Below, piece by piece: positions 1 to 64,000 of a DNA stretch of 64,000 bases. Under the pieces are notes generated by a model, which worked only from the letters and a program-made list of their open reading frames with translations, made no database searches and was not told where the DNA came from. Within the stretch, counting starts at the first letter, position 1. Each line of letters begins with the position of its first letter. The stretch is from positions 62,001 to 126,000 of the forward strand of contig CALDHM010000029.1 in the NCBI GenBank assembly GCA_937941455.1, read 5' to 3'. The stretch is from an uncultured Pirellulaceae bacterium (GTDB taxonomy: Bacteria; Planctomycetota; Planctomycetia; Pirellulales; Pirellulaceae). The translations under genes and the position numbers were made by a program.

Positions 1-2140
<2,140 letters not shown>

Positions 2141-2773
2141 GGTCGCGCGAACCTGGCATGCTTTCACAGTGTCCTCATTAGCAGTAAATGAGCGACCGCA
2201 TTCGCGAAATCGTCGCTCAATCGTGGGGCTCGATTCCGTGACGTTTGAAAGCGCCGGTTTCCGCCACTCGCCTTGCATGGATGTGTTGAACCTGAGCCCA
2301 GCCTTTCAGCGGCAGGGGCGTTCCGAGAGCCACCCGCGATGCGTCAATGTTTTTTTCTCCCCCGCATCGTCCTGAGCAAGAGGATTTCCCATACCACACA
2401 GACAATAGTGCTCATCCGCTCACCATCATCACACGCTGGCGTTCTGTTCGAGACTTCGTCAGCAACCGATTAGAGGGAATACTTAGCATCCGGTTTTCAC
2501 AAGAAGCGCGGGCCAAGATCCTGCAGCTGACGGTTTCTGGGCACAGAGCCTCCCGAAGCCGCTCGAGCGATGGCAACCGTTTCGACCGCCCGCCGCTTCC
2601 CGCACACCATGTCACTTTGAATTTCTTCACGCCCCTTTCAGCCTAGATCTCTTAATGCCCGATGATTCGCGGCACCTTTCCAACATCACGACTCGTTCCA
2701 TCTTCCGCCGACTGCGGCGTTTATTGTGCCCCACTTGCTATTCCCCCGAAACCAGAAAGGTTACACTGACATC
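2141..2773. other. Intergenic gap between metH and rnr
   Basis: A 633-base stretch without a gene I can support. Short open frames on both strands (for example 2347-2646 +) have no recognisable domain and no convincing ribosome site. I see no tRNA, strong hairpin with T-tract or repeat. A promoter for rnr probably lies at its right end but cannot be placed. Confidence 0.5.
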
Positions 2774-5251
2774 ATGAACCAAGACAACGAAAACATGCCA
2801 GACGACGATCTAAGCGACGAACAGTACGCCGCGAAACGCGAAGAGAAAAAAGCTCGGCGTCTCTTACTCGAGCCAAAAATCATCGCGCTGGTCAACGCTC
2901 CGGATTATCGGCCATGTAAACCACGCCAAATCGCCGAACGCCTCAATCTCGGCAAGGACGAAAACTCTGACGCTCGACGGACGATCAAAAAATTAGTCAA
3001 GGAAGGACGACTCAGATTCGGTCCGAAGCATCGCGTTCTTCCCCTCGCGGAACCGCCTCAGCCCGGTCCCCTCGAGAGCGAAATCGCCAAATCAGAGCCA
3101 GCTCGCAAACTTAAAACCAATGAAATCATTGGCGTCTACCGGAAAACAAGCCGCGATTTCGGATTCGTGACCCCAGTCGATTATCGCGGTGGCGACCGAG
3201 CGCAGGACATTTTTATCCCCCCCCGCAAGGAACTCGACGCGGCCGACGGCGACACAGTGCGCGTGCGTGTCAGCTGCGAACGCGGCGGCGACCGATCGCA
3301 TGGCCGGGTTCTCGAGGTGCTGGAGCGCGACACCCACACCTTTGTCGGCACGTACTTCGAACGCGGAACCCTGGGGGTAGTGGTCGTCGACAACGATCAA
3401 TTCGATGCGCCGGTTTGGGTTGGCGACGCTAAGGCGAAGAATTGCCGGCCCGGGGACAAAGTGGTCATCGAAATGGTCCGCTTCCCCACGCCGCACCAGT
3501 CGGGAGAAGCGGTGATCGTCAACGTGCTGGGACCGCGTGGCCGACCCGGAGTTGACACTCAAATGATCATTGCGGAATTCGGTCTCCCCGGCGACTTTCC
3601 CCGAGCCGTACTGCAGGAGGCGCACCGCCAAGCCGAATTGTTCGACGACCAAGACTTTACCGGACGAACCGACTTTACCCACAAAACAATCGTCACGATC
3701 GACCCCAAGACCGCTCGCGACTTCGACGACGCGATCTCTCTGGAGCGATTGGACAATGGCCACTGGGAGTTGGGAGTCCACATCGCTGATGTTGCCCATT
3801 TCGTGCGACCTGGAACTCGATTGGATGACGAAGCCTTCCAACGTGGCAACAGCGTCTACCTGCCCGACAAGGTCATCCCGATGCTGCCCGAAGTGATCTC
3901 CAACAACTTGGCCAGCCTCCAGCCCAAACGCAATCGTTACACGATGAGCATTCTGATGGAGGTGACCCCTGCCGGTGAGGTGCTGCATGCCGAATGGCAT
4001 CGCGGGGTGATCCGCAGCCAATATCGCTTTACTTACGAAGAAATCGATGACTACCTGGCGGACGATCGACCTTGGCGAGAGCGGTTGACCACCAACGTCT
4101 TCCAACTTGTCCGCGACATGCACACGCTCGCCATGCCGATGCGCAGACGCCGCATGAAACGCGGCGCGATCGACTTGATCCTGCCCGAGGTCGCCATCGA
4201 CCTGGACGAAGACGGACGAGTGGCCGGCGCTCATGTCGAATTGAACACGGAGAGTCATCAAGTCATCGAGGAATTCATGCTGGCGGCCAACGAGGCCGTA
4301 GCGCAAAAACTCAACGACTTAGAGTTGTTTTACCTCAGACGGATCCACGAACCACCGTCAGAGAAGAAACTTCGTGATCTCACCGAATTCGTCCGACATC
4401 TTGGTATACCCTGCGACAGCTTGCAAAGCCGATTCGAAATCAAACGGATTATCGAACTTTCGGCTGACATGCCAGAGCGCGCGGCCATCCATTTTGCCGT
4501 TCTCCGCAGCATGCAAAAAGCGGTTTACAGCCCGAAGGAAACCGGACACTATGCCTTGGCCAGCAAAAATTATTGTCATTTCACCTCACCGATCCGCCGC
4601 TATCCCGATTTGATCATCCACCGCATGGTTGCCGATCTGATTGCCGGCAAAAAACCGAAATCTGATTTCGCTCTCCTCGAACACTGGGGCCAGCATTTTA
4701 TCGCGATGGAACAACGGGCCGAGCAAGCCGAACGGGAACTGATCAAACTGAAGTTGCTGAACTTCCTAGCCGATCAGGTCGGTACAGTTCTGCTGGGAGT
4801 CATCACGGGTGTCGAATCCTACGGAGTATTTGTTCAAGGGACCGAATTACCGGCAGAAGGCTTGCTACCCCTCGAACTCCTACCTCCCGACAACTATTTG
4901 TTCGACCAAGCAACGCGGTCTCTTGTGGGCCGGCGCGCACACAACGAATTCCGGTTGGGAGATCGTATCGATGTGGTTGTTCACCATGTTGATCCCGATC
5001 GACGACAATTGAACTTTGCCCTTGCGACCAAGTCGTCGACGGTGAAACGACGACCGCGAACCGACGAGCCCGATGGTGATAGGCCTAAGCGGTCGAAGGC
5101 GTCGCAGCGGAACTCCCAACAACCCGCAGCCACAACAAAGCGACGACGTGGCCGATCCCAAAGTGCAGAGAATGAATCAGAACCTCGCAAGGCCAAGAGC
5201 CGCCACCAAACTGGCAAAAGAAACTCGAAGAAACGACCGCGGCGACGCTGA
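2774..5251 (+). CDS. rnr: Ribonuclease R (RNB-family 3'-5' exoribonuclease)
   Basis: Degrades structured RNA processively from the 3' end in the cytoplasm. With the ATG at 2774 the protein is 825 residues, normal for RNase R; an upstream in-frame start at 2726 would only add 16 residues without similarity. Order of parts: basic helical N-terminus with a winged-helix-like segment (about 30-100), cold-shock domain from about residue 117 (RDFGFVTP...DIFIPPR), RNB catalytic domain from about 305 with the metal-binding aspartates in TIDPKTARDFDDA and SNNLASLQP, and an S1 domain near 670 (GVITGVESYGVFVQGT). The last ~70 residues (from about 756) are Lys/Arg/Ser-rich, as in many RNase R tails. dapB follows 212 bases downstream on the same strand, so co-transcription is possible but not shown. 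Confidence 0.96.
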   Translation: MNQDNENMPDDDLSDEQYAAKREEKKARRLLLEPKIIALVNAPDYRPCKPRQIAERLNLGKDENSDARRTIKKLVKEGRLRFGPKHRVLPLAEPPQPGPLESEIAKSEPARKLKTNEIIGVYRKTSRDFGFVTPVDYRGGDRAQDIFIPPRKELDAADGDTVRVRVSCERGGDRSHGRVLEVLERDTHTFVGTYFERGTLGVVVVDNDQFDAPVWVGDAKAKNCRPGDKVVIEMVRFPTPHQSGEAVIVNVLGPRGRPGVDTQMIIAEFGLPGDFPRAVLQEAHRQAELFDDQDFTGRTDFTHKTIVTIDPKTARDFDDAISLERLDNGHWELGVHIADVAHFVRPGTRLDDEAFQRGNSVYLPDKVIPMLPEVISNNLASLQPKRNRYTMSILMEVTPAGEVLHAEWHRGVIRSQYRFTYEEIDDYLADDRPWRERLTTNVFQLVRDMHTLAMPMRRRRMKRGAIDLILPEVAIDLDEDGRVAGAHVELNTESHQVIEEFMLAANEAVAQKLNDLELFYLRRIHEPPSEKKLRDLTEFVRHLGIPCDSLQSRFEIKRIIELSADMPERAAIHFAVLRSMQKAVYSPKETGHYALASKNYCHFTSPIRRYPDLIIHRMVADLIAGKKPKSDFALLEHWGQHFIAMEQRAEQAERELIKLKLLNFLADQVGTVLLGVITGVESYGVFVQGTELPAEGLLPLELLPPDNYLFDQATRSLVGRRAHNEFRLGDRIDVVVHHVDPDRRQLNFALATKSSTVKRRPRTDEPDGDRPKRSKASQRNSQQPAATTKRRRGRSQSAENESEPRKAKSRHQTGKRNSKKRPRRR

Positions 5252-5463
5252 CCTACGTCCCCTCACTGGACAGCGAAACCGCCGATACAATCAAGCCATG
5301 ACTTCGCTTGCATCGACACACCGCTGCGATCGAGATGCGATCAACGAATTGATTCGGCGGATCAGAGCTTTCATCGTTCGTACTGCCCGGTTGCGGCCCA
5401 ACGATGCCGCCGCAGCTGTGCCCCCCTTTTCCAATGCAACATTTTGGACTACCGAGTTACGTC

Positions 5464-6267
5464 ATGCTGGACATCGCCATCAACGGAGCTTCGGGTCGCA
5501 TGGGACGACGCCTCGTCGCCCTCGGCCACAACGACCCGCAAATCAAACTGGTTTCGGCGACTTCCTCCGCCGATTCCGCCCATTTGGGAGCTGACGCAGG
5601 GGAATTGGCGGGAGTCGGAAAAATCGGACTTCCGATTACCTCCACAATCATGGGAAATCCTCGCGTCGTGATCGACTTTTCGTCAGTCGCCGGCGCCCAA
5701 ACGGCACTCGAGTATTGTCAGGCCAACGGAGCGGGATTGGTTATCGCGTCGACAGGACTAAGCCCCGACCTGCAATCCAAGGTTGAAGCAGCGGCCCGAC
5801 AAATCCCGATCTGCATGTCCCCCAATATGAGCCTGGCCGTAAATCTGACCATGAGGCTGGCTGAAATCGCTGCTCAGGCTTTGGCGGCGAACACGGACGA
5901 TGTCGATGTCGAAATCATCGAGCGACACCACCGCTTCAAGGTCGATGCCCCCAGCGGCACGGCTCTGCGATTCGGTGAAATCATCGCCGACACCATGGGA
6001 AAAACCGAGCATCAACACGGTCGGCGCGGTGACACGGGTCGCCGCCCCCCCCAACAAATCGGCTACCACGCCGTGCGCGTCGGCGATGATCCCGGGCAAC
6101 ACACGATCATCTTCGGCATGCTCGGCGAGTTGCTCGAACTCCGCGTGGCCGCCAGCAGTCGCGATTGCTACGCCGTCGGAGCTTACACAGCGGCCAAATT
6201 TCTCGCGATTAAAACCCAAGGACTCTACTCGATGCTCGACGTCTTAGGCCTCTCGAAACCGATCTGA
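5464..6267 (+). CDS. dapB: 4-hydroxy-tetrahydrodipicolinate reductase
   Basis: Reduces hydroxy-tetrahydrodipicolinate with NAD(P)H in the diaminopimelate/lysine pathway. I chose ATG 5464 because the Rossmann segment IAINGASGRMGRRL starts a few residues in and the length, 267 aa, matches the family; the upstream in-frame ATG at 5404 adds 20 unrelated residues. Visible motifs are the nucleotide-binding glycines, SPNMSLAVNL in the middle, and the substrate/catalytic stretch RHHRFKVDAPSGTA, which contains the His pair and Lys of DapB. The C-terminal YAVGAYTAAKFL helix is also typical. Diaminopimelate need fits a planctomycete with peptidoglycan. Confidence 0.95.
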   Translation: MLDIAINGASGRMGRRLVALGHNDPQIKLVSATSSADSAHLGADAGELAGVGKIGLPITSTIMGNPRVVIDFSSVAGAQTALEYCQANGAGLVIASTGLSPDLQSKVEAAARQIPICMSPNMSLAVNLTMRLAEIAAQALAANTDDVDVEIIERHHRFKVDAPSGTALRFGEIIADTMGKTEHQHGRRGDTGRRPPQQIGYHAVRVGDDPGQHTIIFGMLGELLELRVAASSRDCYAVGAYTAAKFLAIKTQGLYSMLDVLGLSKPI

Positions 6268-6484
6268 CACCGCATCGCCTCGACCACGACCAACACGCGC
6301 TGCATCAGGGCCTTGCCGGAAACGTTTTGTCGATCCGCTTCATGAAGACCACTTATCGATGTTCCGACGGTCACAATTCGTGGGGCCTGCCCGTTATTCG
6401 ATGTGTCATGAGTCTTGAGTCACCGACATCGCTTCAGACGAATTTAAAAGTCTCCCCTCACGCGGGATCATCATCCTCGGGGTC

Positions 6485-7723
6485 CTAGGAAGCGTTGCGG
6501 AATACGGGTAGACGCTCAAACTCCCCATTCAAAATCGACGCTGACGGGACGTTTAACCAATCTTCGAGCAAGGTTGCATAGATCGTGCGATAGTCGACCG
6601 AAAATTTCAAATCGCCGTCGTCAAGATCTTCGAGGCTGGGATGCCGCCCGTGCAAACCGGCGTTGACCGCTCCGCCAAACAGAAACACAGGAGCCGCAGT
6701 GCCGTGATCCGTCCCGCGACTCGCATTCTCGCGCACCCGCCGACCAAACTCTGAAAAGGCGAAGACAGCTGTCCGCTCGTTGTGTCCTCGCTGCTGCAGA
6801 TCTTGGGCGAACGCCCAGGCCGCGTCGCCGAGCTCTTGCAACAGCAACGCGTGCGCGGCGAGTTGGTTCGAATGAGTATCGAACCCGTTGTGGGTTACAT
6901 AATAAATCCGTGTCGGCAGCCCCGCATCAATCAATTCGGCAACCGCGGCTAACTTCTGCCCCAGTGGAGTCCCGGGATAGTTCTTCACGCCCGCCGAGCG
7001 ATCGATAATCGATTCCAGCCGTCGGGTCGTGTTGAGGGCGACGACGGCATTGTCCCGTATCGTCTCCAACAACATGTTGCCTTCCCCCGCACGTGGCCGC
7101 TTCAAATCAGCGTCCACCTTTTCGAGAAACTGCCTGCGTTGCGGTACTCCCAAACGGAATTGGTTCAAACTCGTGATGGTTGGCACAGGCGTGCCGCGAG
7201 TTGCCAATGCCAGTGGCTGCCGCTCATTGCCGTAATGGAGTGCAGGCAATTCCGTCGCGATTCCTCCCGGGAAATCACTCTCCAGGCAGCGGCCGATCCA
7301 ACCCAACTGCCTATTCTCAGCGACGCGATGAGCCGTATGCCACAAATCCATCGATTCGAAATGGGAACGATTGGGTTGCGGATAGCCGACGCCTTGGACC
7401 ACGGCGATTTGCTGCTGCTCGAATAGCCGAGCAAATCCGCTCAACGAAGGATGCCAACCATGATAGTCGTCGATTTTCAAGACATTCGCTTTGCCGATCG
7501 CCAACGTAAAACGATTCCGATAGTAGGCATCGTCTCCGTAGGGTATGACGGTATTCAAGCCGTCGTTCCCCCCTCCTAACTGAACGACCACCAAAATCCT
7601 CTCACCGTTTTCGTGAGCCGACAGGCCTGGCGCCTGCAGCCATATTTCAGGGATGCGGCTAGTGGCGCTGATGAGGCAAGCTCCACCAAAGGTCTTATAC
7701 AGAAATTGACGTCGATTGGTCAT
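6485..7723 (-). CDS. DUF1501 family protein
   Basis: A 412-residue member of the DUF1501 family, exported-looking proteins abundant in planctomycetes whose biochemical function is not established. The N-terminus starts TNRRQFLYKTFGG followed by a hydrophobic run, resembling a Tat-type signal. Family hallmarks are VVVQLGGGNDGLNTVIPY near residue 50, THNGFDTHSNQ, FAFSEFGRRVREN, and GTDHGTAAPVFLFGG, the last three giving an alkaline-phosphatase-like arrangement of Asp and His. The next gene upstream on the same strand encodes a DUF1800 protein, a pairing commonly found in bacteria and suggestive of a shared task. 217 bases separate them. Confidence 0.93.
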   Translation of the reverse strand: MTNRRQFLYKTFGGACLISATSRIPEIWLQAPGLSAHENGERILVVVQLGGGNDGLNTVIPYGDDAYYRNRFTLAIGKANVLKIDDYHGWHPSLSGFARLFEQQQIAVVQGVGYPQPNRSHFESMDLWHTAHRVAENRQLGWIGRCLESDFPGGIATELPALHYGNERQPLALATRGTPVPTITSLNQFRLGVPQRRQFLEKVDADLKRPRAGEGNMLLETIRDNAVVALNTTRRLESIIDRSAGVKNYPGTPLGQKLAAVAELIDAGLPTRIYYVTHNGFDTHSNQLAAHALLLQELGDAAWAFAQDLQQRGHNERTAVFAFSEFGRRVRENASRGTDHGTAAPVFLFGGAVNAGLHGRHPSLEDLDDGDLKFSVDYRTIYATLLEDWLNVPSASILNGEFERLPVFRNAS

Positions 7724-7940
7724 CGGTAATCCTCCGCAACCTCTTCAAGGTTCGCAATACTTTCTAGGTTTAGCGCCAAAACAATCAGCCGCAACGCGTT
7801 GGCATCAAGTTTTCGCGAGATCTGTGGACTAGTGCGCTCCGTTTGGCGAGTTTGAAAACAAAACCTGACATGACTTGCATGTTTCGCTTGCGGCAGTGAC
7901 CTTTTTCATTGAAATGCATCCACTGAATTTTTTTCCGTGC

Positions 7941-9278
7941 CTAGGCCAGGTGAAACTCTGGAATCGCCGCCATTGCCGGGAGTACCCTTTTGATCATGTC
8001 GGCCGTTTTACCGGCTTGTGACGCAAGTTCCATCAACTCGCGTACGGTCTCAGTAGGTGGACGCTGGGCGAACCACACGTCGATTAAATCTTCGATGACA
8101 CGCCTCGACTCCTCGTCTTGTGAACGAGTCACGCGGGCCAAGCTCAATGGACCGGCCGACCCCGCGGGAATTCGCTCAACCAGGAATTGAACCAGATTGA
8201 TCCGCTCGACGAATGTCGACGCATTGATCCACGACGTTCCCCCTTCCCAACCTTTGACGTTCGGTGGAAACATCGGGAGTTGCCCGAGTCCAGCCAAGCG
8301 GCCACGAACGTCATTCATGTTCGCATTCAAGTCGAACAAACGTATCAGACCTATGGCCAAGTCCACCGGCCCACGTACCTTTTTACCCAGAGATTTCTCC
8401 GACCAGAAAAATCGACTGCTTAGGATCACAGCCAAAATCTTTCCGATATCGAAATCGTTCTCGCGCAACAACTCCGCCAGCGGCTGAAATTCCTCGTCCA
8501 CTACATCGTCATCGGTGCAAAAGAACCGCACCAATTTGCGAGCGATATGCCGAGCCGCTGCAGGGTGTCGCAGCACGATCCCTACCGCATCATCCCCGCC
8601 GAATGGACCACTCTGATCGAAGATCGTTTTGATTCCCGAATCATGCTGGTGGGGATTGAATTGAAATTGATTTTGGCGAACTTCCCAACCGGTAAAACAT
8701 CTCGCCAGTTCCTTGATATCGCGTTCTGAGTAGTTGCCGGCACCCAGGCAGAACAACTCCAGCAATTCGCGGGCATAGTTTTCGTTGGGGCGCGTCTTGC
8801 GATTGTCGGTCGAATCAAGATAAATCAGCATTGCCGGATCACGCGAGATGCCCTGCACCAGCGGCTCGAAGCGCCCGAGCGCATGCTCGCGTAGCAAGCG
8901 ATATTGGCGAAGCATCGCGGCGGAGTCGGCGACCTTGTCGGCGCTTGTTGCAAAATGACCATGCCAAAAAAAGGTGGTTTTTTCCAGCAACGGATGCGGA
9001 GTTTTGGCCATCCGCAGCAGCCACCATGAGGCGAGTGCCTGAGGTTCCTGCCGACTGACAAGCGACTTTTCGAGCGGCGTCATTTCGGCTTCGAATGCCT
9101 CCAAGCCGGCTGACTCCCGAATCATCGCCAAGGCCTTGTCGAAGCCCAAATTTACTAGCTCATCGATCTGCCGCACCGTTCCTCCGAACCCAGCCCGCCG
9201 CATCAAATGGGCCGCGCGGCGGCGATCCCACGGCTCCTGCGGACTCGGCTCCCAAGGTTCCCAAAGGTTAGCTGCCAT
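7941..9278 (-). CDS. DUF1800 family protein
   Basis: A 445-residue DUF1800 protein of unknown function. The start is taken as the ATG at 9278; an in-frame GTG three codons upstream is less likely. The diagnostic N-terminal HLMRRAGFGG motif lies near residue 22, and later family segments include TFFWHGHFATS, NENYARELLELFCLGAG, ARCFTGWEV, FPPNVKGWEGG and WINASTF. No signal peptide is obvious. It lies upstream of and on the same strand as the DUF1501 gene, the usual partner. Neither protein gives a pathway by itself. Confidence 0.93.
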   Translation of the reverse strand: MAANLWEPWEPSPQEPWDRRRAAHLMRRAGFGGTVRQIDELVNLGFDKALAMIRESAGLEAFEAEMTPLEKSLVSRQEPQALASWWLLRMAKTPHPLLEKTTFFWHGHFATSADKVADSAAMLRQYRLLREHALGRFEPLVQGISRDPAMLIYLDSTDNRKTRPNENYARELLELFCLGAGNYSERDIKELARCFTGWEVRQNQFQFNPHQHDSGIKTIFDQSGPFGGDDAVGIVLRHPAAARHIARKLVRFFCTDDDVVDEEFQPLAELLRENDFDIGKILAVILSSRFFWSEKSLGKKVRGPVDLAIGLIRLFDLNANMNDVRGRLAGLGQLPMFPPNVKGWEGGTSWINASTFVERINLVQFLVERIPAGSAGPLSLARVTRSQDEESRRVIEDLIDVWFAQRPPTETVRELMELASQAGKTADMIKRVLPAMAAIPEFHLA

Positions 9279-9354
9279 ATCTATCACTTAAACTTTTCAA
9301 TCTGAAGTGGGCTATCAAGTCGCATGATCGTCGGCCAAAAGACGACCGTGCAAT

Positions 9355-11190
9355 CTACTCCCTCGCAAACGAACAATCCAATTCGAGACTTAGTTGTTCC
9401 GCTTCCGTGCGCAGATCTATCGTCAGCGTGCGAATCAAGCGCAACGATTCCAACAGCAAATCGACTTGCCTCTCAGACTGTTTGCGATCATTTCCATTCT
9501 CCAACATGTCATTGGCCACCAGAGCCGCTCGATTTTCGGCGAGAATCGTTGACAAATGCCGGCCATCGATCGCCAGTATCGCATTGGAGTTCGACGAGGT
9601 CGGGGCATCGCCAAGCGACTTGGTGTGCTCGGCGATTTCCCGAGCTAACGTTGTCGTCGAACTAATAATCATAAAGTCATTTTGAAAAGCAATCGACGGC
9701 GAAAAATTAAAGATCATCAAACTGCCGTCGTAACCTCCCTCCGGTGTATATGTCCCCGATGTCATCTGAATTCCATTCTCGCGAGTCGACAGCAAATCGA
9801 TCTGCGGTCGATACATCCCTCCCTCGGCAAGATTCAACAATCCGACGAGACTTTGAAAACTGATGCGAAAGCGGCGGGCTTGCTCCGGATTTTGAAGCCG
9901 GGCCACCAAGGCGATCGATGGTATTTTCATTTCCGGGTCGATCCCCTCGGCATATTCCTGTTCCTTGATCACCACCTGCAAACCAGGTTGCAGCGCTGCC
10001 AAAATCTGCGATCCAAAATCGACCCCACCGAAAACCGTGGATAACTGACTATCGCTTTGCGTCAAATTCGCGATCACATTCTCAGGGAACAGATTTTCCT
10101 TGTTGAGCCAAAAACCGCTCGCATCTCGATACATCGAAAGTTGCGCAATCGTCCCAGGAACCTCCAGCAGCGCCGGTGCTCGTCCCAGTCCGCGCGTTCC
10201 CAACAAATACTCCCGCTCGGGCGGCACCCGCTCGGCTTGATAGGGAACTCGCCAAGTGATGCCGATTCGATCGGCGTGGATTGCCAGCCCGAATCCAGTC
10301 CATGGCGCCGATCGTAGTGCTTCCAAAATCCCGCCAAACAAGAACTCAAGTCCCGGTTCCGCAGTTCGCCCAAGAAATAATTGTTCCGCGGTTCCCGATC
10401 GACGTAACGGTTCGAGATCGACATAAAGCCAAGCGTCCTCGCTCCGGTAAGTTTCTTGTCGAGCAGCCTTGAACGAAGGCGAATCTCGAAGACATGTTCC
10501 TGGATTTTCATCCAACAAGCGATCTGCCATTCTGGTCAGCAAATCGCGTTGGTTCGATAGCAGCAGCCAACTCCCGAATCGGCCAATCGTCGCCGAGTTA
10601 TCAAAAATGGCTAACTTTCCCGATCGATACGCCTCGACCTGAAAAGGGATCTTGTCCGGGGGCGATTGTCGTTGAATCACTTCTAGCAGCGAGCTGATCG
10701 CCCTCTTCAGGAGTTCCTCATCATCGGCATGCAACGAAATTCCTAACGCTTGTTGCTCGTATTGGCCGCCCACAAACAGCCCCCGACCTGCCGATCGTTT
10801 TAGCAGCGTCAGCCAATCGACGCCTAACTGCGATTCCCATAGTCCCAGCGCGATCCGTCCAACAACAACTTCCGGCGTGTTCAACGCTCGGCTGATCTCC
10901 GGTAACGATTCAATTTTGCGAGTCAGCGGATAGTTGAGAATCGTCTCGATCGCAGAGGCAACGTCGTTAACCTGAAGGTAAAACGACGAATTTTCATCGA
11001 ATAGAAAACTCCCATCGTGCGGCTCCGATTTCGCTTCTTGGGCAAGAGAAAGACGCAGACCGCCGATGGTCAATGCGAACACTACGGCCACAAGGACGCC
11101 GACGGGCCGATTTCGGTTACTGCCCCACGAGTCTCGATAACTCCTTCGTTCGACTCGGTCAAAATCGCCAATATGCGACAGATCTCTCAT
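9355..11190 (-). CDS. Large exported or membrane-anchored protein, DUF3352-like, function unknown
   Basis: 611 residues from the ATG at 11190, chosen because GGGGAG sits 7 bases upstream on the coding strand. About 27 polar residues precede one hydrophobic helix (VGVLVAVVFALTIGGLRL) ending in SLAQEA, which reads as a signal peptide or anchor. The rest is soluble with no catalytic motif I recognise. Segments such as VNDVASAIETILNYPLTRKIE and SSKTTTLARE-like strand/helix alternation resemble planctomycete proteins related to DUF3352; that match is weak and by eye. The gene follows a repeat-bearing gap on its 5' side and precedes the DUF1800 gene by 76 bases on the same strand. Confidence 0.8.
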   Translation of the reverse strand: MRDLSHIGDFDRVERRSYRDSWGSNRNRPVGVLVAVVFALTIGGLRLSLAQEAKSEPHDGSFLFDENSSFYLQVNDVASAIETILNYPLTRKIESLPEISRALNTPEVVVGRIALGLWESQLGVDWLTLLKRSAGRGLFVGGQYEQQALGISLHADDEELLKRAISSLLEVIQRQSPPDKIPFQVEAYRSGKLAIFDNSATIGRFGSWLLLSNQRDLLTRMADRLLDENPGTCLRDSPSFKAARQETYRSEDAWLYVDLEPLRRSGTAEQLFLGRTAEPGLEFLFGGILEALRSAPWTGFGLAIHADRIGITWRVPYQAERVPPEREYLLGTRGLGRAPALLEVPGTIAQLSMYRDASGFWLNKENLFPENVIANLTQSDSQLSTVFGGVDFGSQILAALQPGLQVVIKEQEYAEGIDPEMKIPSIALVARLQNPEQARRFRISFQSLVGLLNLAEGGMYRPQIDLLSTRENGIQMTSGTYTPEGGYDGSLMIFNFSPSIAFQNDFMIISSTTTLAREIAEHTKSLGDAPTSSNSNAILAIDGRHLSTILAENRAALVANDMLENGNDRKQSERQVDLLLESLRLIRTLTIDLRTEAEQLSLELDCSFARE

Positions 11191-12296
11191 CTTGCTACTC
11201 CCCGCCATCGCGCGAATAGTTTCGGAATTCACACCGATCCAAGCTTTTGCGTCGACAATCCTCAATTCTATCTCGAAACGAAAGGTTTTCCCTTTCTTAC
11301 CGTACAGCTACTCTCGCGGATCTCGATTGGTTGCAAAAAATCTTGGCCCTTCGCCGTATATCTCCCCAAACCCCGATTGAGACGCTCCCCAAATTCACGA
11401 ATAACTCGCGGGCGTACTCGGCGATTTATTCCTCTCACTCCCCAAGGTTTCACCCACGATTTCAAGCATCAATAGCGCAGACGCTTACCGCATGGTCGGT
11501 TCTCGGTCTGGCTTCCCAACCCGTGCGGGGAGAGCTGGGGTGGAGGATTTTTAAGAAAGCCGAGTCATGTGGCTGGCACCAATAAAATCCTTTAAGAAAG
11601 CCGAGTCATGTGGCTGGCACCAATAAAATCCTAGGTGGCTGTTTCAACTGCCTGCGCAAAGATCTCGTCACTAGGCTTCGCTGAAACCGTTTCGGCGATT
11701 GGCAAGTGTGGCGTCTCCCTCGCCGGTACGTCGGGCTATTATGTCGGGCTGAGATAAGATTTCTTTCGCTGACGCTTCGGGTTACGATTGGCTTTGCTGA
11801 AACTTCATTTCATTACGAAGAGCATCGCTCGTTTGACAGTCAGCCGCAGGCGTGCTTGCCCATGCGAATATCGCCTATCTCCAAACATTTCCTCGCTTAC
11901 GCTCGGGTTACTATCTTTATGAGTTTTGGGCTAGGCGTTGCAATTGTGCCGTACGGCTTGGGGTATACAACCAGCGCTGCGTGGTTGTTACCGATCAACC
12001 GATCGAAAAATCCGGTATCGCGCGTACGCCTGCGGCTAGCGGTTAAACGAGCTGGCACCGGACGACCAGGATTCGAAGTGCTCGAACCGTCTTGGTTGAC
12101 AAGTTCTAGCTACCGCCGATGAACGAATAAAATCAGTAGTTGAAGGCATTAAGGATGAAAAGGCACTATCCAATTTTTTGGCAAAAACGCTAGGTTTCGC
12201 AAGGAAATAGAGCGTTGTGTAGGGGCAAGCCTGTCGATCATTTTGCTCGATTGGGAAACGTGCAGATTTCGGACTGTTACCGTACGAGTCACGAAG
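11191..12296. other. Repeat-bearing intergenic region
   Basis: About 1.1 kb without a credible gene. It holds a tandem 41-base direct repeat (11551-11632) and several fragments resembling the dispersed planctomycete words found elsewhere in the window, such as GACGCTTCGGGTTACG near 11774 and GCGGCTAGCGGTTAAAC near 12032. Short frames on both strands have no domain similarity. The region is upstream of a gene on its left and downstream of one on its right, so it may carry a promoter for the 9355-11190 gene. Confidence 0.6.
11551..11632. repeat. Tandem direct repeat, 2 x 41 bases
   Basis: Two identical 41-base units, 11551-11591 and 11592-11632, sit head to tail. Each begins TTAAGAAAGCCGAGTCATGT and ends in CACCAATAAAATCCT. 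Within a unit AGCC and GGCT flank the GAGTCATGT core and could form a short stem. No open frame uses it. Confidence 0.95.
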
Positions 12297-14039
12297 CTAC
12301 TGCGTCGGTAATTCGAAACAGGCAGCCTCGCCAGCATTGCGGAGGTAAAGTCGATTCCTCACCACAACGGGATGGTTCCAAGTTTTTCCATCAAGAACTT
12401 GTCGCTTGAAAAGTTCCTGATGCTCTTGTGGATTGGCCGCGAGCAACACCAACTCCCCCTTTTCGGATACTACCAGCAAAAGACCAGAATCTCGCAATAG
12501 TAGGACTTGGCCTTTACCATAGCGACCATCCTTCCAACGCCGCTCACCTGTCGCCAAATCGAGGCAAGCAAAAATAGCACCATCGAATCCGTAGGCGTAT
12601 CCCTCATGCACCACGAAATCATTGAAATCAGGCTTGAGACCGCGCGAGTTCCAAAGTTCAGTGCTTGTCAGCCCCGCCTCCGCGCGGCTAACTTGGATCA
12701 ACGAGGCTCCGCCGTATTCGCTGGTGAATAGGATTCGTTCGCCGGTCAGAATCGCTGGCTGCAGAGCCCGGTACCCCATCGTCTTGGCTTCGTGAAATAA
12801 CGCCTTTTCGCCGGTCTCAGGTCGAAACAGCGAAAGCCCCTCATTACCCAAAAAGCAGACGAGCTTCTCGCCAAAACATGTCGCCAAATGTGGCGAACTG
12901 TAGGAATCCTTATCGACCGGTACCGACCAACGCACCTCACTGGTTTCGGCATCGAATCCCAACAGCCCGCGATTGCCGCTCCCCGCAGCATGGACGATTA
13001 CCAAACCTTCATGAACGAGTGGGGAACCGGCATAACCCCACATCGGCGGCGGCTGTTTCGTCAGTTCTTTCAAATCGACCTTCCACTTGATTTCACCATC
13101 AACTCCCGACAATTTGATCAACCAACCTTCGGCTGCCAAGGCATAGACATACCCTTCATCAATTGTTGGGGTCGCCCTTGGTCCCAACCCCCCGAGGGCA
13201 TCGAAGAAGCGGGACTGGATTTCTTGGGCCCAAACCTCGCGGCCGCTGTCAGCTTGGTAACAAACAACAGCTTCGTAGTCCCCCCGTTGTTCTTGGGTGA
13301 ACAAAAAATCTCCCGCCACGGCAAACGACGACCAAGCCGGCCCGACGCGAATCCGCCACAGTTCGCGCGGTGGTTGCTTGTTCCAATCGCTGGCTATTAC
13401 CGCACCTGACTGAATTCCAGCGCGAGCGGGACCGCGGAAGCCTGGCCAAGCAGGATTGCCTAAAGCGTCCTCTGTCGGACGCGTGCCCGCCGCGGCTTCG
13501 GCCTGCCCACCTCGGCGCGACGCCAAAAACTTGTCCTCCGCCGATGGATTCCAACGCCAGTCGAAGCCGAAACTGAAGTCCCCTTTGGCGCCGTCATTCT
13601 GCAGCAGCAGCGAAAAACTACCCGCCAAAAAGGAGATTGCCAGTGCCGCCCACGTCCGGGAGAACGACAATCGCTTCCCCACCACCACCGACGCTATGGC
13701 GAATCCTGCCATGGTCAATGGCAACGTCAGGACGATGAACGGTGGCCCTTGCATGGATGAATGCAGCAAGGCTCCGACCCCTGCCAATACAGCGACAATC
13801 CCCAAGGCGCCTACGATCCGCTCGAGCCACGTTGCCCGCGACAGCAACACCCACCAGGCAAGGATCAATAATCCCAACAACGCAGGAACGAACGACCCGA
13901 CCATCCACACTGCCGGTAACTCGGGAAACCAATCCATGAAATAGCGGGCCACGATCATCAAGGCGACCAACACCACGGGGGTCCAAACGCGCAGGGGGCG
14001 ATAATTACCTGAGTTTGGATGTTGTGCCATTGCTTCCAT
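12297..14039 (-). CDS. Membrane-anchored PQQ-like beta-propeller protein
   Basis: 580 residues from ATG 14039, preferred because GAAGGAA lies about 10 bases upstream of it. The first ~150 residues hold about five hydrophobic helices (for example VVLVALMIVARYFMDW, SFVPALLGLLILAWW, AALAISFLAGSFSLLL). The rest is a propeller of the PQQ/quinoprotein type starting with NPAWPGFRGPARAG and repeating blades with DxxxGxxxW patterns such as YQADSGREVW, DVDGEIKWK-like and DLATGERRWK. This fold in planctomycetes is usually exported and often does not bind PQQ; substrate and cofactor are unknown. The upstream neighbour on the same strand is the B3/B4 protein, 127 bases away. Confidence 0.88.
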   Translation of the reverse strand: MEAMAQHPNSGNYRPLRVWTPVVLVALMIVARYFMDWFPELPAVWMVGSFVPALLGLLILAWWVLLSRATWLERIVGALGIVAVLAGVGALLHSSMQGPPFIVLTLPLTMAGFAIASVVVGKRLSFSRTWAALAISFLAGSFSLLLQNDGAKGDFSFGFDWRWNPSAEDKFLASRRGGQAEAAAGTRPTEDALGNPAWPGFRGPARAGIQSGAVIASDWNKQPPRELWRIRVGPAWSSFAVAGDFLFTQEQRGDYEAVVCYQADSGREVWAQEIQSRFFDALGGLGPRATPTIDEGYVYALAAEGWLIKLSGVDGEIKWKVDLKELTKQPPPMWGYAGSPLVHEGLVIVHAAGSGNRGLLGFDAETSEVRWSVPVDKDSYSSPHLATCFGEKLVCFLGNEGLSLFRPETGEKALFHEAKTMGYRALQPAILTGERILFTSEYGGASLIQVSRAEAGLTSTELWNSRGLKPDFNDFVVHEGYAYGFDGAIFACLDLATGERRWKDGRYGKGQVLLLRDSGLLLVVSEKGELVLLAANPQEHQELFKRQVLDGKTWNHPVVVRNRLYLRNAGEAACFELPTQ

Positions 14040-14166
14040 CACTTGATTTCCTTCATGACTTACCCCAAAACAGGGCAGTTGACTGATTACTCGCACATGT
14101 TCGTATCAAGCATGTCGCGACCTCCATTGTCGCAGATCGAGAGGAGTTGCCGCCAGAAAGTTGACT

Positions 14167-14820
14167 TCAATTTGCGTTCCGCATCGTCGCAAAACCACTG
14201 CGTAGTTCTTCGATCGCTCGCCAGGCCCGATCGCGAGCGGTTTCCGAATCGGGACTGTAGATGATGACCACCATGTTTCGATCCGCTGCGGTGATTTTTC
14301 CAGCCAACGAATCTTTTACGGGACTACCCACAGGCCGCAAGGTCTCCCCCGAAGCGTCGTACACGGTGATCAGGTCGCACAAATCGAGGACTTGTCCTGC
14401 CGAATTGAACACATACTTCTCACCTTCCTGGCCTCGGGCAAGATAGAAACGGTGCGAGCATTTGTCCAACGACAACAGCGACATCGGTAGATTGTAATCC
14501 AGGCTCACCGCATTCAGCAAATCGACAGGCCCATTGATTCGCGGCAGAGCCCCATCGCGAGCCACGCAGGTCGCCAGATATTCCTGGGAGGGTTTGCTAC
14601 GTCCCGACGCTTTGAATTTGCCGTGCCGCAGCAACTGCCGGATCTCCTGACATTCGGCCTGCCACGCGAGCAAATCCCATCGCTGCGAGGCCCGCGCGAT
14701 TACTCGCTGGCAGTAATCTTGCACGTAGTCGTTGGCGGGTTGCACGGCTATCCCTTGGACCTCGAGAATCTCGACGTGCAGACTTGATAACAACTCGCAA
14801 ATGGTCAACTCGATCGTCAT
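14167..14820 (-). CDS. Free-standing B3/B4 domain protein (PheRS beta-like)
   Basis: 217 residues from ATG 14820, with MTIELTICELL at its start. The sequence fits the B3/B4 domain found in phenylalanyl-tRNA synthetase beta, where it edits mischarged tRNA: recognisable parts are PRINGPVDLLNAVSLDYNLP, the region where B3/B4 proteins have NR(I/V)xxxVDxxN, and DSETARDRAWRAIEEL near the end. Stand-alone versions are known but their substrates mostly are not. It follows the small CxxC protein by 39 bases and, beyond it, thiC, so the three are likely one transcript. Whether it acts on tRNA or a free amino acid cannot be told from the sequence. Confidence 0.78.
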   Translation of the reverse strand: MTIELTICELLSSLHVEILEVQGIAVQPANDYVQDYCQRVIARASQRWDLLAWQAECQEIRQLLRHGKFKASGRSKPSQEYLATCVARDGALPRINGPVDLLNAVSLDYNLPMSLLSLDKCSHRFYLARGQEGEKYVFNSAGQVLDLCDLITVYDASGETLRPVGSPVKDSLAGKITAADRNMVVIIYSPDSETARDRAWRAIEELRSGFATMRNAN

Positions 14821-14859
14821 GGTCTCGCTAATACCGTGCGGCAATCCGCTATGTCGCCC

Positions 14860-15234
14860 CTAAGCCGATGATCGTTCCTCGCGGACTTCCTCGAGCGGAT
14901 AATCGGTGATCGCCAACTCGCCGCGCGCCAAGATCTCCTTGATCTCGCGCAATCGCAACCAGCCCCGCGTCAACAGATCCTCTCGGGCACGCCGCACATC
15001 GGGTGCCAAACTCCGCTTGTCGAAATCGCCGGCGACTTCGATCGAAGGAAAATCGGGGTGCAGGATGAATTGAGCGAGCACCGGATTGCAGCGGATATGC
15101 CGTTCCGGCGTCGTATGCAGCACCTCTGGCACGATCAAACCGGTAACATAGCGCAGGTAAAGGTCGCTAACGGTGATGTCCGCAACATCTTGACCGCAAA
15201 CTGCGCAGATGTAACCTTCGTCGCATTTGGCCAT
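14860..15234 (-). CDS. Small conserved-looking protein with N-terminal CxxC, unknown function
   Basis: 124 residues, starting one base after the thiC stop codon, so almost certainly translated from the same message. The N-terminus has MAKCDEGYICAVCGQDV, a Cys followed by CxxC, with a further Cys in HIRCNP; together these could bind zinc, though I see no complete known finger. The rest is helical and charged (RRAREDLLTRGWLRLREIKEIL). I do not recognise a family. Position suggests a link to thiamine synthesis or to the B3/B4 protein downstream, but this is inference from spacing only. Confidence 0.75.
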   Translation of the reverse strand: MAKCDEGYICAVCGQDVADITVSDLYLRYVTGLIVPEVLHTTPERHIRCNPVLAQFILHPDFPSIEVAGDFDKRSLAPDVRRAREDLLTRGWLRLREIKEILARGELAITDYPLEEVREERSSA

Positions 15235-15235
15235 G

Positions 15236-17651
<2,416 letters not shown>

Positions 17652-17993
17652 TGCAGTTTTTCGACTAGGCTTTGTTTAGCAACGATTAGCCAGAGCGCAC
17701 CAGCGTCCGGTATTTGGGAGGGCTGCGGGCAAGCGCCCCGCGGCTAACGGGTTTTAACAAAAAGCCTAGATTTTAGAAGGCGTCATTGTGCACGAAATAC
17801 CCTAGTCGACCAGTACGAGAGCTGCGCGAACACAGGCGACATGCCGGATTTGCCTTGTTTTTCACAATGCGGTTCGTCTAAAATCAGCGCTATCTTCCCG
17901 CATCGGACCGTAGTTTACCGTTAAATTGACTTTTTACTGTCGGATAACCCCGATATTTGTGTAGATTCGATGCTTCAGATCGCGAGGTCACCC
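17652..17993. other. Intergenic gap between divergent genes
   Basis: 342 bases between the pseudouridine synthase and msrB, which are transcribed away from each other. It carries one copy of the dispersed AACGATTAGCC...GCGGCTAACGG repeat (17681-17760). Promoters for both genes should lie here but I cannot place boxes with confidence. Confidence 0.5.
17681..17760. repeat. Dispersed intergenic repeat, family A copy 1
   Basis: Starts AACGATTAGCCAGAGCGC, continues CACCAGCGTCCGG, and ends GCGCCCCGCGGCTAACGGG followed by TTTTAAC. The same order of words occurs at 30567-30639 and 52174-52278. All three copies are intergenic. Confidence 0.85.
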
Positions 17994-19226
17994 ATGAAGT
18001 CCTTCATCGTCAGTATGCTCGCCGTCAGTTGCCTCGGCACGGCAACGTGGGTCGTCAGCCAGTGGCAGACCCCGCCCCTGCAAGACCCTGCGGCTTGGAA
18101 CACTCGCGAGGGGAAGTCAACAAAAGAAGCGGACGACCCGACCACAGCTTCTGCCGAATCGTTGGTGGAACAAGCAGCTACGGCACTTCGAGATTCGCGT
18201 TGGAACGAATTCGCGCTGTTGGCTTCGTGCGGTAGCGTCCGCTTGAAGGCCGAATCAGAACTTTTCCCCCCCACCACCCCGGAGGGTTTTCAGACAGTCC
18301 ACGTTCTGCAGGCGAAAGCCAAGGCGATGATGTTGCATCTTATCCGCGAAGCGGCCGTTAGTCAGATCGATTTGGCGAAACTGGAAGCCGACTTTTCGAG
18401 TTGGTCCCCGATATTGACGGAGGACTTTGCCCCGAGTTGGGCCGACAAGGGGCAAGCAACCAACGAAACGTTCCAAACAAAACTGGCGGTTGCCAAGACC
18501 GCGGCCCAGAAAAATCTGTCCGGCCTTAGCCAACAGCTCAAGGTCGAGGGTTATGCAGAAGTCGCCGAACGACTCGCCTCCGTTCTCCTCATCACGGAAT
18601 ACCAAGATGAAATCGTTTCCGCACCGTACCTAGAGAAATTGACTGCCAAAGATTTAACGAACTGGATTAAGACCGCGGCTCAACTTGAAACAAAAACGGT
18701 CGATGGCGAACCATTCATTCTGTTCGCCGAGTTGGATCGCACACCCAGTTTCGGGTATTGGGTCAAGGCAACGGCCGATCATGTCAAAGATGCACTCGGG
18801 AGACGCAAAGTGAGCAATGTAGGGAGCCGCAAAGGCGAATACAACAAACTGAACGATTTCGAAAAGTATGTAATTTTGCAAAAGGGCACCGAGCGAGCCT
18901 GGACCGGAGAATACACTGGAAACAAAGCGGCGGGCACCTACATCTGCCGTCAGTGCAATGCGCCCCTGTACCGCTCGGCCGATAAATTCGACAGCCATTG
19001 CGGCTGGCCGAGCTTCGACGACGAAATAGCCGGTGCGGTCGAACGGCATCTCGACGCCGACGGTTACCGCATCGAAATCGTCTGCGCCAATTGCAAGGGT
19101 CACCTGGGACACGTTTTCCAAGGTGAACGCTTCACCCTCAAGAACACCCGCCACTGCGTCAACAGCGTCTCGATCCGCTTCATCCCCGAAGGCAAAGAGC
19201 TTCCCGAAAAAATCGTTAAGGAATAG
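17994..19226 (+). CDS. msrB: Exported peptide-methionine (R)-S-oxide reductase with N-terminal extension
   Basis: 410 residues. I use ATG 17994 because a signal peptide (MKSFIVSMLAVSCLGTATWVV) starts there and GAGGT lies just upstream; an in-frame ATG at 17970 is less likely. The last ~140 residues are MsrB: KLNDFEKYVILQKGTE, zinc-binding CRQC and CANC pairs, SHCGWPSFDDEI, GHLGHVFQGERF and RHCVNSVSIRF with the catalytic Cys. It reduces methionine-R-sulfoxide in proteins. The preceding ~230 residues are helical, contain no motif I know and are not part of ordinary ~150-residue MsrB enzymes. The signal peptide places repair outside the cytoplasm. Confidence 0.93.
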   Translation: MKSFIVSMLAVSCLGTATWVVSQWQTPPLQDPAAWNTREGKSTKEADDPTTASAESLVEQAATALRDSRWNEFALLASCGSVRLKAESELFPPTTPEGFQTVHVLQAKAKAMMLHLIREAAVSQIDLAKLEADFSSWSPILTEDFAPSWADKGQATNETFQTKLAVAKTAAQKNLSGLSQQLKVEGYAEVAERLASVLLITEYQDEIVSAPYLEKLTAKDLTNWIKTAAQLETKTVDGEPFILFAELDRTPSFGYWVKATADHVKDALGRRKVSNVGSRKGEYNKLNDFEKYVILQKGTERAWTGEYTGNKAAGTYICRQCNAPLYRSADKFDSHCGWPSFDDEIAGAVERHLDADGYRIEIVCANCKGHLGHVFQGERFTLKNTRHCVNSVSIRFIPEGKELPEKIVKE

Positions 19227-19353
19227 ATCCGATTAACGCAGCGATCCATGCTTCGGGTGACGCCTTTAAAAAGGTTCTCGCAGCAGTATTAAACTTTTTT
19301 TGAATGCTGTTGTGTGGGTCAAAAGTTTGGTTCGATGAACTCCCGCGACGGGT

Positions 19354-20319
19354 CTATGTCGACTTTTTGTATATTTTGCGGCCGAGTTGGGGGTTGAAGG
19401 TGGTCCAAGAGGCGCTCGGGGTAACGTCCTCAGCGATCAATTGACGGAAGCTGGCGACTTTTGCATCGAGATTGTCGAGGTAATGCAACACCAAGGCCTC
19501 ATAGGTCATGGGGAGTTTGGGACTGCCGAATTCGGGTTCGCCATGATGGCTGACGATCATATGTTGCAAGCGTACGGCTAACAATTCCGGAAATGACACT
19601 CCCGATAATTTTTCCGCATCGGCGATTTTGAGATTCAATATTTGAACCCCGAGCACGAGATGTCCCAGGAGTTGTCCCGCATCGCTGTAGCCGAAGTCCG
19701 GTGAATAGGTCAATTCCTCCAGTTTACCGATGTCATGCAAAAAAGCTCCCATCAACAACAGATCGCGGTCGACTTCGGGATATAGCGGAGCAATCGCCGC
19801 AGCAGCATTCATTAGCGACGCGACATGTTCTAGCAGACCGCCCGCGTACGCATGGTGGTTCTTGACGCCGGCCGGAGCTCGCCGCAGTCCATCCATCAAT
19901 TTCTCGTCGATCAGGATAACCTCAGCAAGGCTGCGCAGGTGCGGGTTGGTCATTTGACGCAGTTGTTCGGAGACTTGGCGGACGAGCCGATCAACGTCCT
20001 GATCGGATTTCGTCTGAAAATCTTCCTGATTGATCGTATCCTGATCCACTCGCTGCACGGATTTGAGGATCAACTGCATGTTGTTGTTATACAGTTGCGC
20101 CGTAGCTTTGACGCGGACGAAATCTCCGTTCTCAAAACTTTCGTAGTGGCGTTGGTCGGCGTTCCACAACATGCAGGTGAGCGATCCCGTTTTATCGCTG
20201 CAGCGCATCTGCAAATACAAATTGCCTGCGCGATTGGGGCGCAACTGCTTCTCCGAGGCGAGATAGATTTCGTCGACCGCTTCTCCGTCGGTCAATTTCG
20301 TCACGAATTGGCGCGGCAT
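19354..20319 (-). CDS. YhaM-like 3'-5' exoribonuclease (OB fold + HD domain)
   Basis: 321 residues, with AGGAAAAA directly upstream of the ATG. An N-terminal OB-type domain (about 10-95: GNLYLQMRCSDKTGSLTCMLWNAD) is followed by an HD domain with KNHHAYAGGLLEHV and FLHDIGKLEELTYSP (HD pair) and a later HxxxxGEPEFGSPK region. This matches YhaM/CBF1-type enzymes that trim RNA or single-stranded DNA from the 3' end. Its start is 17 bases after the phosphofructokinase stop, so both are probably on one transcript; a functional link is not known. I cannot separate YhaM from other HD/OB family members. Confidence 0.9.
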   Translation of the reverse strand: MPRQFVTKLTDGEAVDEIYLASEKQLRPNRAGNLYLQMRCSDKTGSLTCMLWNADQRHYESFENGDFVRVKATAQLYNNNMQLILKSVQRVDQDTINQEDFQTKSDQDVDRLVRQVSEQLRQMTNPHLRSLAEVILIDEKLMDGLRRAPAGVKNHHAYAGGLLEHVASLMNAAAAIAPLYPEVDRDLLLMGAFLHDIGKLEELTYSPDFGYSDAGQLLGHLVLGVQILNLKIADAEKLSGVSFPELLAVRLQHMIVSHHGEPEFGSPKLPMTYEALVLHYLDNLDAKVASFRQLIAEDVTPSASWTTFNPQLGRKIYKKST

Positions 20320-20336
20320 ATTTTTTCCTGAAGACT

Positions 20337-21725
20337 TTAGAGGTAACGGACTCGTTTTTGCATGTCCGTATTTATCGAATGATACCGGCGGAACAGATTT
20401 CCGGTATCAAAACGGGATTCGCGGATGTATTCCACGTCTTCGGTGCCAATCGATTTGGTGAAAATCGGCAACAAGTAATCGATTCCAGTCGTGGAAATAT
20501 GCAGCCGCCGCGGATCGTAAAACGACGGGTGTAAGGTACGGGCATGAATTCTGCCCCATCGATCGCGAAACCCGTTGCCGGGATAACTTTGCAGATAGAA
20601 GCCGTTTTCCTCGCTCCATTGCAGAATCGAAATCGCGTTGGTTTGACCGGCCAAGAGCATGTCGACGGCTTGGCCTCCCAATTGAGCCGCATAGAACCGG
20701 TCGAACAGAATGGGCCGCCCTCCGCGCTGCGTATGTCCGACTTTCCGTGTGAATATCGCGCTTTCTGCCGAATCGCTGTTCCCCAATCCTTTGAAGAACT
20801 GATCCCCTAACTCCTTGATCAAGATCCGACGCAATGCTTCGGCGGCTCCGCTGAGCCGCAGGTTGCCTGCCGGGTCCGTAGTTTGTTGCTCGTCCGCCAT
20901 GACATGCCGTTCGGCATCCACGATTCCCTCGCCACAAACGATGACCACGTTGTGCTGCAGTCGATAGATATCCTTCACCCTGGAAACTAGCAAGGGAACA
21001 TCCACCGGAAATTCGGGAACAAGAATGAGATCTGGTTGCCCGTAGGCGTTACCCAAGGCGAGAAACCCCGAGTGGCGTCCCATGACTTCGATGATGGCGA
21101 CGCGTCGATGACTTTCGGCCGTGGTGCGGATTCTGCGAACCCCTTCGACCGCCACGTAGACCGCTGTAGCGTAGCCGGGGGTGACGTAGTTGACCATATT
21201 GTTCAGTTGAAACTCGCCGCCGGGCTCATAGGCCGTAAGAATGCGATAGCGCTCGCCTCCTTGCTCGTCACCGCCACTTTCGAGCAAATACTTGTCCGGC
21301 TCGTTGGGATAATTCAGTCCCAAGTCGTTGTCGATGGTTTTTGGGGCCAGTACCGTCGGGATGCGGTCGCAAAACGGCTGCAACCCATTCAGCGTCCCAT
21401 CACCGCCGACACAAATCAGCCCCTCGATTTGCAAGCGACGCAAACGCTCGATGATCTGGTCGATGGCGTGCACGTTGCGCTGATCGATGTACTTGCGGCT
21501 GGAACCAAGCAGCGAGCCACCGTACGTAGCATCGAGTTCGGGAATCGCTTGCAACAGCGGATTCAAGATGACATGGGGCAATCGCGGGTCGAACAAACTG
21601 TCGAAGCCCGACATGAGGCCGACGACCTCCACTCCCTGCTGGATGGCCCGATTTACCGCTCCAAAAATCGTGGCGTTGAGGGCTGGCGTGTCACCGCCTG
21701 CTGTCAAAATTCCGATGCGTTTCAT
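20337..21725 (-). CDS. 6-phosphofructokinase
   Basis: Phosphorylates fructose 6-phosphate in glycolysis. 462 residues from ATG 21725, directly at the conserved MKRIGILTAGGDTPALNAT; longer than the ~320-residue E. coli enzyme and within the range of the longer classes. The phosphate-donor motif reads GGDGTLNG, the glycine version that usually means ATP, but the next key motif is PKTIDNDLG with the Lys found in pyrophosphate-using and some long ATP-using enzymes. IEVMGRHSGFLAL and GHTQRGGRP are the expected substrate-binding segments. No ribosome site is obvious. It is upstream of the YhaM-like gene in the same run. Confidence 0.93.
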   Translation of the reverse strand: MKRIGILTAGGDTPALNATIFGAVNRAIQQGVEVVGLMSGFDSLFDPRLPHVILNPLLQAIPELDATYGGSLLGSSRKYIDQRNVHAIDQIIERLRRLQIEGLICVGGDGTLNGLQPFCDRIPTVLAPKTIDNDLGLNYPNEPDKYLLESGGDEQGGERYRILTAYEPGGEFQLNNMVNYVTPGYATAVYVAVEGVRRIRTTAESHRRVAIIEVMGRHSGFLALGNAYGQPDLILVPEFPVDVPLLVSRVKDIYRLQHNVVIVCGEGIVDAERHVMADEQQTTDPAGNLRLSGAAEALRRILIKELGDQFFKGLGNSDSAESAIFTRKVGHTQRGGRPILFDRFYAAQLGGQAVDMLLAGQTNAISILQWSEENGFYLQSYPGNGFRDRWGRIHARTLHPSFYDPRRLHISTTGIDYLLPIFTKSIGTEDVEYIRESRFDTGNLFRRYHSINTDMQKRVRYL

Positions 21726-22116
21726 AAAATCGCGGCTTGGATAGGGTGGCTGTGGCTGTTCGGGTCGTCCTCGAATCTGCAACGATCAGGACGCTCCAGC
21801 GCCAATTGTGTATCAGCAAATGTCGAGGGAGCGAACTGAAACTTGCGGCAGTTCGATGTCGCCCGCCAACGGGATCACGCCAGTTGACCAGGCATGGGCG
21901 AAAGCCGACGGATTCGCTTCGACCAGCGTCTCAGTGTAGCAAAGCGTTATCATCTCAACTACCGTTGCCGACTGGTTACCTTGTGGAGTTTGTCGATTGT
22001 CGCGCCGTTGAGCGAGCTCGGGGGAGCTGGATAAAGATACTAGGGAGTGGCAAGTTGACTTTGCCATCGCTGGACGCACGACTTTAGCAATAGCAGGAAA
22101 TAAAAAAATCAGAATC
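21726..22116. other. Intergenic gap between divergent genes
   Basis: 391 bases between phosphofructokinase and the FGGY kinase, read away from each other. A 105-codon minus-strand frame at 21813-22130 overlaps the kinase start and has no similarity I can see. Nothing else is recognisable. Confidence 0.45.
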
Positions 22117-23643
22117 ATGACGAAAATCAAGGGCTATCTGGGAATTGATGTTGGAACTCAGGGACTGACCGCTTTGCTGACCGACGAGGCGATGAAAGTG
22201 ATCGAATCGGGAAGTGGCCACTACGAGATGGTTCCCGGACTAGCTATCGGATGCTACGAACAAGCGCCGCAGGACTGGGAACGGGCGGCCGCGGCAGCGA
22301 TGAACGACTTGCGAAAGAAACTTGGCGGGCGAGGGCTCGAATGCGAAGTCCTGGCGATCGGGATTTCCGGCCAGATGCACGGCGAGGTTCTCTGTGATGC
22401 CGCTGGAAATCCTTTAGCGCCCGCTCGGCTCTGGTGCGATAGCCGAAATGAAGCGGAGGGGGCCGAGTTGACTAGCACCTTAGGGTTCAAGATGCCCAAG
22501 CGGATCACCGCCGCGCGTTATCTTTGGTCGACGCGGCAGCGTCCGGAAGTCGTTCGCCGGGCCAGGCATTTGACGACACCGGGTGGCTGGCTTGCATTTC
22601 GCCTGACGGGTCAGTGGCGTTTGGGAGTTGGCGATGCGTCGGGAATGTTTCCGATCGAGGAGCAAAGTTCGCAATACGACGCCGACAAGTTGAGAAGGTT
22701 TCAAGGTATTGTTGGCGCAGGTTGCCCAGCGCTAGCCGACCTCCTTCCTGAAGTTTGCGTGGCTGGCCAAGATGGCGGGGCACTGAGCGAGCTTGGGGCC
22801 CAAATCCTCGGCCTCCCCAGCGGCACGCCCGTCGCGCCGGCCGAAGGGGACCAGCCCGCCGCCATGGCGGGCTCGTTGATCGGTTCTCCGGGCGTCGTCT
22901 CGATGAGTTTTGGCACGTCCGTTTGTGCCAACGCGGTTGGGGACAAGCCGTTTGTGGGGGTCGCTCGCTCGATCGATCATTTTTGCGCGGCTGACGGGAG
23001 GCCGATCAATATGGTTTGGCTCCGGAACGGCACGACCTTCATGAATACGGTTGTGGAGATGTTCGGCGCACGGGCAAGCGAAAACAAAGACTCGGCCTTC
23101 GCAGCATTGCTGCCGCAAGCAATAGCGGCCGACGACGATTGTGGGGGGCTGTTAGCGTTGCCGTTCATGGACGACGAACCCGGCTTGGGAGTAGAGCAGG
23201 GGAGACAAGCTGCCCTCTGGGGACTCAACCAAGCCAATGCTACTCCCGGCAATGCGATCAAGGCCGCGATTCTCGCGACCATGTTCAACTTGCGACTCGG
23301 CAGTCTACCGCTGGAGGACCAACGGTTCCCGCGCGACGAAATCGTTCTGTCTGGCGGATTGACCAAGACGCCCCAATTCGGACAACTCCTCGCGAATGTT
23401 TTCGATACGCCCGTCGTTATCTTCGACAGTGGCTCCGAGGGATCAGCCTGGGGTGCGGCTTTGCTGGCAGGTTATCGCCGAGCCATCCTGCAGGGATCGC
23501 CGCAGTCATGGTCGGAATATCTAGCGAGTCATCGAGGGGGGGGAGAAGTCAGGTTCGCACCTGCTGCCGAAAAGGTGCATGCGGTTGCGGGCACCTTCCA
23601 GCGCTATCGAGAGTTATTCGATCGCTTCATTCACCGCCGATGA
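22117..23643 (+). CDS. xylB: FGGY-family carbohydrate kinase, xylulokinase-like
   Basis: 508 residues. N-terminal YLGIDVGTQGLTALLTD binds phosphate; ISGQMHGEVL and ARLWCDSRNEAEG are typical of xylulokinases; later SMSFGTSVCA, EIVLSGGLTKTPQFGQLLANVF and GSEGSAWGAALLAGY form the nucleotide side. It would phosphorylate D-xylulose or a related ketose. No xylose isomerase, transporter or regulator is adjacent, so the substrate is inferred only from motif resemblance. The gene stands alone between two minus-strand genes. An AGGAAA lies 15-20 bases before the ATG, rather far. Confidence 0.86.
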   Translation: MTKIKGYLGIDVGTQGLTALLTDEAMKVIESGSGHYEMVPGLAIGCYEQAPQDWERAAAAAMNDLRKKLGGRGLECEVLAIGISGQMHGEVLCDAAGNPLAPARLWCDSRNEAEGAELTSTLGFKMPKRITAARYLWSTRQRPEVVRRARHLTTPGGWLAFRLTGQWRLGVGDASGMFPIEEQSSQYDADKLRRFQGIVGAGCPALADLLPEVCVAGQDGGALSELGAQILGLPSGTPVAPAEGDQPAAMAGSLIGSPGVVSMSFGTSVCANAVGDKPFVGVARSIDHFCAADGRPINMVWLRNGTTFMNTVVEMFGARASENKDSAFAALLPQAIAADDDCGGLLALPFMDDEPGLGVEQGRQAALWGLNQANATPGNAIKAAILATMFNLRLGSLPLEDQRFPRDEIVLSGGLTKTPQFGQLLANVFDTPVVIFDSGSEGSAWGAALLAGYRRAILQGSPQSWSEYLASHRGGGEVRFAPAAEKVHAVAGTFQRYRELFDRFIHRR

Positions 23644-23677
23644 GTTGTGAGTTAAGAGTTTACCGAGGCGTGCCGAC

Positions 23678-23944
23678 TTACGCCTTGGCCGGTTTTGCGG
23701 GCGGGATCGGTTTCCAATCTTCGGAGTTCACTTGGCGAGGATCGAGCTTCATTTGGCAAACCCGCTCGATATCGTCCGCAGTGAAGCCACGTCGAATCAT
23801 TTCGAGCTTGAGGTTGGCGTCAGCTCGCTGTTTCGAGACCTTTTCGATCGTCGAGCAGACCGAGTTGAACATGCCGTACAAAAAAGGCCCTCCCAGAAGG
23901 CACACGACGGCGACCAGCGCCACTAAACCGCTCGATACACTCAT
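23678..23944 (-). CDS. Small single-pass membrane protein, unknown
   Basis: 88 residues from ATG 23944. One hydrophobic helix near the N-terminus (SGLVALVAVVCLLGGPFLYGMF) is followed by a charged helical stretch (IEKVSKQRADANLKLEMIRRGFTADDIERV) and a proline-rich end (PIPPAKPAKA). The layout, TM helix plus cytoplasmic coiled segment, resembles small stress-associated membrane proteins in general, but I recognise no family. It converges on the FGGY kinase with 34 bases between stops. Confidence 0.7.
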   Translation of the reverse strand: MSVSSGLVALVAVVCLLGGPFLYGMFNSVCSTIEKVSKQRADANLKLEMIRRGFTADDIERVCQMKLDPRQVNSEDWKPIPPAKPAKA

Positions 23945-24288
23945 GACCAACTCTCTACAGAACGTAAAAGATTGTTTGTTCGGACAGCTTATTACACGTC
24001 AACGATGATGGTTCGGCGGGATTGCCGAATTATCGGCTATTTTTTCGAGAATTTACGCCAGAAACTACCCCAAATGCGCCCTCGCCTACGCTTCGGGCTT
24101 CATGTAGGACCGGCCTGAAGTCGGACTACAGCCCAAACACGCCCCCACTTACGCCTCGCGCTGCGGCTGATATTTTTTCCAAAATCTGATTTTTGATACA
24201 AGGACTAAAAAATCGACGAATGACTTTCGCTTGTCGTCGCCCTCTCTGGTCCTGATTTGTCCCCAATGCCAATGGCTTGCCTTTAATT
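23945..24288. other. Intergenic gap with repeat fragments
   Basis: 344 bases without a gene. 24078-24170 contains CTCGCCTACGCTTCGGGCTTC and a diverged second piece (ACTTACGCCTCGCGCTGCGG), both related to the core of the family B repeat at 50013-50083. No other feature seen. Confidence 0.5.
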
Positions 24289-25290
24289 TCACGCGTGTCC
24301 GTTACCCGGTGCCGAGATCGTGGCCCGGATGGCAGCCTCGATTTCCGAAGGTCTGTATCCGAGTTCCCGCTCAATTTTGGCGATCGAAACAGGCCAATCC
24401 GACAGGTACTTCTGGACTGCCTGCGCCGTGAGCTGAGGCCTCGTGCCAAGTAGTCGACTTCGGAACTGTTCGGCACCGGCGATCGCGCGAACCAGCAACC
24501 GCGGAACTTTTACAAATTTTGCTTTGCCTGAACCCAATCGGTCGGCCAGTCGAAACAACTCGGTATAACGGAGATTGCTCCCGCCGATGATATAGCGCTC
24601 ACCATCAGTGCCACCGTCCATGACGAGCCGCAACCCGCGCACGACATCATCGACAAAAACGTAATTCCCTACCGCCTTGCCATCGCCGGGGATCAGCGTC
24701 CATTTTCCGGCAGCGATGCGTCGAAGAATTTTCGTGAGGGTATTCGCCTCGCGATCCGGTCCCGGGCCAAACACGCGTGTGGGGTAGGCCGTCACGATTT
24801 CGAGCCCGCGCGAGCGAAACCCGAGAGCGACCTCGACCTGCCGGAATTTGGAAGCCTCGTAGGGCCCCCAAGATTGGGAATCTACCGGCTTATTCTCGTC
24901 GATCGCTCGGCCATCACGCGCCGGGCCAAAAATCCCGCATGAGGAGCAAATCAAGACGCGTCGTCCCCCCGCCGCTACCGCGGCTCGCAACACGTTGACG
25001 GTGCCGCCTACGTTGACTCGCTCGAATTCCGCTGGGTCACGGCGCCAAAGGCCAACGGTGGAGGCCAAATGATAAATCTGCGAGCACGACTGTGCGGCCT
25101 TTACCAATGTCTCTGGCCGCGTAACATCACCCGTAACGATCATCAATTCCGGCGAATGGATCGAAGCCAATGCCCCTGGCTCGCGCACCAGGGCGACAAC
25201 TTGGGCCGCGGATTGCAATAGGCTGCCCACCAAACGTTGGCCGATGTATCCGCCAGCCCCGGTCACAAGAATCTTACCGAGTTCGTTCAT
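24289..25290 (-). CDS. NAD-dependent epimerase/dehydratase (extended SDR)
   Basis: 333 residues with the extended short-chain dehydrogenase fold. The nucleotide-binding motif is VTGAGGYIGQRLVGSL at residues 8-23, and the catalytic YxxxK is YEASKFRQVE near residue 145 with an upstream SSCGIFG serine. YPTRVFGPGPDRE and YIIGGSNLRYTELFRLAD are typical of nucleoside-sugar or 3-beta-HSD-like members. The substrate cannot be told. It is not in an obvious sugar gene cluster; proS runs in the other direction from 25548. Confidence 0.9.
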   Translation of the reverse strand: MNELGKILVTGAGGYIGQRLVGSLLQSAAQVVALVREPGALASIHSPELMIVTGDVTRPETLVKAAQSCSQIYHLASTVGLWRRDPAEFERVNVGGTVNVLRAAVAAGGRRVLICSSCGIFGPARDGRAIDENKPVDSQSWGPYEASKFRQVEVALGFRSRGLEIVTAYPTRVFGPGPDREANTLTKILRRIAAGKWTLIPGDGKAVGNYVFVDDVVRGLRLVMDGGTDGERYIIGGSNLRYTELFRLADRLGSGKAKFVKVPRLLVRAIAGAEQFRSRLLGTRPQLTAQAVQKYLSDWPVSIAKIERELGYRPSEIEAAIRATISAPGNGHA

Positions 25291-25547
25291 GCGACATCGG
25301 GCTCCATCCGCCCGTTGCGATTCATTCGAATTTGCATTTTCGCGACGATCAACTAGTCCTCCCCAACCAAGGCGATCGCGAGGATATTGCTCAGAATCTG
25401 AGCCTTAGGGTACGGCCCCGCGGTCATCATGAAAAACGGTATGCTAACGCCTGTTGGCGATTAGCGCCGGGACAAAGCCTAGTCGGGTTTAACGCTTCCC
25501 TTTAGAATGACGGTTCGATCATTTCAGCCAACTGGTCCGATTTTACA

Positions 25548-27062
25548 ATGAATAAAGCACCGAAAACGGCGATTTCTCCCACACGCGAAGAGAATTACCC
25601 CGAGTGGTATCAGCAGGTCATCAAGGCTGCCGATCTGGCCGAAATCTCCCCAGTGCGGGGTTGCATGGTCATTAAGCCTTGGGGGTGGGGGCTGTGGGAA
25701 AATACGCAGCGGATCTTGGACAAGATGTTCAAGGACACAGGCCACGAAAACGCCTACTTTCCCCTGTTCATTCCCAAGAGCTTTTTGGAGAAAGAGGCCG
25801 AACACGTCGAGGGCTTCGCCAAAGAATGCGCGATCGTCACGCACCATCGCCTCGAGCAAGGTCCCGACGGCAAACTCCATCCCGCCGGCCCGCTGGAAGA
25901 ACCGCTCATTGTTCGTCCGACGAGCGAGACGATCATCGGGGCGATGTTCGCCAAGTGGATCCAGTCCTATCGCGACCTGCCGCTGAAAATCAATCAATGG
26001 GCCAATGTGGTCCGTTGGGAGATGCGGCCGCGGATTTTTCTGCGAACCGCCGAGTTCCTCTGGCAAGAAGGTCATACGGCTCATGCCACGGCAGAAGAAG
26101 CCTGGCAGGAAACCCGCATGATGCTCGACGTCTACGCCGAGTTCGCGGAAAACACCATGGCGATTCCCGTCATCAAAGGGGAAAAAACAGCTGGCGAACG
26201 TTTTCCAGGAGCCGACGCCACGCTCACGATCGAAGCCATGATGCAAGATCGCAAGGCGCTTCAAGCCGGTACCTCCCACTTTCTGGGGCAGAACTTTTCC
26301 CGCGCTCAGGAGATCAAGTTCCAAGATCAAAACGGCACAGAAAGCTTCGCCTTCACGACCTCCTGGGGTATGTCGACCCGCATGATCGGCGCCTTGATCA
26401 TGGCCCACAGCGACGACGACGGCTTGGTCCTGCCGCCGCGAATCGCGCCGAAGCAGATCGTGATTCTGCCGATCTACCGCAGCGACGAAGAAAAATCGCA
26501 GGTCATCGCCCACTGCGAAAATTTGAAACGGGACCTGGAGAGAATCGTTTACCATGGTCGTCCCTTGGAGGTCATCCTCGACGCGCGCGACATGCGGGGC
26601 GGCGAAAAGAAATGGCTGTATGTCAAAAAAGGTGTGCCCATTCGTTTGGAAATCGGCCCCCGCGATATCCAAAACGATGCAGTCTTCGTTGGGCGACGCG
26701 ACCAAGACAAATCCTCGAACATGCCGCGCGGCGAGTTCATCGCGCGTGCCGGAGCGCTTCTGGACGAAATACAAGCCCACCTGTTCGAACGTGCCCAAGC
26801 CTTCCGCGACGAACATACGCGCGTGATCGACAATCTCGATGAGTTCAAACAATTCTTCACACCCAAGAATAGCGATGCTCCTGAAATCCACGGTGGCTTC
26901 GCCCACTGTCACTTCGTCGATACTCCCGAAATGGACGACATTTTGAAGGAACTCAAGGTCACGCCGCGTTGCATTCCGCTAGCGAATGAGCCCGTCGATG
27001 GCAAATGCATTTTCACGGGACGCAAAACGGTAACGCGAGCGATTTTCGCGAAATCGTACTAG
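25548..27062 (+). CDS. proS: Prolyl-tRNA synthetase, archaeal/eukaryotic type
   Basis: Charges tRNA-Pro. At 504 residues and with no editing domain inserted between the class II motifs it is the short (ProS type 3) form rather than the ~570-residue E. coli form. Motif 2 surroundings are NVVRWEMRPRIFLRTAEFLWQEGHTAHAT; other blocks are RPTSETIIG, AGTSHFLGQNFSRAQEI, and TSWGMSTRMIGALIM. The C-terminal part has CIFTGRKTVTRAIFAKSY, ending in the aromatic residue usual for this type. DUF4416 follows 18 bases after the stop. Confidence 0.96.
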   Translation: MNKAPKTAISPTREENYPEWYQQVIKAADLAEISPVRGCMVIKPWGWGLWENTQRILDKMFKDTGHENAYFPLFIPKSFLEKEAEHVEGFAKECAIVTHHRLEQGPDGKLHPAGPLEEPLIVRPTSETIIGAMFAKWIQSYRDLPLKINQWANVVRWEMRPRIFLRTAEFLWQEGHTAHATAEEAWQETRMMLDVYAEFAENTMAIPVIKGEKTAGERFPGADATLTIEAMMQDRKALQAGTSHFLGQNFSRAQEIKFQDQNGTESFAFTTSWGMSTRMIGALIMAHSDDDGLVLPPRIAPKQIVILPIYRSDEEKSQVIAHCENLKRDLERIVYHGRPLEVILDARDMRGGEKKWLYVKKGVPIRLEIGPRDIQNDAVFVGRRDQDKSSNMPRGEFIARAGALLDEIQAHLFERAQAFRDEHTRVIDNLDEFKQFFTPKNSDAPEIHGGFAHCHFVDTPEMDDILKELKVTPRCIPLANEPVDGKCIFTGRKTVTRAIFAKSY

Positions 27063-27080
27063 CCGAATGGCGCGGTCGAG

Positions 27081-27635
27081 ATGGGTGAGACACGGCGGCA
27101 TTTTCCGGTACTATTTTTCACAGCAATTTTTTCTCGCTACCCGCACGCCCTTCAGTGGGGGCGTGAGCAGATGGAAAAAATCGCTGGCCCTGTCCTCTTG
27201 GCGAGCCCCCTGTACGACTTCATCGAAACCGGCTTCTACACGGCGAGCATGGGGACGAATCTGAAGAAACAATTGTTCGTGTTCGCCGAGGATTTCGATC
27301 CCGCCACCTTGCCCGATCGCAAGCTCCGCGCAAATCAGCTGGAAAGCGAATATCAAGTCGCCCATGCCTGCCCTGAGCCGCGGCCGCTCAACATCGATCC
27401 GGGTTACCTTTCCGAGGCGAAATTGGTACTGGCCACGACGAAGGATCGCGACCATCGCATCTACTTGCGCGATGGAATCTACGCCGAAGTCACCCTTTAC
27501 TACCTCCGCTCGGGCTGGCAGTATTCTCGCTGGACGTACCCCGATTACCGCCGCGCGGACTACTTCGAGTTTCTCACGCAATGCCGCAACTTGCTGCGCG
27601 AGCGAATGCAGCGGCCCCAAGCGGACTTGGATTGA
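27081..27635 (+). CDS. DUF4416 family protein
   Basis: 184 residues, starting 18 bases after proS and probably on its transcript. Family features are LLFTAIFSR-like opening with PVLLASPLYDFIETGFYTASMG, ESEYQVAHACPEPRPLNIDPGYLSEAKLVLATTKD and HRIYLRDGIYAEVTLYY. DUF4416 proteins are about this long and have no assigned function. There is no signal peptide or membrane helix. Confidence 0.92.
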   Translation: MGETRRHFPVLFFTAIFSRYPHALQWGREQMEKIAGPVLLASPLYDFIETGFYTASMGTNLKKQLFVFAEDFDPATLPDRKLRANQLESEYQVAHACPEPRPLNIDPGYLSEAKLVLATTKDRDHRIYLRDGIYAEVTLYYLRSGWQYSRWTYPDYRRADYFEFLTQCRNLLRERMQRPQADLD

Positions 27636-27816
27636 ACTTTCGTCGCGGGTCAGCCACAATGAGATTTTTCACGGCAAACTTTTAACGGTGTATCGGCCGC
27701 TGTTGGCCGCCGGCTCCTTGGTGCCAGATGGCGGACCTCAAGCGAAAGCTTCCGAAGCGATTCGCGGCCATGCATTCACCAACCAATCCTCGCAAATTCC
27801 CTGCAGTTGAAACACG

Positions 27817-28614
27817 ATGAAAGCCTTTTTAACGATCGTCTTGGCAATCGCCCTCGGATTGGGAGCTGGTTACGGTTTTTTCGCGATTCGGTCGGCAGCC
27901 ACAACCGAAACATTTCCGATCGATGGTTGGCCCAAAACGGGTACGATGGCCACCCCCGAGCCGGAATTCGCGATCTCTAATTCGCAAATCGTCAACTTGG
28001 GGACAGCTTTCAGCGGAAGAATCAAGCCTTACCAGGTGTACTTGGAAAATGTGGGGGATGCTCCCGGCGAAATTTGGGTGGAAGAACTCCCGCCCAGCGT
28101 ACGACTCCGCGATCTCGAACTCGGCCAGCATCAGGTCGTTCCCGCGAATTCGCGATATCTGCTCAACCTCGGAATTGTTGGCGAAATGGGGAAAAGTGGC
28201 TTTGAGGAAACCCTGCTCATCAAGACCAATCAACAACGTTTGCCTCAACTGTTCGTCAAATTCAAGGCCACCATTTACCCGGGAATCGGCATCCTACCCA
28301 ATCGCAATGTGCTCTACACTTCTGCAGAATTTGCCGAAAGGAAACCGGCCTACGTACATCTCGTAACGTGGCTGACGGATCAATTAGACATTCAGGCGAT
28401 CAATTTTTCGGCAAACCCGGATCTGTTCCGCACGGAAATTCTTGAGCTCTCCGAGGAGAATCTCGCCGACGTCAAAACCGCGCGGGCAGGCAAAACCATT
28501 CGCTTGACGCCCCAAGGGGACTACCCCGAGTCGCGGCAAAAAATCACCATGTCCATCATCGTCCGCGACCCCGAAATCGCACCTCTCGACGTGGCGATTC
28601 GGTTCGGCGAGTAG
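27817..28614 (+). CDS. Membrane-anchored DUF1573-like protein
   Basis: 265 residues with an N-terminal hydrophobic helix (FLTIVLAIALGLGAGYGFFAI). The body looks like immunoglobulin-type beta domains; NLGTAFSGRIKPYQVYLENVGDAPGEIWVEE resembles the opening of DUF1573 domains, which planctomycetes have in many copies. No catalytic residues stand out. It precedes the tetrahaem protein by 349 bases on the same strand. The family call is by eye. Confidence 0.78.
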   Translation: MKAFLTIVLAIALGLGAGYGFFAIRSAATTETFPIDGWPKTGTMATPEPEFAISNSQIVNLGTAFSGRIKPYQVYLENVGDAPGEIWVEELPPSVRLRDLELGQHQVVPANSRYLLNLGIVGEMGKSGFEETLLIKTNQQRLPQLFVKFKATIYPGIGILPNRNVLYTSAEFAERKPAYVHLVTWLTDQLDIQAINFSANPDLFRTEILELSEENLADVKTARAGKTIRLTPQGDYPESRQKITMSIIVRDPEIAPLDVAIRFGE

Positions 28615-28963
28615 CTTCGTAATTTGCTTGGCCGCGAGCGACGTGCCGCCTAGCTTTCTTCTTGCTGGCAAAATTGCATCGCCCAAAGCATGTGGCGGCC
28701 GATCGTTACTGTTGGCGGCAAAGACAGCGGCAACCGCGCTGGATGGGTTCACACAGGGTGATTCCTGTTGAACCTTCGCCCATACGTTGCGAGCACCGTC
28801 TCATCATCAGAACTTTACACGCGTTTCAACCGTCGGTGATCGTCGACGATTTCGGTCGAAAAATGCTATTTGGCCCAGGTGAACTTTTGCCTTACAATCA
28901 GGGATTGAGGGATGTCGCAGACCAGCCCCGATTCGCCAACTCCATTTGACAAGTCATCGCACC
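28615..28963. other. Intergenic gap
   Basis: 349 bases between the DUF1573-like and tetrahaem genes. I see no repeat, RNA or open frame worth listing; it may hold the promoter of the downstream gene. Confidence 0.45.
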
Positions 28964-30553
28964 ATGTACCTTTTGAAACAATCGGCCTTGCTTTGTGTTA
29001 TGGTTTTCGGCTTTTTCGGCGGCTACCTGGCAAATTTGCGTTATGAAGCGAACGATCTCCGCTTGCGAGAATCTGCAATCGGCCCCTCCGCAACGGACAG
29101 GGCTCAGGATCCCGACAAACCGGATCACCCGACCTTCCCCAAGCGCGAGGACCTGGTCAAGGATTGGCAGCAGCCCGAGGTGACCTTGTTCATTACGGGG
29201 AGCCAACGCGGTTACATCGAACCCTGCGGCTGCACCGGACTCGAGAACCAAAAGGGGGGCTTGATGCGCCGCCGCGACTGCCAAAAGGTTTTGCTCGATC
29301 GAGGCTGGAACGTCGTGTCGCTCGATTTGGGCGACCAGAATCGTCGCCAAGCCATGCAATCTGTCGTCAAACTGCGTGCGACCTTCGAGACACTGACGAA
29401 GGTCATGAACTACCAAAGTATCGGACTGGGTATCAATGAACTGCGACTCGACAGCACCGAACTGGCACAACTGATCGTCAACTGCATGGAAGGAGAAACG
29501 CCTTTCACCTGCTGCAACGTTACGGTGCTGGACGAAAGTTTCGTTGCGCCTTACCGCGTCATCGAATCGGGCGGGCGACGAATTGGAGTCGTCATGGTGT
29601 TGGGAGACGAATTCGTCAAAGAAATTGCTTCGGGAGATTTTCAAGCGATCTCGGCGACCGACGGAATCAAACGCGCCTTGCAGGGACTCAGCAAACAGCC
29701 GAGGTGCGATACGCTCGTGCTGTTAGCGCAGACCGACAAGGAAACCTGCCAAAAATACGCGAAGCAGTTTCCTTTCGATCTGATTGTCGTGGGTGATTGC
29801 CCCGGCGAACCCACGATGTTGCCCGAGGCGATCAATGCCGGACGCTGGACGACACAAATCATCGAAGTCGGTACCAAGGGGATGCATGTTGGCATCGTCG
29901 GTTGCAACTGGCCCAACGGCAAACTAGAGATCAACTATGAGCGAGTCCCCTTGGACGCCCGTTTCCGCGATGCCCCGGAAGCCAAAGCGATCTTTGCGGC
30001 CTATCAAAAGGAACTCGAAATTCTGTACACTCGCCCCGAAAATTTCCCGGATGTCAAGCAACGTCAACATCCATCGGGCCTGACCTATGTCGGTTCAGAA
30101 CGCTGCAGCGACTGCCATGAAGATGAGTTCGACATTTGGAAGGATGGAGTCGATGGCAAAGGTGGGCCGCATTTCCGAGCAACGGTCAGCCTGATCGACC
30201 CCAAGGACAATCCGCGGGCCGACATCCCACGCAATTTCGATCCCGAATGCTTGAGTTGCCATGTTACCGGCTGGAATCCACAGAATTTCTTCCCCTACCA
30301 GACGGGTTACGCGGACCTGGTGAAGGATGCTCATTTGCACGGCAACGGTTGCGAAAACTGCCACGGCCCCGGCAAGGAACATGCGGAAGCGGAGGAGGGG
30401 AACAATGTCGCGTTGCAGGAAAAGCTCCGCAATTCGATGCGGCTGGAACTAAAGGACGCAGAGAAAACCTGCCTCGAGTGCCACGACATCGACAACAGCC
30501 CGGACTTCTTGAAAAAGGGCTTCGATTACTACTGGAAGTATATCGAACATTAG
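28964..30553 (+). CDS. Exported tetrahaem cytochrome c fused to a metallophosphatase-like domain
   Basis: 529 residues from ATG 28964, six codons inside a longer TTG-started frame; an N-terminal helix (SALLCVMVFGFFGGYLANL) signals export. Residues ~70-330 resemble the 5'-nucleotidase/UshA metallophosphatase domain (TGSQRGYIEPCGCTG, GGLMRRRDCQ, VVSLDLGDQNRR, GIVGCNWP), but the usual GNHE is GINE and the opening DxH is missing, so the metal site is probably lost. The C-terminal part has four CxxCH haem sites: CSDCH (~381), CLSCH (~429), CENCH (~463) and CLECH (~503), as in cytochrome c554-type domains. Probably an electron carrier in the periplasm; redox partners unknown. Confidence 0.9.
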   Translation: MYLLKQSALLCVMVFGFFGGYLANLRYEANDLRLRESAIGPSATDRAQDPDKPDHPTFPKREDLVKDWQQPEVTLFITGSQRGYIEPCGCTGLENQKGGLMRRRDCQKVLLDRGWNVVSLDLGDQNRRQAMQSVVKLRATFETLTKVMNYQSIGLGINELRLDSTELAQLIVNCMEGETPFTCCNVTVLDESFVAPYRVIESGGRRIGVVMVLGDEFVKEIASGDFQAISATDGIKRALQGLSKQPRCDTLVLLAQTDKETCQKYAKQFPFDLIVVGDCPGEPTMLPEAINAGRWTTQIIEVGTKGMHVGIVGCNWPNGKLEINYERVPLDARFRDAPEAKAIFAAYQKELEILYTRPENFPDVKQRQHPSGLTYVGSERCSDCHEDEFDIWKDGVDGKGGPHFRATVSLIDPKDNPRADIPRNFDPECLSCHVTGWNPQNFFPYQTGYADLVKDAHLHGNGCENCHGPGKEHAEAEEGNNVALQEKLRNSMRLELKDAEKTCLECHDIDNSPDFLKKGFDYYWKYIEH

Positions 30554-30566
30554 GCTTCGCCCCAAA

Positions 30567-30639
30567 ACGATTTGCCGGAACGCGCCAGCGTCCGCTTGTC
30601 GGGGCACCGCGCTAGCGCCCGGCGGCTGACGGATTTTTG
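30567..30639. repeat. Dispersed intergenic repeat, family A copy 2
   Basis: ACGATTTGCCGGAACGCGCC, then AGCGTCCG, then GCGCTAGCGCCCGGCGGCTG and ACGGATTTTT. Same word order as the copies at 17681 and 52174. It lies 13 bases after the stop of the tetrahaem gene and could act as its 3' end structure. Confidence 0.85.
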
Positions 30640-30894
30640 CACACGGCCCGGTCGTGTCGCATCCCGGCAGCATCGGCTGTTTTGATTTTTGGGTGAATCG
30701 CCCTGCCCGACGATTTCATTCGTGATGGAATTTCAGCATCGAACATCCATGCCAGTGGAAACATCGTCGTCATCTCGCCGCGGGCGACGGTCGCGGCCTT
30801 CATTATCGGGTGCCATCCGTGCTAAGTTTCGCCTCCACCCTCTCGCCGCCCGCTCTTAGTTCGCGGCGTCCGTCATCTCGCGTTATCGTTACCA

Positions 30895-30965
30895 AGGGCC
30901 TATCCCAAAACCTGACCTTGCTAACGCTTCGGGTTACGGGTGCTGCGGTTGTTGGGAGCGGCTCT
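30895..30965. repeat. Dispersed inverted-repeat element, family B copy
   Basis: Left arm AGGGCCTATCCCAAAACC (30895-30912), core with CTAACGCTTCGGGTTACGG, right arm GGTTGTTGGGAGCGGCTCT (30947-30965). The layout equals the copy at 50013-50083, but here the right arm has diverged. Confidence 0.8.
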
Positions 30966-31290
30966 TAGTTTCGGATCCACCCTCCCGCCGCGGACTGGAG
31001 GGTCGCGGCGCAGCCGCGAAGTGAGCGGGGAGGGGGGGAGGGGGGGGCAAGAATTGGGAATTATAAGTTTAGAAAGCACTCACTCTCTGGCCCTACGGGT
31101 CGACGCTCCCCGAGGTAGAGTTAAAAACATATCTCGTTTCGGCCACGCGGGCCGGCTCCCAAAAGTTAAACGCTTGCCGTTGCTCTCGCATCGCGAGCAA
31201 GCGGGAAACGCCTACGATGCCCGCATGGCCCACCACCGTTCCTTCCATTAAAATCAGAGGCGTTACGCAACGAACTTAACGAGGTACAAC

Positions 31291-31920
31291 TTGGCTCAAG
31301 ATCACAGCAAACTCATCGATGAATTAATCGATTGCGGTAGACTGTTCCACATGCGAGGCTGGTCGGTAGGTACGAGCAGCAATTACAGCGTGGTGCTCTC
31401 TCAAGACCCTGTCGAACTCATCGTCACCGCTAGCGGCTTCGATAAAGGGCGCTTACAACCTGATCAATTCGTCCGCGTCGGTGCCGATGGCAAACCGACC
31501 GCGACGGGTCAGTTGAAATCGAGCGCCGAGACGATGCTGCATGTCGTATTAGCCAAGCGGCATGAGCCCATTGGGGCAATCTTGCACACGCATAGCGTCT
31601 GGAGTACGCTCCTTTCGCAACACTTCTTTGCCGACGGTGGATTCGAAATCGCCGACTTCGAAATGCTCAAAGGACTGGAGGGAATCACGACCCATCAAAC
31701 TCGAGTTTGGATACCGATCTTCGATAACACGCAAGACATTCCCGATTTGGCACGAAAAATCGCAGCACTGTATGCCGCCGAGCCTGACAAAATTCGCTTC
31801 GCCTTTTTGATCCGTCAGCATGGCCTGTACACTTGGGGCCGCGACATCTTCGCGGCGCGGCGCCACATTGAGGTGCTGGAATTTCTTTTCGAGTGCCGCG
31901 GTCGCCGCCTGGAAATGTAG
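31291..31920 (+). CDS. mtnB: Methylthioribulose-1-phosphate dehydratase
   Basis: Dehydrates methylthioribulose 1-phosphate in methionine salvage. 209 residues. The start is TTG at 31291, supported by GAGGT ending 5 bases before it and by the protein beginning at the right place (AQDHSKLIDELIDCGRLFHMRGWSVGTSSNYS). Class II aldolase-type metal ligands are seen: HTHSVWS (His-x-His) near residue 99 and IRQHGLYTWG near residue 175. mtnD and mtnC lie 3.8 kb further on, beyond putA, on the same strand. Confidence 0.95.
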   Translation: MAQDHSKLIDELIDCGRLFHMRGWSVGTSSNYSVVLSQDPVELIVTASGFDKGRLQPDQFVRVGADGKPTATGQLKSSAETMLHVVLAKRHEPIGAILHTHSVWSTLLSQHFFADGGFEIADFEMLKGLEGITTHQTRVWIPIFDNTQDIPDLARKIAALYAAEPDKIRFAFLIRQHGLYTWGRDIFAARRHIEVLEFLFECRGRRLEM

Positions 31921-32003
31921 CGTCAGCGAACAGACCACGTCCCCCTCGGATCTTGCACATCAATGAGAACGGCCGCAGCCCGAGGCGATCACTCGCCGGT
32001 GAC

Positions 32004-35000
32004 TCAAATGATATTTCCGTACCGATGGACCGTTCGGGACATCGATTGCTCGCGGAGGTAATTGAGCAATTCCAAGCGGCCATTGGCAAGCGGCTCGTCC
32101 CGTGTCACATACAAGTTGCCGATTTGATCAGTGCGAAACTCCTGAGCGATTCCGATGGCCCGCACAGTTCCATCGCGCATGTTGGCCAACCGCGCGACCA
32201 GTTGCTCGTGACTTTCGACAAACGGTTGCACGTCGCTGGCACTGCTGAATTGGGCCATCCAATCGGCAGGCTTGGTGGTGCTGACCTCGAGTTCGGTGCC
32301 GGTCAATCGGCAAGCAATCGCGGTGAGCGAAGCGATTTCCAAAGCCTGCTGGGGATCCGTTTCGCCGATTCGCAGCACGTGCCAGGGCCGCGGGCGATAG
32401 CGAAAATGGTTCGTCTCGCCGTGGATTTGAGACGGATCATGTTCGCGTGAGAATTCGACATTCCACCAGTGCTGGTAGCTGCCGGCCGCCGCCTCGATTC
32501 GCTCGATGACCGCGGCGTTCTGCAAGATTCCCTTGAGCCGTTCCACCAGTGGCTTGAGGTTTGGCGATAACGAGGCACGTTGCTTCGGTAAATCGACCTC
32601 AGCCCACAAGCCGAATCCCGCCACGTAATTCGGGCCGCCTGCTTTCGAGCCGAGCCCAACCACGGAATTCTTCCAACCACCGAAGGGCTGTCGCCGCACG
32701 ATCGCGCCCGTTGTCGAACGGTTGATGTAGGCGTTGCCCACTTCGACCTTTTCTCGCCAGATTTTGATTTCTTCGGGCTCCAAACTGTGCAACCCACCCG
32801 TCAATCCGAACTCGTTGCTGTTCTGAATCTTCAACGCTTCTTCGAAATTCTCGACGCGAATCAACCCCAACACAGGGCCAAAGCACTCGGTGCGATGATA
32901 CCAACTTCCGGGTTTGACTCCCATTTTGATCCCGGGAGTCCACATGCAGGGGTTGCCGTTCAGCATTTTAGGTTCAAGCAGCCACGTCTCTCCTGGCTCG
33001 AGAGTGGTCAAGCCGCGTTGCAGATTTTCGTCGGGGGGCCGAATCACCGGCGTGGCGACAGCGCTCGCGTTCCAAGAACCGTCGGCAATCAAACTGCGGG
33101 CGGCGTCGAGCAGTTGGTGCTGGAATTTTTTGCTGTCGTAGACACTTTTTTCAACCAGCGCCAAACTGGTTGCCGAACACTTCTGACCTGAATGCCCGAA
33201 GGCACCGCGCACCAAGTCCTTGATCGCCAGATCGATGTCGGCAAAGGCCGTGATGATCATGCTGTTCTTGCCGCTGGTCTCGGCAAACAAAGGTAATTCC
33301 GGACGCCAGCTCAAAAAATTCTTCGCCGTGTCGTAACTCCCGGTCAGAATCACGGCGGCGGTGCGCGGATCGACAATCAACTGCTTGCCAGCTGCCCGAT
33401 CGCCGATCGGCAGAAATTGCAGCACTTCCCGCGGAACGCCGGCATCCCACAATTGCCGAGCTAGGATATAAGCCGTCAACACGGACTCGCGCGACGGTTT
33501 GAGGATTACGCTGTTACCGGCCATTAGCGCCGCCAGGCAGCCGCCGGCCGGAATGGCATAGGGAAAATTCCATGGCGGGGTAACGACGACGACCCCGCGT
33601 GGCTTCATCTGTGTACCGTCATGAAGGCCGTCCCAATCAAGGGATCGCGAGTAATAGTTCGCGAAATCGATTGCCTCGCTGACTTCGACATCCCCCTCTG
33701 TGATCGCCTTGCCCGCGTCCAGCATCATGCAGCCGATGGTTTCACCGCGACCTTCGGAAAAAACGCGGGCGATCTGTTGCAAGATTTTTTTTCGTCCTGC
33801 CACACCGAGAGCTTGCCACCGCGGCTGGGCTGCAACTGCCACATCGAGCGCGGCATGCACCTCTTCGGTACCAGCTTCGCAATATTGGTAGACGACTTCA
33901 TTCCGCGACGGGTCTTTCCCCTTGCCAGTCGGTGCCTTGTCAATCCGACGGCCGCCGATCTCCAGCGGGATGGTGTCGACGGTCCGACTCTGCCAGTTTG
34001 CGATGATCTCGTCGGCCCACTTTCGGTTGTGTGGCAATGAAAAGTCGGTGTCCGGTTCGTTGCGGAATTCGCCGCTGCCGTCGTCCACCGGTGCCGTGTG
34101 GATAAAGCGATTTTGTCGGCGATTCGAGACCGAGGACAACGTCGGGCTGGCAGCATCGCGGCAAGCTTGTAAAAACGCCTGCTTTTGCCGTTCCCAATCG
34201 GCGGACCCCTCCTCGAGAGCAAAGAGAGCCCCGAGAAAACTCCCCGGTGCCGTGTTTTCATCCAGTCGTCGCACGAGATACGCGATGGCTGCCTCGAATT
34301 CGTCATCGGGGACTGCGGGCGTGTACACCACCATTCCTCCAGACCGCTCGCGCACCTCGGCTGCCTGGGCATTCGCCATCCCTTCTAGCATTTCGAACTC
34401 GAGCCGATCGACAACTTGACGATGCTCGCGGACGAGCAAGGCGTAAGCGACATCGAACAAATTGTGACTGGCGATTCCCAACCGCACGACGTGGATATTT
34501 TCGGGGCGCGTGCCCCACTCGAGCATCCGCTTGTAGTTCGCATCGACTTCAGGTTTCGACTCGTAGGGAGCCTGACGCCATCCCCGCAAGCTCGCCTCGA
34601 CTTGTTCCATCGCAAGGTTTGCACCTTTGACGAGGCGGATCTTGATCCCGGCGCCGGTCCTAGTGTGACGTTGCCTGGCCCAGGCGGTCAGTTGTTGTTG
34701 CATTTGGAAGGAGTCGGGCAGATAGGCTTGCAAGACGATCCCTGCCTCCAGACGTTCAAACTCTGGTTCGTCCAGTACTTCGCAGAAGACGTCGACGGTC
34801 ATGTGGAGATCGCGATACTCTTCCATGTCGAGGTTGACAAACTTCGGCTTCGCTCCCCCATGTCGGATGGCGGCTCGATACAGCTCGCGCAAGCGAGGTT
34901 TTAGCGATTCGATCGTGTCTCGATATCCCGTCATGCTGATCTGCGAGACGATCGAGGAGAGCTTGACGCTAACGTAAACGATGTCGGGCTCGGCCAGTCG

Positions 35001-35540
35001 TTGCAAGTAAGCGCGATGGCGTCGGGCGGCCTCTTCGTCACCGAGCACGGCCTCCCCCAGCTGGTTGAAGTTGATCCGCATCTTGGCCGCTTGACGTTCG
35101 CGCAGATATCTGGCGAACTTGGCCGGATCGGCCGAAACGATGACGTGGGCCGATTCCCGCCGAACTTGTTGATTGATCTGCGGCATGACCAAGCCCGGCA
35201 ACCATTTGGCGGCAGCCCCCGCGGCCCACAGCGCCGTCCGGCTCGTCGACGGCAGATACTGCGGCACTCCGTATTGCCGCAGGATCGATTGCAAGCGGTT
35301 AGCGGCCAACCGCGGATCGCCGATTTTCAAAACCTGATCGGCCATCACGATCGTGAATTTCTTGCCGTTCTCGTCTTTCATCATGCGGGCCATTTGCGCC
35401 GAGCGGCGACGTTCCTGAGTCGTTTCTCGCCTACGCGAACCCCGGAGAATTTCGGCGGCAAGCTTCACAGCTCGCTCGGGAAGATCGGGCGGCAAAGGCG
35501 TATCGGTCGACGGGTTGGCTGTTGATTCAACGATGGTCAT
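32004..35540 (-). CDS. putA: Bifunctional proline dehydrogenase / glutamate-semialdehyde dehydrogenase
   Basis: Oxidises proline to glutamate in two steps. 1,178 residues from ATG 35540. There is no N-terminal ribbon-helix-helix DNA-binding domain. The FAD-dependent proline dehydrogenase barrel spans about 60-440 (YVSVKLSSI, NLDMEEYRDLHMTVD, GIKIRLVKGANL, IASHNLFDVAYA). The aldehyde dehydrogenase spans about 520-1000: PWNFPYAIPAGG, LTGSYDTAKNFL, catalytic Glu in FAETSGKNS (~754), catalytic Cys in GHSGQKCSATSL (~788). A C-terminal extension of about 170 residues follows. It lies on the opposite strand between mtnB and mtnD. Confidence 0.95.
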   Translation of the reverse strand: MTIVESTANPSTDTPLPPDLPERAVKLAAEILRGSRRRETTQERRRSAQMARMMKDENGKKFTIVMADQVLKIGDPRLAANRLQSILRQYGVPQYLPSTSRTALWAAGAAAKWLPGLVMPQINQQVRRESAHVIVSADPAKFARYLRERQAAKMRINFNQLGEAVLGDEEAARRHRAYLQRLAEPDIVYVSVKLSSIVSQISMTGYRDTIESLKPRLRELYRAAIRHGGAKPKFVNLDMEEYRDLHMTVDVFCEVLDEPEFERLEAGIVLQAYLPDSFQMQQQLTAWARQRHTRTGAGIKIRLVKGANLAMEQVEASLRGWRQAPYESKPEVDANYKRMLEWGTRPENIHVVRLGIASHNLFDVAYALLVREHRQVVDRLEFEMLEGMANAQAAEVRERSGGMVVYTPAVPDDEFEAAIAYLVRRLDENTAPGSFLGALFALEEGSADWERQKQAFLQACRDAASPTLSSVSNRRQNRFIHTAPVDDGSGEFRNEPDTDFSLPHNRKWADEIIANWQSRTVDTIPLEIGGRRIDKAPTGKGKDPSRNEVVYQYCEAGTEEVHAALDVAVAAQPRWQALGVAGRKKILQQIARVFSEGRGETIGCMMLDAGKAITEGDVEVSEAIDFANYYSRSLDWDGLHDGTQMKPRGVVVVTPPWNFPYAIPAGGCLAALMAGNSVILKPSRESVLTAYILARQLWDAGVPREVLQFLPIGDRAAGKQLIVDPRTAAVILTGSYDTAKNFLSWRPELPLFAETSGKNSMIITAFADIDLAIKDLVRGAFGHSGQKCSATSLALVEKSVYDSKKFQHQLLDAARSLIADGSWNASAVATPVIRPPDENLQRGLTTLEPGETWLLEPKMLNGNPCMWTPGIKMGVKPGSWYHRTECFGPVLGLIRVENFEEALKIQNSNEFGLTGGLHSLEPEEIKIWREKVEVGNAYINRSTTGAIVRRQPFGGWKNSVVGLGSKAGGPNYVAGFGLWAEVDLPKQRASLSPNLKPLVERLKGILQNAAVIERIEAAAGSYQHWWNVEFSREHDPSQIHGETNHFRYRPRPWHVLRIGETDPQQALEIASLTAIACRLTGTELEVSTTKPADWMAQFSSASDVQPFVESHEQLVARLANMRDGTVRAIGIAQEFRTDQIGNLYVTRDEPLANGRLELLNYLREQSMSRTVHRYGNII

Positions 35541-35726
35541 GATTGAAACAGGAAAATCCTAGTGGCAGAATGACGGCATTCCAGTGGGTGAACCGCAGAG
35601 AGTGGCTCTAAATTCCCCTGGTTCGGCAAAATTTCGATGCGACTTTTGGTTGCGGTTGCCCTTCCGCGAATATTGTCGATAATATCAGAAACTTGCGACA
35701 GCGGGTAACCTAAAAAGGGGATGAAG

Positions 35727-36320
35727 ATGGCCAAGATTCACGTTCCGGACGAAAACCGCGAAATCTCAGACGTGCAAGCCATGCGCGAATTTCTCAAGCC
35801 CTTCGGTATCTGGTACGAGAAATGGGACGTTGCAGGCCGCGTCGGTCCGCAAGCGACCGACCAAGAAATTCTCGAAGCTTACTCTTCCGAAATTGAGCGA
35901 CTCAAGGCCCAAGGAGGCTTCGTTACAGCCGATGTGATCAACGTGAATCCCGCCACTCCCAATCTGGACGCGATGCTCAACAAATTCAACAAGGAGCACA
36001 CCCACAGCGAGGACGAAATTCGCTTCACGGTCCATGGCAGCGGCGTCTTCCATATACATCCGGACCAAGGGCCGTTGTTCAGCATCACGGTCGAGTCGGG
36101 GGACTTGGTCAACGTACCTCGCGGCACGAAACATTGGTTCAACCTTTGCTCGGATCGAACGATCCGTTGCATTCGTCTCTTCGAAGACAGCTCCGGTTGG
36201 ACGCCACACTATGTCGAGAACGGAGTTGATCGCCAGTACGCTCCCTTGTGCTGGGGCCCAAGTTATTTGAAGGCCGACAGCAGTGACCGGTCCCGTTTCG
36301 CAATCGAGATTGCCGAGTAG
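35727..36320 (+). CDS. mtnD: Acireductone dioxygenase
   Basis: Oxidises the acireductone made by MtnC to the keto acid precursor of methionine. 197 residues from ATG 35727; AAAGGGG ends 7 bases before it, which would touch the other in-frame ATG at 35721, so the second start is preferred. The cupin metal ligands are visible: EEHTHSEDEIRF-like HTHSEDE (His, His, Glu) near residue 92 and PRGTKHWF (His) near residue 135. mtnC follows 66 bases later on the same strand. Confidence 0.96.
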   Translation: MAKIHVPDENREISDVQAMREFLKPFGIWYEKWDVAGRVGPQATDQEILEAYSSEIERLKAQGGFVTADVINVNPATPNLDAMLNKFNKEHTHSEDEIRFTVHGSGVFHIHPDQGPLFSITVESGDLVNVPRGTKHWFNLCSDRTIRCIRLFEDSSGWTPHYVENGVDRQYAPLCWGPSYLKADSSDRSRFAIEIAE

Positions 36321-36386
36321 CTCCAACTCCAGACATCGACTGTCGATTCTAATCGGCCAAATCTTGAACTATTGACGCAGCGATTC

Positions 36387-37109
36387 ATGGGATTGATCCA
36401 AGCGAACGTCACGCATCTACTTTTGGACATCGAGGGGACCACGTCTTCCATTCGGTTCGTCACCGAAACGATGTTTCCGTTCGTTCGGCAACAAATTGAT
36501 GATTTTGTCGATGCGAAACGAAATGATGCCTCGGCGCTGCTGGTCTTCGATCAAGTTCGCGCGGAAGCGAAGCGCCTGGGCTTTACAGCTGCCCAACAGG
36601 CGGATCCCGCGATCGAACTCCGTGCTGCGGTTCTCTTTTTGATGGACCGTGATGCCAAGGTGACCGGCCTGAAGAAATTGCAAGGCATGATCTGGGAGGC
36701 AGGATTTTTGTCGGGCACCCTTGTCGCCCACGTCTATCCCGAGGTGCCCGACGCACTTCACCGTTGGAAGGCCCTCGGAAAAGACCTACGAATCTACTCG
36801 TCGGGCAGCATCGCAGCGCAAAAGCTGTTTTTTGGTCACACGATCGCGGGCAATCTTCTACCCCTATTTTCGGCACATTACGATACGACGATTGGCGGCA
36901 AGAAAGACGTCGAGAGCTACAAACGAATCCTGGAAGATATCCGCCGCCCTCCCCACGACGTCATGTTCATCAGCGACTCCGTCGAGGAACTCGAGGCCGC
37001 AGCGAACGCTGGTTTACAAGTCGCCCTCAGTCGCCGCGATGAAAATCCCACCCTACCAACGCACCGTTTTCCTGAAATCCGCTCGTTTGACGAGATCGAA
37101 CTGTTGTGA
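36387..37109 (+). CDS. mtnC: Acireductone synthase (enolase-phosphatase)
   Basis: Bifunctional haloacid-dehalogenase-type enzyme that enolises and dephosphorylates diketo-methylthiopentyl phosphate. 240 residues from ATG 36387. HAD motif I is LLLDIEGTTSSI (Asp near residue 12), followed by the MtnC-typical FVTETMFPFV; motif II is IYSSGSIAAQKLFFGH; the late Lys/Asp segment is GGKKDVESYKRIL and MFISDSVEELEAA. With mtnD just upstream it forms the two-gene core of the lower methionine-salvage pathway. Confidence 0.96.
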   Translation: MGLIQANVTHLLLDIEGTTSSIRFVTETMFPFVRQQIDDFVDAKRNDASALLVFDQVRAEAKRLGFTAAQQADPAIELRAAVLFLMDRDAKVTGLKKLQGMIWEAGFLSGTLVAHVYPEVPDALHRWKALGKDLRIYSSGSIAAQKLFFGHTIAGNLLPLFSAHYDTTIGGKKDVESYKRILEDIRRPPHDVMFISDSVEELEAAANAGLQVALSRRDENPTLPTHRFPEIRSFDEIELL

Positions 37110-37255
37110 ACTTGAGAGCCAAACTCTGAACTCGCTTCCCCCGATCTAATTTTTCGCCTATTGAAAGCTTGGCCCGAAACCGTCCGTGACCCTAGCCCGC
37201 AGCGTAAGCAATTGACCGTCTGGGGATAGCCTGAACGAAATTCGGATTGCCGATG

Positions 37256-38550
37256 TCACACGCTCAAGCCATCTCGTCCGACCAAGTGCCTAGCCCAAAA
37301 CACAACTTCGGCCGCCCTAACCCAAAGCGAGGCCCCGCAGCCCGAAGCGTAAGCGAGGGCACGACTCAGGATAGGCTTCAAGGAAATTGATGCGGGTCCG
37401 TGCAAAATCCACCCGACTGGCATGTAGCGGACAACTACGAGATAGCTCGCGAACGAGAATAGCCAAGTCACACCCACCACAATGGCCAACTTGATCCACA
37501 GCGAAACCTCCCAAGGAATGAGTAGGGTTTGTACAAAAATGACGATAGGCAAATGAATCACGTAGATCCAATACGACGAGTCGGCAGTCATCCGCAGCCA
37601 ACCCAACGAACGTGACAGAAATCATCTTCCAACTGACAACGTCAGGATCGTCGACGCTACCGTAAGATTGGCAGTCAAGACGAACTCCATGAGGTAATGC
37701 CTGCGATCGATCGACTCGGACTCACCGAGCAAGACGCACACGTCAAAATTTGGGAGGTAGACGTAGTCGGGAATGAATAACAGAAAACTCGCACCGATAA
37801 GGGGCGCCACATCCACGCCTGCCATCGATCGAGTTCTGCCTCTTGCCCGTGAGTCTGCCACCCGAACCAGAAAAACCATCCATAAAACCAAATCGACCAC
37901 CACGCGGGAATGAAGGACTCTCGGGCCGCCACCGGAACGCCACCTCCCATCACCGCGGGAACTAAGCCCAATGGCCAGAGCACAAACCATGGCGAGCAGC
38001 GAAACAACCGATTCATCCGCATCGGAACAACCCGGTAAAAGACCACGGCCATCGCGGTGAACATCGCCAAGTAATACAAAAACCACAAGTGCATCGCGCT
38101 CCACGATTGCCTTCGGCTCGCATTCGGCGTATTTTGTCCCACCTCGACAATCAACCCGAGCAACCCGGCTCGCACATCGATATACGAAATGACGAAGACG
38201 ATGACCACGGTCATGAGCACCAAAAGTAGCGGGTAAAACAACACGAAGGGAAGGACAATCCGGATGGCTCGGCTGCGCAAAAAGCCGAATTCGCCGCGTT
38301 GGCCGATCAGCAATTTCGAAAAATAGCCAGCCAGCTAGAAAAACAGGTTCATACGAAACAAGTGAAGCCACAAGATTCAAAGGTCAACTGCGCGGCTCCC
38401 TTGACCGTTCGTCGCTAACAATATCGACCGCGCGGGCTCCGCATTAGCCATCGCGCTATGCAGATAAACGGCCAACCACATCGCCAGGGCACGCAGATTG
38501 TCTAGATAATGGATCCGATGCTCGACTCGTCGCAAATTCGTAGTGTTCAA
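37256..38550 (-). pseudogene. Acyltransferase-3 family membrane protein, decayed
   Basis: The minus strand carries a broken acyltransferase-3 (OpgC/OatA-like) gene. Joined by hand, it reads HYLDNLRALAMWLAVYLHSA at the N-terminus, LHLFRMNLFF-(stop)-LAGYFSKLL, IGQRGEFGFLRSRAIRIVLP, HLWFLYYLAMFTAM and finally SSYWIYVIHLPIVIF. Stops interrupt it at 38377-38379 (TGA), 38335-38337 (TAG) and 37622-37624 (TGA), and the frame shifts near 37800. Three stops and one shift rule out a working protein. A family B repeat (37285-37379) forms its 3' end. Such proteins normally acylate surface sugars. N-terminus starts around a TTG at 38550. Confidence 0.9.
37285..37379. repeat. Dispersed inverted-repeat element, family B copy (reverse)
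   Basis: AGTGCCTAGCCCAAAAC at the left, GCAGCCCGAAGCGTAAGCGA in the core (reverse complement of the family core) and CAGGATAGGCTT at the right. It overlaps the 3' end of the acyltransferase pseudogene and supplies its last reading-frame codons. Confidence 0.75.
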
Positions 38551-38656
38551 ATCAAGTCTCGCTGACGCGTTTGCCAGAAGAAAGCAAATCCTCCCCTAAG
38601 ACGACCGTCACCTCCAAAGCCATGATCTGGGCAGGCCACGGGAGGTCAACTCAACG

Positions 38657-39199
38657 TCGTGCTGCTGGCAATGGGAGCGATTGCGGGATGCTCAGAGATC
38701 GATTTAGCAAATAATTTGAACAGGACATTTCCCAACACGACCATCACGATCGTCCAACCCACGGAACCGGTCACCACAGCGGCAACCAGTTTTGGAGACA
38801 GAAACTCCCCAAGAGGAACAGAAACAGCAACGTCAGCGGCACCAATGCACCAGATTTCGCCTCGGGAATGACATGCAGCTACACAAATAACGCCCCCAGC
38901 ATCGCCAGCCAGGGTATCAAAAAGGTCGTCAGCATCACCGTGATCTTCGCGACGGAGTAATCGAGCAAACTTACGGGCAAACTGAACACAAAATTCCTCG
39001 TTTGCTCCATGGACTCTCCCAACAGCAGCAAGCCGATCAAATGAATTCCTACAGCAATCGTCACCGTTACGATCAAAATGAAGGCAATAAAACCCAGCGT
39101 TTTACCCAACAAACAAGTGAGGACGACACTCAACAGACCGCCGACCAAATAGCCGAACCAGGGCCACCGACTGAGAAACAGATCTTTCAAAAACAACAA
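38657..39199 (-). pseudogene. ABC transporter permease, decayed
   Basis: A membrane protein frame starts at 39199 (MLFLKDLFLSRWPWFGYLVGG) with helices LLSVVLTCLLGKTLGFIAFILIV and IAVGIHLIGLLLLG. It is cut by TAG at 38879-38881, where a Trp-like codon would fit, resumes with LTLLFLFLLGSFCLQNW, and after a frameshift near 38780 continues VGWTIVMVVLGNVLFKLF to a stop near 38657. Its position downstream of the ATPase remnant marks it as the permease of the same ABC system. Confidence 0.82.
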
Positions 39200-39210
39200 T
39201 TGGATATTAT

Positions 39211-40130
39211 TTAGATTGATGTCGAGGATTCCTTTCGGCCGCGAGCAATGGCAGCCACGAAAATTTCTGCGAGCGTTAATTTTTCCAGCCCTTCGATGAT
39301 CACGCCCGATTGCTGAACTCGCCCTAACAAGGCTTCGTCGCAGCGGTCCGTGGTGACGACTCGCAGACTCCCCATCCCCCCCTCGGCACTCAGGCCACCT
39401 CCTTCAGGCAGCGCCCACGCCTCCGGCACTCGCAGACGCAAGCGACGCCAACGCTCCAAGATTTGATCGCGATCATGCGAGGCCAGGACACGAACACGGT
39501 CGATGAAGGTGATCGTATCGCAAATCGTTTCGATATCTTCCGTGTGATGCGACGAGTAGATGATCGTTCGTGTCGGATCGGTCACCACCTGCATCAATTC
39601 GCCGAGGACTTCTTGCTTCGCCACCGGATCCAATCATTTGGTCGGTTCGTCCAAAATCAACAAGCGGAGCCGCCGAGCCAAAATGAGCATCAGCAACGTC
39701 TTGACATGCTGCCCATACGAAAGCCCTTTGACCTTTTGATCAGGATTCAACCCGAATCATTGCAACAATTCGTCGGGGTAATCGTCCTCCCAAGTCGGAT
39801 AGAACGATCGCACCAATCGCATGTGCCAGCCGATCGTTTCTGTTTTGCAATGTCGGATATCTTCAGTAAAGTGGCCAATATCGAATTTTGCCCGCGCATC
39901 GCTGGACGAAATCGGCATCCCCAGAACTTCGACGCTGCCGCGGTCCGGCTTGATCAACCCCAGCATGATTCGCATGGTGGTGGATTAGCCAGCGCCGTTG
40001 GGGCCGACGAGTCCCTTGAGGGTCCCTGTGCCATATTCAAGATTGATATTCTCTAGCCGAAAATGGCGATAGCCTTTCGTCACACTTGCAGGCGGACTGC
40101 CGCTGTGATGGCAGCGACCTCGTGGATCAA
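39211..40130 (-). pseudogene. ABC transporter ATPase (YtrB-like), decayed
   Basis: One reading frame on the minus strand still carries a whole ABC ATPase, interrupted by three stops. Walker A reads GPNGAG-(TAA)-STT, with the stop at 39985-39987 in place of the essential Lys. TGA at 39757-39759 follows YPDELLQ, and TGA at 39635-39637 falls in the Walker B/D-loop region DEPTK-(stop)-LDPVAKQEV. Between them SYGQ signature and ILARRLRLLILDEPT are intact, and SSHHTEDIETICD gives the H-loop. It starts at TTG 40130, overlapping the GntR stop as TTGA, where the original start was probably ATG. Confidence 0.92.
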
Positions 40131-40531
40131 CTCAGTCGTTCCTGACTCCTCGAAGATTGCTTTTCGTAAATTTCAGCCAGTCGCCGCTGCAATTCCGTTT
40201 TGGAAAGTTCGAACAGTTTTCCAAGTTCGACGGCTTGTTCCAAATAGCCCGTAAGCTCGCCTTGAGCGATGCGTTTCGCCACGTCCGGTTGCTCGGAAAT
40301 AAAGGACCCCTTGCCTTGCCGAGTACAAATCGTGCCCTCGCGTTCGAGTTCGAGATAAGCCCGTTTGATGGTGATCACGCTGACCGCTAACTCGGCCGCC
40401 AACTGGCGAATGGATGGCAATTCCGCTCCCGGCGGCAAATCGCCTGCCGCCACGCGACGCTGGATCTGCCCCTTGATTTGCAAATACAACGGCCGCGGAT
40501 CACTTTGAGACAACACCAACCAACTGTGCAT
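40127..40531 (-). CDS. GntR-family transcriptional regulator (YtrA-like)
   Basis: 134 residues from ATG 40531. The winged helix-turn-helix is intact: DPRPLYLQIKGQIQRRVAAGDLPPGAELPSIRQLAAELAVSVITIKRAYLELEREG then RQGKGSFI. A short helical C-terminal region with no ligand domain is typical of the YtrA subgroup, which usually represses its own ABC transporter operon. Here the ABC genes directly downstream are broken, so the regulator is probably an orphan. Longer in-frame starts reach 40639 but add unrelated residues. Confidence 0.9.
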   Translation of the reverse strand: MHSWLVLSQSDPRPLYLQIKGQIQRRVAAGDLPPGAELPSIRQLAAELAVSVITIKRAYLELEREGTICTRQGKGSFISEQPDVAKRIAQGELTGYLEQAVELGKLFELSKTELQRRLAEIYEKQSSRSQERLS

Positions 40532-40730
40532 ATTCACATACACAGAATGAACATTTAATTTCGTCCGGCAAGGGGACGTTCTTGGAAATTTTATGAAAAA
40601 AACGAATTTTTTTCCGCTGCACGTCGGCGAGACATCCAACGCAAGACGCCCGCAGTTTGCCCTTGCCCATTTTCTTGAATCTTGTCAAACTCCCCCTCCT
40701 TCACATCGTCCCTTTTTTCGTTCGTTCGCC

Positions 40731-41366
40731 ATGCGATCGACTTCGGCTATTGTTATCTTGACGTTCTGCCTGTTTCCGCTTGCGTTGTCGTGCGGTTGCC
40801 GAGCGTTTTGGCCGAGCGAGGAGGACGCAATCAAGGCGCTCGACCGCGACGCCATCGAGAATCCGATCATCGTCCCCATGATCGACCCTGACTGGGCAAT
40901 GGCAGCGGTATCCGACGAACTGGATGATTATTTTCGGATTGCGCGTGAGGAACGGATTCGGGTGGTCGACGGAGTGATCACAGAGGGCTGGATTGAAACC
41001 CATCCGAAAATCGGTTCGACTTACCTCGAACCATGGCGGCGCGATTCGACGTTTGGTTTCGAGCGAGCACATGCCACGCTCCAAACGGTTCGACGTTGGG
41101 CCAAAGTCCGATTGATACCCAGCCAAGGGACGTACTTCTTGGACGTCAAGGTCTATAAGGAACTCGAGGATTTACCCGATCCGGAGTCGGCGAATATCAC
41201 GGCACGCCCCATGCGTTTTGATGGAACACTCGATCGCAACAAGGATGACCTTTTGGTTGTCCAGCCGAATCGGGGTTGGATCCCGATGGGGCGAGACTTT
41301 TCGCTGGAACAAAAAATTCTCAAAAATCTAGCTGCTCGCTTCAAAGAAAAATGCGGCGACCAGTAG
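40731..41366 (+). CDS. Putative lipoprotein, unknown function
   Basis: 211 residues from ATG 40731; longer in-frame starts are rejected because a lipoprotein signal begins here: MRSTSAIVILTFCLFPLALSCGC, with LSC-G as a lipobox-like cleavage site. The mature part is mixed and charged (DDYFRIAREERIRVVDGVITEGWIETHP, FERAHATLQTVRRWAKVRLIP) and has no motif I know. It lies upstream of the RND pair but 443 bases away, so linkage is uncertain. Confidence 0.8.
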   Translation: MRSTSAIVILTFCLFPLALSCGCRAFWPSEEDAIKALDRDAIENPIIVPMIDPDWAMAAVSDELDDYFRIAREERIRVVDGVITEGWIETHPKIGSTYLEPWRRDSTFGFERAHATLQTVRRWAKVRLIPSQGTYFLDVKVYKELEDLPDPESANITARPMRFDGTLDRNKDDLLVVQPNRGWIPMGRDFSLEQKILKNLAARFKEKCGDQ

Positions 41367-41808
41367 CAGCGATTCGATTGACCACGCCACAGATCGTTCT
41401 TCACAAAATGCCGATTTTTCTCATACAATCGCTCGACCAGCGGCGGCATTGCCCTTGTAAGCCCCAGGTTGTAACGAATTCGCTGTGCCAAGGATCAGTC
41501 TGAACGTGCCGCTTGGCAGCCGGTGCGACCGTGAAGGTGGCCGAAGTGTACCGCTTAAGGCAGTGGTGATTCCCAGTACCTTTTTCGGGGCGCGGACAAT
41601 CATCGTTGCCGCAAATCACAAGCCATGGTTCCAATTGGCTAAGAGCATCGCTAGCTACCCCGGCGGAGGGATCGTTGCCAACGTGCAGCGCAGAGCGATT
41701 CAATCAGAGTTCCGATAATTTCTGGTTGTGTTTTGCGTTCGCCCCGCGGACCATGATGATCGATACAGTAAATTTTTTATTACTTTTTTTTTCTAGACGG
41801 CCTTCTCG
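41367..41808. other. Intergenic gap between lipoprotein and RND genes
   Basis: 442 bases. Short frames exist on both strands (for example 41401-41703 -), none with a recognisable domain. No hairpin or repeat stands out. It may hold the promoter of the efflux pair; the T-rich stretch before 41800 (TTTTTTATTACTTTTTTTTT type) is the only compositional feature. Confidence 0.45.
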
Positions 41809-42945
41809 ATGAAACGACAACTGAACGCATGGTTACGTGTGCTGGGCAAGGCCTTGGTGGCAATCGCCAGCTTGGCACTACTCGTTCTGATCATCGCCTG
41901 GATGTCTGGATTTTTTCGCGACAAGATCGAGCCCGAACGCATGACACGCCGCGGCTCGGCCTCGGCCGGACTAGCGACCGATACCATTCATGAGGTGATC
42001 AAGCCGGTGAGCGAGGAAGCTGTGGGTACCCTCCGCGCAGCGAATCGGACCGTCATCTCATCGCGGTTAATGGCGACGGTGGCCGAAATCCTTGTCGTCG
42101 CCGGCCAAGAGGTCAAAGCGGGAGATGTTTTGATCCGCTTGGATGCAGCCGAGTACGATCGGCGGCTCGAACAAGCGCAACAGCTGCTGTCGGCAGCTCG
42201 CTCAACCGTTGAGTTCAGCGAGACCGAATTCCAACGCGCGCAACGATTGCTCCCGCAAAACGCTATTTCTCAAGCCGAATTCGATGCGATCAGCAACCGG
42301 TTGCTTGTCGCGAAGGCCGAGATGTTACGGGCCCAGCAAATGGTCGCCGAATCCGAAGTTATGCTTTCCTACCGCGTGATCACTGCTCCCAAATCGGGCC
42401 GTATCGTCGATCGCTTTGTCGAGTTGGGAGATTTGGTTCAGCCGGGCAGCCCGCTGATTTCCCTCTACGATGCCGCCTCGCTGCGGCTGGAGGCGCCGAT
42501 CTCGGAGCAACTGGCGACTCGGTTGCTAGTCGGGCAATCCCTCAGCGCTCGAATCGACGCCGTCAACCGTGACGTGACGGCTACGATCCGCGAAATTGTG
42601 CCTCAAGCGGATGCCGCCAGCCGCTCGTTCCTGGTGAAGGCGGAGATTGACCCGGACCCGGACCTTTTTGAAGGCATGTTCGGGCGCCTGCGAATCGACG
42701 GCGGTGAGCGTCGGCATTTGTGCTTGAACACTGCCGCCCTAATCCGAATCGGACAGCTCGACTACGTCGACGTGCTCTTGCCCAACGGGCAAATCGAACG
42801 TCGCTTGGTCCGAGTCGGGACTCTAGGTATGCCTGGCCGCGTTGAAGTGCTGAGTGGTGTCCAGGTAGGGGAAACGGTGATTTTGCAGCCGACCAGCAAC
42901 AAGCCCAGCGATCTTTCAACGACGGACAACGGAGAATCACGATGA
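41809..42945 (+). CDS. RND efflux periplasmic adaptor (membrane fusion protein)
   Basis: 378 residues with one N-terminal helix (ALVAIASLALLVLIIAWMSGFF), then the lipoyl-like half (ISSRLMATVAEILVVAGQEVKAGDVLIRLD), a helical hairpin (EQAQQLLSAARSTVEFSETEFQRAQRLL), a second lipoyl half (VITAPKSGRIVDRFVELGDLVQPGSPLISL) and beta-barrel domains. It links an inner-membrane RND pump to an outer-membrane channel. The stop overlaps the pump start as ATGA, so the pair is translationally coupled. No outer-membrane channel gene is next to them. Confidence 0.94.
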   Translation: MKRQLNAWLRVLGKALVAIASLALLVLIIAWMSGFFRDKIEPERMTRRGSASAGLATDTIHEVIKPVSEEAVGTLRAANRTVISSRLMATVAEILVVAGQEVKAGDVLIRLDAAEYDRRLEQAQQLLSAARSTVEFSETEFQRAQRLLPQNAISQAEFDAISNRLLVAKAEMLRAQQMVAESEVMLSYRVITAPKSGRIVDRFVELGDLVQPGSPLISLYDAASLRLEAPISEQLATRLLVGQSLSARIDAVNRDVTATIREIVPQADAASRSFLVKAEIDPDPDLFEGMFGRLRIDGGERRHLCLNTAALIRIGQLDYVDVLLPNGQIERRLVRVGTLGMPGRVEVLSGVQVGETVILQPTSNKPSDLSTTDNGESR

Positions 42946-45900
42946 GCAAGGACGCTGTCGAGGTCGAATCTACCGCAGCCTGTGATGATGATTTGGTCGG
43001 CCTGAACTGGATGACGCTGCTCGTCAATCAGTTCATGCGCGGCGATGTGACCTTGTTACTCATCGCGGTATCGACCGCTATCGGCCTTGCGGCCCTTTGG
43101 GTCACGCCGCGCGAGGAAGAACCGCAGATCGTGGTTCCCATGGCCGACATCATGATCGAGGCTCCTGGGCTCTCCGCGGAAGAGGTGGAACGGCAGGTTA
43201 CCGAGCGGCTCGAAAAATTGCTCTATCAAATCGATGGAGTGCAATATGTGTACTCCATGTCGCAAACCGGTTCCAGCATCGTGACGGTTCGTTTCTACGT
43301 GGGCGAAGACCGCGAAAATGCCTTGACCAAACTTTTCAGCAAGATCAATTCGGCCGTCGACGAAATTCCGCCGGCCGTCAAGGGTTGGGTAGTCAAGCCG
43401 ATCGAGATCGATGATGTTCCGATCGTGACCGTCAGTCTGTGGAGCGAACGCGGCGATCAATACGGTGACTTCGAACTCCGCCGCCTCGCAGAAGAACTGC
43501 AGCAAGCCCTCCAAGGCATCCCCGATACGAATCGCGTGCAAGTCGTCGGTGGCCGCCCGCGGCGGCTCATGGTTTACCTTGACCCAGCGCGGTTGGCTGC
43601 CTATCAAACCTCCCCAACAGAAATCGCACAGGCATTGCAACAAGCCAATGCGAGCATGCGCAGCGGTCATTTCGAGCAACAGGATCAATTGTTCCAAGTC
43701 GAGTCGGGGAATGTTCTGCGTTCGGTTGAAGACCTGAAAAAAATCGTCATTCACGTGGTCAACGATCGGCCGGTGCTTCTCAGCAACGTTGCTGACATTC
43801 AAGATGGTCCTGCCGAGCCAGTCTCCTACAGTTGGATGGGCTTTGGGCCCGCCGACCCCGACGGAAATCGAGCCGGTCAAGTCTTTCCTGCGGTACACCT
43901 AGCGGTCGCCAAGCGGAAGGGGGCCAATGCCGTTTGGGTCGCGAACCAAGTGCACGAGAAAATGGCAGCGCTCGCCGCGACCTATCTTCCGGAGGGGGTT
44001 TCCTACCGCATCACGCGCGACTACGGCGAAACCGCCAATGCGAAAGTCAATGAACTGGTCCAAGGCTTACTGATCGCCGTGCTGACCGTCGTCGCCCTGA
44101 TCGGGTTGAGCATCGGCTGGCGAGCCGCTCTGGTGATCGCCATCGCCATTCCCGTCTGCTACAGCCTGACCCTGCTGGTCAACTACATGGTCGGCTACAC
44201 CATCAATCGGGTGACGATGTTCGCTTTGATTCTCGCACTCGGCTTGCTGGTCGATGACCCGATTACCGACATCGAAAATATCGCCCGATATTTTGCCAGC
44301 AAACGGCTGCGGCCGCGGCGAAGTGTTTTGCTGGCGGTGCAAGAGGTACGACCTGCGTTGATCATGTCCACGTTAGCGATTATCGCCAGCTTCTTGCCGC
44401 TGGCCTTCATCACGGACATGATGGGGCCCTACATGGCCCCGATGGCCTTGAACGTTCCCTTGACCGTCACGATCTCGACCTTGGTCGCCTTCACTGTCAC
44501 GCCCTGGCTCGGGATGGTCGCCTTGCGCAACATGCGAAAAACAACGTCGGAGGTCGACCCGTCATCAACGCAAGGCGATGGCGAAATCGTTTGCAATCTC
44601 CCCGGTGGCGATCCCGTCACCAGCAATTGGTTTTACAAATTATGTTCACCGCTATTCAAGATTCTGCTACGGTCGCCGACGCACGCTTGGCTGACGCTTT
44701 TGTCGATCGGAGTCTTGTTGATCCTGGTTTCAACCTTGCCCCTGTTGCGGCAAGTCCCCCTGAAGATTCTCCCTTACGACAACAAGAACGAATTCCAAGT
44801 GGTCATCGACATGCCCGAGGGGACGACCCTTGAGCGCACCGATCTCGTCGCCCGTCGAATCGGGGATTATTTGGCCAGCCTTGCCGAGGTACGCGACTAC
44901 CAAGTCTTCGTCGGCCTATCCTCGCCGATGGATTTCAACGGCATGGTCCGCCACTATTTTCTCCGCCGTGAGCCTCACCAAGCGGAGGTCCGCGTTAATC
45001 TCGTCGACAAAGCCGACCGCATCCAGCAATCCCATGAAATCATCCTGCGGATTCGCGATGATCTCAGCCGCCTCGGAGACGAACTGGGCGCGAATCTCAA
45101 AATCGTCGAGGTGCCTCCCGGACCTCCAGTGCTGTCCACGGTCACTGCTGAAATTTATCCGCCACCCGGGGCTGCTCACGCCGATTTGCTGACGGTAACC
45201 GAAATTGTCGAGGACCGCTTGCGAAAGGAACCTGGTATCGTCGATGTCGACTCGTCGCGCGAGGTCGAAACCGTACTGTTTCGTTTTGTCGTCGATCAAC
45301 CCAAAGCGGCACTGTCAGGCATTTCCCCCAGTGATGTCGCCACAAGTCTCAGAGCTGCTGTCGGGGGTATGCCTGTCACCCAACTGCGTGTCGACTCTGA
45401 GGTCAACCCATTGTGGATCGAGTTGCGATTGTCCCGCATTCAGCGTTCGTCGATCGAGCAATTGCGGCAGTTGTACATTCGCGGACGAAACGGGCAAATG
45501 GTTCAACTGGGTGAGTTGGGACAGTTCATCGAAACGACCACGGACCCCACAATCTTCCACAAAAATCTCCGCCGTGTTGCTTTCGTTTACGGAGAAATCG
45601 CCGGAGTGCCTCCAGCCGATGCGATCATCGACACGATGTGGGATCGACAGGCCGATGCAGGATCGACGTCACCCTCCCAGATTTTGGCGGAGAATCGCCA
45701 AGCAGCACGGGACGGAACCGCTCCCGTCGCAAGGCCGCTGGCCGGACGAACTTGGTTGCGACCGGGCAGTGGCCTACCCTGGCGCGTGCCGGACGGCTAT
45801 GAAGTGAAATGGAATGGCGAAGGTGAATGGAAGATCACGTTGGATGTGTTCCGCGATCTGGGAATTGCCTTCGGCGCAGCGCTGATCGGCATATTCGTCT

Positions 45901-46415
45901 TGTTGATGTTCCAGACCGGCTCGCGGGTCCTGCCCCTGCTGATCATGCTGGCTATTCCGCTGACGTTGATCGGTATTTTGCCGGGATTCTGGCTGTTGAA
46001 CTCGGTGGGCACCAGCGATGTCGCCGGTCATCCCAACCCAGTTTTCTTCACCGCGACAGCCATGATCGGCATGATCGCCTTGGCCGGCATCGTGGTCAGA
46101 AACTCGATCGTGTTGATCGAATTCATCAATGCCGCGGTGGCCGAAGGTATGCCCCTCAAAGATGCCATTGTGCAATCAGTGGTCGTTCGCACGCGGCCGA
46201 TTCTGCTGACGGCCGGTACAACGCTCTTGGGGAACTGGGTCATTACTCTGGACCCTGTATTCTCAGGGTTGGCCTGGTCGATCATCTTCGGGATATTCGC
46301 TTCCACACTATTCACCATCGTCGTGATCCCGATTGCCTACTGGCTCCTGTACCAGAAGGCCGACGTAGAAAACTTTTTTACTCGGCAGCAAGCGCTCCCA
46401 GAAAAAAGCTCCTGA
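42942..46415 (+). CDS. RND efflux pump, AcrB/HAE-type permease
   Basis: 1,157 residues, slightly longer than AcrB. The first transmembrane helix (TLLLIAVSTAIGLAALWVTP) is followed by the porter domain (IMIEAPGLSAEEVERQVTERLEKLLYQIDGVQYVYSMSQ), helices with the proton-relay acidic pair in LGLLVDDPITDIENIAR, then a second half with the same layout and late helices (MIGMIALAGIVVRNSIVLIEFINAA, RTRPILLTAGTTLLG). DDPITD differs from the common DDAIVVVEN. It exports drugs, metals or lipophilic compounds; which ones is open. An N-terminal cytosolic stretch of about 30 residues precedes TM1. Confidence 0.95.
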   Translation: MSKDAVEVESTAACDDDLVGLNWMTLLVNQFMRGDVTLLLIAVSTAIGLAALWVTPREEEPQIVVPMADIMIEAPGLSAEEVERQVTERLEKLLYQIDGVQYVYSMSQTGSSIVTVRFYVGEDRENALTKLFSKINSAVDEIPPAVKGWVVKPIEIDDVPIVTVSLWSERGDQYGDFELRRLAEELQQALQGIPDTNRVQVVGGRPRRLMVYLDPARLAAYQTSPTEIAQALQQANASMRSGHFEQQDQLFQVESGNVLRSVEDLKKIVIHVVNDRPVLLSNVADIQDGPAEPVSYSWMGFGPADPDGNRAGQVFPAVHLAVAKRKGANAVWVANQVHEKMAALAATYLPEGVSYRITRDYGETANAKVNELVQGLLIAVLTVVALIGLSIGWRAALVIAIAIPVCYSLTLLVNYMVGYTINRVTMFALILALGLLVDDPITDIENIARYFASKRLRPRRSVLLAVQEVRPALIMSTLAIIASFLPLAFITDMMGPYMAPMALNVPLTVTISTLVAFTVTPWLGMVALRNMRKTTSEVDPSSTQGDGEIVCNLPGGDPVTSNWFYKLCSPLFKILLRSPTHAWLTLLSIGVLLILVSTLPLLRQVPLKILPYDNKNEFQVVIDMPEGTTLERTDLVARRIGDYLASLAEVRDYQVFVGLSSPMDFNGMVRHYFLRREPHQAEVRVNLVDKADRIQQSHEIILRIRDDLSRLGDELGANLKIVEVPPGPPVLSTVTAEIYPPPGAAHADLLTVTEIVEDRLRKEPGIVDVDSSREVETVLFRFVVDQPKAALSGISPSDVATSLRAAVGGMPVTQLRVDSEVNPLWIELRLSRIQRSSIEQLRQLYIRGRNGQMVQLGELGQFIETTTDPTIFHKNLRRVAFVYGEIAGVPPADAIIDTMWDRQADAGSTSPSQILAENRQAARDGTAPVARPLAGRTWLRPGSGLPWRVPDGYEVKWNGEGEWKITLDVFRDLGIAFGAALIGIFVLLMFQTGSRVLPLLIMLAIPLTLIGILPGFWLLNSVGTSDVAGHPNPVFFTATAMIGMIALAGIVVRNSIVLIEFINAAVAEGMPLKDAIVQSVVVRTRPILLTAGTTLLGNWVITLDPVFSGLAWSIIFGIFASTLFTIVVIPIAYWLLYQKADVENFFTRQQALPEKSS

Positions 46416-47303
46416 ATGGGTGCAGGACTAGGTATCTCCAGGATTGCCATCTGGACTGAAAACGCCGCCGAAATCAGCGCTGCCCGTGAGGCCATCGGCC
46501 ATGGTTTGATTAAGTGGGTCGACGCCGAGCGCGGCCGCGAAATTGGCTTGCTGACCGACGCGCGAGATCGTATCGGCAACCGACAAATGGATTCTGACAA
46601 AAAAGTAAGCTTCGCGATTGGCTCCCTGGGATGGCGCGTAGAAGATACCCCGCGCTGGAGCCGTCGCATAGGTACTCGCCTTGGAACCCACGCTCGGCTG
46701 TGCTGAACTTTCAGCAAATAGCCAGCGCGTTGCCGGCGGGATTGCTCGAGCACTGACCTTCGCGTTTCCTTGATTTCCGCCAGCGATCGCAAGTGCTCGA
46801 GCCTCGCACCTAACGGAATTGGCCTTTGCTCCAACATGGTGCCCGGTGTCCCTGGCTAACTCGCTGGCAAGCCCTTGCGTCGAATTGCCATTGGCGATCG
46901 CCACCGCTTCTCCGCTGTGGGCAGATTGCTTCCTAGAATCAATATCTCCGTGCCCTACGGTGGCAAATGCCAAGGCGGATACATTACTCAACGAATATGC
47001 ATGAGCCTTGGCAGTTGCATTGCTGCATCAAATGTTCACGTTACAGACTTCCGTCGCCCCTTTTTCACTGGCGGTGTCGAGGCCGATCACAGTGAGGTTG
47101 AGTGAAGAGGGAGCAACGAAGAACGTCACGAAGGAAACCGGCGACGACCTGCCAAACTGCTTCTCAAGATGAACTGACTACAGCAGCAACTGAGAAGCCA
47201 CCATACCAACATCGGCCTATAAACTGAAACTCTTCTGCGGGTAACTTTTTGCTCCGCATGCAGATTCATGGGCGTCCAATTTTATTCCGGTTTAACTTCG
47301 TCG
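46416..47303. other. Gap after the RND pump, with a degenerate Ala-rich frame
   Basis: 888 bases. Most of it is covered by the minus-strand reading frame described at 46428-47100. No RNA gene, terminator hairpin or insertion sequence is visible. Confidence 0.5.
46428..47100 (-). pseudogene. Possible remnant of an Ala/Gly/Ser-rich exported protein
   Basis: On the minus strand the frame reads SLNLTVIGLDTASEKGATEV, CNVNI-(TGA)-CSNATAKAHAYSLSNVSALAFA, then a long stretch with alternating small residues (SGEAVAIANGN, CEARALAIAGGNQGNAKVSARA), ending after VFSPDGNPGDT. The same frame runs open on both sides of the TGA, suggesting one gene broken by a stop, though 46428-46991 could also be a 187-codon gene started at TTG. 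The alternating x-A-x-A pattern looks like repetitive surface proteins. No ribosome site was found. I hold this call loosely. Confidence 0.4.
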
Positions 47304-48083
47304 TCATTGCCGTTCCTTTTTTACGGCGGCGCGAAGCTCTTTAAATTCCGCGCGAAGATTCTCGAGTTCCTGACGCAGGGATTGAATGGCCTCATGCGCT
47401 GAATTGTCGATCTTACGGGCTGCTTCAGCCATCTTCGCCTCGATGCGAGCATCGACAGCTTTTTCGGCAGGCTGCTTCGCCATCGGTGCTTCCTGCAGAA
47501 AATCATCCCGGCGGCGATCGGCCCGTCGATCATCTTTTTCGATCGCGCCACGCATCCGTACGACTTTTTCGATTTCGCCACGGACGCGACTGGCTAGTTC
47601 AAGCTGGCCAGCTTGCAGCAAGTGCTTTTCGGCCAGCTTCATATTCTCAATTTTTTCTTGGAGATCGCGTTTCAACTCGCCGCTCGGCTCGCCGGGATTT
47701 TCTCTCGCGCTTTGCTGGCTGGCCGGATCAATTTTGTCAGGATCTATTTTGATGCGTTTTGCTGCCACTTCGGCCTTTTGCTGAGAAACCACCTTGAATT
47801 TTTCGGTGATCTTTTCCAGCGAGTCTTGATCCTTGGCAATGCCAGCGGCCAGTTCCTTAAGTCTTGCTCTTTCGGCAACGATCAATTCCCCGGCTTGGCG
47901 TTTGAACTGCCGAGCCTCGGCCGGGTCTCCACGTTGCTGGGCCGCTAACGATAATTCCCACAATCGTTCGATTTCTCGGCGAAAATTTTTGTGGGCCTCC
48001 CGCTCTTGCCCCCATCCCGTGAGCGAACCAGCGAATCCGAGCATGGTGGCTAACATGATACAAATCGACCATCTTGCGTTCAT
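47304..48083 (-). CDS. Exported coiled-coil protein, unknown function
   Basis: 259 residues from ATG 48083. A signal peptide (NARWSICIMLATMLGFAGSLTGWGQ) is followed by long charged helices with heptad patterns (HKNFRREIERLWELSLAAQQRGDPAEARQF, MKLAEKHLLQAGQLELASRVRGEIEKVVRMR, LRQELENLRAEFKELRAAVKK). No enzymatic motif. Planctomycetes have many exported coiled-coil proteins of this size. purF is upstream on the same strand, 50 bases away. Confidence 0.8.
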   Translation of the reverse strand: MNARWSICIMLATMLGFAGSLTGWGQEREAHKNFRREIERLWELSLAAQQRGDPAEARQFKRQAGELIVAERARLKELAAGIAKDQDSLEKITEKFKVVSQQKAEVAAKRIKIDPDKIDPASQQSARENPGEPSGELKRDLQEKIENMKLAEKHLLQAGQLELASRVRGEIEKVVRMRGAIEKDDRRADRRRDDFLQEAPMAKQPAEKAVDARIEAKMAEAARKIDNSAHEAIQSLRQELENLRAEFKELRAAVKKERQ

Positions 48084-48139
48084 CGTCATTCTCCTCGCGT
48101 AAAAAAATTGTATCCGCGACCGCGCCTGATATTTCGATC

Positions 48140-49759
48140 TCAGGAATTTACGCTGGATTCAGATTCGTAAGCGCGGCAATCGAATTGATCGGTAGTCGAC
48201 GCCGATTTACTGGCGGCCAAGTCGAGCTGGTACAATTCGGCTCCGGCCGGTGTCGGGTACCGTCGCGAAATGCAAGCTTGGCACAATTCGTTGGACTTGA
48301 AGCCAATTGAACGGGCGACCGCTTCGATCGGCAGGTAGCGTAGCGAATCGGCATGTAGTTCTTCCGCCATTTGCTGTGAGATTTCAGCCGTCAACTCTTG
48401 ACCAGCTTGTAGAAATCTCGCCGCGAACAATTGACGTACCGATGACATGTCGATGCCGTAAAAGCAGGGGGCAACGATCGGCGGGCAAGCAATGCGAACA
48501 TGGATTTCCTTGGCCCCGCCTTCGATGCGAATTCGCTCGAGCAAGGCTCGCATGGTGGTCGAGCGCACGATAGAGTCCTCGACCAAAATAACTTTCTTTC
48601 CTTCCAGAATCTCGTGCAGCGGCGTGTATTTGATGCGAGCCTTTTCGGCTCTTGCGATTTGCGTGTTCTCGATGAATGTGCGACCGCTGTAGCGATTGCG
48701 AATCAGGCCCTCGACCGATGGAAGTCCCAATTCGAAGGCCATGGAGTCCGCAGCCGCCTTGCTGGTATCGGGAACCGGCACCACGATGGTATCTTTGTCG
48801 ATCGCAAACAAGGGCACGGACCGCTCGAGACGGGCCAATTCTGCCCCCAAAGCTTTGCGGGCCAGATAGACACTCTGCCCATCCATCGTGCTGGCAACGT
48901 TCGCAAAATAAACCCATTCGAAGAAACAATGGGCGCGGCAGGGATTGTCGGCGAATTGGCTGATCTTGATTTTGCCATCGCTGATGGTGATGGCGTGACC
49001 AGGTGCTAGGGATTCGATCTCATTCCGTTTGAAACCCAGATTGATCAGCGCGACACTTTCGCTTGCCGCTGCGAACAGGGGGCCTTGCACCGCGTAGCAA
49101 AGTGGCTTGATGCCCAGTGGATCACGCGCCACTAACATTTCGCCGAGCGCATTGATCAACACGATCGAGTAGGCACCGTCGAGTCGCCGCGCTACTCGCC
49201 TCATCAACTCGTCGAGCGGAATGTCGGGGGCATCCGCCAAGACTTTAGAAAACTCATGCAACAGAATCTCGGTGTCTGTATTGCGAACAATATGGTGATG
49301 CTCGGCGGCCAGCAACTCATCGCGCAGCGAGTGATAGTTTGCTAACTGTCCATTGAACGCGAAGCTGAACCAACGCCGTTTGTGGAAGGAGTGATTCTCG
49401 AAAGGCTGGGCGTAGCTCCGGTCACTTTTTCCGCAGGTAGCGTACCGAACATGCCCAATGGCCGCCGGACCGGTGTAGAGCCGCATCAAGTTTTCCGCCT
49501 CGTGTGGATGGGACAGCTGAAAAACTTCCTGGACAGCTCCTAAATCTCGAAACGTGTCGACCAACTGGCCATTTTCGGCCCACGGGTGATAACGGGATAT
49601 TCCAGCCGATAACTGACCGCGATTCTGCATGTCGAGCAGCATGCGTGGAATCAATCGCCCTGCTGATGCCAAATCGTCATTGGGTAAGAGCGGACTTGGT
49701 TGGTCGCTCGGCAAGTGGTAGATCGCGGCGACCCCGCATTCGTGAAACAGTTCGCTCAT
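48140..49759 (-). CDS. purF: Amidophosphoribosyltransferase
   Basis: First committed step of purine synthesis, transferring glutamine amide nitrogen to PRPP. 539 residues from ATG 49759. A short propeptide MSELFHE precedes Cys8 in ECGVAAIYH, which becomes the N-terminal nucleophile after cleavage, as in Bacillus PurF. The glutaminase half has GHVRYATCGKS; the PRPP site is VILVEDSIVRSTTM. Cysteines in CRAHCFFEWVYFA, ACPPIVAPCFYGID and LCQACISRRYP match the positions of the 4Fe-4S ligands of the Bacillus type. Not near other pur genes in this window. Confidence 0.95.
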   Translation of the reverse strand: MSELFHECGVAAIYHLPSDQPSPLLPNDDLASAGRLIPRMLLDMQNRGQLSAGISRYHPWAENGQLVDTFRDLGAVQEVFQLSHPHEAENLMRLYTGPAAIGHVRYATCGKSDRSYAQPFENHSFHKRRWFSFAFNGQLANYHSLRDELLAAEHHHIVRNTDTEILLHEFSKVLADAPDIPLDELMRRVARRLDGAYSIVLINALGEMLVARDPLGIKPLCYAVQGPLFAAASESVALINLGFKRNEIESLAPGHAITISDGKIKISQFADNPCRAHCFFEWVYFANVASTMDGQSVYLARKALGAELARLERSVPLFAIDKDTIVVPVPDTSKAAADSMAFELGLPSVEGLIRNRYSGRTFIENTQIARAEKARIKYTPLHEILEGKKVILVEDSIVRSTTMRALLERIRIEGGAKEIHVRIACPPIVAPCFYGIDMSSVRQLFAARFLQAGQELTAEISQQMAEELHADSLRYLPIEAVARSIGFKSNELCQACISRRYPTPAGAELYQLDLAASKSASTTDQFDCRAYESESSVNS

Positions 49760-50190
49760 ACTTCGCTCATTTTCGAATGGATACACCCGTAGGTATTTTA
49801 GGTCCCGAGGCGATTTCTCTCAATCGGCAGGAGAATTTCGAATTTGTCGCAATGGTTCGCGGGCAACTGGTCAAACGCCAAGCCGCGGCCTAAAGTGTTC
49901 GTAGCTTCAGAGTGAATCTGGCTCGTCAACGTCTCGCTTTCTGGCTCTAGGGCAGAGCAGCGGGGAGCGAAATCGTCGTGAGACGGCGGGTTATGCTCAA
50001 ATGAAACAACCAAGAGCCTATCCCAAAACCAGTCCTCGCCTACGCTTCGGGCTACGGTTGCTGTCGGTTTTGGGATAGGCTCTATGCCAGGAACTGCGGT
50101 GGCCGGTACTGCAGCCAACGTTGAAGGATTTCCCTCTGAATCGTTTCGATCGTTGTCGACTTTTACATAGTGATTTCGGACGTTTTAGTT
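49760..50190. other. Intergenic gap between divergent genes, with family B element
   Basis: 431 bases between purF and the aminotransferase, read away from each other. It contains the best-preserved family B inverted repeat (50013-50083). Promoters for both genes should lie here; none can be placed with confidence. Confidence 0.5.
50013..50083. repeat. Family B element with 18-base perfect inverted repeat
   Basis: Left arm AGAGCCTATCCCAAAACC (50013-50030) and right arm GGTTTTGGGATAGGCTCT (50066-50083) are exact reverse complements, enclosing 35 bases with CGCCTACGCTTCGGGCTACG in the middle. No T-tract follows, so it is not a classical terminator. Related copies are at 30895-30965 and 37285-37379, and core fragments near 24078. 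Confidence 0.95.
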
Positions 50191-51303
50191 ATGCATCCAT
50201 GGCTTGCCCGCCGAACTGCGGGATTTGACAGCAGCGGAATTCGCAAGATGTTCGCGCTCAGCGCACGCATGCGTGACCCAATCAATCTTTCGATCGGTCA
50301 ACCAGATTTCCCAGTGCCGGAGCCGGTGAAAGATGAAATTTGCCACAACATTCGAGCTGATCGAAATGGCTATACAGCGACCGAAGGGATCGCGGAGCTG
50401 AGGCAAAAGCTAAATGAGGTGATCGGCCAACGGTTCGGCAACGATCCCAATCGCAGCCTGCTCGTTTCTTCAGGCACGAGCGGTGCGTTGAATTTGGCAA
50501 TTTTGGCGATGATTAACCTGGGCGACGAAGTCATCTATTTCGATCCGTATTTCGTGATGTACCCGGCACTCATTGAACTGGCAGGTGGTGTCAGTGTGCA
50601 AATCGACACCTATCCTGACTTCCAAATCGATGTCGAACGAGTACGACAAGCCATCACGCCGCGCACCAAGATGATCATCCTGAATAGTCCATCCAATCCA
50701 ACTGGCGTTTGCTGCCGGGAGAATGCCATGCGGGACCTCGCCCAATTGGCCCTCGAGCGAAATGTTTGCCTCGTCTCGGATGAAATCTACAGCCACTTTC
50801 ATTTCGATTCCCCGCATCTCTCGCCGCTGGCTTGGAATCCGCACACGGTAGTGATCGATGGCTTTTCGAAGTCTTACGCGATGACGGGGCTACGTATTGG
50901 TTTTGTGCACGGCCCGACGGAGGTAATCGATACGATGGCCAAACTCCAGCAATTCACCTTCGTCTGCGCCCCGGCTCCAGTGCAATGGGGTGCGCTCAAG
51001 GCATTGGACTTGGACATGCATGAGGCGATCGATCGCTATCGCACGAAACGAAATCGCCTAGTGGAAGGCTTGCAAGGATATTACGAACTCGCCGCGCCGG
51101 GTGGGGCGTTTTACGCTTTCCCGCGGCTCCCCTCCGGATGCACGGGCGACGAATTCACGGAGCGGGCCGTTGCTCACGAAATGTTGGTAATTCCCGGCAA
51201 AATTTTCAGCCGCCACGACACGCACTTTCGCATCTCCTATGCCGTGGACGATCGAACGCTCGAACGAGGTATCGAGGTTTTACAAAAAATTGCAAGGTGT
51301 TGA
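50191..51303 (+). CDS. Class I/II pyridoxal-phosphate aminotransferase
   Basis: 370 residues from ATG 50191; a GTG seven codons earlier is also possible. Fold-type I aminotransferase with NLSIGQPDFPVPEPVKDE, SSGTSGALNLAI, NSPSNPTGVC, SDEIYSHFHF and the PLP lysine in IDGFSKSYAMTGLRIGFVHG. It resembles aspartate or aromatic aminotransferases of the AspC/AraT type. Methionine salvage ends with a transamination (MtnE), so a role there is possible but unsupported, as this gene is 13 kb from mtnC. Its stop and that of trmB converge with 44 bases between. Confidence 0.92.
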   Translation: MHPWLARRTAGFDSSGIRKMFALSARMRDPINLSIGQPDFPVPEPVKDEICHNIRADRNGYTATEGIAELRQKLNEVIGQRFGNDPNRSLLVSSGTSGALNLAILAMINLGDEVIYFDPYFVMYPALIELAGGVSVQIDTYPDFQIDVERVRQAITPRTKMIILNSPSNPTGVCCRENAMRDLAQLALERNVCLVSDEIYSHFHFDSPHLSPLAWNPHTVVIDGFSKSYAMTGLRIGFVHGPTEVIDTMAKLQQFTFVCAPAPVQWGALKALDLDMHEAIDRYRTKRNRLVEGLQGYYELAAPGGAFYAFPRLPSGCTGDEFTERAVAHEMLVIPGKIFSRHDTHFRISYAVDDRTLERGIEVLQKIARC

Positions 51304-51347
51304 CGGCTCGCGACACTCTTCCGACCTCGTCATCGGCGACCAATTCA

Positions 51348-51989
51348 TCACGATTTGTAGAATTGGCTGCGGTAAACTGGCTGGCTATTGTTCAACATCC
51401 GTCGCTCGAAGTGGGTCCGAAAGGTATGCTCGCCCCGCTCTTCAGAAATTCGGACGTCATGCGGCCCTGCGAGCTGCGAGGCGGCGCGAATCGTTTGGCA
51501 ACCCGTTTCAAAATACTCGTGCACGTCGGTCCAAAAATGCAGAGTGCCTCCCGGCTGTAAAACGCGCTCGATCTGGCGAACGAAATTCTCGTTGACGATG
51601 CGCCGTTTGCGGTGCCGCGCCTTCCACCAAGGGTCCGGAAAATAGATGTGGACTGCCACGACAGAGGCTTCGGAAAGAAATTTCGAAAAAAGTACTTGGG
51701 CATCACCACGGATCATCCGCGCGTTGGCTCGCTGCGCCTTGGCCAAACGATAGGCGGCGAATCGAGCATATTTTTTGGCAATCTCGATCCCCAAGAAGTT
51801 ATGATGTGGCGACGCTTCCGATTGAGTCGCCAGGAACAATCCCTTGCCGCTGCCCACTTCGACTTCGAGCGGCTGCGGTGATGGAAAAAGGGCTTGAATC
51901 GAAAATCCTTCCTCCAACTCAGCCAGTTCGCGCAAGTGCCCGGAATAATCGATCGCCGGATCGAGTTTCGGTAGAATTCTTCGCCCCAT
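51348..51989 (-). CDS. trmB: tRNA (guanine-N7)-methyltransferase
   Basis: Methylates G46 of tRNA with S-adenosylmethionine. 213 residues. The SAM-binding motif is LEVEVGSGKGLFLATQSE, followed by FLGIEIAKKYARFAAYRLAKAQ, and the family signature HIYFPDPWWKARHRKRRIVNENFV. ATG at 51989 gives a protein of normal length for TrmB. It converges on the aminotransferase. Confidence 0.95.
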   Translation of the reverse strand: MGRRILPKLDPAIDYSGHLRELAELEEGFSIQALFPSPQPLEVEVGSGKGLFLATQSEASPHHNFLGIEIAKKYARFAAYRLAKAQRANARMIRGDAQVLFSKFLSEASVVAVHIYFPDPWWKARHRKRRIVNENFVRQIERVLQPGGTLHFWTDVHEYFETGCQTIRAASQLAGPHDVRISEERGEHTFRTHFERRMLNNSQPVYRSQFYKS

Positions 51990-52173
51990 AAGATGTTGTT
52001 GTTCGTCAAACCAGTGATCGCGGCGAGAAGGTTTACCCAGAAATTTCGAAACTCATTCGACACCCTCGGTCATTCCACTATTGTAGTGGGCTCAAGTTGG
52101 GCCGATGAACGCGGCACCTGGTCACGCCTTGATTTGGGATAAGCCAATTGGAAAGGCCCAAGCTTTGTCCCAT

Positions 52174-52278
52174 AACGATTAGCCGGAACGCTTGAGCGTT
52201 CGGGTTGCGCGGGACCCGCGGGTTAGTTCCGTGGGGCTGACAACCGGCGGACTAAGCCCCGCGGCTAGCGGTTTTTTT
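52174..52278. repeat. Dispersed intergenic repeat, family A copy 3
   Basis: TAACGATTAGCCGGAACGCT with GAACGCT/AGCGTTC able to pair, then GGGTTAGTTCCGTGGGGCTG and CCCCGCGGCTAGCGGTTTTT. It is the longest copy and carries extra middle sequence compared with those at 17681 and 30567. Confidence 0.85.
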
Positions 52279-52309
52279 ACGATGGCTAGTTTTACAGGGC
52301 CACTTTTCC

Positions 52310-52372
52310 GTAGCGACGCTCGCCAAGGCGATGAAAATTCCGGGAGTCCACCGTCTGGCGACGGTGGCTACG
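52310..52372. repeat. Hairpin element, CCACCGTC-loop-GACGGTGG
   Basis: An 8-base stem CCACCGTC/GACGGTGG (52348-52355 and 52360-52367) with TGGC loop lies inside an outer pair CGTAGC (52310-52315) and GCTACG (52367-52372). TCGCC and GGCGA near 52321 could pair as well. No T-tract follows. Confidence 0.8.
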
Positions 52373-52676
52373 TTCAACGATTCTCAACCAACTATCTATT
52401 TTTTGGCAGAATTGAAGGAAACGGGCGTAGTCCGATCATAGACCTAGGTTTTGACTTTTCGTCTTTTCATCCGCTTGGCCTTTGCGTTAGCCGGCCGGGC
52501 ACCATGATTCGCCTTTTTGAGTTTTCGATGTGGTTTAGCCATGTTCTGTTTCCCTGTTAGATCCGCCTGCTAGTAATGAATTTTTGCCTGGAAAATTGGG
52601 GGATTACGCTACGCCATGTTAGGCAAATCAGCCCGCTTTCGCAAGGTCGCCCCCTGCGACAGGCTTACTCGTCGGT

Positions 52677-53702
52677 TCAGGACTGCTGGCTCAGCAAAAC
52701 TAGTTGAGCTAGTTTGTCTTTCGCCGCGCCCGAGTCGATCGCTTGCCGAGCTAAAGCGATACCCTCGGGAAAATCACGAGCCAAGTCGACGACTTGCAAG
52801 GCCGCGGCAACATTGAGCAGCACCACATCGCGGTGCGGCCCGTGGACGCCGTCTAGCACGTCGCGAATTCTCGCCGCACTCTCCTCCGGTGACGCTACGG
52901 TTAGCAGATCCAACGGGACCGACCTCAATCCACAGGCCACGGAACTTACCGCGAAACTTCGTAGCCCCCCCCCCACCACCTCCTCCACTCGGGAAGCCCC
53001 AGAAATCGAAAGCTCTCCCAAACCGGGATCACCATGCACGACCCACGCTCTGGTGGTCCCCAACTCTCGCAGCGCCCCCGCGATGAGCGATTGCGTTTCC
53101 CGTCGTCCAGCCCCCAACAGTTGGTATCCAGCACCGGCCGGGTTGCAGAGCGGTCCCAGGAGATTGAAAATTGTTGGGAAGGGTAGCTGCCGGCGAACGC
53201 TGGTGATTCGCCGTACCGACGGATGAAACAAGGGAGCGAAACAAAAACACAATCCTAATTCTTCCAAGCACGCCGCGACCACCTCGATCGGGGCCAGAAC
53301 ATTGACGCCGAGCACCTCGAGAACATCGGAGGATCCACTGCGACTGGTCGATTTCTTGTTGCCATGTTTAGCGACGACTGCCCCAGCCGCGGCGGCGACA
53401 ATGGCTACGGCAGTACTGATGTTAAAGGTATTCGCTCCGCTCCCTCCGGTTCCACAGGTGTCGATGATCTTTTGACGATTGCTGGTGATCGGAGTCATGA
53501 ACTCGCGCAGCGTCTGGGCGGCACCAACCAATTCGTCGATCGATTCCCCCTTGTGGTACAAGTCCGTCAACAATTCAGCGGCTAGTTGCTCTTCAAAATC
53601 TCCCTCCATCATCGATTTCACCAGTTGCGACATCAGCTCGGCCGAGATGTCGCGATTCTCTTTCAATTGGGCGATGGCTGTTTGAAACAAATGGCGTGAC
53701 AT
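52677..53702 (-). CDS. trpD: Anthranilate phosphoribosyltransferase
   Basis: Second step of tryptophan synthesis. 341 residues from ATG 53702 (MSRHLFQTAIAQLKENRDIS), the usual length; the frame extends 28 codons upstream without similarity. The PRPP site is IIDTCGTGGSGANTFNISTA with KHGNKKSTSRSGSSDVLE, and the second site includes HPSVRRITSVRRQLPFPTIFNLLGPLCNPAG. It stands alone, with no other trp gene in the window. Confidence 0.95.
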   Translation of the reverse strand: MSRHLFQTAIAQLKENRDISAELMSQLVKSMMEGDFEEQLAAELLTDLYHKGESIDELVGAAQTLREFMTPITSNRQKIIDTCGTGGSGANTFNISTAVAIVAAAAGAVVAKHGNKKSTSRSGSSDVLEVLGVNVLAPIEVVAACLEELGLCFCFAPLFHPSVRRITSVRRQLPFPTIFNLLGPLCNPAGAGYQLLGAGRRETQSLIAGALRELGTTRAWVVHGDPGLGELSISGASRVEEVVGGGLRSFAVSSVACGLRSVPLDLLTVASPEESAARIRDVLDGVHGPHRDVVLLNVAAALQVVDLARDFPEGIALARQAIDSGAAKDKLAQLVLLSQQS

Positions 53703-53842
53703 CGAGGCGACTGGCAGGCAAAACGAAATGGACAGGAGCAACTCGCTCAGATAGCTGGTTATTTTCTTGAGAATCGGCCGCAGCACGGCTAGAATCTTGA
53801 GGGTAACTAATCGCTCAATGAAATTCTAGAAAATTTTGAGTC

Positions 53843-54790
53843 ATGGCGCGAAAAATCATTGTAGATAGCGACATGGGTACCGACGATGCCGTCGCGACCA
53901 CGATGCTATTGTTCCATCCGGACTTGGAAGTCGTGGCCTTGACGGCGACTGAAGGATGCGTCCCAGCCGCTCGAGCCAACTGCAATCTTCAGGCTATTCT
54001 CGCCGCACTCGATCCGCCTCGCTATCCTCGGCTCGGCATGGCCAGCGAAACCTTGGACGCACCGCCGATCAACTCCGCTTATCTCTATGGTGACGACGGT
54101 CTCGGAAACAGCCATTTGAAAATCCCTTCGAAGCAACACCTGTTGCCAGCCGACAAGGTGATCGTGGAGAGCTTTCGACGAGATCCCGGCCGCGTAACCT
54201 TTGTGGCTTTGGGCCCCCTCACCAATCTAGCCCGTGCTTTGCTGCGTGATCCGGCCATCGAAGAATTGATCGATCAAGTGATCATTGTCGGCGGATCTGT
54301 TTCCGGAATCGGCAACATCACGCCAGCCGCCGAATTCAATTTCTATTTCGACCCTGTCAGCACCCGGCAGATTTTTCACTCCCGCACGACCAAGCTTTTG
54401 ATTCCGCTCGACGCAACCCAACAATTGCACTTCGGCTTAGATCTCTTTGACGACCTGCCCAGCAACGATACCCGAGCCGGCCATCTCTGTCGAGAAATTC
54501 TACCGTTTACCTTTCGCTCGTTTCGACAGCGCTTGGGCCGAGAAACGATCACGCTGAACGATGTGGTCGGTGCTCTGGCCGCCGTTGATCCGACGATCTT
54601 CGAATTCACGCGTATGGCAGGCGATGTCGAAACCCAAGGGGAAATCACCCGCGGAGCATCCGTTTTCGATTTACGGCCATTACCGGAATGGCGGATGAAT
54701 ATCGACGTAGCTACCTCGATCGATTTGCAACGAGCCAGGCAAACCATCACCGGCCTGTTGCAGCACGCCGGGCGATTGACGGCGAACTAG
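53843..54790 (+). CDS. Inosine/uridine-preferring nucleoside hydrolase family protein
   Basis: 315 residues. The calcium-binding N-terminus DSDMGTDDAVAT matches DxDxGxDD, and later segments include VTFVALGPLTNLARAL, IIVGGSVSGIGNITPAAEFNFYFDPVS (Asn/Glu ligands in AEFNF) and LNDVVGALAAVDP (the C-terminal Asp). It splits the N-glycosidic bond of nucleosides. Which base is preferred cannot be told. It diverges from trpD and converges on the HtrA-type gene. Confidence 0.93.
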   Translation: MARKIIVDSDMGTDDAVATTMLLFHPDLEVVALTATEGCVPAARANCNLQAILAALDPPRYPRLGMASETLDAPPINSAYLYGDDGLGNSHLKIPSKQHLLPADKVIVESFRRDPGRVTFVALGPLTNLARALLRDPAIEELIDQVIIVGGSVSGIGNITPAAEFNFYFDPVSTRQIFHSRTTKLLIPLDATQQLHFGLDLFDDLPSNDTRAGHLCREILPFTFRSFRQRLGRETITLNDVVGALAAVDPTIFEFTRMAGDVETQGEITRGASVFDLRPLPEWRMNIDVATSIDLQRARQTITGLLQHAGRLTAN

Positions 54791-54960
54791 ATCGTCGCGA
54801 TTGTCTGATGATCAACCGAATCGCAGGCATAAACATTGGCGCATTGCCGGGGGAGGGCATCGCCGGGCTTTTGGGGACGGATTCTCGCTGACGCTAACGA
54901 CATCGCAGATGCATGGTGTTAGCTCGAAGTGATCGAAAATAATCGAGCTCACCAAAAGAA

Positions 54961-56091
54961 CTACTTCTGAACAACGACGACGTCAACATTCAAATACTTG
55001 CCGTCGCGGAAGACAGTCAGCGTCGTGGGCTTGTCAATAGCCGACATCGAGACTAGCGTGACCAGATGCGAATCGTTGGCGACCTTGCGGTCTCCCACTT
55101 TGAGAATGACGTCGCCTACTCGCAAACCGACCTTGGCAGCCGGAGAATCGCTGGCGACCGCCGCAACTTGAGCGCCATACGCTTCCTTGATCCCCAAGTC
55201 GATACCGCGACCAGGCCGATAATCCCCGTTGAGAGAAACGCCAATATAGCCTCGCCGCGCATAACCGTAGTCAATCAGGTCGGTGACCACGCGCAGTACC
55301 ATTTCGATCGGAATAGTGAAGCCGATGCCATCGCTACCTCCCGAATTGCTCGCGATAGCCGTGTTGATGCCGATCACTTCGCCGTGGAGATTGAACAACG
55401 GACCACCGCTATTGCCAGGATTGATTGACGCGTCGGTTTGCAAGAAGTCTTGGTACCTCACGCCTTGCGGACCGAGTTCCAAGTCGTGCCGATTCTTCGC
55501 GCTGATGATGCCGTAGCTGACGGATTGACTTAAACCAAACGGACTTCCTACGGCAATGACAAAGTCACCGGGCTCTACAAAATGCGAGTCGCCGAGTCGA
55601 GCGGCCTGAAAAGAATTGCCCTCTAGCAACATGACCGCCAGATCGGATTCGCGGTCGTGGCGCACGCTGACAGGGCGATGCAGACGATCCTCGATCGTCA
55701 TGATGATGTCTTTGGTCTCCGCTCCGTGAATCACGTGCGAATTAGTAACAACGAAAAATCGGTCGCGATACTGGATGACCACCCCAGAACCCGCCTCTTC
55801 GATCATGGCGACCTTGGAGTTCGCCGTTTCCGATTTTCCGGCATTGGCGCGGGGCTTTTTCGCATCGATGTGGACAACGCAGCCCTTGGTGGCCCGCACG
55901 ATCTCACGGACCAGGCCCTGTTGCATGCGAAACTCGCTGCCCCGTTGCCGCAGAGCGAAGAAATCATCAGCCCGTTCGCTCTCCTGCGCGAATCCTTGCT
56001 CCTGAGCGCGAGCGACAGTCGCCCCGTGCCATGCGAGCGCAATGCATCCGCAGCAGGCGAAACCCCAAAAGATCGCGCGGACGGATTTCAT
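54961..56091 (-). CDS. HtrA/DegP-type serine protease with one PDZ domain
   Basis: 376 residues with a signal peptide (RAIFWGFACCGCIALAWHGATVARAQ). The chymotrypsin-type triad is seen as His in VVTNSHVIHG (~118), Asp in RESDLAVMLLE (~148) and Ser in INPGNSGGPLF (~228). One PDZ domain closes the protein (GYIGVSLNGDYRPG...SPAAKVGLRVGDVILKVGDRKV). This is the periplasmic quality-control family; the single PDZ makes it DegS-like in layout but its role in signalling is unproven. Confidence 0.95.
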   Translation of the reverse strand: MKSVRAIFWGFACCGCIALAWHGATVARAQEQGFAQESERADDFFALRQRGSEFRMQQGLVREIVRATKGCVVHIDAKKPRANAGKSETANSKVAMIEEAGSGVVIQYRDRFFVVTNSHVIHGAETKDIIMTIEDRLHRPVSVRHDRESDLAVMLLEGNSFQAARLGDSHFVEPGDFVIAVGSPFGLSQSVSYGIISAKNRHDLELGPQGVRYQDFLQTDASINPGNSGGPLFNLHGEVIGINTAIASNSGGSDGIGFTIPIEMVLRVVTDLIDYGYARRGYIGVSLNGDYRPGRGIDLGIKEAYGAQVAAVASDSPAAKVGLRVGDVILKVGDRKVANDSHLVTLVSMSAIDKPTTLTVFRDGKYLNVDVVVVQK

Positions 56092-56216
56092 AGATTATCT
56101 CGCAGCCTCGGCATAACGGTTAAAACACTTTCTACGGTAATCGGATTGTACGCAAAGACGAGAGTCAATTCCAACTTTTTACGCAAAATCCTGGTTTGGA
56201 GTTCGGGGTGTGCGGA

Positions 56217-56660
56217 TTAGGAAAAATGGATATCCAGATCCGGGAGGGTCCGGTCGTCCCCATGCGAATCAAATACCTTGCCCCAATCCGGATTGCCAGA
56301 TTTGTCCAATTCGTTCCGTTCGCTTTGTCGCTGGCAATTGATACACATGGTAGCGTAGGGAAGGGCCTGCAAACGAGGCAGACCGATGGTGCCGTTGCAG
56401 TATTCACATTTCCCGTACTTGCCGGCTTGAATTCGTTTCAGGGCGATCTCGATGTTGCGGAGCTCGCGGGAAGCCACCTCGACCAATTGGGAGCTGATTT
56501 CCCCGAAGGTGGAATCGCTGGCGAAATCAATGACGTCGCCACCGCCGTGCTGCTGCATTTGTTCAAGCAGACTGTGGTCACCAGCCAAGGCGTTTTGGAG
56601 GGCTTCGCGGCGTTGTTTCAATACGGCTTCGATTTTGGCAAGGGTCTCTTTTCTGGCCAT
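56217..56660 (-). CDS. DksA/TraR-type C4 zinc-finger protein
   Basis: 147 residues from ATG 56660; a longer frame from 56747 has no similarity upstream. A coiled-coil N-terminal half (ETLAKIEAVLKQRREALQNALAG...LVEVASRELRNIEIALKRIQ) is followed by the finger CEYCNGTIGLPRLQALPYATMCINCQ with CxxC...CxxC, as in DksA. DksA acts with RNA polymerase at growth-control promoters. The family has many small relatives, so I would not call it DksA itself. It lies just upstream of the divergent FHA-like gene. Confidence 0.93.
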   Translation of the reverse strand: MARKETLAKIEAVLKQRREALQNALAGDHSLLEQMQQHGGGDVIDFASDSTFGEISSQLVEVASRELRNIEIALKRIQAGKYGKCEYCNGTIGLPRLQALPYATMCINCQRQSERNELDKSGNPDWGKVFDSHGDDRTLPDLDIHFS

Positions 56661-56982
56661 GTTAATTGTTTGTGGTTGAGAATCTTTCGCACGTGGCGAT
56701 GAAGGCGACGATACGTCGGTACTATAGTTCGTGCCGCGCGAACGCAAGCCAAATTTTCACGAAAGCCTTTTGCAGTTATTCAACGTTCCCACCCTCGATG
56801 TTGCGATTGTAGGAATTGCAACGAACAGGCGAGATTTTTCAGCAAGATTTACCAACTAACTGGCCGTTGCCGTTGACACCCTGCAATCGCGACCTATAGC
56901 TCTTTGTAGCCTGGACGACAAATCAACCATGACACACCTTGCCTCCTCCTTCCTCAGGGTAATTCCCAAACGATTAAACAAC
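56661..56982. other. Gap between divergent genes
   Basis: 322 bases between the DksA/TraR gene and the FHA-like gene, which read away from each other. No repeat or RNA is visible; promoters for both should lie here. Confidence 0.4.
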
Positions 56983-59304
56983 ATGAATGATGTTCTGACC
57001 GCCAACGCTGTTTGGACTTGGACTTGGACCGGTGGGCCACTTGCCGGAACTGTCCAACCATTGATCGGAAACCAAATCGAACTGTACCCCGACCGCGATA
57101 GTCGCTTGCCCCTAATCAAGCTTTGGCACACGCCGGTTGGCTTCGTGGTGCAAATCGCGGGCAAAAAAGTGATGCGGGACGGCGTCCGTGCCGACGTGCT
57201 TTTGCTACAACCCGGCGATTGCTTGCGGACCAAAGAGTTTGAAGCTGTTATCGATTGGTCCCCGATCGAGGCAAACCCAGCCTGCTTTGCCACCCCCTGG
57301 AGCCCCGAAACTGACTGCGTCGCTGATGGTTTGACAGGGGAAAATTCCTCGGCGGCTGAAGTAGCGACAAGCGACGAGTTGGACAAAGCCTATACCGAAC
57401 TCGAGCAACCGTTGCCGGACCGATCAACTGAGGGCAACGAAGATTCCGAGGCACTTGGTGAGAACCGCACCCTTGCCCGCGAACAGCAATCGACAGGGGC
57501 AAACCATTTGCAAGATGCCCTGCAAGCTCTCGAAAGTATCAAACAACAGTTGCTCGCTGCTCCTCTGGGCATGTCCAGTGCGGTTTTCGAGTCGCTTGAC
57601 GACATCGCCCGTCGACTCGATTTGACGGCGGAACTGATCAAAGAATTGGCCATGACCACCGAAAAGGCAACGAGCGATTCGGCGGCACCTACCGCACAAG
57701 CCGAAAAAAACGATGCCCCCGATCAGCTCAAGAAAATCCTCAAACGTCTCGAAGTTGAGTCGGTAGACATCAGCGACTTGGTGGAATTAAAAGCCAATAA
57801 ATCCATCTCCGATGCCGACTTACTGCAAATCAACCCCATTTACCTGGTATCGACTCCTCCTGCGGCATCCGAGGATCGTGACGAAACTTTGACTGAGGCT
57901 TCCAGCCAGCCGACTCCTAAGCTCGATGCGATCGACGATTCCAAAGATGTTCGCGCGGAACAATTGGAAACGCTGAACAATGAACCCAGCAATGAAATTC
58001 CGGTAGTGGCCGACCCGGAACCACCCGAGAGTATTCCTGAGTTGCAGCAATTTCGGGAATCCGAAACGGATACTGTAGAAGCGTTCCCCGAGTCTAGCCG
58101 CGGTAGCGAAACCGAAAATTTGCCGTTTGCCGAGGACGAAACAGAAACAACAGATGCCGCGACAAGCGACGAACTCGATTTCGAGCGACAACGCCCGGAA
58201 ATGCACTCGGCGATGGACTCGCCTGCGGACGCGATGAACTCGCTGGCCAAGGATTCTCGCGTTGATATCGTGGATTATTCTCACGTGGATTATTCCCACG
58301 AGGCGGTGGGGCAGATCATGGATTATCCCGGCGACACAGCTATGCCTGTCGAAGATTTTGCCTATGGACTGAATGATACGAGTTATCCCAAGGACCTCGT
58401 CGCTCCAACAGAGCCAGCGACCGAACATTACCCAGGAGACTTCAGTTCCTCCTACAGTCATCACATGATGCACACGCCGCATCATGAAGAAGTAATCGAA
58501 AGCCGTTCGAATGTCACGGTGGAAGTGGCGTTGGCAAATCTGAATATCATCAACGAGGATGGATCAGCGACTGCAGAAGAAAGTTTCAATGAAGAACACT
58601 TGGCATTTCAACGTCAGGCATCGGTCGACGAGGCCCCGCCATCAACCGAACCAATCGTCGGTTTGTCCACAGCCGCCTACCTGAGTAGCATTCTGCAAGA
58701 GGAATCGCAGAAGGAGCAACCGTTACCGGAGGAAACTCCGGTTGTCGACGAATCGCCCGTCGTCAACGACGCGACTTGCGAATATGATTCCGACGACGGC
58801 ATCAACGCCTACATGAACCAGTTGTTCAGTCGTTTACGAGGAGATAAAGCACCGGCCCAGACACCCGCCTCGCAAGCGAAAAAGAAAGAAGTAGTCGAAC
58901 CGACTTTTGCCGAAACGCCAACGAAAAACGTTCAACCACTTGTTCCGCTGAAGGAAGAGGAATTCGTTCCCCAAAAAACGGCGCCGGAACTGCAGAAGGA
59001 CATGAACGCCATGCGCCGTTTGGCCAACGAGTCGACCCGCGCCGCGTTAAGTACATTCAATGAGCAACGGAAAAAAGCGATGGCTAATGCTCGCATCGGC
59101 ATGATGTTCGGCTTGTTTGGGTTTTCGGTGACCATGTTGCTTGTCAGCCGTAGCCTGGGCGACATTTTCAATCTGATTGGCATCTCGGCACTGATCGCAG
59201 CGGCCGGAACAAGCGTTTGGCATTACCTCGAATTGAAAAAATTTAAACTGCTGGAACAACAAGCGGATCTCGCTGCGCCGCAAGCGAATTCAGAGAACCT
59301 TTGA
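56983..59304 (+). CDS. Large acidic membrane protein with FHA-like N-terminus
   Basis: 773 residues from ATG 56983; ATG 56929 would add 18. The N-terminus has WTWTWTGGPLAGTVQPLIGNQIELYPD and VLLLQPGDCLRTKEFEAVIDW, resembling a diverged FHA domain (phosphothreonine reader) though the key Ser/Arg/His residues are not obvious. A ~500-residue middle part is acidic and low-complexity (runs such as ESETDTVEAFPESS and DYSHVDYSHEAVG), likely disordered. The C-terminus has a long helix (DMNAMRRLANESTRAALSTFNEQRKKAM) then two membrane helices (GMMFGLFGFSVTMLLV, IFNLIGISALIAAAGT). Possibly a scaffold in the membrane. Unknown function. Confidence 0.82.
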   Translation: MNDVLTANAVWTWTWTGGPLAGTVQPLIGNQIELYPDRDSRLPLIKLWHTPVGFVVQIAGKKVMRDGVRADVLLLQPGDCLRTKEFEAVIDWSPIEANPACFATPWSPETDCVADGLTGENSSAAEVATSDELDKAYTELEQPLPDRSTEGNEDSEALGENRTLAREQQSTGANHLQDALQALESIKQQLLAAPLGMSSAVFESLDDIARRLDLTAELIKELAMTTEKATSDSAAPTAQAEKNDAPDQLKKILKRLEVESVDISDLVELKANKSISDADLLQINPIYLVSTPPAASEDRDETLTEASSQPTPKLDAIDDSKDVRAEQLETLNNEPSNEIPVVADPEPPESIPELQQFRESETDTVEAFPESSRGSETENLPFAEDETETTDAATSDELDFERQRPEMHSAMDSPADAMNSLAKDSRVDIVDYSHVDYSHEAVGQIMDYPGDTAMPVEDFAYGLNDTSYPKDLVAPTEPATEHYPGDFSSSYSHHMMHTPHHEEVIESRSNVTVEVALANLNIINEDGSATAEESFNEEHLAFQRQASVDEAPPSTEPIVGLSTAAYLSSILQEESQKEQPLPEETPVVDESPVVNDATCEYDSDDGINAYMNQLFSRLRGDKAPAQTPASQAKKKEVVEPTFAETPTKNVQPLVPLKEEEFVPQKTAPELQKDMNAMRRLANESTRAALSTFNEQRKKAMANARIGMMFGLFGFSVTMLLVSRSLGDIFNLIGISALIAAAGTSVWHYLELKKFKLLEQQADLAAPQANSENL

Positions 59305-59373
59305 TCCTCATGGGAGTTGACCCACGGCCCTGGTCGGGAACGGTTGCGTGGCAAACAGGTTCGAGCATTCTTT

Positions 59374-60384
59374 CTAAATCAAGCGTAGCTCGCTCCAACC
59401 ACGCAACCGATATCCCAACTTCGCTTGATCAAGCAGCCCCATCAAAGCCCGCAACGCGACACCAAAACCATCAGGTCCGCTATATCCGCCGAACTGCCCC
59501 CCCCGTTTGAGATGAGGCTCTAAATCCAAAACGAAATCCGTCAGGCCATGCGGGTGTAGCTTAGCGGCGAACTCAGCCCAATGATCGCGCAGGTCGCCGA
59601 GCAACTCTGGGTAACCGGCCTCGCCAAGCCCCACAGGAACATATTGATTCAATGCCGCTTCATCGATCCAAGCCGACTCCGTTCGACGAATCGCTCGGTA
59701 ATCTTTGACATGCAGCCAGCCAACATGTGGCCGCAGACGTTCCCATTGCCGCAGCACATCCTCCTTGCGAAACCCCTGTGTGACCAGATTGGCGCCGTCG
59801 AATACCACCACAAGCGCCGCATCGTCGACATGCTCGATGATTTCGAGCAAGCTGGCAGCATCGTGGCCAATCAGATTCGCCTCGACCTCCATCCCGAAAA
59901 TCAATCCAGCCGCCGAACACCGCTTAACGATTTCCCGAATGCGAGCCGCGGCCATTTCCATCAAGTCACGGCTGAGGCTGCCGCGTGGGGGATAAAACGA
60001 AAAACCCCGTAAACGGCGAGTCCCCAAGCGCCGGCAAATCGCTATCGCGCGATCGACCTCGACCTGCAAGTAGTCATCCGCCGGCCGAAACACATTGGCG
60101 GATCCATCGTCATCATCCACCAGTTTAACTTTGCCGATCGGCGAGCCCAATGAGGCGACCCGCAAATCGTATTCGACCAGTTTCTCGCTCACGATGTCCA
60201 ATTCGGCATCGTTCAACTGCAAGACATTTTTCGGCCCTGTTCCCACATCGACGAACCGCAGGCTAACATGCGTCAGCCCCAACGCAGTAGCGACGGCAAA
60301 CTGCTCGCCGATGTTTTTGCTGGAGGAAATTTCATCGCAAAAACCACTCACGACGAGTTGAAGATCGCTGCCAATTGGTTCCAT
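59374..60384 (-). CDS. Sugar-phosphate isomerase/epimerase-like (xylose isomerase-like TIM barrel)
   Basis: 336 residues starting 9 bases after the queF stop, so probably on the same transcript. AP2Ec/xylose-isomerase-like fold with the opening SGFCDEISSSKNIGEQFAVATALGLTHVSLRFVD, conserved Glu in GLIFGMEVEAN near residue 165, VVFDGANLV, GWLHVKDYR (His/Lys) and VLDLEPHLKRGG (Glu). Members isomerise or epimerise sugars or inositols; the substrate is unknown. A link to queuosine is not suggested by family knowledge. Confidence 0.88.
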   Translation of the reverse strand: MEPIGSDLQLVVSGFCDEISSSKNIGEQFAVATALGLTHVSLRFVDVGTGPKNVLQLNDAELDIVSEKLVEYDLRVASLGSPIGKVKLVDDDDGSANVFRPADDYLQVEVDRAIAICRRLGTRRLRGFSFYPPRGSLSRDLMEMAAARIREIVKRCSAAGLIFGMEVEANLIGHDAASLLEIIEHVDDAALVVVFDGANLVTQGFRKEDVLRQWERLRPHVGWLHVKDYRAIRRTESAWIDEAALNQYVPVGLGEAGYPELLGDLRDHWAEFAAKLHPHGLTDFVLDLEPHLKRGGQFGGYSGPDGFGVALRALMGLLDQAKLGYRLRGWSELRLI

Positions 60385-60393
60385 CGATCATAC

Positions 60394-60753
60394 TCACCGT
60401 TGCTGCACGTACTCGCAGACGATTCTCGATGAAATTCCGCCACGCGGCGTGAATTTCGCCGTCAATTCCAACCGCCGCGGCTGAATGACCGCCACAAAAT
60501 CATCGAGGATCGCATTGGTAACGTTTTCGTAGAAAATCCCTTGATTGCGAAAGCTCTGCAAGTACAACTTGAGGCTTTTCAGTTCCACACATTTCTTGTC
60601 CGGCACGTAGCGAAACACCAATTCTCCAAAGTCAGGCTGGCCAGTCTTGGGACAAACCGAAGTGAATTCGGGACACAAAATTTCGATCACATAATCACGG
60701 CTCGGAAACTGATTGTCGAACGTTTCGAGAATGTTTTGTGAATCAGTCGGCAT
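60394..60753 (-). CDS. queF: NADPH-dependent 7-cyano-7-deazaguanine reductase (type I)
   Basis: Reduces preQ0 nitrile to preQ1 amine for queuosine. 119 residues, the length of the short type I enzyme. The catalytic Cys is in [16 protein letters not shown] near residue 34, with the substrate Glu in [25 protein letters not shown]. It lies back to back with queE (217 bases between starts), upstream of the isomerase-like gene on its own strand. Confidence 0.95.
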
Positions 60754-60969
60754 TGATTTTTTTCGCCTTATCCAAAATTCAGGGTAGACAAGTCCGATGC
60801 TCTCATTGTGGCACGCTCGCCCCAGGTCTCCAAGGGCCGGAGCGCAGCGCCACGGCGTCGCAGATCGCTGTGGCGTGTCCTCTCCTACCGTTGGCGGCGT
60901 AAACCGCGCACACTATCAAGAAATAATCAACTGTTTGACCACCCTTCGCTCAGCCCACTCGAAAACCTT

Positions 60970-61656
60970 ATGAAAATCTCCGAAGTCTATGCCAGCCGCC
61001 AAGGGGAGGGGCTGCTCACGGGAACCCCCAGTGTTTTCGTGCGGACCACGGGATGCAATCTGCGCTGCGATTTCTGCGATACCCCATTCACGTCGTGGCA
61101 TCCTGAAGGTGAACAGCGAACCGTTGCGGAGTTGGTCAAACAAGTCCTAGCCTTCAAGTTGACTCATGTCGTGATCACCGGTGGCGAGCCGATGCTGCCC
61201 AGCGAGATCGTTGAGTTAACGGAACAACTAAAACAGGCGGCGCAGCACATCACCATCGAAACTGCGGGGACCGTTTACCGCCCTGTCGCCTGCGACCTGA
61301 TGTCGATCAGCCCAAAGCTCGCGAATTCGACGCCGTCACGCGAGCGGGGAGGGCAGTGGCATGATCGGCACGAACAACGGCGGCTTCGCCTCGACGTCGT
61401 GCAGCGATTGATCGCCGAGTACCACTACCAATTGAAATTCGTGGTTGCCGTCGCGAACGACCTCGATGAGATCGAAGGCTTGATTGACCAACTGCCGGAG
61501 ATTGATCGCCAACGGGTTTTGCTAATGCCCGAAGGAACCGAGTTAGCGGCCTTGAACCAGCGAGCCAGTTGGCTGCGGCCCCAGGCCGAGTCGCGCGGCT
61601 TCCGGTTTTGCCCGCGAATGCACATCGAATGGTTCGGCCATACGCGGGGTACCTGA
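60970..61656 (+). CDS. queE: 7-carboxy-7-deazaguanine synthase
   Basis: Radical-SAM enzyme making the deazaguanine ring of queuosine precursors. 228 residues from ATG 60970; a longer open frame from 60808 has no similarity. The cluster motif is CNLRCDFCDT (CxxxCxxC), preceded by YASRQGEGLLTGTPSVFVRTTG and followed by HVVITGGEPML. C-terminal FCPRMHIEWFGHTRGT ends the protein. queC and queD are not in the window. Confidence 0.95.
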   Translation: MKISEVYASRQGEGLLTGTPSVFVRTTGCNLRCDFCDTPFTSWHPEGEQRTVAELVKQVLAFKLTHVVITGGEPMLPSEIVELTEQLKQAAQHITIETAGTVYRPVACDLMSISPKLANSTPSRERGGQWHDRHEQRRLRLDVVQRLIAEYHYQLKFVVAVANDLDEIEGLIDQLPEIDRQRVLLMPEGTELAALNQRASWLRPQAESRGFRFCPRMHIEWFGHTRGT

Positions 61657-61673
61657 CCCTGCTGTCAAAGGTC

Positions 61674-61717
61674 CTGCGGCGGGGCCGCAGCCGGTTTTCC
61701 GCAGTCGGTCACTGCGG
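61674..61717. terminator. Two hairpins between convergent queE and transporter genes
   Basis: CTGCGGC-GGG-GCCGCAG (61674-61690) and CCGCAGT-CGGTC-ACTGCGG (61699-61717) are two 7-base stems, each close to the end of queE and the end of the minus-strand transporter. Neither is followed by a strong T-tract on the plus strand; CCGGTTTTCC lies after the first. A bidirectional terminator is plausible. Confidence 0.5.
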
Positions 61718-61730
61718 TATCGGCCCATCC

Positions 61731-62888
61731 TCAGGTAGCAACCGGTTTTTCTGGGCTCGGCGGATGAGCCGGAGACTTAGGCGCAGTGATCAGCACCAAA
61801 CACGCCCCCAAAATGACGACCAACAAGCTCAAAAAGAACGCCCAAGATAGTTGATCCCATAAACCTTGAGCAAGCGACTCCGACAAAGTATTCACGATCG
61901 GCGCCCCGCCGAACACCAGCGGCATAACGTAAATGGGCTTTCCGCCAAAGTTGAACGCGTAGATGATCCCCAGCGCCCCGAAAGCTCCCACGACACCTCC
62001 CAGCAAGGCCCAAATCACCCCCCCCCAATGACGCCAACTCCCCGGCTCCGGAAACTGGTTCAGGAGCAAGAAGGGAGCGATCACGGCAATGACGAAGTAA
62101 GCCAATCCCACACACAAAAATGGTCGCAGACGACTCCCCATCATTTTGGCTTGTCCCGCATGCAGCACCGGGCCATAGGCTCCCCAGCACAGGGCTGTCA
62201 TCAGCACAAACAGCAAGTTCATCGGATTCGGACCTTTCTTGGCCGTCGTTGTCGTCGTTTTGGCGTCGTCAATCACCTGGTCCGCCGATGACTTGCCAAC
62301 GTTTTGTTTTTCATCAGAAGCCGGATCTTGGACATTCTCTTCCTCGGTCGGCTCGCGAGGTGCCTGTGCGTCCATCAAGTCACCTAGGGCAAGTACCGCC
62401 TTGTTTTCGGCTACTGTTTTCTGCGGCTTGAAACTCAAAACGCCAATCGCTCCGATCGCGACAATCGCGATACCGACATAAAACAGCAGGGATGCATTTC
62501 CGGTCGTGCGATTCATGAACATCGTGAATAGCGTATTCATGACCGGCGCGCATCCGAACACGAGGGGCATCACGAATACAGGAGAGCCGCCAAATTTGAA
62601 CGCCATGATGATCCCCAGTGCCCCCAGCGCTCCGATCCCGCCGGCCGTGAACGACCACAGGAATCCGCTCAGGCTCCAAGTCCCCTTTTCTCCTTTGCGG
62701 AACAATACTAGCAAAGGGAACACGACGGCGATGACGAAGTATGCGATTCCGACACAAATCAAAGCGCGCAGCGTGCTTTTATGAACACCGTCCCCCAAAC
62801 GATTTTGCCCCTCGTGCAACACGGGGCCGTACAAGCCCCAACAGAGGACAGTTAATCCAACGAACCACAAAAATGCCAAACGCCCCAT
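61731..62888 (-). CDS. DMT/EamA-like transporter made of two copies of one unit
   Basis: 385 residues from ATG 62888 (GRLAFLWFVGLTVLCWGLYGPVL). The protein is a tandem duplication: the first half has GLTVLCWGLYGPVLHEGQ, ICVGIAYFVIAVVFPLL, ALGIIMAFKFGGSPVFVM and PLVFGCAPVMNTL; after a hydrophilic linker of about 75 residues the second has ALCWGAYGPVLHAGQ, CVGLAYFVIAVIAPFLL, ALGIIYAFNFGGKPIYVM and PLVFGGAPIVNTL. About 10 membrane helices in all. The unit looks like half of a drug/metabolite transporter; substrate unknown. It converges on queE. Confidence 0.85.
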   Translation of the reverse strand: MGRLAFLWFVGLTVLCWGLYGPVLHEGQNRLGDGVHKSTLRALICVGIAYFVIAVVFPLLVLFRKGEKGTWSLSGFLWSFTAGGIGALGALGIIMAFKFGGSPVFVMPLVFGCAPVMNTLFTMFMNRTTGNASLLFYVGIAIVAIGAIGVLSFKPQKTVAENKAVLALGDLMDAQAPREPTEEENVQDPASDEKQNVGKSSADQVIDDAKTTTTTAKKGPNPMNLLFVLMTALCWGAYGPVLHAGQAKMMGSRLRPFLCVGLAYFVIAVIAPFLLLNQFPEPGSWRHWGGVIWALLGGVVGAFGALGIIYAFNFGGKPIYVMPLVFGGAPIVNTLSESLAQGLWDQLSWAFFLSLLVVILGACLVLITAPKSPAHPPSPEKPVAT

Positions 62889-63043
62889 AATCGCCTTTCC
62901 AGATTGTCCGACAAGCCTATCGGATCGCCTGCTTGAGCACACGTCTACTTCCCAACTGCCGCTCGCCATTTTACTCTGGTAGGGCAAAGGCCGGTATCTC
63001 GTGACCCTCGCGATTGTTGTCGCACGTTCTCTGCAGGATCTCT

Positions 63044-63985
63044 ATGAAATTCAGCGACTACATCTGGATGAATGGTCAACTTATACCCTGGCAGAATGCG
63101 ACGGTTCATGTGATGACCCACGCCTTGCATTACGGTACAAGCGTTTTCGAGGGGATCCGGTCATATGCGGTCCCGCAGGGCGCAGCCATCTTTAGACTCG
63201 ATGCGCATCTCAAACGCCTCTATGATTCCGCGAAAGTCTATCGGATCGACATCCGTTATTCATTTGAGGAACTCCGCCAAGCTTGCTTTTTGACGGTGGC
63301 AAAAAATCGACTGACCAACGCCTACATTCGTCCCCTCGTCTTCCGCGGCTTCGGTTCGATCGGCGTGGTTCCTCCCGCTGACGCCCCCATCGAGGTCGTC
63401 ATCGCCGCCTTCGAAATCGATGCCTACTTGGGAAGAGATGGACTCGAAAACGGTATCGATGCCTGCGTTTCGAGTTGGCATCGAACCAACAGCTCGACTA
63501 ATCCCGTGTTGGCCAAGGCCGGGGGGCATTACCTCAACGCTTACCTGATCGGCTCCGAGGCGCGGCGGCATGGCTATGCGGAGGGAATCAGCGTCAACGC
63601 ATCCGGCCTCGTCGCGGAAGGTTCCGCGGAAAATTTATTCATCATCCGCAACGGCAAAATTTATACGCCGCCATTGGCCGCTGCGATTCTCGGTGGCATC
63701 ACTCGTGATTCGATCATCCAACTCGCCCGCGATGCGGGGATCGACGTCATCGAAGAGGCTATTCCACGCGAATTGCTGTACACCTGCGACGAACTGTTTA
63801 TGACAGGGACCGCCGCCGAGGTGACTCCGATTCGCAGTGTCGATCGCTTGCCGGTCGGGAACGGCCGCCCGGGCCCGATCACTCAAATGATCCAGAAAAG
63901 GTTCTTCGGACTGTTCTCGGGACAAACCCCTGACCGGCACTCCTGGCTGGATGCAGTGCCGCAGCATTTATATCCCACGGATTGA
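63044..63985 (+). CDS. ilvE: Branched-chain amino-acid aminotransferase
   Basis: Last step of Val, Leu and Ile synthesis. 313 residues from ATG 63044 (AGGATCT just upstream); the frame from 63014 adds ten residues. Fold-type IV features: WMNGQLIPWQNATVHVMTHALHYGTSVFEGIRSY, the PLP lysine in NPVLAKAGGHYLNAYLI, ASGLVAEGSAENLFII and FMTGTAAEVTPIRSVD. D-amino-acid and aminodeoxychorismate lyase relatives share the fold, but length and the EGIRSY motif fit IlvE. The 3' end is complete, 15 bases before the window ends. Confidence 0.94.
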   Translation: MKFSDYIWMNGQLIPWQNATVHVMTHALHYGTSVFEGIRSYAVPQGAAIFRLDAHLKRLYDSAKVYRIDIRYSFEELRQACFLTVAKNRLTNAYIRPLVFRGFGSIGVVPPADAPIEVVIAAFEIDAYLGRDGLENGIDACVSSWHRTNSSTNPVLAKAGGHYLNAYLIGSEARRHGYAEGISVNASGLVAEGSAENLFIIRNGKIYTPPLAAAILGGITRDSIIQLARDAGIDVIEEAIPRELLYTCDELFMTGTAAEVTPIRSVDRLPVGNGRPGPITQMIQKRFFGLFSGQTPDRHSWLDAVPQHLYPTD

Positions 63986-64000
63986 CGCTGGATCAGACAA

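Follow-up and report, generated by a model that had tools for sequence, protein, structure and literature searches.

The closest described system is BrickBuilt of Porphyromonas gingivalis (PMC4596501), a MITE whose ends are of the IS5 family and whose interior is a repeat, a 23-nt minisatellite, and not an IS remnant. A review places BrickBuilt between genes, describes MITEs in general as normally intergenic and likens truncated ones to REPs (PMC10969869). REP and REPIN sequences (PMC3733652, PMC3116915) resemble the present core in being short, mostly intergenic repeated units, and in relatives the core also occurs in inverted pairs. The REP survey of 2013 treats Planctomycetes in general terms and reports many tyrosine-transposase repeats in R. 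baltica (PMC3733652).

The window analyzed here is a stretch of 64,000 nt (G000:C29:62001-126000) in a genome of 4.04 Mb and 77 contigs. It holds a palindromic unit that we read, with a probability of about 0.9, as a non-autonomous IS5-family MITE, that is, a REP-like unit enclosed by IS5-type ends, mobilized by an IS5-type transposase and spread within the lineage. Like BrickBuilt, it is mostly intergenic and its interior is a repeat. BrickBuilt differs in having 19 copies, irregular duplications and a tandem repeat inside (PMC4596501). The present MITE numbers about 150 copies, has TNA as its duplication and encloses a REP-like unit that recurs across an order. A second comparison is with IS5-family IS (NCBIfam NF033580, transpos_IS5_3), such as L088, L061 and L057 (the last from a Pirellulaceae MAG), whose terminal repeats agree with those of the MITE at 14-16/17. 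As a group, these IS have the same CTNAG target and TNA duplication. They differ in being about 0.9 kb long with a DDE transposase, while the MITE is geneless and its interior is unrelated to theirs.

Neither the MITE nor its core was found by description in the open literature, searched by listings and running text. As far as that literature reached, a lineage-specific IS5-type MITE that is new as a family is well supported, and it belongs to a known kind of mobile DNA. The REP-like passenger inside IS5-type ends is mildly surprising. It joins two separate classes of small repeat. One is a transposon shell whose enzyme family, target and duplication are defined, the other a REP-like unit, and their union offers a testable route for REP-like sequences to multiply with no RAYT involved. 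The analysis also brings out an order-wide planctomycete repeat that, by description, was not found in the same running text.

The element and its copies

Perfect arms of 18 nt at 50013-50030 and 50066-50083, 100% complementary to each other, enclose a spacer of 35 nt that includes CTACGCTTCGGGCTACG. This agrees with the preliminary description, which had claimed an 18-base perfect inverted repeat around a 35-base center. The MITE proper has the ends GAGCCTATCCCAAAACC...GGTTTTGGGATAGGCTC and a total length of 69 nt, into which, with arms of 17-18 nt, a gene cannot fit. Its neighbors in the window are presumably a PurF-like gene and an aminotransferase gene. The features of the window are as follows.

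50014..50082, + strand: intact 69-nt MITE, the top-scoring copy of the genome, with flanks CAA and TAT
50014..50030, + strand: 5' terminal inverted repeat GAGCCTATCCCAAAACC, IS5-type end
50034..50056, + strand: REP-like core CCTCGCCTACGCTTCGGGCTACG, of a kind also present outside the MITE in many genomes of the order
50066..50082, - strand: 3' terminal inverted repeat, exact complement of the 5' arm
30896..30964, + strand: second MITE copy, with a decayed right arm followed by TTAG as right flank
37287..37377, - strand: third MITE copy, in reverse orientation, its interior longer through additional core-like sequence
11873..11936, + strand: fourth MITE copy, decayed (30.0 bits)
37166..37230, - strand: fifth MITE copy, strongly decayed (24.3 bits)
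24062..24101, + strand: core and left-arm remnant, left half only (22.3 bits)
24132..24172, + strand: weak core-like stretch adjoining the preceding fragment
11766..11790, + strand: lone core, a REP-like singlet

By the profile described below, the window thus holds five copies plus core fragments at 24062, 24132 and 11766. The related element reported earlier at 30895-30965 is real, with a profile match at 30898-30965 (+) of 53.8 bits (E 7.7e-16). So is the reversed one, given before as 37285-37379. Its profile match covers 37316-37377 (-) at 33.5 bits, the second arm at 37287-37303 is weak alone (6 bits), and the longer span agrees with the internal lengthening. A core fragment placed near 24078 proves to be the left half at 24062-24101. 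The two decayed copies, at 11873-11936 and 37166-37230, and the lone core at 11766-11790 were absent from that account. A 47-nt direct repeat (74%), at 30822-30868 and 30964-31010, flanks the copy at 30896, and its second unit starts at the right end of that copy.

The preliminary description had suggested a REP/MITE-like mobile unit. It had proposed counting the copies genome-wide and looking for target-site duplications and for a transposase with matching ends, and had held that fewer than a handful of copies, or copies only at terminator positions with T-tracts, would speak against the idea. We counted with a 71-position, sequence-only profile built from 29 copies (L025 was left out of 30). 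Scoring 150 of 1,701 first-look candidates, so that weaker copies may be missing, gave at least 154 matches in the 4.04-Mb genome, with about 150 places among the matches listed; a few of these are halves of one split element or read a single element in the opposite direction. The copies are therefore many times a handful. BLAST with the element gave at least 74 matches (40 of 112 candidates scored), 40 of them long and the remainder single arms. The arm GAGCCTATCCCAAAA, with at most one mismatch, matches the genome 71 times and its reversed letters not once, so the repeat is not a product of chance. Mean pairwise identity of the copies is 72%.

Copies are rare in open reading frames. By a crude measure, a MITE lies inside an ORF of at least 110 codons in 3 of 31 loci, whereas positions drawn at random from these loci do so at 81%; two of the three ORF-internal loci were inspected and the MITE is apparently between genes there. 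One copy, at 1501-1571 of L004 (G000:C52:12512-12579), lies between csb2 (type I-G CRISPR, TIGR02165) and a stretch coding for a CARF protein (TIGR02710).

The MITE appears confined to its own genome. Among 98 genomes of the order, searched with the profile under strict filters and with 51 candidates scored per genome, the other 97, four of them congeneric, gave no match at E <= 1e-6. A mean identity of 72% is hard to square with absence from four congeners, unless amplification happened long ago in species that lie far apart. At the one site examined in a genome of the same genus (G001), both neighboring genes are conserved, with a protein identity of 81% for the one after the element and 87% for the one before. 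Between them no core is present (best 9/17), and there is one arm-like stretch of 12/17, a likeness that 28 of 1000 shuffles reach. This spacer lacks the MITE but aligns too poorly to serve as a clean empty site.

Target site and matching IS ends

Flanks were read at 111 loci of the own genome, mostly top scores first, with the weakest copies and the window's other copies excluded. One locus (L274) could not be aligned, and of the 110 that could, 22 were set aside for an arm below 12/17, leaving 88 two-armed copies. The element runs GAGCC...GGCTC and is exactly 69 nt long in 68 of the 88. Its target is RCTNAGY with duplication of TNA, so that an inserted copy reads RCTNA, element, TNAGY. TNA is found on the left in 40/88 copies and on the right in 45/88, compared with 1-6 at offsets of 3-11 nt. 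The base at -4 is C in 46/88, and that at +4 is G in 50/88. In 15/88 copies the two flanking triplets are identical, which happens in 0-3 copies when other offsets are read and in 6.8 on average after shuffling (p = 0.0015). Both flanks carry TNA in 22/88 copies, and in 11 of those the triplets are the same (6.4 expected, p = 0.02); the other 66/88 copies lack it on at least one side. In the 39 best-armed copies alone, identical triplets number 7 versus 3.8 expected, which is not significant (p = 0.07). The duplication sought at the outset is thus found in the 88 copies taken as a set but not at the copy at 50014-50082, where the flanks CAA and TAT mean that a clean target duplication is absent.

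Duplications of TNA are made by the IS5 subgroups ISL2 and IS1031. The own genome has nine places with a DDE_Tnp_1 domain (E <= 0.01). A sequence close to the MITE end is present at just one of them, L032 (about 0.94 kb, G000:C37). Five of the nine loci (L034, L035, L037, L038 and L039) end at contig edges, so ends could be missed there. One end of L032, GAGCCTATCCGAAAACC, matches the MITE end at 16/17, with G at the position where the MITE has C. The other, GGTTTTCGGATAGatat, matches at 12/17, and 13 bases, CTATCCGAAAACC, are common to both. The transposase pieces of L032 match DUF4096 and DDE_Tnp_1 and lie in one frame split by stops; the C-terminal piece scores 112.6 against a cut-off of 110 with an NCBIfam IS5-family model. 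L032 shares with the MITE its ends only, not its interior. Because it is single and decayed, carries the C/G difference, has a second end of 12/17 and an interior unlike that of the MITE, the exact parent was not found. A tblastn search of plasmids with the L032 transposase piece matched 863 records, 860 of them below 60% identity and 3 at 60-80%.

Related IS loci were collected by scanning contigs with an alignment of the L032 piece and three relatives, and the best 80 of 400 were taken. L054 and L122 are apparently one locus and were treated as a single observation. Both sides were readable in 73 of the 80; seven lacked one side. Ends matching the MITE end at 13/17 or better on both sides were present in 29 of the 73, compared with 1 for a reversed control and 0 for a rotated control. 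At 12/17 or better the figures were 46, 11 and 0, respectively. The nearest ends are those of L088 (from a Rhodopirellula MAG, GGGCCTATCCCAAAACC), L061 (from a Rubripirellula MAG), L064 and L065. Complete flanks were available for 28 of the 29 end-matched IS, whose median length is 914 nt. In these, TNA is the left triplet of 26 and the right triplet of 26, and the two agree in 18; position -4 is C in 24 and position +4 is G in 15. The ends, target and duplication of the MITE are thus, judged by sequence, those of an IS5-family lineage.

IS with matching ends, the decayed L032 elsewhere in the genome among them, are therefore on record alongside the copy number, the terminal repeats and the TNA duplication. 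Together these four lines of evidence identify the unit as a MITE, and the MITE half of the first guess stands on the same grounds.

The REP-like interior

The MITE encloses a REP-like unit, CCTCGCTTACGCTTCGGG..., which is common in the order outside such ends. Of 60 genomes searched in the order, the own one included, 35 have at least one match (at most one mismatch) to its core, TCGCTTACGCTTCGGG; a reversed control has 1-4 matches in 17 of the 60. Ten or more matches are seen in 20 genomes for the core versus none for the control. The counts are 82 in the own genome, 587 in G051 and 537 in G012. In the relatives, the REP-like repeat CCTCGCTTACGCTTCGGGTTA (L137-L166) forms inverted pairs, singlets and tandem arrays, the tandem cores being spaced 33 bp apart in G051:C15 and 32 bp apart in G051:C63.

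We read 29 loci of relatives, the first listed place per genome. An inverted core pair within about 60 nt is present in 12 of them. Of the 50 cores in these loci, one only, in L145 (G039), adjoins an arm-like stretch of 12/17 or better. This core lies on the - strand near 1500, between arm-like stretches of 12/17 and 11/17, and is perhaps a decayed element of similar build. By eye, a second motif, GCAACTTCAAAA, recurs near core pairs in L138, L155 and L164, and may mark the border of a larger repeat unit.

A by-eye comparison of the lists places 13 of the own genome's 82 cores outside the listed profile matches, two of them in the window. The other 11 were fetched with one more place. Among these 12, L287 and L292 keep one arm (13-14/17), and L285, L288 and L290 have an arm likeness of 11/17 on both sides and may be decayed MITE copies. 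L295 and L296 are short tandem series of the core; the remaining fetched cores have no clear arms. In the 68 copies of exactly 69 nt, conservation is 0.86 for the core and 0.85 and 0.84 for the arms, and this equality gives no sign of a function that would retain the core within the MITE.

Competing explanations and the origin of the unit

A first rival account takes the palindrome for an intrinsic terminator or for an RNA hairpin conserved at the ends of genes. The consensus does fold into a long hairpin (about -41 kcal/mol), and its placement is intergenic as such a role would have it. A run of four T within 14 nt, however, is found in 3/88 copies on one side and 5/88 on the other, and control windows have one at 5.8%, so that T-tracts are at background, not a property of the copies as the early sketch had allowed. 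Nor is the orientation of the neighbors that of terminators, for among 28 MITE sites with a neighbor on each side, 20 lie between tandem genes, 5 between divergent and 3 between convergent ones. The arms show no covariation. In the 68 copies, 300 arm changes are one-sided and 32 two-sided, with 28.7 two-sided expected if the arms change independently, and 12 of the 32 still pair; the 29-copy alignment contains no two-sided change that preserves pairing. Rfam returned no family at the gathering threshold in the window. Mostly intergenic copies, independent decay of the arms and background T-tracts argue against terminators and conserved hairpins alike, and given also the few convergent sites we reject this account and leave it next to no weight.

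Mobility by another enzyme is the subject of a second account, in which the whole unit is a REP or REPIN moved by a RAYT (Y1) transposase and the arms are just part of a long palindrome. The REP-like core and its inverted pairs in 12/29 loci of relatives speak for it, as does the presence of Y1 transposases in all 12 relatives searched and at one RAYT-like place in the own genome (L040, G000:C22:3841-4188, E <= 0.01, with one internal stop). But the unit is bounded by IS5-type ends with a TNA duplication, and HUH enzymes are not known to make TNA duplications. The core, moreover, is not near the own Y1 gene, and it lies near only 2 of 30 RAYT loci from 12 core-bearing genomes, as a pair in L184 and as a single in L190. 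The unit also differs from REPs and REPINs in that its REP-like part is a passenger inside IS5 ends and in that the GTAG tag is inconstant: by eye, the place at one end of the core where a REP would have GTAG or CGTC reads GTAG or GTAA in many own copies and is variable in relatives. From the REP half of the initial suggestion, then, the REP-like and order-wide character of the interior survives. For the whole unit, a RAYT-driven REP is rejected on the TNA duplication and the IS5 end match, and we regard it as very improbable. About equally improbable is a third account, that the MITE is purely an internal-deletion derivative of an IS5 element whose likeness to the core is due to chance or to ancestry within the IS. 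MITEs are commonly thought to arise from IS by internal deletion, and this usual presumed origin is what recommends it. The core, however, is common in the order without these ends, and among the 80 related IS loci it occurs at 14/17 or better in L133 only (14/17), and at that level in neither L032 nor L054. No IS with MITE-like ends holding the core beside a transposase gene was seen in those 80. Plain internal deletion of the genome's own IS, L032, is rejected because the interior is not in common.

Under the reading as an IS5-family MITE, the IS5-type transposase would have recognized a short segment made up of two IS ends flanking a REP-like unit. This segment would have been cut out or copied and then inserted at CTNAG sites. 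The family may have spread in the lineage of this species after its split from the sampled relatives, the autonomous IS decaying later, and the copies would now drift neutrally, mostly in intergenic DNA. We infer capture from three observations: the core is common in the order without the ends, it is nearly absent from related IS, and the MITE profile matches the own genome only. On this comparison of sequences, an IS5-type MITE appears to have captured a pre-existing, order-wide repeat and to have spread it in this species.

A broader proposal, which we hold to be possible but rather doubtful, is that planctomycete IS5-type ends are an exchangeable shell that repeatedly captures REP-like palindromes, with a DDE transposase spreading REPs in place of a RAYT. 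If true, a foreign transposase could seed a REP population at new loci, and host factors or RAYTs would act later. Three further elements of the own genome have similar IS5-type ends and a different palindromic interior.

L297 (G000 C17), 1501-1574 of the locus: element of the CCCCAGCCCT...GGGGAGAAGGGC type
L298 (G000 C1), about 1495-1573 of the locus: element of the CCCCAGCCCT...GGGGAGAAGGGC type
L300 (G000 C11), 1501-1560 of the locus: partial element of the CCCCAGCCCT...GGGGAGAAGGGC type

With a second interior found between ends of one kind, the shell looks exchangeable. Sorted by their palindromic interiors, which are unrelated to each other, the shells of the own genome fall into about 150 with the order-wide core and three, one of them partial, of the second type.
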